Origin: Haliclystus octoradiatus
Lineage: Eukaryota > Cnidaria > Staurozoa > Stauromedusae > Haliclystidae
DNA length: 64,000 bases
NCBI GenBank assembly: GCA_916610825.1
Contig: OU744451.1
Span: 23,510,349-23,574,348 of the forward strand
Direction: 5' to 3'
Both the position numbers and the translations under genes were made by a program. Below the pieces are notes generated by a model, which saw only the letters and a list, made by a program, of their open reading frames with translations, was not told where the DNA came from and did no database searches. Positions 1 through 64,000 of this stretch are shown in pieces. Position 1 is the first letter of the stretch. Every line of letters begins with the position of its first letter.

Positions 1-2578
1 CCATTTTTAGAAGAGCCCTTCTATCTTCTACAGAATTACAAATCTCATTAATGTTTTCTGTTGTACCCCAGCTATCTAATTCCCAGAATTTCTGAACTTG
101 TTGATCCAATGAATTTTCACGTTGAGTACTGATGACATTTACAGTTACCGCCTTTGTCTCTCTGTGTTGACCAATACTGCGTGCTGGTCCCAGCAACGAC
201 CAACCTAGTTTTGTTCGGACCGCCCATGGGTCTCCTGGCAAGCCCTTACGGTAATCGATTGCGATCAATGCTTCTGCGCAATTTGTACCAATTAAGATTT
301 TTACTTCGTTGGATTTAATTTTTGGGATTTCAATTCCCTTCAGATATTCATAGTTTTTCAATTGGAACTCTTTTAAACCTTTGCAGGAAATATTTAATTC
401 CTTCACTGTCCATACAGTCTCAATTTCTATTTTGTTTGTCCCATTTATCTGAGCAACTGTCAAATTTGTTTTCATAGATTTTAATTTTGACCTTTTATTT
501 CCCACTGTACAAATTTCTAGTGAATCGTTTTCTCCAGTAATGTCAAGGTCTGCTAACAATGATTCTTCGCATAAGGTTGTATCTGATCCACTATCAAGTA
601 GAGCATAGGTATTTACTACCTTTCCTTTATGCTGCACTAGTATTGGTAGTACTTGTAATAGGGGTGATTCCCTTGATTTGGCATCCCCATCCGACTTGCT
701 ATGATTTTGATTCACTGATGCTTGACCAGCCTCGATTTCATTTTGCTCATCATGTGATCTTTGAGCTGTTGTAGACAAATGTTCTTCAACAGCGTTAACT
801 TTGGCATGTCTATTGCTATTATGCAGGAGTCTAGAATGTTTTATCTTGCAATTATCGATGCCACAAATCAAGTCTGATTTACAATCACTTGCTTGGTGGC
901 CTCCGTTCAAACATCTAAAACACAGTCGCTTTTCTTTAGCTGTCGCCCATTTTTCATCAAGAGCTAAGGATTTAAACGTTTGACATTTCCAGACTGGATG
1001 GTCGCCATCGCACACTTTACACGGATATTTATTGTTACCCTGGATATTTGCTTTCATCGTGGTTGCCTTCGTGATTTTGGTCTTCTCGATTGGCTTCATG
1101 GTGGTATCTTTTGTTGATTCGTTGACAACACCGAACACAGGATCGTTGAGAACTTGTGCTTCTCGGTCAAGTAGCTGCACCATATCATCGATAGACGGTT
1201 CCCTTGTAGGTCTGACACGAAATACTAGTTCACACCATTTTCGCTGAAGATGTTTTGGTAGTCTGGCTTTGATTTCTGCTAGGTGATCTTCGGTAAGTTT
1301 ATTTATATATCCCATGTTTTGTAGAGTTTCCCTTGTGTTCATAACTCTGTCAGCGAACTCCCTCATGACTGCCGGGTCATTTGCTCGTAGTTTACTTCCT
1401 TCTGTGATCGATTTTATCAATGAATGTACGATTTTGTAAGAGTGACCAAATCTGTTTTTTAATCTTTCCAATGCCTTTTCTAACTTGTCTTTGCCTGATG
1501 TTTCTAGGCCCTCAATTGACTGTAGAGCTGGACCTGTCACAAATTGGAGCAGTCTGCTGAACTTTTGAGTTTCATCCAGAGGTTTATTTAATACAAGTTC
1601 ACGAAATCTGGCGATGAATCGTGGATATTCAGTTGAATCTCCTGAAAATGTTTTTATTTGTGGTGTAGGCAATTCCTGAGCCATGCTCAAACGTTGTACA
1701 GCTAACAGGGCTTCTTTTATTGCTAAAGTTTGAATTGATTGATCAGTTTTTGGTGTAGAAACTACTGCCCTTGCTGTGTTGTTATCATGTTTTGTTGAAT
1801 GCATTTTCGACGTTCCTGATATTTCGAGATCAGGCATACCAGATAATATGCTTTCATTATCATCATCACTATAATCACTATTATTGATAATAGGTTTAAT
1901 TTTATCAGTTTTATTCGATTTTACTGCAATACTTTTTATGCTAGCATCATCATTGTCAATATCGAATTCTGAATCATCTAATCCAAGCATGTCTACGTCA
2001 ACTTGATCTATTTGTTGTTGAACTATTGCCATTTTATCATTAATAGCTAGTTTAGCGGTCATATAATCCATTTCGGCTTTCTTAGCTGCTAATTTTAATT
2101 CAAAACGTGCCCTATCTAAGCTATATTTTGCTGACTTAGCCTTAGATTTTAGTGATGCCTTGGACGATGCACTCTTGCGGGATATTCGACTCCGTGCACT
2201 TGTAGATCTGTTCGTTGATTCACATCTTGTATCATGCAGTATTAGTTGTTTTGACACGATTTTATCATAACGATTCTTAGTTTCCGATCGTCGGAAATGT
2301 TCGGTTCTAAGGGCTTCGACCGACATAGGGTCGGATTCGCATAATTTAATTACATTACAATTCAATTGTTCATACCGACTCCATATTTGCTTCAAGTCTA
2401 TTTGTATATCCAATACTTGTCTTTCATCATACTTGTTTATATCTTCATCTATTTTTGTATATATTGTTGATAATTCTTGTTGTATTTCTTCCATCTCTGA
2501 TTTCATTTCTTGGAGATGTTCCTTCGTTCGCTGTCTCGTCTCCATAGCAACACCGTCTTCGTTTTCAACTCGGCTCAT
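1..2578 (-). CDS. BEL/Pao retrotransposon gag-protease ORF (partial, runs off left edge)
   Basis: Open for 859 codons from the ATG at 2578-2576 to the window edge with no stop. Visible order: coiled-coil/lysine-rich N-terminus; a segment with LPTPQIKTFSGD near nt 1650 typical of the gag domain of BEL/Pao elements (DUF1759 type); two CCHC-like zinc knuckles near residues 520-565 (CKVC...WKC and CFRCLNGGHQASDC); then an aspartic protease with LLDSGSDTTLC near residues 660-670 (DUF1758 type); then the linker that precedes reverse transcriptase (KFWELDSWG). RT, RNase H and integrase would lie to the left, outside the window. The reading frame has no damage, so this copy may be young. It sits inside intron 2 of the BRD7/9 homologue in the same orientation. 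Family assignment is from motif recognition, not a search. Confidence 0.88.
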   Translation of the reverse strand, partial: MSRVENEDGVAMETRQRTKEHLQEMKSEMEEIQQELSTIYTKIDEDINKYDERQVLDIQIDLKQIWSRYEQLNCNVIKLCESDPMSVEALRTEHFRRSETKNRYDKIVSKQLILHDTRCESTNRSTSARSRISRKSASSKASLKSKAKSAKYSLDRARFELKLAAKKAEMDYMTAKLAINDKMAIVQQQIDQVDVDMLGLDDSEFDIDNDDASIKSIAVKSNKTDKIKPIINNSDYSDDDNESILSGMPDLEISGTSKMHSTKHDNNTARAVVSTPKTDQSIQTLAIKEALLAVQRLSMAQELPTPQIKTFSGDSTEYPRFIARFRELVLNKPLDETQKFSRLLQFVTGPALQSIEGLETSGKDKLEKALERLKNRFGHSYKIVHSLIKSITEGSKLRANDPAVMREFADRVMNTRETLQNMGYINKLTEDHLAEIKARLPKHLQRKWCELVFRVRPTREPSIDDMVQLLDREAQVLNDPVFGVVNESTKDTTMKPIEKTKITKATTMKANIQGNNKYPCKVCDGDHPVWKCQTFKSLALDEKWATAKEKRLCFRCLNGGHQASDCKSDLICGIDNCKIKHSRLLHNSNRHAKVNAVEEHLSTTAQRSHDEQNEIEAGQASVNQNHSKSDGDAKSRESPLLQVLPILVQHKGKVVNTYALLDSGSDTTLCEESLLADLDITGENDSLEICTVGNKRSKLKSMKTNLTVAQINGTNKIEIETVWTVKELNISCKGLKEFQLKNYEYLKGIEIPKIKSNEVKILIGTNCAEALIAIDYRKGLPGDPWAVRTKLGWSLLGPARSIGQHRETKAVTVNVISTQRENSLDQQVQKFWELDSWGTTENINEICNSVEDRRALLKM

Positions 2579-3273
2579 TTTCGGTTTAACGACAACCGAA
2601 GATAAGTAAAACTTTGTGGTAAACACAAAGGCTGTCTACCCTTTCCTTTCACGCACCAGTCGTCAAACAGTCAAACGCAAATGACAACAACTCAATAGAA
2701 CACACATCAGTTCAATATGTTGCCAAATTGGTTTTACTATAACAAATAATAATCAATACAAATATTACGAATCTAATTAATACTAAACATAAAATACAAG
2801 GTGCGAAACAGTGTTGCGAATGCAAATACCTTAGATCTTCGCTCACGGTACGAAAGGATAACAACATGAGCGATTCTTCAATCGACTTATCTCTTCAAAT
2901 TCTCAAACACAACTACTACTGATCGTGTAATTTACAAGAAAAGTTTACAAATTCTATTACAAGGTGTGCCTAAATTCTACCAATAAAATAAGTCCGAAGC
3001 CATGAATCATCTATATTTATTTATATTCACTTAAAACCATTATTTAACGCGGAACTTTAATACAGTACTATACGATGAATCATGGCATGTCAATCGAACA
3101 TAAAACTATCATTAAATTTATACTACGTCATTCTATTAAATCAATTAAAATTCGAGTTAAATGAAATACAGTTTAGAAATATAAGTAAAAATAAAGCTAA
3201 CTTAAAATATCAAAGTACAAACGAAATTAAAATAATATATAATATAAATGAGCAATATTGACGTTAACACTGA
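2579..3273 (-). repeat. Probable leader and 5' LTR of the BEL/Pao element, ends not resolved
   Basis: Sequence upstream of the gag start. On the minus strand, TGGTGCGTGAAAGG at about 2658-2645 could be a tRNA primer binding site, and a TGTT near 3273 could be the LTR start. Neither can be confirmed because the second LTR is outside the window. Confidence 0.25.
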
Positions 3274-3409
3274 TTGTAGGCTACAGTGTCTAACTGTCTA
3301 TTAGATTATATTACTTTGGGTGGTACATTCAATTTCAATGATCACAAGTTATTAAGTTCAACTTGTAATGCTAACTTATAAAATTTTATATTTTGTAAGT
3401 TAAACTTAC

Positions 3410-4800
3410 TTCATCATCTCTATGTTTATGTTTCTTGTCCTTCTTTTTCTTCTTTTTATGTGATTTACTAATACCATGAGTTACATCAATTCTTGAATTT
3501 CCTTCCGCATTTGGAATTTCATCTTTTTGAACTTTTAGTACTAATTTTGGCAAAGATTGACTATCTAAAATGTATCAGGTTAATGGTGTATATGTAAACA
3601 GTTTATAAGTAAGAGAACACCATTCTGGATTTGGAAGTTTTGAACCTAGTTTTGTTCTGTGTTGATATGGTCATTTGGTGCCATAACTTTACTAAACCAA
3701 TCAGATTGATTGAATTATTTTCGTTCAAATCACTGATCTATATAACAGACAGGATAGAGTGCAGTGGTCGCTTAATTGCAGAGTGTCCGCACTCTGGGTA
3801 GGAGGCTGATATTAGATTCCATTGGTGTATATACACATGTTGATCGCTTTAAAAGGGGTGACTGTAAATGTAAGAATCACATCAAATTTGAAGCTACAAC
3901 ATTTGAGGATTTGTGCATACTCAAACATAATGGTGGTCGTTTAAATACAAAAGTCAACAGCAATTCGAACATTTTGACCTAATCGAACAATTTTTGACCT
4001 AATCGATCATTTTGAGCGTAGCCATACTGACACAACCGACATGGAAGCTTCAACGTTGGAACGGTCTATCCAGTCTTTCATATAGATCAGTGGTTATATA
4101 ATAGCCTACAAACACCATCATGATGCTATTAACAGTAGGGTTTGATAAAGTGGGGGATTCTGGGACTGAGAGTCCCCTGGGAAGACTAGCATAAATTCAG
4201 AAAATTGACGGTTTGACCTATAATCAGAAAATGATCTCATTTTTCTTCTGAATTTGCTATAGCTCTCTGAGATCAAGGATCTCAGGATCCCCACTTTGTT
4301 GAACCCCGATGATGTCGATTGTCATGAATCCCAATTGATGTTGATAACTTGATTCTTACAATTTACAAAGGAAGAACATAATAGCCAAGCATATAGGCCT
4401 ATACCTAGCAGCCTATCTGATCAATAGGGTTCATAGGCCTACAGGACAAGCAAGAGGCTAAGAGCAAGTCTAGACTCAATACTCTATACTCATTGTAGCT
4501 AATTAAATTACTAACCAAATCAGGCCTACCTTACCAATGTGCTATGCTTACCCTTACCTTATTCAGTAATCTACTATAGTCTATAAATTATATACTACTA
4601 TAAATTCATAATCAACTTCAAGAAAACATACAAGTTAACTACTTTACTTTAACTACTGACTACTCTACTGTACTTTTATAAGGCAACACAATTTGCCATT
4701 CTAGTTTCTAGGTAAAGAATCGATCTTAGTAATATTTAGCAGTAAAATTATATACTGTACCTTCGTTGATACTTTTATGCTTTTTATGTTTTTTGCCCAT
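3410..4800 (-). CDS. BRD9: BRD7/BRD9-like bromodomain protein, first two coding exons (partial)
   Basis: Exon 1 is 4800-4761 and starts MGKKHKKHKS, the conserved N-terminus of vertebrate BRD7 and BRD9. The donor is GTACAG. Exon 2 is 3564-3410, after the acceptor TACATTTTAG. It continues in phase with LPKLVLKV, matching PLKLVLKV of BRD7/9, then a lysine-rich stretch (residues about 45-60, HKKKKKKDKKHKHR), and ends at GTAAGT. The bromodomain and DUF3512 regions lie to the left of the window. BRD7 and BRD9 are subunits of PBAF and ncBAF SWI/SNF complexes and read acetyl-lysine in chromatin. Intron 2 is longer than 3.4 kb and holds the BEL/Pao element. BRD7 versus BRD9 cannot be decided from this piece; the symbol is a family label. 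Confidence 0.75.
3755..3990 (+). repeat. tRNA-derived SINE fragment (family 2), degraded
   Basis: Has the tRNA-like stretch TGCAGAGTGTCCGCACTCTG followed by sequence shared with the copy at 36005-36190 (TATACACATGTT, GGGGTGACT). Lies in BRD7/9 intron 1. Confidence 0.5.
4138..4307. mobile_element. MITE with GGGTTTGATAAAGTGGGG ends (GGATCC family)
   Basis: Inverted ends: GGGTTTGATAAAGTGGGG on the left, CCCCACTTTGTTGAACCCC on the right. Inner arms carry TTCTGAATTTGCTATAGC and its complement. Shorter relatives are at 8027-8170, 18930-19240, 31693-31853, 46258-46345 and 58070-58172. Lies in BRD7/9 intron 1. Confidence 0.75.
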
Positions 4801-7289
4801 TGTAGAGTTCTTTATTGTAGTCTTCTGATTTCTCGATATATTTTTCAATTCCTTTGATGATTCAAAAACTGTAATTCAATCATAGGTTGGCCTCTTTATT
4901 GATTATCAGTTGTAATATCTCAAAAAGAGGCGAGCAGCTGGCGTGCAAACAAATGCAGACAACAAAACAGACAAGCAAACAACAATAACAACAATAGATT
5001 CGTAACTGTTTTCTGTTTGGCCCAAACAAATTTCTCTCACAGAATGTCATGTTAGGGAACTGTAGAAAGAGTAATACATGGCCTACAATACATCAGGCCA
5101 ATCAGGCATTTCATTTGTGATTTCATCTTCAGACTGATAGGTTAACCAGACCGGTCAGCAAATACGAGAGGTGTGGTCAACAGAAATTCTCAACAATAAA
5201 GTATAAAATGGTAGGTTGAAGCTTTATTTATAACTTTGAACGTTTCTACTCCCAACAAAACTCGTTAAAGGTGAAACATGACAGAGACCTTTAACCTTTT
5301 TCGGGGAGACTTTAGGCTAATACTAATTTGTTCTATCCAAATTGCCTGCCTGGTTTCTTGCCTGATATAGTAGTTATACCAGACATTAATTATTATAGTT
5401 AAGGAAGTATTAGGGTATCTTTTTTAATACTGGTCAATACTGGATTTCATTAGTTGCCTGTGACGTAGGCCTACAGCTTAACTGTATGTAGCCTGAGTAT
5501 GTGTATTCTGAAATGAGCGAGACTATTATTATCGTTATTTATGTAATGTAACCTATATTTTAGTTTATTCCCCTGATGGCAACTGTATGAACCTGTTGTA
5601 TTGAAGTCTATAAATATATAATATAATCAGTGCTTCCACTTTTGAGTTTGGCAATTTCCTGATTTGTTGCTTGAATCTATTGAATTGAATCTATCAAAAT
5701 TTCCTTGAAAGTCAAAAAAAAACTTCCCACTCTCACACACTCCAATTAATAATGATCAAATAAAACCAGTAAATATTATGAAATCAATAATCTTAAAATC
5801 AATAGAGTAATCTATCATAATCTAATTTAGAACAGACCCAAGTAATGACACACATAGCCACATTTATTTTAAATACACCATAGCGACATCTGGAGGCTAC
5901 GCAGTTGACCTCTCCTGAAAATTGAAAATTTACAACATTAATTGACACTAACCAAGAATAATTTACATCAAAAGAACCCCAAACTGTCCCAATAAGGATG
6001 TCGAGAGTGGATCAATAGAATAAGTAGAAACAAAACAAATCGGATCTACGGTAAGCAACTTTAGTAAATCAACATAAAGTTTAACCTAAACAAGAGTTTT
6101 CCCTTGAAATTCTTCGACATTTGAGAAATGTCCTTGAAATTTCCTTAAAAATAAAACATCCTTGAAATTTCCTCAAACAGCATGAAAATTTCCCGATTTA
6201 AGGTAATTTCCTTAAAAGTGTAAGCACTGAATATAATATCAGTCTATCAGCTTGATTATGACATTGTCCAGGCCACAGGGGGCGGAACAGCCCCCCTGAG
6301 CCAAATTCTGTCTGCAAATTCTGGATTTTAAGTATCTTGTCTGGCATATTCACTATAGGCCTACTTCTAAGGCCCTATTATCCGTTTTTATTGATCAAGG
6401 CTCTGCGCAACCATAAACTTATAAAAACTAAATGAATTCATTGAAAATATACCAACAAAAATTGGATGATGGCCCCCTTGGGTGATAACCAATTCCTAGA
6501 TAATGTTTAGGGATTCTCGAAAATTAGGTTTGCTCCTCTTAACAAACACAGACAGATAGAGTGACTGGTGAAACAAAGTAACAAACTTAATGCTCATGAG
6601 TAGGGCCTACTCGTAAACAACTCAGACACATATTTTGACATTGAAGTTTTAGGTTAACTTTTTTGAAATAACAGAAGAAGCTACATGCGTGCCTGAAAAT
6701 CTCAAAAATTTTTGGGCCCAAGAACCTTTTCAGCTTATTGTTATTTCAAGCCAATATTTCTCCTTTCCGCTAACTACCGTTCTAAGTCATTTCAGAAACT
6801 TCAAAATCAATAAAATGCAATCAAAATTACGTGATTTTTCTCTGATGTTGTCGGCAAACCTTTTACATCTGCTCAAAATATTAACGACAGCCCTGTTGTT
6901 TGCATTGTTAATTGCAGGTTGCAGGCCCAAGGACGCCTAACGCACACGGGCACGCCCACAACTGCCTGCTCCCGACTTCTCAAATTATATAACAGTATAT
7001 TGGGGTGTTGCACCTCCCAAAAAACACCCCGTAATGTATTGTCATGCCTATGTGGGGTGGAGTTAAACAGGGCAATTGCATCTGGGCCCTGAACATTTGT
7101 AATTCCCTCACATAATTCCTGTTACATTTTTATTTAGATTCTGAGGCTGATTACAGTAGATATCATTGTAAAAAATCCTAAGCATAGTGACAAAAAGATT
7201 TTAGGGTGGGTGTTCATCTTTGTATTATTTCCAGGGCCTGCAATTTTTTTCGTTGGCCCTCATTTCAATGATAATGGAGATTAATGTTA
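4801..7289. other. Divergent spacer between BRD7/9 and the GST; probable promoters and unseen GST exon 1
   Basis: No supported coding exon. BRD7/9 starts leftwards at 4800 and the GST runs rightwards from before 7495, so promoters and the GST first exon should be here. One possible GST first exon is the AAAATG followed directly by GTAGGT near 5209-5218, which would join in phase to the exon at 7495; this is only a guess. A GC-rich patch at about 6930-7080 has no recognised feature. Confidence 0.4.
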
Positions 7290-7471
7290 CAGTGAAACCT
7301 GTATATAACAGCCAGCTACTAGAGGTAGATAAATTGACCACTATAGACAGGTAGCCTTTAGTTTATATACAGGTTTGATTCAATAGAAAATACTATTTTA
7401 AACATTGCAAGGATGACCACTATAGACAGGTGGCCGCTGTATAAAGGTGACCATGATAACAGGTTTAACTG
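7290..7471 (+). mobile_element. Pogo-like MITE copy 1
   Basis: Family ends CAGTGAAACCTGTATATAAC and (reverse complement) CAGTCAAACCTGTTATAAC, flanked by TA on both sides, core with GACCACTATAGACAGGTGGC twice. I use this orientation as plus. It ends 23 bp before the GST acceptor at 7494. Confidence 0.85.
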
Positions 7472-7494
7472 TATTAATATATATTCACTTGCAG

Positions 7495-10400
7495 GGTGAA
7501 GATAAATGGGAGCTGCATTACCATGATGTTGATTTTCCAGGTCGCGCAGAATTTATCAGATTATTGTTTGAAGTTACTGGGACAAATTACACATTTGTTG
7601 GTATCAAAAGCGGAGAACAACGGACAGCATTTTTAGCTGGAAAAATTGGAGGATACCCAGCTTGTGCACCACCCATGATCAAGCATAGTATGTTTGCCGT
7701 AATTTAAAAAAAATATTTGACAAAAGCAGTGTTATGAGTTACCCATGGGAAAACAGTCCATTAATCATTTAATGTTCATAACCTTGTTTATTAACTGTTC
7801 ATAAAGTATTTATATAAGTGTCCATGGACAGTTCATGAATGTTAAATGGCCCAATTCTTATGAACAGCTCATAAAAAGTCCATGAAATACAAACCATATG
7901 TTCATGAAATGTTTAAAACGTGTCCATGAACAGTTTGTGAATACATTGTTGAAGAGTTTTCTCTCTCTAAATCTTCAAAATCCCTGGAAGCATCCATACC
8001 CCGGATCTCCATAGGCAGGGTCCGACAAAACTACGAATCCTGGAATCCTAGAGTCTAGAAGGTTGGAGCAAATTCAGAAGAAAATTGATATTTTTATTAT
8101 TTATTGGTCAAACTTCAACAACAAAAAAAGAAAATGTTGAATGCCTCTAGGATTCCAGAAGGATAAACGTTTTTTTCCTTTTACGGTGTGGTCTCTCAAC
8201 TATATTCTACTATTTTATTTAAACTGTTTTGTCAGTATCAACATCTTTGTTTTCTGCTTCTAGATGACATGCAGCTAAGTCAAACACCCATAATCTGTAA
8301 ATATGTTGGTAAACAACTTGGTCTTTATCCTGAAAGTGAGGAAGACCAATGGCACGGAGAACAGTTAAACAACACAATTCATGATTACATCGCAGAAGGT
8401 ATGCACGTAAAAGAATGTACTAGAACATACACTATGAATTTTGAAAATCTGAAAACCTGCTGAAAACATACTGGAACGTTACTGAATATGCTACTGGATT
8501 GAGCTCTCTTCATCAATCAGTAGCTTTCCAGTTTTAATTTGCATTCAAACAGTTTTTCAGTAAATTGAGAAAAATCAGATTTAAAAGTCTGGTGAGTTCT
8601 GTATGGTTTCAGTACTCAATCTTTTTTCAGTAGGTTTTCAATTTTAATTTATCCAGGACTCTTCATAGTGATATATGACAGTGAACTGAAATGTTTTTGT
8701 GTGAACTACTGAGCTGTAACAATTGGGCTATAACAGTTCATGATTTTGTCTTTATTGGATTCATCATTTATCCACAAGCAGGTAATCTTGCAGCTATTTT
8801 TCACCGTGGTGGTTGGTTATTTTATTAGTATTCCAAAGCTTGCGTGTATTTAATAACCAGATGCCCTTCCTGACGCCAAACAATAGTGCTCCAGCCTGGG
8901 ATTGAACCCAAGACGCTGTGTGCCGAGGTTCAACTCCCTAGCCATTACACTAAGGCCTACATGAAATGCCCCTGTTAACCGTTCATCAACATAAATTTAA
9001 TAAACCTTAATTTCATAAACAAGTCGTGAACGTTAAATTGCCTAACTTTGATGAACCTTTTCATGAAATTTTTATGAGCAGTTCATTAAAGGAGCAAAAA
9101 TGACCGGCAGGCGCTTCGCACTTAGGATCACGTGCACGCTTATTGTTATAACACAATGTTCATTGTTGACATGAATTTTATTACAAGTTAGGCCTGCGTA
9201 TAACAATTGTTTCAAAGCGAGACGGTTGAATTACGCTAAGCATAAATTCAACTTGTGCTCGCAGCGGTCGCCGGTCAATTTTGCCCCTTTAATTAAAAAA
9301 AGTTCATGAACAAATTCACAAAAATTGGGTTGTTTGCTGTTCATGAACTGTCTTTCAAAGGTTTATGTGATTTTAACTTTTTGTATTTACAAATGGTTTA
9401 CGTTGAACGCCCAAACAACGTCTATTTATTGCTCACTTTTATCACACACGTTATTTTTATTGTAGGTCGTCTTGCGTTTCATGGTAAAAATCATGCCGCA
9501 TCGTATTACATCCAAATTGAAGAAACTCAACCTTACATTAAAGAATTTGTCACAAACAGAATGAGGAATTTTCTTTCTCATTTTGAGAAAGCTCTATCTT
9601 ATAATAATGGTGGCAAAGGGTAAGGAAACTATCATTTCATATAATAGTGATTACACTATGAAGTTTGAAATTATAAAAAATCTACTGAAAACGTACTGGA
9701 TAGACTACTGAATTGGGCTCTTTTCTATCTGTACCTTTCAGATGTTAAGGTGCATCTCAGTAGTTTTTCAGTAGAATAAGAAGATTCTGGATTCAAATGT
9801 CTGGTGAATTTCAGTATGGTTTCAGTAACCAATCCCATTTCAATATGTTTTCAGTAGCGATTCAGTATATCCAAGCTTCATAGTGGTATAATATTCGTAG
9901 CTTAATGTAAAACAATTTTGCATGCTTTTCTTGTGACTCACTCTGTGTTAATCGCTTGTGTCAATAGAGTGCTATACAGCCCTATTACCTGTTACATAGC
10001 ATATCATATAGCATGGGGTGATTAGCTCAGTTGGCAGAGCAACCGAACTTCAGATCGTATCATATCTGATCGACTGTGGTTCAAATCCCCCTCAGGTCAA
10101 CTCAGCCTTGACTTTATCTGAATCATCAAATGAGTACCATCTAAGGATGGCGGATGGAATGGTTCAGAAGGAATTGCATTGTGAGTAGCTGCGGCGCATC
10201 GTTGCGCATTGACAATCAAGGCCTATCTGCCATGAAATCTGTTGAAATTGATCTGCAGTGTCACGGCTGAGATCTAAGGAGCGTTTAACATCATTGCTCT
10301 TAGCGAAAAGAGCCACTCCTCTAGAAATAGAGGAGTGGTACGGGTGCCTTCGGTAGGGCGACACCGTCCACATTACTTTATTACTACATAGCATATCCAA

Positions 10401-11688
10401 GATTCATAGTGTTAATTGGGGGCATACAATTATTTTTAGAAATTTCAACAACTGCAATAAGGTCGTATCTTACTAAATTTAAATTGAAAGAACCCAATGT
10501 GGGAGGAATGGACCTCAATCAAGAACACTTAGAGACCAGTCTACCCAGAGCCATCTATTTACAAGAGTTGGGACACTCATGCCATTTCTGTTTCTTTTTG
10601 CCTGGACCCGAGCACGTTTTTAACAGTGCGCATGTGCAGGAGAATGCTGTGTATTTTTTTGCAGCCATATTGTATTGTATTTTTTCGCGCGTTTCACTTG
10701 AAATGATTGAGAACCTGTTTCGAAAGAACAAAGATGGCGTCCAAAAATCATGTGACTGGCATCTGTCCAATTGGAGACGATAGTGGCACATGAAAGCGTG
10801 TCCCAACTCTTGTAAATAGATGGCTCTGATTCTACCAGCCAATAGATATGTTAATTTTGTTTCCAAGAAGATGCATAGTGATTGTTAGCCTGCGTACCAG
10901 CCCCCAGGTTTTTTCTGAAACCATAGGGTCCGTGAACTAAAGCGTGACTTTTAGCCCAGCAAGTTCACGAGTTTGGGATATAATTTATGCATTATGTTGT
11001 ATTATCATTAAGATCATTGTTGCTGCTGCTGATGAGTATGACATGTTGACGAAGAGTTGTGATTTTATGACAATTGATCTTTTGTGTGTGAATCGGAGTG
11101 TTAATAATTTACCAATAGTATATAGGTGTTATTTTTTAGGCTAAAAATCACACATTAGTTCACAGATCCTATGGTTTCAGGAAAAACCTCAGGGCTGGTA
11201 CGCAGGCTTAGTGATTGTTGAAGGTTCATGATTTGAAACAAACTATTTTCGATTTCCAGAGTCGACTGTACAGTTGCAAAATTGTCACAAATACAAACAT
11301 TTTATTTATATCGATATCGTGAGAATGATAATAATTATTCAAAATGAACACCGTATCATCATTCCAATAAGCTGTACAATAGTTGTTGACTTTGCACCAT
11401 TTTTGTGAACACCTTTGAAATTAGTTTGTTAGAATTAGCACATTAGGTTTCATTGTAATGTTTTCTTCTTATTACAGATTTGTGATTGGTGATAAATTAA
11501 CTTACGTTGATCTTGGTCTACTTCATATCTTGCGTGCAACGGAATCTCAATTCCCTGATGCATGGAATAGCTTGGATTACATTCCACTGTTAAAGGCACT
11601 CAAAGAAAGATTATCTGCATTGCCTAAGTTGGCTGAATATTTCAAATCAGATAGATGTAGACCATTCAGTGATAACAGCATGATGTAA
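7495..11688 (+). CDS. Cytosolic glutathione S-transferase (sigma/HPGDS-like)
   Basis: Four coding exons seen: 7495-7687, 8264-8398, 9466-9619 and 11478-11688 (stop TAA), with phases 1, 1, 2 that join cleanly into 230 codons plus stop. N-terminal thioredoxin-fold domain: WELHYHDVDFPGRAEFIRL, with a likely catalytic Tyr in LHYHDV; the usual SQTPIICKYVGKQLGL segment supplies the glutathione-binding 'QTPxI' turn. C-terminal helical domain contains GRLAFHGKNHAASYY, the N-capping box FVIGDKLTYVDLGLLHIL and ends CRPFSDNSMM. The family conjugates glutathione to electrophiles in the cytosol or isomerises prostaglandin H2; substrate cannot be told here. The first exon with the start codon is not resolved (phase 0 join expected before GEDKW). 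Introns are filled with MITEs and SINEs. An AATAAA at 12104 fits as polyadenylation signal. Confidence 0.9.
7735..7950. repeat. TTCATGAAC-rich palindromic repeat, degraded
   Basis: Multiple GTTCATGAA/TCCATGGAC words in both orientations around a core GTTAAATGGCCCAATT. Same family as 8966-9350 (interrupted), 13500-13720 and 57494-57690. Confidence 0.55.
8027..8170. mobile_element. GGATCC-family MITE, degraded
   Basis: GGGTCCGACAAAACTACGAATCCTGG start with AAATTCAGAAGAAAATTGA arm and a complementary right arm GCCTCTAGGATTCCAGAAGG. GST intron. Confidence 0.55.
8430..8670 (+). mobile_element. CACTATGAA-ended MITE, copy 1
   Basis: Starts CACTATGAATTTTG and ends CTTCATAGTG, TA outside the left end; 241 bp. 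Direct, similar copy at 9654-9885. It begins 32 bp after the donor of the GST exon ending at 8398. Confidence 0.65.
8790..8965 (-). repeat. tRNA-derived SINE with GGAAGGGCATCTGG core
   Basis: On the minus strand: TAATGGCTAGGGAGTTGAAC (A-box-like), GGGTTCAATCCCAGG (B box), then GTCAGGAAGGGCATCTGG. The last string resembles the conserved core found in vertebrate and cephalopod V-type SINEs (from memory). Tail and duplications not resolved. Confidence 0.6.
8966..9350. repeat. TTCATGAAC-type palindromic repeat split by a TTAA element
   Basis: Left part 8966-9085 and right part 9293-9350 carry GTTCATCAAC, CGTGAACGTTAAATTG, TTCATGAACTG words; the 199 bp element 9090-9288 sits between them. Confidence 0.5.
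9090..9288 (-). mobile_element. 199 bp TTAA-inserted MITE, copy 1
   Basis: Flanked by TTAA at 9086-9089 and 9289-9292. Ends AGGAGCAAAAATGACCGGC and (complement) AGGGGCAAAATTGACCGGC. Nearly the same 199 bp element in opposite orientation is at 58859-59057, and a degraded one at 35622-35810. The TTAA target is that of piggyBac-type elements, but ends alone do not prove it. Confidence 0.85.
9654..9885 (+). mobile_element. CACTATGAA-ended MITE, copy 2
   Basis: CACTATGAAGTTTG ... CAAGCTTCATAGTG, 232 bp, TA outside the left end. Begins 35 bp after the donor of the GST exon ending at 9619, the same relative place as copy 1. Confidence 0.65.
10006..10385 (+). mobile_element. Full-length tRNA-derived SINE (family 1)
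   Basis: Flanked by 12 bp duplications ACATAGCATATC (9994-10005 and 10386-10397). Head is tRNA-like: GATTAGCTCAGTTGGCAGAG (A box) and GGTTCAAATCC (B box), then a long conserved body (TGCGGCGCATCGTTGCGCAT, AAAAGAGCCACTCCTCTAGA) and a 3' end ACCGTCCACATTAC. Other copies: 21093-21388, 41143-41472 and a 5'-truncated one at 16846-17010. Confidence 0.9.
10546..10828. mobile_element. hAT-like MITE with CAGAGCCATCTATTTAC ends
   Basis: Perfect inverted ends of about 30 bp (CAGAGCCATCTATTTACAAG ...). Flanks AGTCTACC and ATTCTACC agree at 7 of 8 positions, an 8 bp target duplication as in hAT elements. Relatives at 17964-18201 and about 42117-42290. No transposase. Confidence 0.75.
10887..11210. mobile_element. 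Foldback element with (T)AGCCTGCGTACC ends
   Basis: Terminal inverted repeats of about 50 bp (AGCCTGCGTACCAGCCC..., then CTGAAACCATAGG). Flanked by TAGTGATTGTT (10876-10886) and TAGTGATTGTT (11209-11219), a 9-11 bp duplication depending on where the end is drawn. Shares end sequence and long duplication with 32132-32381 and 54856-54954; that fits Mutator-like elements. GST intron. Confidence 0.75.
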
Positions 11689-12103
11689 ATTTAAAAACAG
11701 CGATTGATTTCCTGCTCGAATAACAGGTATCACGGCATCATGGACAATTTGCTGTTAGATATTTTATATAGTATCTGGATATTGTAAAGTGTTTTTAATC
11801 ACATAGAAATCAAATTTTTATATGTAATGTTTTTTATTAAATTTGTATTTTCAGAATGTTTTCACGGAAAGAAGATTTTAAAAAAATCGATATAATGAAA
11901 ACTGAATCATTTTGTGATTGAAAATTATTTTCTTCCAAGGATTTTTTTACTGTACTGCTAAGCATCTATTTTACTATTTTAGTTATGTCTAGTTTGGATC
12001 CTATTTTCCAAATTGGTTTGAAATTTGTTTATTGACAAAGACCTTCGTTTTGAAGTTATGAAAATGTTTTCTAGGACACTATGATTGGTTAAAAGCCCTT
12101 TTA

Positions 12104-12109
12104 AATAAA
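12104..12109 (+). promoter_or_regulatory. Likely GST polyadenylation signal AATAAA
   Basis: First clear AATAAA after the GST stop codon, about 415 bp downstream. Confidence 0.45.
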
Positions 12110-12350
12110 GCTATACTCCTTAATTTTGGGTTACACAGATGAGTTTCCATGGCAACATTGTGAATCGAATCAGGAGGGTCAGCTGCCCCTCCCGCCCTTG
12201 AGGCAGAGGGGCAAGGAAGTGCCCTTTTGCATGATTACTATAAACTGTTATTCCAGACTGGAGTGCAAACAATCTAATTTAGTTAGTTTGTATATCCAAA
12301 TAGTGGAATTGAAATTAACAATTACAAGTCATTGACAACATTTCAATATA

Positions 12351-12527
12351 CAGTCGAACCTGTTGTAACGGTCACCTCTCTATAGCGGCCATCTGTCTAT
12401 AATGGTCACTCTTGCAATGCCTAAAATAGTATTTTCTATTGAATCAAACCTGTATATAAAGGCCACCTGTCTGTAATGGTCGATTTATCTACCTCTCGTA
12501 GCTGGCTGTTATATACAGGTTTCACTG
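12351..12527 (-). mobile_element. Pogo-like MITE copy 2
   Basis: CAGTCGAACCTGTTGTAACG start, TTTCACTG end, TA on both sides; minus relative to copy 1. Lies between GST and CTDP1. Confidence 0.85.
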
Positions 12528-12529
12528 TA

Positions 12530-14014
12530 TTATTGAAAAATAAGGAAATGATGTACATTGCAAAATCCATTGCATGCAACCTCATGCTTAATTTTTGCGT
12601 ATGTATATATTTTGTTTGATATCTGACACTGTTCGTAAATTAACAGTGTATAGCGATATCATTATTTTTGATATCGCTATAGCCTGGTTATCAGAAAGAG
12701 GTAATTTGAACACCAATCAAATATAATTACGAAATTCAGATTTCATTCTTACAGTTAGCTACCAGATCACAACATGAAGATGACAGATGTATGAATTTAC
12801 ATCGTATACAGTGAAAGCATTTTTTTTTAATTTGAATTGCTGTAAAGCGCCCACTTGTATAGGGTCAGCTATTGTACGGCTTTGGCACCCCTGATTTGAT
12901 TCAAAAAGAAAACAAACTCATTCCAAAAATTGCAAATAATTCAATATAAGTTTGTTTGTTTAAGTAATTGAGAACTTTGAGGCGGGCAAGAATATGTTTG
13001 TATTCGCACACAAGATTCTTTGAGTCTCCAAAACTGTTCATGAATCATATTTCTCACAAATGAACACTCTCATGAAAAGTCTACCATTTATCAACATGAC
13101 AAGAAAGTAGAATTCAAGCTATGTAAATAACAAGTTGTTTGTTTTAATTAGCTTCGCGATAATGTAATATATTACATACGTTCTTTTTTGATGTTGTTTA
13201 AAGTTGATATTATAATTAAGCAATATATTTACAATATATTTATATATATAGATGTGTGAATTTATACAATATTTATAATGTACAATATAATTAACAAGCA
13301 ATGATAAATAATCACATTAATGTTATTATGCTTAATATTACATTATAAACTATACAAAGATAATATATTCAATCCATATTTTTTATCTATTGATATTAAA
13401 ATATACATTTCATTGGTTAACATAAAAAAATGATTGATTTAATACAAAAAATGTTGCCACAAATATTTCATTGAGAAATAAAAATATGTTGGCACATTCC
13501 CCCAATGTTTTCTGTTTAATATTCATAAATTCTATGCTGAAAAAACGAAATTCATGCGGAAAACAGTTCATGTGTTCATAAAACGTTGAATAGGCCCATG
13601 TTCATGAACTTTTCATGCTTCCTCATCAGCTTATAATTCAAAATTCGTCATAACTTCATGAAAATTGAACCATTTAACGTTCATGAACTCATGAACAGCA
13701 GTTTTTGACAGGGGAATGCAACATGCAGTCAAGAATTTTTTACGCTGTCTTCCTAATTGTCTGTTCATTAAATAAGATTTTTTAAACTTATTGGGGGAAC
13801 GAACTTGATATTATGAATTTGTGACACAACATTTTGTATTAAAATATGTAAATATCTTGTATAAAGAATAAACCAGTCTAAATTTCACGTAACGTATGAT
13901 AATAATTAATTAAATCCAGTATGACTTCCAATGGGCTTAAATAGTACGGCAACTGGATTCAAAAATGTACTATCTTCAAATATCGATATCTAATCTGTAT
14001 GTAGGCCAGGCTAT
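12530..14014. other. Spacer between the convergent GST and CTDP1 genes
   Basis: No coding exon. 13110-13420 is very AT-rich. 13500-13720 is a degraded TTCATGAAC palindromic repeat with the family core CATTTAACGTTCATGAAC. Nothing else recognised. Confidence 0.5.
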
Positions 14015-17000
14015 TTATTCACACTCATCACTGATTTGTCGATCTAACATAGCGACAATAGTAGATTCATCTTCTGATGGTGTATCCGTATCGTCACCAC
14101 TTGATTCAGTACTGCTACTGCTACTACTATTAGAACTAGAATCAATTTCAATAACATTACGTTCTAAATCGTCTGATAATAATGATTTCTTTGATTGTGG
14201 TTTCTGATCTGAACCTAATTCATTATCATGTTTCCGTTTGCGGCGGATATGTTTCATTTGAGGTAATGGCACTTCTTGACTATCACTTGATTCTGATACA
14301 CTGCCCAATAAATTGCCTTCTTCGTCATCAGCATCGCAATTCTCATCACTTCCTTCGTCACTCTGCATAAAATCTTCAACTTCTTTGTCCATTTCGTCTA
14401 ATTCAGCTTTTGAGAAATTCGTCAAAGGATTCAAAACCGACATTATATCTTCATCAGTAGGGGCATTTGTTAACGGCGAAATAGATAATGACTTTTGATC
14501 CACATTTTCTTGACCTAAACGTTGCGGAGTACCTCTTCTTGATGGTGGTGGTGTTTCTGTATATTCCTGTCCACGGTCAGGCACAGGAAACAACTCTTCG
14601 TTAACCCATTCCCACCGTTCGTAACAGCACCATAACCAATCAGGATTTACCAACTTGATACCTTCACATTTTTCAGCAATGTAAGCTTTTTCTGTACCTC
14701 GACGAGCGGCAACAACATGCGTTGTACGTTCATTCAGATTATCTTTACCTGGCAAAGTTATTTCCTTTGTCACTCTTGCGCCCAGAGCTACAGCAATTTT
14801 AAATGCTGAGCTACGTTCAATTGGCACATGAACAGGTATTACGCCAGTAAAAACAATTGATACACCGTTTAGAGTTTGAAATCTTAGTTGTGGAACAACA
14901 CAGCGCACGTCAGGGTTCATTGTTGCTTGTGTACAATATCGAATAATATCATGATCACTGCGAGCTGTTCCACCCTTTTCTTTTATGGCGTCAAGTGTTG
15001 AATAGAATGTCATGTGGATTCTTTGTAGAATATCTTCCAAATAGAACAAATGGTCATCAAGATCAATAGGATCACGATATGAATCTAAACCAACAAAAAT
15101 AGATAACTTTAAACACATTACAGTGAAACCTGTATATAACGGCCAGCTACGAGAGGCAGATAAACTGACCATTATAGACAGGTGGGCTTTATATACAGGT
15201 TTTGTTCAATAGAGAATATTATTTTAGACATTACAAGAGTGACCACTATAGACAGGTGGCCACTGTATAGAGGTGACCGTTATAGCAGGTTTGGCTATAG
15301 TGATTTTATATTGAATTTACTTTTTACGTCATTGTATAATTGTCTATTGTTATTCATTTCCTGTAAATCTATGTGTGTGTAAACTGTACCACATAAACGT
15401 CCTCTTTTACGTCTTGTTGTTATACTGTCGTGTCTATTGTATAAAGAGCTCATATTTAATCTAACAATGATAATGATGATGATTACTAATCATTTTACAA
15501 TACCTTCATGTTGATGATCCGTATTCACTGCTTTCTCAGATACAGAATTATCAATTGGTACATCAACATCAATGTTTTTTTCCGCAGCATTACTATCATC
15601 AGTATTTTGTATTTCTTTACCGTTTTCTTTGGGTTTACTCCCCCTCCCCTCGGAAATAGAATCTTCAATAGAAGTATCACCATTTACATTCTTATCAGAA
15701 ACACTTTCTAGATTTTCTTTGCTTTCAACCGTTTCTTTTTCAAAATTTTTCTCTGGATAATCTGTTGTCGAATTTCCATCTGAGTTTTCGGTTCCTGTAT
15801 TTTCATCTGGTATTTCTGTTTTTAAATCTGCGTCTGCATTTTCTGGTTTTTCATCTGACTTTGCTTCTACGCTATTTTTGTCAGTATTTTCATCAAGAGT
15901 TTTTTCATCTGAAGCAGGTTTACCAAATGGTGGATTTTTAACTTTAGCTTGATTTAGTAATGGAGCACCTGGAGTATTGATATCTCCAATACCAGTAAAA
16001 AATCGATATGGTTTAACAGCAACTAAATTCGGAGCAGAATGCCAAACATCTTCTCTATCATCTATGATACAAACCATATGATCTCCGCATGGAAATAGAG
16101 CTCTGCAAAAATGGAAAAGATAAAATATTGAGAATACTTTAATACAACAGAAATACAATCAAACCTGATATGGTAACTGTCTTTATACTATTACTTGCTC
16201 AAACCGTAGAGCAACGATTCGAATCCCTCAGTCAAGTCACCTTTGATGTTATCTAGACTATATTAAAGCATGCATATAACAGCCAGCTATGAAAGGTAGA
16301 TAAATTGACCACTATTTGGAGGTGATCTTTACATACATGGTTGATTCAATGGAAAATACTATTTCACACATACTAAAAGTGCCCAATATATGCAGGTGAC
16401 CGCTATATAGAGGTGACCGTTATAACCGTTTTGACTGTATTTGATTGATTGTAAATCTACAATGTCATACATGGTTGATGTTTCATTCAAACGAACACTA
16501 ACTAACCTCAAATCTTGTGATTTTGTAAACGGATTAAAGCATTCATCTCTTGATCGTATTCTGTGTGCAAATAGCTTCTGACTTGGATCCAAGAACTTAA
16601 CTATTGTATGAGCATACATACGAGATCCCATTGTAAAGACATGAAGTTCAAATAATTTTGAAACAGTTTCGAGAAATTGTTTAGCACCAGGACGGAATTT
16701 TGTGTGATAATAAAGATCTTTTCCTGGCAATTGAAAATGATACATATCCTATAAATAGAAACACAATACATGGGTTAGGGGGTGGAGGTTAACATGAAGT
16801 GGGCCAGCCTGACAAGGTGGCGTGACACCTTTGAATTGTTGCGCACTGACAATCGAGGCCCGTCTGCCATGGAATCTGTTGAAATTGATCTGCGGTGTCG
16901 CTGCTGAGGTCAGTCAGTAAAGAGTGTTTACAATCACTGCTCTAAACGAAAAGAGAAGCTCCTCTAGAAATGGAAGAGTGGTACGGGCGCCTTCAGGAGG

Positions 17001-20000
17001 GCGATAAAGTAATGGCATTACCTTTGCATGGTCAGATCAACATACACTATAGTTCGTCTCACCTGGGTAAGTACCACAGTTTGGTGGGCCAGCCTTGTTT
17101 GTCGCTTTATTTACGCCAGCGCAACGAATAGGTAATATTGAATGTAAATCCTTGTTTGCAATAAATCTAACATTTTAGCTAATGACATCAGGTTATGAAA
17201 TATTCCCATATAAACAGGTGGCATAATAAGGCTGTCTCACCATCGACTTTGACTGGGCTAGCCCGACTCATGCACATTATACACGCTATGAACACTTTAA
17301 CATGCACATTGATTTGATTGGATTCAATGAACATTTACTTGAAAGTATCTACTATCTAACGATATGGATGATCTTACATGTACGGGGGAGGATCTGTTGA
17401 AAATGTTTAAGATATTTCTATTTTATAAATCAAGTATTGAGCACTATCTTGTGCAATGTGGATTATATAAACACTCGGGTTGCTACAAGTCACTTGTTTT
17501 CATATTACCAATATTGCACAGAAAGTATTTAACATTGGTATAGTATTAATTTACCTTTGATGATGTAAGAACTGGATCAACAGTTGTGTGGATAAGGGTT
17601 TGATCCAAATCAACAACAAGTGCAAGTTTTCGAGTACGTAGGAGGGCTTTTTCGTCTTGCTTAGCAATTCTAGTAGCTTCCTAAACAAAATTTAAGACAG
17701 TTAAACAAGTTAGAAACAATCTTCAAAGTTAAATGCATTATCTAGTACAGTGAAACCTGTATATCACGGCCAACTAAAAGAGGTAGATAAATTGACCACT
17801 ATAGACAGGTGGCCTTTATATACAGGTTTGATTCAATAGAAAATACTATTTTAGACATTGAAAGAGTGACCACTATAGACAGGTGGCCGCTGTATAGAGG
17901 TGACCATTATAACTGGTTTGACTGTATAGAGTTCTAGGAGATGACGTCTAGTCTCATAAATACCAGTGCCATCTATTTATCGCTCCTGGCTCTCATTGGA
18001 GAGAAGCAGATCACATAAATTTATGGACGTCATTTTGTTCCATCAAACCCAGGATCGCGAAATTTGAACAAAACTTGCAAAAATAATATCATGAATTTAA
18101 AAAACTTTTTGTTCAAAAGTAAAACCTTGATTTCAATGGAATGAGAATGGTAATGTTTGCACCCCCGCGAGTTTCCTAACTCTTATAAGTGGATGGCTCT
18201 GAATCAATACGGATAACCCAGGGCCCCAACAGATCATCATATTTCTGAGTGCTCTGCATTAATTTATTTTACAGGAACAGCTTCCTCCCTGTTTTTAAAA
18301 ATACGTTTTTGATTGGCCAGTTAATTGACAGTAGAAAAATCGGGAAAGGATGTAAGGAAGGGTTATTATACGTATGTGCATACCAAAGTCTTAAGCATAT
18401 TCAGATTAACAACTCAGCAACATGTCAATTGTACTTGATGATAACAGTATTATACAGTCAAACTTGCTTAAAATAACCCTTTTTTATTGTCCTATTTGCT
18501 TAAACATCCCCACATAAAACTGATTTCTATTCTCCATACACACTTTCATAGTTATAGTTCTCTCTGGATTAATGTCTCACATGTATTACATAGTGACAAT
18601 GATGGATTTACGGCAAGATTATTGCCTTCAAAATTGCAACCCCTTCTTGCGACTCCATATTTCTTTTAATATCTGTATATTAAGCTCAACTCTATGTCTT
18701 ACCTCAGCACTGACAATTAATTCCGGAATATTGTGTACCATAGGAACAGCTGTTCTGATTGGCTCAATTAAGTCTCCAGGCACAAGTGGATCTCTATAGA
18801 AAATTTCAAAATATAATTACATTAAACTGAACATGGTCCTAATAACAATATTAATAATAATATTAATACAGTGAAACCTGTTCAGAGGATTACGATAATC
18901 CAGCGCGTATATTTGTCGCAGGCTGTCACAAAGTGCGGGATCCTGGGAACCTGGTTCTCGGAAGGGTAGAACAAAATCAGAAGGTTTCCAATCTTATCAT
19001 GATTATTTTCTTATTCAAAATTTATAATTTTTATGCATGTTTTGAAATCCATGCATCTTGCTTCAAAGTAAGTCAAATTTCTGAAATTTTAAGTTCAATT
19101 CGTATAAACTATGAAACATTATAAATTTAATCCCCGAAGATCAAAACTTTTGTGACACCCTGATTAGTCGCATGCGCAGATAAATAGCGGATTCTGGGAC
19201 AGAGAATCCCGGAAGGCTAGAACATATATAGTAGGAGGGGGAAAACATAGTTGTATCTAAGTTCTTTTAATCAGAAGAAAAATCATTTGCTTTTGCGTGG
19301 ACAGAGAAGTAGAACTATTCAGTTTTTGTCATATTTTTATGACAATAACTGTAAAATGTGAAAGCGTTTACATGATGAAATCACCAGAAAACGTTGGCGT
19401 GATGAAATCGCCTGGAAAAGTTTGGAAGGGAAAATTAGAATCCCGAAAGGAAACATATTTTTATAGTTCCCCTCATTAGGACCCTCATTTTATAGTATAA
19501 GTCTCATGGTGATTTTTCAAGCAAATATATGGCTTGTATTCCGAGGCGTGCGATCGCACGCGCACACCTCCGCACACGCCTCCGCGTTCCAAGGCGTGCG
19601 ATCTATCGCACGCCTACTTTCTTTTCCTTTTTTCGAATATATCAATGTGAAGCTTTATTAAAGCAAACAAAAATTTATTTTTATTAGGGATGCAATTCGA
19701 TTATTTAAATTAATTTTAAATATGCTTGTTTCCAAATATAAAGCAACCTTTCTTGGATAAATTTTTCTTCAAAATCAAATGCTCTTTTCGCCGATATAAA
19801 ATACGAAACAAACACGCAACAAATCATTCAAAGCGACGTCTTTTGCATGCTTGAATGGTCTACGGAACTCCCCCTAATTACCATAACAAAGAAGATCTCA
19901 AGTTACGCGCCATTAGTTCTATTCCAGACTCTGTTGCTATGACAATTAATTGATCGAACAGACGTGATGAAGCATAAAGCGCGTTGAATAACATGAATTC

Positions 20001-23000
20001 TGTAAACTATGTCGAAGCAAACTGAGCGAACAAACTGTTATATCTATGTATTCAAAATCTTTTTCAAAATCTATGTAAAGATAGTTAAGTTGAATTTGAT
20101 GTTTTCAACACATTTCTTGCAGTCGTGGAAAAGGTTTTGTTTGTGTTTTTATTGTCTACTTGCATGGTAACAAATAGAACAAGAGGTTTTGATTAATTTT
20201 CCAATTAGAATCGAATAATGCATTGTCGAATATTCGACTACTGTTTTGACTTTCGCCTAATTTTTATTGTATTGAAATTCAACACCTTGAAAAAAGTTAC
20301 TAGTGTGATATTGTTAGAAAAAGTTACTGCCTTTCAACTTCCTGTTTTATTAGAATCAATCAAGCGAATAACTGTGAAATGAGATCTTCAGGCAGGAGTG
20401 TTTTCAAAATTGTGTTTGTTTCAATATTACATTAAAAACGCAGAATTTTTTTAGCTTGAATATAAAATCCTTAACTTTAAATAATAAATGTGATGTCTAG
20501 TTTGTATTTATCACCAGTAAAAACAATTTGTAAAACAGCTTGAAATCGTGTTGCCCTGACAATCGGTTATCGTGTTGTCGTGGTAACAAATGATCGCACG
20601 CCATCGCACGCCTTAGATTTCTGGGGCGTGCGTTTTGTCGCACGCGTGTGATTTCAGGAATACAAGCCATGAGCAAATAAGTAGAATTTATTGATTTTTA
20701 GACGACACCTTGTTAATTTAATAAGTGGAACCAAACATGAAATATGGAAAAAATCAAAAGTAATTTTAAAATAATTTCCAAGCATTTCTAGAATTTGACA
20801 CAAAAATATGTAGCCTAGATTATTTGTGAAATATGAAAACCATTAAACACCGCCAGATCCTGGAGAAGGAGTTCAGTAAAGAGTAATTTATTAACAATCC
20901 AATTATTAAAAAACGGCCATTTTAAATAACATTTCATTTATTAATATTGTACAATTCAATAAATAACAAATCAAATGAGCTAGGTAAACTATTTATGTTT
21001 AAAACTAAATAACTTGTTGTTCTTGATATCTCACTCCTTTCTAAACGAGTGAAAAAATTCTAGCATGTTTTCTACGTCTGTCGTAAAAATGTAATGTAGA
21101 CGGTGTCGCCCTACCGAAGGCACCCGTACCACTCCCCTATTTCTAGAAGAGTGGCTTTTTTCGCTGAGAGCAATGATTTTAAACGCTCTTTGTTGATCTC
21201 AGCCGCGACACTGCAGATCAATTTCAACAGATTTCATGGCAGATAGGTCTTGATTGTCAATGCGCAACGATGCGCCGCAGCTACTCGCAATGCAATTCCC
21301 GCTGGACCTTAGGGGGATTTGAACCACAGTCGATCAGATATGATCCGCTCTGAAGTTCGGTTGCTCTGCCATCTGAGCTAATCCTCCCTCCCTAACGTCT
21401 GTCGTCAAAACATGAAAAAGGCTACTGAAACATGGGCAAAGAAATACTGATGTTTTGTTTTGTATTTCAGTTGTATTTGTTTTGTATTTTAAAGTCGCAC
21501 CACTTGATTTTAAAGTGCGACTTATACGGGTTGGATTACGGTAACAGCTAGCTATGTGACATAGATAGATTAACAATTATTATCAGATTGCCTTAATATG
21601 CAGGATTGTTTCAATAGAAAACACTGTTTAGACATTGCAAAAGTGACCACTATGGACAGGTACCTGATCTGTATAGAGGTGGTCGCTATAACAGGTGACT
21701 GTCCAGTGGGCTTGTCCAACAAAGTTCAGTTTTTGGAAAAGTTATCAGAGTCTGACGGCAATGAGGGTGGGTTCACTGTACGTAGATTATAGATTGCTAT
21801 TTAAGCAAATTTAAAAAGACTTTATCACTGTGTTTTTGATTTATGCGTCAAACCTCAACAAAAAATTCAGAAGCAAAAAGTTGATTTTGTTCTATGACTC
21901 CGGAAGGCTTAACTTTTTCTCAGACATTGAAAGTTACTCTGTTTACAAAAAATCAACTTACTTTCTCAAATCAGCTCCACAATCACAGCACATCTCTTTC
22001 ATAACTGTTTTGTGAGTACATTGTTCTTCAATCATTTCAAGAACTGCACACCTGTAAATCAACGAGAATATGAAAGCCTACAAAAGTCAAAGAATGAAGT
22101 ACAGTTGAATCCGGCAATAACTGTACGCTAAGGAGACACCATTTTACCGGTTTTGGCAAAACCGGTTGTTAATATTTAGCAAAGTTTGACCGTAAATTAC
22201 TTGACAAATCTCATTTACTCTGAAAATAATTAACAGAGTTGAATCACAATGCTTTGCGATATAAAAAAAATCATTTACGATCTATTCAAAGAACGTTTAG
22301 TTGCAAAGGAATAAATCAAAGAAGTTTTGTTTTCAATAAATAAGATCTACATTTAGAAAGAACAGAACACAATATAAATAGGCCTAATAAACTATTTTAT
22401 TGTACAAAAAACGCTAAAGAATCAAAAAAAATTTTTACCATTAATTGATTCAAAATTTCATAGTCGATTCATGAAAACAAAATCGATTAATCGATTAATC
22501 GATGAATCGGACCGACCCCTAAAGTTAATACTGTATAAATTTTTGTAATTAACAAATTTAATACGCCATTCACGCATATAAATTTCCACGCATATAATAG
22601 GCCTACACCATTTTTATCATAACCATGGAAAAGAATTATTCTTTATGGCTTCTGCATCTTCATAACAAACAAAATAATTGAGATTTTTTGTATAGAAGGT
22701 GTCATAAATCTTATTTTAAAAATTCCAGAAATAATCGAAACATAAAGCATTCGATCTATCTAAGCTTTGATTAGTATATAGAAGGATCTGATAAACAAAG
22801 AAGAGTTTTAATTATTCAAAAAATCATACAAAATAGTAGGCTATCTTGAATAAATATTCATTATTTTATAAATTAACTATTGCTTATTGCAGGCAAGTCT
22901 CAATCTTTATGTAAATATAAAATATTGTTCCTGTGCTATATTGATGAATATAGACCTCATACTGTACTTAATAAATAAATCAGTATTTTTATTTTTACAA

Positions 23001-26000
23001 CTCGAGAGATTTTTGTGCTTGGGATCAGGGCTTGAAATAAGCGCCGGACATCGGACAATGTCCGGCATAAATTGCATTTTGTCCGGCAAAGTCAGTCAGT
23101 CAATGGTCAAAGTTGTCCGTCAATCTTTTGAAATAATTCTGAGTTTTATTTAATGATTAAAATAAATCAAAAAGTAGAATAATTAATAACTTTAATAATA
23201 TATAAAAGGAATGAATTCTCCCATTTTAAGTATGGGTCTGCAACTCAATGCTATGTAAATTTTTAGCGTAGTCTAGCTAGTGTTGTTTCAAGGGTCTGTT
23301 AAAATAGCGTTATCTGTGCGGTTTCTTTGTTTTGTGCTCGCAAATGTTTGTTAATCACTCACACGCCCTATTCACAGTTGATTTACAGCCGCATCATTCA
23401 AAATTCTACTTCCTGTTTTAAATGTTTAAAACTTTGTGAACTGCGATAAAGGAAGTTCTGTTTATATATTCTAGAAAACTGATACCATAAATCCAAAACC
23501 AAAATCCCAGCAACAAGCTATAAATGACTCAAAAGTCTCATACCGGCACCAGTTTTCTACTTTGTCCGTATTTCTTCGAAAGTGATATAATGATTATGTA
23601 GGCAAGACAAGCGATCTCAAAACAACGGTTTGCATGAATAGTTTATGCAATTCAAAGCTGCAGTGATCAAATTATGCTGAATTCTTTTGTTTGTTCAAGT
23701 GTGAAAGGTCAACACGTGAGTGTGAATGTCAATTACACGTGAGCAGTTTGAATGAATACAAAGCTACTGCGAGTAAAAGACTCGACCAACACTGAGAGAT
23801 TATTTACATTATAAAACTCTTTAAAACATAAAATAATTTATTTAATTTACAAACTAATGTGACAAATTTAGCAGAGCTACACATTCCATCATAGCTAGAT
23901 CTTACTAGTTTTAAAATTGATTTTTCAAAACAAAACAAAATCAAATCAAATCAGAACCAAAAAGCCATAAATTTCCTAGATGTTTTTACGGAGATATGTA
24001 AACATATTATTTATAAACAAACAAAATAAAATCGATTCAAAACATTTTGAGAAATATTAACTATAATTTAAGCATATTTGAAGAACCTTTAATATACAGC
24101 GGAGGTAATTTAAAACCTTGAGAATCGAGCCCAAAAACATGGCCCTGCACCAAGAAATATGAATCAATGACAAACTTTCTTTTTGATTTAATCAAATTCT
24201 AGGCAGGCTCTTTACAACTATAATCATCAGCTAAAAGGAGGGATTAGGCATTAAGGACACATAATATATTAGACCCAAAAAAAAATTATATCAATATTTA
24301 ACAATGAAAATTTGTCCGGCAAAGATCACCGTATGTCCGGCCAAAATGGGACTATGTCAGTCTACGTGTCCGGCGACCTAGCAAACGTTATTTCAAGCCC
24401 TGCTTGGGATCAATCAATCAATTGATCATTTTCGATCGTACATGGCTTTTTTAGCGTAGAATTTATTTTGCAATAATTGCAAATAATCTAGAATAAAATG
24501 CTTATGTATTATATTTTGATCTGAATCTCCCCTGTGTTTATCATAAAAATAGTTGTTCAAAACAGACTGACTTGACCCAAACAATCCAAACATGGTCCAA
24601 ATTAAAATTGAGAAGCTTTGCGTGTTGCAAAAAAGAAAGGAGACTGAAAGGAAAGAGGTGATTTTCCCAACGTAAATCACAATGACGTCTTTTGATCAAT
24701 TTTCTATTGTTTCGTAATAGATTTATCAACTTGTTAACATTTTCGAGATATTTTGATACCCATGAGTTTGATCGAAGCCCCATATAAAAGCTAAATAATG
24801 CAGAAAATTTGTGAATCTTGCCTTGATCCGATCGAAAAGAGTAACAAAAGTTGACAAAGTCGGCGAGTCCCTAAGTTGACTTTTCTCACCCACCCTGTCA
24901 CATATGAATTTCGGGGCCCCTATATCCAAATACTGATTGAAGGTCATATTTACAAATTGAGGATAAAATCAAGGCAAAACTAGAAATGTAACATTAGGAT
25001 TATGCAGGCTATAAACTGCAAAAATCTCCATAAATGTTCACAGAAGTGATCACATCATATAAAATGATGTAATTATTACTTTTAACAACCGTTTTCCAAT
25101 TCCGTGTTACCATGGTCCACATCAACCCTTTTGAATTTTAAATTTTACATTTAAATTTTGGTTTTGGCACTACAATGTAACCCGCTTATGTGCAATTCGG
25201 ATAAGTGAAATTCCCGCTTATCTTCAAACTGGCTTTGAAACCCGTTAAACAATTTTCCTGTCAAGTCCTTGGTAAACAATTTCGGATAACTGCAAATTCG
25301 GATACCTGCAATTAAAACCGTTGGCAATTTTGACTTGCACTTAAGCGGGTTACACTGTATGTGCAATTCGAAAAAAAATCTACACTAAATTTCAAATATT
25401 CAATTCAAATATGAACTTTTCTGTAGCCAATCAAAATCAAGAAATTTAGCAGGTATGTGATTATAGCAATGGCAGTAACTATAGTTTTTGTTTGAGATGT
25501 TATTCAGAAAAAGGAAAACAAGCAACTTGTTAATATTGAATACCAGGATCTACCGAATTAAAATAGAATTACAAACATGTGTATTTGAAAATGCTTTTTA
25601 TTTCCCGCGAAAATAATTAGTTGCTATCATCACTATGCATGCTGGGTAGGTCCAGTCTTCACTATCCTACAAAACATAACCGCCCTCCTATTCCGTTATC
25701 TAAATGAAATATGGAGTCGCAGGAAGTGGTCGCAATTTTGAAGACAATAAATCCATCATTTTCACCATATACTTGAACGGAACGTGAATACATTATCTAA
25801 CAATGTATGTTGCACGTAATTGAACAGTAAAATAATGTAAACTTACCCTGGTGACGCTGTTTCTCCAGCTTGAATAAGCATTTGAATGATTCGACCTGCG
25901 CATTTCGCTTTGAGTTTTCTTTCTAGATGAAAGGCACCTTCTGCATCTTTTTCACTAATTAATTGATAACGAGCAATAACATCATCTTTTTCAACATCTT

Positions 26001-26076
26001 CCTCAGCTCCAACTAACCATTCTATGATCTTTGTGCTGAGATGTTGTGAAGCAACAACTCCACGTTTCTCCGCCAT
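14015..26076 (-). CDS. CTDP1: RNA polymerase II CTD phosphatase FCP1/CTDP1
   Basis: Seven coding exons: 26076-25847, 22051-21962, 18793-18703, 17680-17555, 16748-16507, 16102-15504 and 15084-14015. All have GT-AG borders and compatible phases, giving 815 aa. N-terminal lipoyl-like domain (residues about 1-85), then the cysteine pair segment CCDCGADL. FCP homology domain: DLDQTLIHT at 161-169 with catalytic Asp161 and Asp163, FELHVFTMGSRMYAHTI, RSRDECF, and IIDDRED with Asp274-Asp275. BRCT domain at about 520-615, ending LVNPDWLWCCYERW. The acidic C-terminal part has FSKAELDEMDKEVEDF. Removes phosphate from the polymerase II CTD in the nucleus so polymerase can be recycled. An alternative in-frame ATG lies 12 bp upstream. 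Linker 290-455 is Glu/Asn/Ser-rich and poorly conserved. An AATAAA overlaps the stop codon. Introns hold pogo-like MITEs, SINEs and two hAT elements. Confidence 0.96.
15121..15297 (+). mobile_element. Pogo-like MITE copy 3
   Basis: TA at 15119-15120, CAGTGAAACCTGTATATAAC start, decayed right end (TTGGCTATA). Lies in the last CTDP1 intron, its end only 36 bp from the 3' splice site of the final exon. Confidence 0.85.
16262..16437 (+). mobile_element. Pogo-like MITE copy 4 (left end decayed)
   Basis: Family core and right end TTTTGACTG followed by TA; left CAGTG missing. CTDP1 intron between exons 5 and 6. Confidence 0.75.
16846..17010 (+). repeat. 5'-truncated SINE (family 1)
   Basis: Matches the body of 10006-10385 from TGTTGCGCACTGACAATCGA to the CGCCTTCAGGAGGGCGAT part; the tRNA-like head is absent. 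CTDP1 intron. Confidence 0.75.
17748..17924 (+). mobile_element. Pogo-like MITE copy 5
   Basis: Complete copy, CAGTGAAACCTGTATATCAC to TTTGACTG with TA flanks, CTDP1 intron 3. Confidence 0.85.
17964..18201. mobile_element. hAT-like MITE with CAGTGCCATCTATTTAT ends
   Basis: Relative of 10546-10828. Right end reads AGTGGATGGCTCTG. The 8 bp flanks are decayed (ATAAATAC, ATCAATAC). Confidence 0.6.
18930..19240. repeat. Two fragments of the GGATCC-family MITE
   Basis: 18932-18992 (GCGGGATCCTGGGAACC, GGAAGGGTAGAAC) and 19183-19235 (GCGGATTCTGGGACAGAG, CCCGGAAGGCTAGAAC). Between them nothing recognised. Confidence 0.45.
19528..20671. mobile_element. 1.14 kb hAT-like element with GCGTGCGATCGCACGC arrays
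   Basis: Inverted ends TATGGCTTGTATTCC and (complement) CATGGCTTGTATTCC, flanked by perfect 8 bp duplications AGCAAATA (19520-19527, 20672-20679). Both subterminal regions are packed with CGTGCGA/TCGCACG words, as expected for transposase binding arrays. No transposase ORF, so non-autonomous. CTDP1 intron 2. Confidence 0.85.
21093..21388 (-). mobile_element. SINE family 1, minus orientation
   Basis: tRNA-like head at the right (GAGGATTAGCTCAGATGGCA on the minus strand, B box GGTTCAAATCC), body and 3' end as in 10006-10385 with an internal deletion of the TCAAATGAGTACCATC part. Confidence 0.85.
21575..21708 (+). mobile_element. Pogo-like MITE copy 6, partial
   Basis: Core (TTCAATAGAAAACACTG, GTGACCACTATGGACAGGT) and decayed right end TAACAGGTGACTG; left third lost. 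CTDP1 intron 2. Confidence 0.65.
23026..24402. mobile_element. 1.38 kb hAT-like element with CAGGGCTTGAAATAA ends
   Basis: Inverted ends CAGGGCTTGAAATAAGCG and (complement) CAGGGCTTGAAATAACG. Perfect 8 bp duplications CTTGGGAT at 23018-23025 and 24403-24410. TGTCCGGC words recur near both ends. No long ORF, so non-autonomous. Lies in CTDP1 intron 1. Confidence 0.9.
25173..25357 (+). mobile_element. Second pogo-like family, copy 1 (CAATGTAACCCGCTTATG)
   Basis: Ends CAATGTAACCCGCTTATGTG and (complement) CAGTGTAACCCGCTTAAGTG, TA on both sides, 185 bp. CTDP1 intron 1. Copies also at 32600-32784 and, interrupted, 28431-28868. Confidence 0.85.
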
Positions 26077-27200
26077 GACACTTTTCATCCAACCTGCGCA
26101 GAATATTACGGATGACGATGACGCGCAGATGCGTCTGAAAATGTTTGGCGTGACTTTGTGGTACAAAAGGCGGGAAATTCAAAACATTTTGCTTGTTGTG
26201 TGAAGCACATTTCAAATTTGTTGTTTTTCTTTCAAATTATATTTCATAGCCATATCCTCTTTATAGCAGATATGTCATCCTGGGATTATTTCAATATCAG
26301 GCTTCTCTAGATCCTAAAATTTTGATCAAGTTCATGATAGGGAATAAAAATTAAATTATAGATAACAATGATTTTTCTCTGTATTTATGTCATTAATCTC
26401 ATCTTTACCCAAGAGATAGACTGTTTTATCTGTCTGTAAGCCCATTATATACTTTTATCATTTAAAATTTAGAAATAATATCGTCAAACAAGAAAACAAG
26501 ATTTTTCTCTACGGAATTGACAAGAATGCCAAGCATGTGTGTGTTGACGCCATAGACTAAAGTATGTGGTTGACGCTCTACGGTTATCGTACTTTTTAAT
26601 GCACTTTATCCTTCATAGAGTACTATAGTAACCTTTATGGCCAATCTTTAAAAGATAATTTTGATGCAAAACAGTGAACAATAATGAGTGCCGAGGAACG
26701 AACGCGCCCGTCCGATAAGTACAAGGACTTATTTATGTACTGTTGGATTTACTTAACATTGCTTTTTGTTACATTTTTTTTAATATTTAAAGTATCCCTG
26801 TTTCACCACATTAAATCTCACTATTTGTTCATTATATGACTGTATGCTCAATTCCAATTAAGTTTTTTTTTAATTACCGGATTTGCGATTTGTTTTCTGA
26901 TTTTCAAAAACTTGCTTTGTTAACTTTGTTGACTCTGACTTTCACTTTTCACCGTCAGACAAAACAATAACTTCGACACGTTGCTGATACGCATGAAAAA
27001 TTTCCATGCCAACGCAAATATATTCCCTCCTAATTACATATGCCAGTTGGATGAAATAAGCCAGAACGTAAAGATTGAATTTCAGTAATTTTGTAAAATA
27101 TTTTTATTGAAAGTTTCCAGTGTCAATCTCTGTTCATCTACGTGAATACGAAGTTGTGACACTTCGCATCTTTGTTTTTTGAGTCAAAGTCACAAACAAA
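26077..27200. promoter_or_regulatory. Shared divergent promoter region of CTDP1 and GMD
   Basis: 1.1 kb between the two ATGs, which point away from each other. No transposon with recognisable ends found here, unlike nearly every other kilobase. No TATA box or defined element could be assigned. Confidence 0.5.
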
Positions 27201-47165
<19,965 letters not shown>

Positions 47166-47465
47166 TTGACTAGAACAAAAAGAATAACAAAATAAAAACA
47201 TAACTTAAAAATATTAGGGGCAATGTTAAGTATTTAATATTTTGTGTTAATTGAATGTGTAGGTTAAATTTATTATTGTGTTTTCCATAATAATTTATAG
47301 CCAAATTTAGTTGTCTTGTAACCGTATAGCATGTATTTGAAAATACTCAATTATAATTAAGCATTTTGATATCACTTTATAATTATGTGCAACCAACCCT
47401 ACAATTAAAATAATGAAAATCTATATAATAAATTCTGTAATTTTTTATGTAAATTTTCCGAACGC

Positions 47466-47471
47466 AATAAA
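47466..47471 (+). promoter_or_regulatory. Candidate GMD polyadenylation signal AATAAA
   Basis: About 300 bp after the stop; an earlier AATAAA is at 47191-47196. Either could serve. Confidence 0.4.
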
Positions 47472-48208
47472 TTCAATTAGAATCTTATTTTGGAGTCAGG
47501 GCACACTTTTATTTCAAATATAAACGACAAAGTAAATTTTCTGTATAGCGAATAATATTAAATTACAACAAAACTTTTAATCAACATAAATTTTTATTCA
47601 TCAAAGTTAAATAAAGTTTCGTTTGAGAAAATGGAAATTCTAACTATTAGGGGTCTATGTATTTTGTTATTTGTAATATATAATTTGAACTTCTGCGTGA
47701 CATAGCATGAATGAGTTTTAAAGTATTTCATTGGCCCGCCTCGAACTGATGCCCCATATATTTTATTGTAACATAAATATATTTCATTCAGTTTTCAGCA
47801 AAAAAGATTAACTTAAAAAATTAACGTGTTTATATCATAAATTCTTTAGACAATTAGGAACATAACCACATTGAAAATGAACACACATCGAAAACCATGA
47901 ATTTATTTTATCTTTCGGTTGTATAATGTAATATTTAAACAAATGCTATAGCCTTTATAATAATTATAAGAGTATTAATTATTTACAAACAATAGGCTAG
48001 TAATTATATATTCTTCTTTATATTATTATATTTTGATAGTATATATTATAATATTTATAAGAGTGATAATTTATTAATTTATATTTATGTTTATGAGCTT
48101 TTAATCAACAAGTCATGTTTTCATTGTTGATTGAGTTCATTTTTTCATCCATGCCCGGCATCCATGTAAAGTTCTCCTTCATATTATAATTTATTAACAA
48201 TGTATCTT

Positions 48209-49372
48209 TTAGTATGTTATATTTTGATGATAATATCCATGTTGCGATGTTGATATTTGATTTGGAAATGCTTGATAATGATTATTTGCTGTTGGCCAAC
48301 TTGGATGATGTAATGAAGGTGGCGATGTTACATTATACGAAACACTACATAAATCTATTTTTTCTTCTTCACAGTGTATAGTATCTTGATAATATTGTTC
48401 TTCATTATTAGTTATCGATACATTTCTTATTTCTGGAAACTGTTGGTAATCAATTGAATCTATTCTTTGTTGGTTTGTATCTTTGTTATGTACTTTTTTA
48501 TGTTGAATAATATCATTATGATGATCATTACTACTACTAACATCTAAAGATGTTGAACATATAATTTCATTATTATAATTATCATCATCTTTAGATAATG
48601 TAAAATCTAACCCATTTGATAAATCCAAACTATTTGTGTCAGTACTACATGTTGAATCTGATCTTTGTTTCATGCCTGTAGTTTGTTGTTCCATATTATT
48701 AGATCTTTGTTTATTAGAATCGTTTTTTCGAAATCTTCGACGGCGTCGTAAATAACTTCCATTCTCAAACATGTCTGTTGATTCAGGATCTAACATCCAG
48801 AAGCTACCTTTACCTGGTTTACTATCACCTCTTGGTACTTTTACAAAACATTCATTTAATGATAAATTATGTCTAATAGAATTTTGCCATCCTTGTTTAT
48901 TTTGTCGATAATATGGAAAACGATCCATTATGAATTGATAAATACCACTTAATGTAATCTTTTTATCATGTGTACTTTCTATTGCCATTGCTATTAATGC
49001 TATATACGAAAATGGTGGTTTAACTAAATCTTTTTCATTTGTTATTGTTGTTGACATCATTAAATGATGATGATGACTTGATAATTGATTCATCATTAAA
49101 CATCGTTGATAATGATAATATTGACTATTATTATTATTATGTAATTGATGATAATCATGACCATAATGTGTTGATGTCCATTCATTTGAAAATTGTTGTT
49201 GTTGTTGTTGATAATTATTTCTACTTTGTTGTTCACGTATATATTCATTATAATCAGATAGATGTTGTTCATTATTATTATACATACGTTGTTGATTATT
49301 ATCATTTGGATATTGTAATGTTGTTGATTGATAATCTTCAGATGATGATACACATTCCATATTATCATCCAA
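48209..49372 (-). CDS. FoxC: Forkhead transcription factor, FoxC class
   Basis: Single uninterrupted 387-codon ORF from ATG at 49372. Forkhead domain at residues 118-216: [17 protein letters not shown], recognition helix [20 protein letters not shown], wing [13 protein letters not shown], then [33 protein letters not shown], CFVKVPRxDxKPGKG and MFENGS are closest to FoxC; FoxL1 is the next candidate. FoxC proteins are nuclear activators acting in mesoderm development. Both flanks are low complexity: Asn/Gln/Tyr/His-rich residues 20-107 with a QQQQQQ run (55-60) and HHHH (100-103), and Asn/Asp-rich after 217. I see no EH1-type repressor motif. FoxC genes are often intronless, as here. Convergent with GMD, 1,043 bp between the stop codons. 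Confidence 0.9.
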
Positions 49373-50954
49373 AACAAATTACTAATTGTAAACAGTTGTT
49401 GCTTGTGTGTGTGAACAACTACTATGTCACTTGAATTGAATACAAATAAATAATATTTTGAATATTTCAAAATTTAACTATAGTCTATAACCGGAGAGCG
49501 GGAAAAGGAATTGAACAGTAAGATTCTCAGCATACAGGTTAAACTCACCATGGTATAGGATAGATGGTGCAGAGTTACTCATTAACGTATGTTGGCCAGT
49601 TGTGTTTTACAGTAACCACACTCTGTCGGAAATCAAACTTTTATTTCTAACTTTTTTACTATTTTTCTTCCCTTTTATTTGAAAATCACTAATATATTTT
49701 GATAAGATTATCTCTTGAAATGATGATAATTACAATGGAATATTATTAATTTGAACCAATTAAGATTATTACATGATTACATTTTTTTAAATGTGCTTTT
49801 TGATAATATTTTAATCTACTTATTCCGGTCTAACCTAGGAAAATTACGGTTTTTATTGTCATGGTAACCACCGCCCAAATGTGACGATCTACTTTGGGAT
49901 GTCATCACAGTATGAAATCAGGGGGTATACACCACGGGAGGAAAACCTGTGAGCATAGCATGTTTCCCCGTCACAGCACGACGAAGTAAATGATACAATA
50001 AATCACATTAAAAGGCTTTAACGCATAAGCTGTTGGGGCAGTTGTATATTTGTAGTAATTTGTTCCATGATAGAAAATCGCTAGCATTGTATTCATTATA
50101 TGTAACATTACTTGTAAACTGCTACTATATATATTTATCAATACTGACAGCAAAACCATAAAAAAATCGAGAAATTTCATTGCATTTTCATGGCATTTTC
50201 AAGACATTTTAATATCGTAAATATGGATGTTTTCATGGTTTTCAAACTTTTTCATGGTTTAAAATTTGTGGTTTTTACATTTTCATGATGTTTTCACAAC
50301 ACATTCATGGCATTTTCATTGTTTGATGTTGGTGTTGGTAACAGTGTATAGTAGTCGATATTAAACGCTAGATGCCCTTCTTTACATTTCGGTGAAAAAA
50401 ACTCGATACAAAATTGTCAGTAGTGTTCTATAATATCAGAGTATTTTTTTAATTGAGAAGTGACTGTTTCAGATATCACGCAATGTTTGTTAATGTCCGG
50501 CTTATAAAACTTCGTATGAAATCCGGTTATGAAATATAGTTGCAAGTTTCAAACTTGGAAAAAAGTCTCCTAACACTCTTTTTCTACTATAATTTGCAAT
50601 CATATTTGGTTGAAATAATGATTAGTAAATGTACAGTATATGGAAAATATGGAAATCTCCAAGCTAGCGAACGGTCTAAGCAATAAATATAAAAAATGAC
50701 AATTTCATTTGTGCGAGTTTTTCTAGGTCATGTTTTATGGGGATAAATACCAACGTCATAAAAACACGGACACAAATTTGCAGTTTCGATTCCTGCAAAT
50801 TCTTGATAAAATGTTTGATAATTGTTAAAAATATGAAAATTAAGCCATTAAAGAGGATTTATATTAATTAGAATATATTAATAGTAGAGGCATATAGAGA
50901 CTCCATATAAAGGTAATAAAAATATACTAGTATTACGCTAATAATACATAAAAA
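49373..50954. other. Upstream region of the FoxC-like gene
   Basis: Probable promoter of the forkhead gene on the right of its ATG. 50180-50330 has repeated TTTTCATGG words. No other feature recognised. Confidence 0.4.
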
Positions 50955-50960
50955 TATATT

Positions 50961-51170
50961 TTAGACTTTATAATCTTCAAAATATTCCTTGAGGTCACAT
51001 TCATTAACATTAAAATCAATATGTATTGCTAAAACAGACTGTGTTCGATACCAGTTTTGTTGTAGAGTAATATCTTGGTGGAAGTCTCTATCAGAAAAAC
51101 TTGTAACCTCATCCAGTTTTTCTACCTTTAAAAGGGGTCTTGATGAGACAAGCCTCTTATCTTTTTGCAA
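50961..51170 (-). CDS. Unassigned open frame, possible exon or TE remnant
   Basis: About 70 codons without an ATG at the start, ending LKEYFEDYKV then a stop. Contains SFSDRDFHQDITLQQNWYRT. The composition looks protein-like but I do not recognise it and see no clear splice acceptor. Confidence 0.2.
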   Translation of the reverse strand: MQKDKRLVSSRPLLKVEKLDEVTSFSDRDFHQDITLQQNWYRTQSVLAIHIDFNVNECDLKEYFEDYKV

Positions 51171-51758
51171 GGTATTTTTGTAATATTAAAAATTATAATT
51201 AAAATTAAAATTGTAACATTTAGTAATTATAAAACAATGTGAGATACAACAACAATAATAATGATAAATTATAATAATTTATAATATTTTTTATTAACAT
51301 CAGTTGTAACTATAGGCTACATTTTAGTGAAAGATCATATCATGTGACTCTCCTTTGTTTTGCCTGTCAATTTTGACAAAATAAATGAAGCGAAATAAGA
51401 ATATTAACTATATCGAGACTCAGGTTTTGGAAAATTTAGGAAAATAGATAAATAATATCTTTAGATTAGAATTGATTGTGGTAAGCTTTTGTCTAAATTG
51501 GTGAGAAATTCTCTACTGTATACGATTAAACCATTTGAATAAGATTATAACTATTATTAACAATGAAATGTCTAGACAATCCGACTATTCAAAATTTTGA
51601 TAATAATATCTGATATAATATAATATCAAAACATATCACACTACAACTGTAACAACATTGAAGAGATCAAATTTAATAAATATCATTATATAATAAATGA
51701 TCTACGCGATAAGAAGGTACCAATTTATGCTGATCGGCTCTTTCACACAGACCCCCTG

Positions 51759-52071
51759 AATCAATAGCATTCAAGACTCTCGGCGAAATGATTTTACATT
51801 CCAACAAATACGTTCATTACTAAATAAAATACTACATTTAGCAAAATTAGGACTAACAATTAAGCAAATAAAATCAAAACGTATTTCACATAAGAGAACT
51901 CAAAAGCATCTGATGAATTTGATAAAAATTGCGCTAGAAAATAAATATGTTCAGAGATTTTCAAACCACCAGATTGTTGAAATAGAAAAAGATGATTTTT
52001 CTGGCAGAATCGGGAGTAAATTCGAATTGCAATCTTATCGTAATCATCATTTTAAGAAATTCCCAACATAA
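51759..52071 (+). CDS. Unassigned open frame of about 103 codons without ATG start
   Basis: Opens after an in-frame TGA at 51756 and ends FKKFPT then TAA. Lys/Ile-rich with LLNKILHLAKLGLTIKQIKS. No family recognised; could be a retroelement remnant. Confidence 0.2.
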
Positions 52072-52871
52072 AATGTTCAATATAAACTCTATTTGTTTTT
52101 CAAGAACAATTAAAGACCATAAAATGACCAGCAGCCTTTGTATATTTTTGTCTTTGAAATCTGGACCCAGATTTCAATCACTCGTTTTCATGATACACGG
52201 CCCGCCTTTGTGTCTCCTTTGCACACACACGCGATTTTGCAACTTGAATAAATGTGTCCCACAAAAATCAATTCACTTGCTACTAGCGTCATACGAATTG
52301 AGGAAGGATGACAGAGTTGAAAGCTACAACTGAACTCGACTGATTCAAAATTTCATGTTGGTGTTTACTTGATATAAGAATATTAGGGATTGAAAGAACA
52401 GGAAGAGATTTGCTAGCATTCAAAATCGAAATTTATAGCCGAAACAAAATGAAATTATAACACCAGATGAATTCGATTTTTAATACGGATACTTTGATCA
52501 TTGACTCAAAATTATATTTGTAAACACGTTACACGTAGGCTTCGTCGAAAAATAATTAGTTTCATACCTATGTATGTTTTATATTGCATTGTTTTTCTGC
52601 AGTATTTATGCACGTAAATTGTAAAATTTAGAATCATATGAATTTATTTAGTGTTGATTTGAAAGTACATTTTATCCAAGTTGTTTTGATTTGCGTCAAA
52701 CTTCTCAGACAGATAATCGGACTGTGTGACTCCCAGTCCGCTATTTATTTTCGAGCCGTATACATTTGTTGGATATCTATAGCCATAAACTTTGCGTTTC
52801 GACAAGTAAGAATTGAGATTTATCCAAAACTGAAATTGATAAACCAGACTATTTTCTGTCTTGTCTTTCCG

Positions 52872-52926
52872 TAGCAACAGCCACGAGGACAATCCTCTGA
52901 CGTGGGCGCTGACGTCACTTTCCCGA
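52872..52926. repeat. Short GC-rich inverted repeat enclosing TGACGTCA
   Basis: CGAGGACAATCCTC and GAGGATTGGCCTCG pair with one mismatch around a TGACGTCA (CRE-like) site. GC content is unlike its AT-rich surroundings. Confidence 0.5.
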
Positions 52927-53649
52927 GGATTGGCCTCGTTTCTTGTAATCAAAACAACAAAACAAAGCAAAGGCTGCTGGTCATTCGAAACTCTTTAAGC
53001 GTTCCCGCGTATACCAAACGTTAATCAAACGCCGTTATCCTGTGTGCATTACTTCAGAACTCCATTTCATGCTGCAACTCTCAGTATCATGGAGCAGAAC
53101 ACAGGAGAACATGAAGTATTTCTTAAGTTTTTATACACGTCAGCCTAAAATGCTGTTATTTTTTGTTGAAAATGTATGTCTACTATTATTTACAGTATTT
53201 GCATCTTATTGAGATAAATTTCTTTAAAATATTTAATATTGAGCTGATCAGAAATCTCGGGAGAAATCTGCACAGGCCAGGGCAAGAAATAACCATTCCC
53301 CAGTCGACAGCTTGCCTACTATTGTATATTGGAATATGGAATCTTAATGATACTATTTAAATTATATTCGAAGCACCATTAATAAATATCAGTGATGTAC
53401 GGAATCAAAATTTTCTGATAATCCAAATCTGAGAAAAGACCAGAAATCCGAGTCTGGCTCAGAAAATGTAAACATCGATTTGACAAACTTCATCAAAATT
53501 TCATAATGAATTTAATGCATTTAGTTGATCGATAGCATATATTAAATTTAACATTTACTAAATCTAGACAGTTTAGAGTGCAGGAGAGTGTTTTTTTATC
53601 TCTGCATTGTTTCTAAAATCACGCATCACCTTATAGGTTTATCAATAGA

Positions 53650-53826
53650 TAACTTAAGCTTCTCCAAATACCGCGTTTACAATCCGTTCAGAACCAATTT
53701 TGTAACCGTACAATACCCTGGTGGAACAATCTGACGGATGATATTGTAACATCAAAAACTATTGCTCAATTCAAGGACAAACTACGATCATCTAATTTGT
53801 CAGCATTTTGTAAAGTGTTTATATAG
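53650..53826 (+). pseudogene. LINE C-terminal fragment with a frameshift
   Basis: In frame near 53716: TIPWWNNLTDDIVTSKTIAQ and FKDKLRS then stop, the final motif of many non-LTR element proteins. Upstream YNPFRTNFV lies in another frame. Confidence 0.55.
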
Positions 53827-54361
53827 ATAAAAAAAATCAGTCTTATAGTTTTACATATACCTAATATATAGATACATATCTAATACATAATTAATAACCT
53901 TTATTTAATCCAGTTCTTAATTAATATTAAGGCTATATGTAAGTGACACTTTCTATAGCGTAAAGTGTCCTTTATTTTCCGGTCAAAATGACAAAATATA
54001 TCATATCACATCATATACTCGCAGCAAAGGCAGAAAAGTTAGGGTCTCTATAAACTATGTTTTAAACTAGTTTTTAAAGTTTTACACTAACTTTCAAAGT
54101 TCTCTATGTTGTTTTTCATCATTGCGTTTGATCGTATCTCAAATCATCATAGTTTGTATATTATGAAAACGGATCATCCGAGAATAAAAATCGCCAAGCA
54201 ATACTTGATATAATTGTGAAGAAATGTTGAGACTACGAATAGGAGCTTTTTGTACCGCTTAGTAATCTTTACGAGTTATATAACATCAACAAAAATTTTG
54301 AAAATAATATTTATGAAATGATGGACATATTTATTTTGAATCGATCGTCAATAGCTTTTTT

Positions 54362-54821
54362 GTCGTCAATGTTGATCTTCAAATTTCATGGATTTATAAC
54401 TACTCCTGTCACATGCTCCCCTTGGATGCTCTTTTCGTCCGGGGGTAGCTCCCATACTGCTGCTATATGTGGGACGTGCCACTTTATTGGGGTACATATT
54501 CCAACTGAGAAATAAGCTTATTGGGTAGGAAATTCTAGAATATTAAAACCTTTTGGGTCCCAATGATTTTCTAGAGAATTTGTGAAAAAACTGAATTTAA
54601 AGGGCTGAAAACTGAAAACTGGATTTGAATTTTACCCATAAAAATGGAACATGCACGCATAGAGCTTATATAAGTACCCTCCCTGGACTTTTTGAGCATT
54701 TTCAAGTTTTTAAAAAAATTTGGGTAGCTTTTAAAGGATTTTTGGACTTTTCAGGTACTTCACATTTTTCCAAAGTGGCACCCTCTTATCAATGCGGCAC
54801 TTGGAGATACCCCCTGGTCTT
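54362..54821 (+). repeat. Dispersed repeat with decayed inverted ends
   Basis: CCGGGGGTAGCTCCCATACT ... GACGTGCCACTTT on the left, AAAGTGGCACCC ... GGAGATACCCCC on the right. Shares its left half with 43608-43930. Confidence 0.5.
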
Positions 54822-54855
54822 TCGAAGTCGCAGCAGTATGACTTCAGCTGGACAG

Positions 54856-54954
54856 TAGCCTGCTCGCAGACTCATTGTCAAAATGTAAATTTAGTAAACA
54901 GTACACTACTGTTTACCAAGTTTGCATTTTGACAGTGAGTCTGCGAGCAGGCTA
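54856..54954. mobile_element. 99 bp foldback element with TAGCCTGCTCGCAGACTC ends
   Basis: Almost entirely hairpin: TAGCCTGCTCGCAGACTCAT and its complement. Flanks GCTGGACAG and GCTAGACAG are a 9 bp duplication with one difference. Confidence 0.85.
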
Positions 54955-55526
54955 GCTAGACAGCTCCTTATGATTGTGAACATTGTACATATCTCATGCA
55001 TAATTGGTATGATGTACAATGTACGTGATTGATAATTTGATATCTCTACCATCGTTATCTGTAAGAAATACTGTACAGTACTGTAATACAAAAGGACGAA
55101 ATATACGAGTAAATAAATAAATAAATAGTAAATAAATAAAATAAAAGCAATATTATATAGTGCATTTGAGTTTGATCCCTATAAGAGCTTAAATAAATTT
55201 TTTAATGATTGATCGGAACAGAAAGAATTTCTCTCACAAATACAGACTGGACTCTCGGTTCTTTCCAATACGTCTACTTGTTCTTTATTCTGATAAAATA
55301 AAGATAAGTAACATGGAACCCACACAGGAAACAATGCCACGCATGATGTTACGCAAGATAAACAAATATTTATCTGTTCCGTGATTAGCCTCGATCAGTT
55401 CTATTGAAAATGAGACGAATTAATGGCAGACTTGTTATCAAAATTTCAGAATTCATATTGACATTTAAGCATTCTGTGACTGTGAGTCGTGAGACATAAT
55501 TATATGCTCTCTCTAATTTGTAAAAG

Positions 55527-58500
55527 ATGGAAAATATCAAAATGAATAACATTATGCTTGTATTATGTAGCTTAGTATGGTATCTTTCAAAATTTACCCT
55601 TGGTAAGTAGCCTAATTTAAATTATTGAATTCTAATTCACACTCGTCTACTCGACATGGGATGTTTCAATAATTTCAATTCAACCCACTGTTATAGTAGC
55701 CTACTGTTGTGACTTTTGAGTGCTTTGTGCACAGTGCACCTAAGCTTTCTGTTCTTCAAATTTAAAATGTTGTTATTGTTTGGCTGTAAGAGTAAGATTG
55801 TAGCCTATGCAGCATTTGTGCTTTACACCAGTCACGCCAGATTGAAAATATTGCAATTTGCGCGCCTGAGGTTCAATCAAGTTTAGTTAAAATCCTACGT
55901 AGGAAAGTCTGCTGCGCGCCTGAGATCTCAGGCGCGCACAACAAACTTTTCAAACTGACCCAGTGTACATCTACATTATTGCTGCTCTGTGGCGGAATGC
56001 CAGACTGGAATTCTTGTATTTTGCGCGGCTGATGAAAATATGACGAAAAAATTTGCGCGTTTATTGTCATTCTGGGGAAAATTTACCGCGGATGACGTCA
56101 TCGTGAAAACGAGGCTACGGTCAAAGAAGTCGAATCCAACGTTGAGAATAAGCCAAAAATGGCGAAAACACATCGTAACTTTTGTAGAGATTTAAAATTA
56201 GAACTATGGCATTACTTAAATGTAGTCTATTTCAAGATTTTCTATGAGTTTTCATTTGATTATCTCTGTATTTTTTCCAAGAGAAATTTTGCGCGGATGA
56301 TAACACAAAAAGCAAGAAAAACTGAAGATTTATGTCACAATTTAATCAAAATGCGCGGCTGCGGCTGAGAAGAGCCTATTTCGCACAGCGGATATGTCCG
56401 CCGCGCAGTACAAGGATTCCAGTCTGGGCGGAATGTAATTTGAAACATAGAGAAGGACAGAAAATATAATGAAAACTGATGCTTATTCAAAATGTCAACC
56501 AAATTACGAAGATGCTACTCCAGGTGGGAAAGTTTGCTGTTTGTGGGCAAGATCTTGGCCGCGTAATCATTTTCGCGGCTAAAATTCCAGCCGCGCGTTT
56601 CATAATTGTATCCGTATATTATAAGAAAATGACATAATTTCCATGATTATTTAGATGTTACATCTAAAGTTTCCCTATCTATATGATCCACCCGCGCAAA
56701 ATTACACCAAAATTTGGCTTTCAGCCGGACATTGTCTGAGAAAAAATACAATCTTGGTCGCGCACAATGCATTCTTTCCAATCTGGCCACTACTGTAAAC
56801 TGTAGGGGAGAGCGGGGTGAATTGGAATACACAACTTCGAACATTGTTTTAAGGTTCACGATGGGGTTGAATGGAACACGGCGGGAAACATTTCAATCAC
56901 AGTCTGGCTTCACACTGCTTTGCTTTGTTGTTGCTCCGCCTTCGATTTCACACCAAGACGAAATCATTCATTTTAATCCATTAAATTGGTTCAATTGCCT
57001 CTTCTCATTGTAAATAACCTTGTAATATTTCTATGAACCAAATTTGATCCTTTCGGGGCTTTCGTTGCTTTATTTTCAAGGTATAATTAATGAGTTTGTA
57101 TTGTCTTGTTTTGACGTATTATTTTCCTTGTGAATCAGTGTGAATTATAATGTAAACAAAACATTTGCATGAGCAGTTTTTTTGAGTTTGACACCTTCGG
57201 AAGGAAAGCGACTTTTTCGAAGGACTGCATGAAATTAAATGTTGTTTTATTCATATTATATTGGTTAAATCTAATTAAAACCCATTTAAGTGATTAACCT
57301 TATATTCTCTCAACTATAACTGAAATTTGAAAAATTATACTAGTATGTGAAGATTTTATTGTGTTTTACGGAGAAACATTTTTTCGAGTGGAAATAATAA
57401 TCTTATAAATTTATATTTTGAAGTAAGTTTCTCTATCTATCTAATTTATCATTGTTAATATCAATTTTTGAAGGCTCAATAGCTAACCCTGCGAAAAACA
57501 GTTCAGGAGTTCATGAACAGTTCATGGACAGTTCATGAACGTTAAATGGCTCCAATTTTCCTGAACTGTTCATGAACTGTTCATGAACAGTTCATGAACC
57601 CTCACAGGCATTTCATGAACAGTTCATGAACAGTTCATGAAAATTTGGGGCCATTTAACGTTCATCAACTGTTCATGAACTGTTGAAAGTCCAACCGTAT
57701 AATATGTGATTTCTTGTAAATTTATAAAGAAACTAATCAGTTGATCACCATGTACCTCAACTTTACCTGCTATATAATAATAATTGAGACAGTAATGTTC
57801 TGAGTTAAAAAAATTACTGGGGCAACAATCTCCCACAAACAAATTTTGCTCTATTTAGCTTGTAAATCAAATTTAAATCTCCAATTCAATATGTATTATA
57901 TCATCAATAAAATATTATCGGACTTGTAGACAACCAACATTTTCAGCCCAACTTCTTTATTTAGCATAAAGGAGGACCGCATGCTGTTAAAGTGTATTTA
58001 TCGCCTTCTGGGACACAATGGATTTGGATAGAACCATTAAATTTTTTCCATTAAATTTCAACTATTCATCCCGATCCTGCCAGCCGTTGTCAGAAAATTA
58101 TCAATTTTCTTCTGAATTTGCTCTAGCCTTCTGGGATCTAGGATCCCAGGATCCCCTTGTTGGCGGACCCGCATATAGCTCTTTTGCTTGAGTTACGTAT
58201 AGACATTTGGTTATTAAGCCTTTGGACCTACTGGTTTGGTAGTATTATGTATATTATCAGATGTGGATGCCCAGAGAAAAAATGATTACGAGAATAATAA
58301 TTTAGATAGATAGATTATATATTTCGAAAATATTAAAGATTGATACAAAATTACAAAAGATAACATTGAGCCAAATATGACAGTAAATATGTACATAATA
58401 TTAGGCTAGTTAATTACAATTGATGATATAATATGTTTGGTGTGACTCCTGAAGCGCGAAAGCTGTTTGTTTGTTTGAAGTACGTGGTCAAGGCAATTTA

Positions 58501-61060
58501 TTACATAATATTTGTTGATAAGAATTATTGGTTAAAAGTTAAAACTGGTTATGGAATTGAATCGATTGGATATTTAACAATCATTAAGGTAATACAAAAT
58601 AGTGGTGGGCCGTTTATGGATTTTTAAAACCGATTAACCAATAATGATAACTGGTTAATTTTCGATTAATTGAACACAAACAACAGAACAATAAAGTAAC
58701 AATAGACTTGGCAATAGATAATGTTTAGCAACAATAGGGAATGGCAATAATTATCCTCTCGCATGTGATGAATGAGACAGCTTGTATTGTATTAAGTTGA
58801 AAAGGTTAACAAATCATTATTTTGTTGATAACCAGTTGATTAATTCATAATCGGTTAAAGGGGCAAAATTGACCGGCGACCGCTGCGAGCACAAGTAGAA
58901 TTTATGCTTAGCGTAATTCAACCGTCTCGCTTTGAAACAATTGTTATATGCAGGCCTAACTTGTAATAAAATTCATGTCAACAATGAACATTGTGTTATA
59001 ACAATAAGCGTGCACGTGATCCTAAGTGCGTAGCGCCTGCCGGTCATTTTTGCTCCTTTAACCGGTCCACCTCTAATTCAAAAAAATAAAACAATATAAA
59101 ATAAAAAGAATGTAGCAAAAATATTAAATTTAATCAATGATGCTGGTTTGGCATGTGTTTCTTCTCTGTTAACGGACTTATCATTGACAATTTATTTTAA
59201 TGTTTTAATTTCAGGGGATAATAACAATAACACATGCCCCTCATTATGTCTTTTCTATAAAGTCAATAACATATGCTACACCAATACTACATCAATAAAA
59301 CATGTAGCATGTCAGTATGGTAGTTCAAATACAGAAGATGATGACCAAGTAAGTCAAAGCTATGAACTTGGTTTCAAAATTTCAAATGGTACTAAACAAT
59401 GGCTTTGTAAATTTTACGATGCTCGATTAATTGCTGGAGATGATCATTTAAAAGTTGTAATGGCTAATGAGACATGGCTTTCGGAATTATTACAAAATCA
59501 AAATACAACCGAGGGATGCTCGTTAATATTATTCTTTGTACAATGGTGTAAATTCTGTTCAGAAATTGCTGCAGATTACAACTCGTTAGCAAGATCTTAT
59601 CCTGGTATGCCTGTTATTGCTGTCGATGCTAATTTGTATCCAAGGTATGAGATATGTTGTTGGAAAATATTTTTCTGTTATTTTCCCCCAAATTCCCCTA
59701 TTCCCAATTGTTAGTTTACAATTTTTGGTAAAATAATAAAATGATTAAATAAATTTCATAGTGTAAAATAAATTGATTGTGACGATCTTGGTTTTAACAA
59801 GTAAAATGATTAGTTTCGTAAATGAAAATAATGGTTTCATAAAACAAAATTAAGGTAGACAATGCTTCTCAATCCCCAAAAATTATTCTATAGTCTACAG
59901 TTTATGTCAAACACGCAGGCCAAGATACAAAACCTCGTACAGTGAAGCTTGTATATATATGCCAGCTACGAGAGGTAGATAATTTGACCACTATAGACAG
60001 TTGGCCTTTATATACAGGTTTGATTCAATAGAAAATATTATTTTAGACATTGCAAGAGTGACCACTATAGACACTTAGACAGGTGGCCTCTCTATAGAGG
60101 TGACCGTTATAACAGGTTTGACTGTAGCAGAAAATAATAATAGCAGCATGGAGTATTCCAGAAGACTTTCTGTAGGCCTACTATTCTTCACTATTGAGTA
60201 TAAACAATGTGTGAATGGGGCAACACTGCAACAACTTTGTGCCTAAAAAGACTAAAAGTATAACAAAGGGTATTACAGACAGAAAAGCTCAAGTTTAAAT
60301 ATTCATATAGAAAAATAGATTTGCTTGAACTTAATAAAAACTACATCACAATTCTAAGTACAGGAACATTCATGCAACACAGGGTGTTTTCTTCATAAAT
60401 CGCGCAGGAGAAACTATCTGTTGAGATCTTTGAAAATCTCCTTATACTAAATTTTGACTCTGTGTGCAGCAGATCTTGGCTTGGGTCGCCCCTGCTTCCC
60501 TGAATTCGGCGCGTAGCACTGAATACACACTAGACCGCCAGCTATGAAATGCAGATAAAGTGACCGCTATATAGAAGGAACTCAAAGGTTGATTCAATAG
60601 AAATTATGAACCTACGAACATGAACATTGATTGTGCCTGTTTTTCATGGTCATTATCATGAACTGTTTTCACAGAGGTATGAATGATATAATATGGTTCC
60701 ATTTTTTTTTATAGCATTGCTACAAAATATGGTGTTGTCGGTGTTCCAACCGTTTTACTCTTCTATGGTGGCAGACCTGTTATGAGGCTTAACCGCTCTC
60801 ATCCAACTTTAGAACATTTTGAAAAGTTCATACAGTACCATGCTGGATTTGTAGCTGAAACTAAGCTAGTTGTCGAGGATGGAGATTATATTGGTCCTTT
60901 ACCAACAAAAGTTACTGAACCAACAGACATATATTTATATTTATCAACTTTATTCGTCTTTGTTTCTTGTACTATTTATATTTTAAGTTTTCCAGTTTGT
61001 TTTACATTACTTGAACGGCTGAAAAATGTTTTAAGAGTTAGATTGTTAAATCGTAACTAA
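55527..61060 (+). CDS. TXNDC15: Thioredoxin-domain membrane protein, TXNDC15-like
   Basis: Three exons: 55527-55602, 59215-59644 and 60715-61060, phases 1 and 2, 283 aa. Exon 1 is a signal peptide (hydrophobic residues about 9-25). The lumenal part has an early cysteine pair and NxT/NxS glycosylation sites (N31, N49, N110, N122). Thioredoxin-like domain about 95-215 with active-site segment WCKFC at 136-140 and the cis-proline loop VGVPT (178-181). One membrane helix about 241-265, then a basic tail. TXNDC15 is a ciliary transition-zone/ER-linked protein involved in hedgehog signalling in vertebrates. The C-terminal order (IGPLP, then membrane helix) matches TXNDC15. As I recall, human has CRFS where this protein has CKFC. 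Intron 1 (3.6 kb) holds several hAT-like elements. The coding 3' end is the source of the satellite that follows. Confidence 0.88.
56000..56427. mobile_element. 428 bp hAT-like element with CCAGACTGGAAT ends
   Basis: Inverted ends CCAGACTGGAATTCTTGTA and (complement) CCAGACTGGAATCCTTGTA; perfect 8 bp duplication GCGGAATG (55992-55999, 56428-56435). Interior has GCGCGG words. No transposase. Intron 1 of TXNDC15. Confidence 0.92.
56528..56790. mobile_element. hAT-like MITE, copy of 28556-28817
   Basis: Same interior (AAGATCTTGGCCGCG, TTTGGCTTTCAGCCG, GCATTCTTTCCAATCTGG). Left end decayed to CCAGGTGGGAAAG. Confidence 0.8.
57494..57690. mobile_element. TTCATGAAC palindromic MITE, best-preserved copy
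   Basis: At least twelve GTTCATGAAC/GTTCATGGAC words arranged in both orientations around two inverted cores CGTTAAATGGCTCC and GGGGCCATTTAACG. Confidence 0.75.
58070..58192. repeat. GGATCC-family MITE fragment
   Basis: Right half only: TTCTTCTGAATTTGCTCTAG, GGGATCTAGGATCCCAGGAT, CCCCTTGTTGGCGGACCC. Confidence 0.6.
58600..59075. mobile_element. hAT-like MITE with TAGTGGTGGGCCG ends, split by a TTAA element
   Basis: Left TAGTGGTGGGCCG, right complement TAGAGGTGGACCGG. Flanks ATACAAAA (58592-58599) and ATTCAAAA (59076-59083) agree at 7 of 8. CCGATTAACC/GGTTAATT words inside. The 199 bp element 58859-59057 is nested near its right end. Confidence 0.75.
58859..59057 (+). mobile_element. 199 bp TTAA-inserted MITE, copy 2
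   Basis: Flanked by TTAA at 58855-58858 and 59058-59061. AGGGGCAAAATTGACCGGCG to CCGGTCATTTTTGCTCCT. Opposite orientation to 9090-9288, same length. Confidence 0.9.
59940..60124 (+). mobile_element. Pogo-like MITE copy 16
   Basis: CAGTGAAGCTTGTATATATA to TTTGACTG, TA flanks; small internal duplication (GACACTTAGACAG). TXNDC15 intron 2. Confidence 0.85.
60524..60615 (+). mobile_element. Pogo-like MITE fragment
   Basis: CCGCCAGCTATGAAATGCAG, GTGACCGCTATATAGAAG and GGTTGATTCAATAGAAA only. TXNDC15 intron 2. An even shorter tip (CAGTGAAACCTGTTC) lies at 18870. Confidence 0.55.
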
Positions 61061-64000
61061 GGCATTGTTTAAAAAGTTTAGATAATTTATTGAAGCATAC
61101 ACTTCTACAAACATTTTATTATTATTATATCTAGTCATAAAGTGGATACAAATTATTCTACTGCGATATGATGAACAAAGTTATTTGATATATTTATATT
61201 TTAAGTTTTCCTCTTTGTTTTACTTTACTTGAACGGTTGAAGAATGTTTTAAGTTAGATTGTTAAATCGTAACTAAGGCATTGTTTAGATAATTTATTGA
61301 AGCATACACTTCTACAAACATTTTATTATTATTATATCTAGTCATAAAGTGGATACAAATTATTCTACTGCGATATGATGAACAAAGTTATTTGATATAT
61401 TTATATTTTAAGTTTTCCACTTTGTTTTACTTTACTTGAACGGCTGAAAAATGTTTTAAGAGTTAGATTGTTAAATCGTAACTAAGGCATTGTTTAGATA
61501 ATTTATTGAAGCATACACTTCTACAAACATTTTATTATCATTATATCTAGTCATAAAGTGGATACAAATTATTCTACTGCGATATGATGAACAAAGTTAT
61601 TAGATATATTTATATTTTAAGTTTTCCAATTTGTTTCACTTTACTTGAACGGTTGAAAAATGTTTTAAGAGTTAGATTGTTAAACCGTAACTAAGGCATT
61701 GTTTAGATAATTTATTGAAGCATACACTTCTACAAACATTTTATTATTATTATATCTAGTCATAAAATGGATACAAATTATTCTACTGCGATATGATGAA
61801 CAAAGTTATTTGATATATTTATATTTTAAGTTTTCCACTTTGTTTTACTTTACTTGAACGGCTGAAAAATGTTTTAAGAGTTAGATTGTTAAATCGTAAC
61901 TAAGGCATTGTTTAGATAATTTATTGAAGCATACACTTCTACAAACATTTTATTATTATTATATCTAGTCATAAAGTGGATACAAATTATTCTACTGCGA
62001 TATGATGAACAAAGTTATTAGATATATTTATATTTTAAGTTTTCCAATTTGTTTCACTTTACTTGAACGGTTGAAAAATGTTTTAAGAGTTAGATTGTTA
62101 AATCGTAACTAAGGCATTGTTTAAAAAGTTTATTGAAGCATACACTTCTACAAACATTTTATTATTATTATATCTAGTCATAAAGTGGATACAAATTATT
62201 CTACTGCGATATGATGAACAAAGTTATTAGATATATTTATATTTTAAGTTTTCCAGTTTGTTATACTTACTTTAAAGGCTGAAAAAAGTTTTAAGAGTTA
62301 GATTGTTAAATCGTAACTAAGGCATTGTTTAAAAAGTTTATTGAAGCATACACTTCTACAAACATTTTATTATTATTATATCTAGTCATAAAGTGGATAC
62401 AAATTATTCTACTGCGATATGATGAACAAAGTTATTTGATATATTTATATTTTAAGTTATCCAATTTGTTTTACTTTACTTGAACGGCTGAAAAATGTTT
62501 TAAGAGTTAGATTGTTAAATCGTAACTAAGGCATTGTTTAAAAAGTTTAGATAATTTATTGAAGCATACACTTCTACAAACATTTTATTATTATTATATC
62601 TAGTCATAAAGTGGATACAAATTATTCTACTGCGATATGATGAACAAAGTTATTAGATATATTTATATTTTAAGTTTTCCAGTTTGTTATACTTACTTTA
62701 AAGGCTGAAAAAAGTTTTAAGAGTTAGATTTTTAAATCGTAACTAAGGCATTGTTTAGATAATTTATTGAAGCATACACTTCTACAAACATTTGATTATT
62801 ATTATATCTAGTCATAAAGTGGATACAAATTATTCTACTGCGATATGATGAACAAAGTTATTAGATATATTTATATTTTAAGTTTTCCAGTTTGTTATAC
62901 TTACTTTAAAGGCTGAAAAAAGTTTTAAGAGTTAGATTGTTAAATCGTAACTAAGGCATTGTTTAGATAATTTATTGAAGCATACACTTCTACAAACATT
63001 TTATTATTATTATATCTAGTCATAAAGTGGATACAAATTATTTTACTGCGATATGATGAACAAAGTTATTTGATATATTTATATTTTAAGTTTTCCTCTT
63101 TGTTTTACTTTACTTGAACGGTTGAAGAATGTTTTAAGTTAGATTGTTAAATCGTAACTAAGGCATTGTTTAGATAATTTATTGAAGCATACACTTCTAC
63201 AAACATTTTATTATTATTATATCTAGTCATAAAGTGGATACAAATTATTCTACTGCGATATGATGAACAAAGTTATTTGATATATTTATATTTTAAGTTT
63301 TCCACTTTGTTTTACTTTACTTGAACGGCTGAAAAATGTTTTAAGAGTTAGATTGTTAAATCGTAACTAAGGCATTGTTTAGATAATTTATTGAAGCATA
63401 CACTTCTACAAACATTTTATTATCATTATATCTAGTCATAAAGTGGATACAAATTATTCTACTGCGATATGATGAACAAAGTTATTAGATATATTTATAT
63501 TTTAAGTTTTCCAATTTGTTTCACTTTACTTGAACGGTTGAAAAATGTTTTAAGAGTTAGATTGTTAAACCGTAACTAAGGCATTGTTTAGATAATTTAT
63601 TGAAGCATACACTTCTACAAACATTTTATTATTATTATATCTAGTCATAAAATGGATACAAATTATTCTACTGCGATATGATGAACAAAGTTATTTGATA
63701 TATTTATATTTTAAGTTTTCCAGTTTGTTATACTTACTTTAAAGGCTGAAAAAAGTTTTAAGAGTTAGATTGTTAAATCGTAACTAAGGCATTGTTTAAA
63801 AAGTTTATTGAAGCATACACTTCTACAAACATTTTATTATTATTATATCTAGTCATAAAGTGGATACAAATTATTCTACTGCGATATGATGAACAAAGTT
63901 ATTTGATATATTTATATTTTAAGTTTTCCAATTTGTTTTACTTTACTTGAACGGCTGAAAAATGTTTTAAGAGTTAGATTGTTAAATCGTAACTAAGGCA
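60973..64000 (+). repeat. ~209 bp tandem satellite derived from the TXNDC15 3' end
   Basis: The anchor TAACTAAGGC (holding the TXNDC15 stop) recurs at 61054, 61270, 61479, 61689, 61897, 62106, 62314, 62523, 62740, 62948, 63155, 63364, 63573, 63781 and 63990: spacing 207-217, mostly 208-209. Each unit carries the last ~85 coding bases (from ATTTATATTTTAAGTTTTCC to the stop) plus ~125 bp of 3' flank. The array continues past the window. No AATAAA is seen in the unit. Confidence 0.97.

Follow-up and report, generated by a model that had tools for sequence, protein, structure and literature searches.

Variable-number tandem repeats (VNTRs) are known from the 3' untranslated regions and 3' flanks of genes, the VNTR in the 3' UTR of SLC6A3 being one example. 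To judge by its title, a 2009 study by Macas reportedly deals with satellites derived from the 3' UTRs of plant LTR retrotransposons. The array described here lies at the 3' end of a TXNDC15-like gene of the staurozoan Haliclystus octoradiatus. It resembles the VNTRs in occupying a single locus at a gene's 3' end and in belonging to the type of array that unequal exchange alters, but its unit is longer and holds coding bases and a stop codon. With the plant satellites it shares, as far as a title can tell, the birth of tandem repeats from a 3' untranslated region, although the source here would be a host gene and not a retrotransposon. In the part of the literature on nascent satellite DNA represented by PMC5615363, arrays amplify locally and variants spread through unequal crossing-over, and the origins named there include rDNA spacers and transposable elements. 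The present array shares these features, but it is small, no spread to other loci was found, and its seed is likely to be the end of a protein-coding gene. Among the papers listed on satellites born from gene ends and on VNTRs at gene ends, titles and the opening parts of abstracts yielded no matching case, which is no proof of absence in print. Our reading, to which we assign a probability of about 0.85, is that the 3' end of the TXNDC15-like gene seeded a single-locus tandem array, which grew by unequal exchange.

The gene and the array

The window is the whole stretch of 64,000 nucleotides that was analysed. The array runs past its right-hand edge, and positions beyond that edge are given as window equivalents or within the stretches L009 and L010. 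The features are as follows.

59100-59644, plus strand: penultimate exon of the TXNDC15-like gene, an open frame with a thioredoxin match and a CKFC motif (59100 is the start of the frame; the 5' limit of the exon may differ).
60715-61060, plus strand: coding part of the last exon, with the stop codon TAA at 61058-61060 (GT at 59645, AG at 60713-60714).
60973-61190, plus strand: unit 1, the gene copy, in the long, likely ancestral form (218 bp; last 28 codons, stop and 3' flank).
61191-61815, plus strand: units 2-4 (types d, a, b), from the unit alignment.
61816-62233, plus strand: units 5-6 (a, b), missing in the second block copy; unit 6 joins a b head to a tail resembling that of unit 7.
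62234-63075, plus strand: units 7-10 (c, e, c, c), from the unit alignment.
63076-63700, plus strand: units 11-13, equal to units 2-4 (0 mismatches in 625 bp).
63701-64000, plus strand: units 14-15 as far as the window edge; together with units 16-17 outside it they differ from units 7-10 by a single mismatch in 842 bp.
Beyond the window: units 18-20, followed by the end of the array at the 65170-equivalent (L009:5170), from the unit alignment and TRF.

The frame joined from 59100-59644 and 60715-61060 is open down to the stop codon. Its upstream exon matches the Pfam thioredoxin family PF00085 (E=5.1e-5; 23.7 bits, the cut-off being 23.5), and the last exon alone gave no Pfam match. A PDB search returned 186 distinct sequences at E<=0.001, with TXNDC5 the best (5.7e-23), and in the best 60 of the 186 the matched stretches correspond to the thioredoxin part. 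In a two-sequence comparison, the two-exon product was identical to part of a provisional human TXNDC15 sequence at 50 of 131 positions (38%, E=2e-35). The gene is presumably TXNDC15 and not another thioredoxin-fold membrane protein, an assignment that rests on this provisional sequence. When the assembly was searched with the protein, 15 of the 16 matches fell at the array locus, on the two exons and on 13 units of the array; the sixteenth, a weak match on contig C5 (38% over 69 residues, E=2.9e-6), is probably another thioredoxin-fold gene. TXNDC15 (TMX5) is described as having a luminal thioredoxin domain, a single transmembrane helix close to the C-terminus and a short cytosolic tail (PMC11443168). 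The predicted protein fits this layout, with its thioredoxin match just over the cut-off, a hydrophobic stretch and a basic tail. By hydropathy only, unit 1 starts inside the hydrophobic stretch and provides its second part together with the basic tail. The CKFC motif (within 59100-59644) stands where the human protein has CRFS (PMC11443168); this difference may mean that the protein is redox-active in the cnidarian and that the human trapping site arose by a later loss.

In the window, TRF reports the array (60973-64000) with period 209, 14.4 copies, 95% matches and a score of 5390; among the 23 TRF rows the runner-up scores 109. With the flank included, it runs head to tail from 60973 to the 65170-equivalent (L009 973-5170), over 4,198 bp and 20.0 copies, again at 95% matches. 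The region holds no N bases, and the copy number of 20 comes from one assembly, for which an alternate haplotype, GCA_916610655.1, is also on record. Once cut and aligned, the 20 units measured 207-218 bp (unit 20, 210 bp as cut, takes in one flanking T common to the join) and comprised 14 distinct sequences. Six pairs are identical (2/11, 3/12, 4/13, 7/14, 9/16 and 10/17), and the remaining pairs lie 1-13 changes apart, a run of gaps being counted as one change. An earlier sequence-only reading had proposed a tandem array of fifteen units of about 209 bp, the first being the gene itself. The array is real, and there are indeed fifteen units in the window, the last cut by its edge at 64000, before the array goes on to its full length. 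Unit 1 comprises the final 28 codons of the TXNDC15-like gene with its stop codon, followed by some 130 bp of flank. The variant types and their order as first read (gene, d-a-b-a-b-c-e-c-c-d-a-b-c-e) agree with the 20-unit alignment. Within the types, the TAAACC variant was found in b units 4 and 13 and was absent from b units 6 and 19, and a private change, AAGTTATCC, occurs in unit 8 and not in unit 15.

Several other features were seen in the neighbourhood and the assembly. At L009:6650-6885 (limits by eye), about 1.5 kb beyond the array end, lies a long fold-back inverted repeat made of AGTTTCACGCCAAGGCGATCATCAGG and its near reverse complement, MITE-like by eye. A motif of the GACCACTATAGACAGGTGGCC type, probably a dispersed repeat, recurs, by eye and in TRF rows, at window positions 59930-60110 (in the TXNDC15 intron) and 15239-15290, at L009:6400-6560 and at L010:2540-2590. 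A plus-strand open frame at L010:4932-5444, some 10 kb beyond the array end, reads as a multi-pass membrane protein, PIEZO-like by eye only. Contig C33 carries a 517-aa COX1 frame with 8 internal TGA codons, which fits the cnidarian-type mitochondrial code.

Transcription and function

Beyond unit 1, the array most likely consists of neutral, non-coding sequence, either 3' UTR or 3' flank. Besides the gene exon, no listed frame inside the in-window array is longer than 57 aa, a length reached by two, and a coding array was rejected. A structured RNA was rejected as well: the folding of unit 1, the unit assayed, is ordinary (z -0.38; 70 of 200 shuffles fold at least as well), and L009 gave no Rfam match at gathering thresholds. 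On the minus strand, AATAAA occurs 38 times in the array, and a convergent gene using it was discarded, since no minus-strand coding exon was recognised downstream in the ORF lists, inspected by eye.

The plus strand of the 20-unit array carries CATAAA, which can act as a weak poly(A) hexamer, 20 times, and is free of AATAAA and ATTAAA from 60973 up to the 66344-equivalent, where the first plus-strand AATAAA is located. With signals so arranged, TXNDC15 transcripts could terminate in unit 1 or continue into the array. The same arrangement would suit an array maintained for function, its units serving the TXNDC15 transcript as repeats of a regulatory or 3'-processing region. So would the somewhat lower variability of the 3'-derived part of the unit, with 9 changes in 131 columns versus 14 in 88 columns of the coding-derived part (Fisher p=0.044). 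That comparison is post hoc and not robust. It is skewed on both sides, since linked type-c changes inflate one count and the second deletion creates an alignment artefact that inflates the other, and constraint on the 3'-derived part is suggestive only. Given also the ordinary folding of unit 1 and the lack of an Rfam match in L009, we regard maintenance for function as improbable. Also unlikely is a TXNDC15 transcript that would read through the array and carry a multi-kb 3' UTR, polymorphic in length, in which the gene end would stand in register in up to 20 copies; the units would act as repeated, competing 3'-processing sites, and the array would then be a satellite in its first rounds of growth.

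A single locus and its likely seed

With one unit as query (E<=10), all 20 matches found in the 262-Mb assembly (261,861,806 bases in 33 contigs, of which the array contig, C7, makes up 26,960,693) lie at the array locus. A 401-bp query at E<=0.001 likewise matched there only. In such whole-genome searches very common words are skipped, and the counts are lower bounds for repeats. As a control, 370 bp of another array (185-bp units, 5.7 copies, L017:5601-6649) matched 9 places on 6 contigs, its own place included; at 8 of these 9 the best match reached 98-100%. Searches of this kind can therefore detect dispersed arrays. The L017 array is perhaps carried inside a mobile element. It is the one other array of at least 500 bp that TRF reports from a comparison set of 274,800 bp, made up of 20 stretches of the array contig, the first 60 kb of the window and the near flanks, which is not a random sample of the genome. 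A dispersed satellite was rejected on the ground that every match found, in these lower-bound searches, lies at one locus. Import of type c from another locus was rejected too: a 32-base c-specific pattern, with as many as 3 mismatches allowed, occurs at 6 places, every one of them within the array, and its reversed control at none.

The sequence-only reading had called the array a satellite and had named abundance of the same satellite elsewhere as what would overturn its derivation from the gene. Within the limits of lower-bound searches, the assembly does not bear out such abundance. The word satellite holds for the head-to-tail tandem structure, but it is overstated for 20 units over 4.2 kb at one locus: satellites form long arrays, occupy many loci or make up a visible share of the genome, and here the searches, themselves lower bounds, found 4,198 bp at a single place.

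The edges of the array speak to its origin. The left edge reads C/TATTTATATT, the first internal join GATA/TATTTATATT and the right edge GATA/TGAACTT, all in one common phase. Every join between units falls in this phase, as do both array ends, and the first join shares 1 bp (microhomology of about 1 bp). Alignment columns 1-17 and 215-218, which flank the joins, are invariant in 20 of 20 units. The common phase of joins and ends is explained by one duplication followed by in-register unequal exchange. The long form GTTTAAAAAGTTTAGATAATTTATTG is present in unit 1 and in the e units 8 and 15, the commonest short form lacks AAAAAGTTT, and the form of units 6, 7 and 14 lacks GATAATTTA. Since each short form is one 9-bp deletion away from the long form, between short direct repeats, and three substitutions would be needed to pass from one short form to the other, unit 1 likely carries, by parsimony, the ancestral long state. 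The single locus, the long form in unit 1 and the coinciding end phases together make the gene end the likely seed, as first proposed. One unit is the gene, and both ends stand in the founding phase, which fits a gene-derived, single-locus (VNTR-like) array.

Conversely, a pre-existing array could have been joined to the gene by deletion or insertion, the last 28 codons then coming from the array. The alignment to the provisional human TXNDC15 sequence ends two residues inside unit 1, as a captured tail would give, although a fast-diverging cytosolic tail may lose similarity in the same way. Later joining predicts unrelated phases at the two ends, which would coincide by chance in about 3 of 209 cases by our own estimate. 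The confinement of unit matches to one locus in this assembly and the ancestral long form of unit 1 also tell against capture, as does the basic tail that the unit adds to the hydrophobic stretch it helps to encode, fitting a type I membrane protein. We therefore consider capture improbable, and seeding by the gene end remains the preferred reading.

Proposed growth of the array

Seeding would have begun with a tandem duplication of about 218 bp, reaching from within the transmembrane-helix codons to about 130 bp beyond the stop and joined through microhomology of about 1 bp. Unequal exchange of units in register would then have raised the copy number and spread variants, while the gene kept its coding end as unit 1. 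Dimers of a-b type, recognised by look at units 3-4, 5-6 and 18-19, would be among the older products. Unit 6, with its b head and its tail like unit 7, is what exchange between neighbours would give. Support in a FastTree tree of the units is mixed (0.10-0.99), and this reading does not draw on it.

The order of the array can be written 1 [2 3 4] 5 6 [7 8 9 10] [2 3 4] [7 8 9 10] 18 19 20. The two repeated blocks together show 1 mismatch in 1,467 bp, a divergence of about 0.07%. Unit types diverge by up to about 6%, so that the block event is recent in comparison with the array as a whole. The repetition exceeds chance: identical runs of at least 3 units recurred in 70 of 20,000 shuffles of the 20-unit order, and runs of at least 4 in 7 of 20,000 when units 8 and 15 were, by a post hoc choice, treated as alike. 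The recurrence of d-a-b with its private variants, noticed at the outset, is exact, and c-e recurs as the longer c-e-c-c, partly beyond the window. Block amplification is upheld, most simply by unequal exchange. What was termed higher-order holds in that blocks are far more alike than units, which differ by up to 13 changes, but the repetition is not regular: one block duplication over older a-b dimers, in two copies of which the second lacks units 5-6. In this recent step, units 2-10 would have been duplicated as a block, one copy being without units 5-6. A single unequal crossover between a 13-unit and an 11-unit allele, with and without units 5-6, would produce the present array at once; a duplication followed by loss or gain of two units is a possible alternative.

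An array of 4.2 kb should fit inside single HiFi reads, which counts against an artefact of assembly. That the blocks, only 1 bp apart in 1,467, arose by false duplication or by the joining of two haplotypes is very improbable, as the second is no plain repeat of the first and the assembly is reported to have 68-fold HiFi coverage and QV 56.6 (PMC9975415).

The mechanism is a textbook one, and the value of the locus lies in its being a clean and unusually legible worked example of the birth of an array. To our knowledge, tandem arrays are seldom found with the seed sequence identifiable and in place. Here the seed, the founding join, the intermediate forms and a recent block duplication can all be read within 4.2 kb, and comparison of the two haplotypes and of related Haliclystus could order and time these steps and test models of how arrays start.
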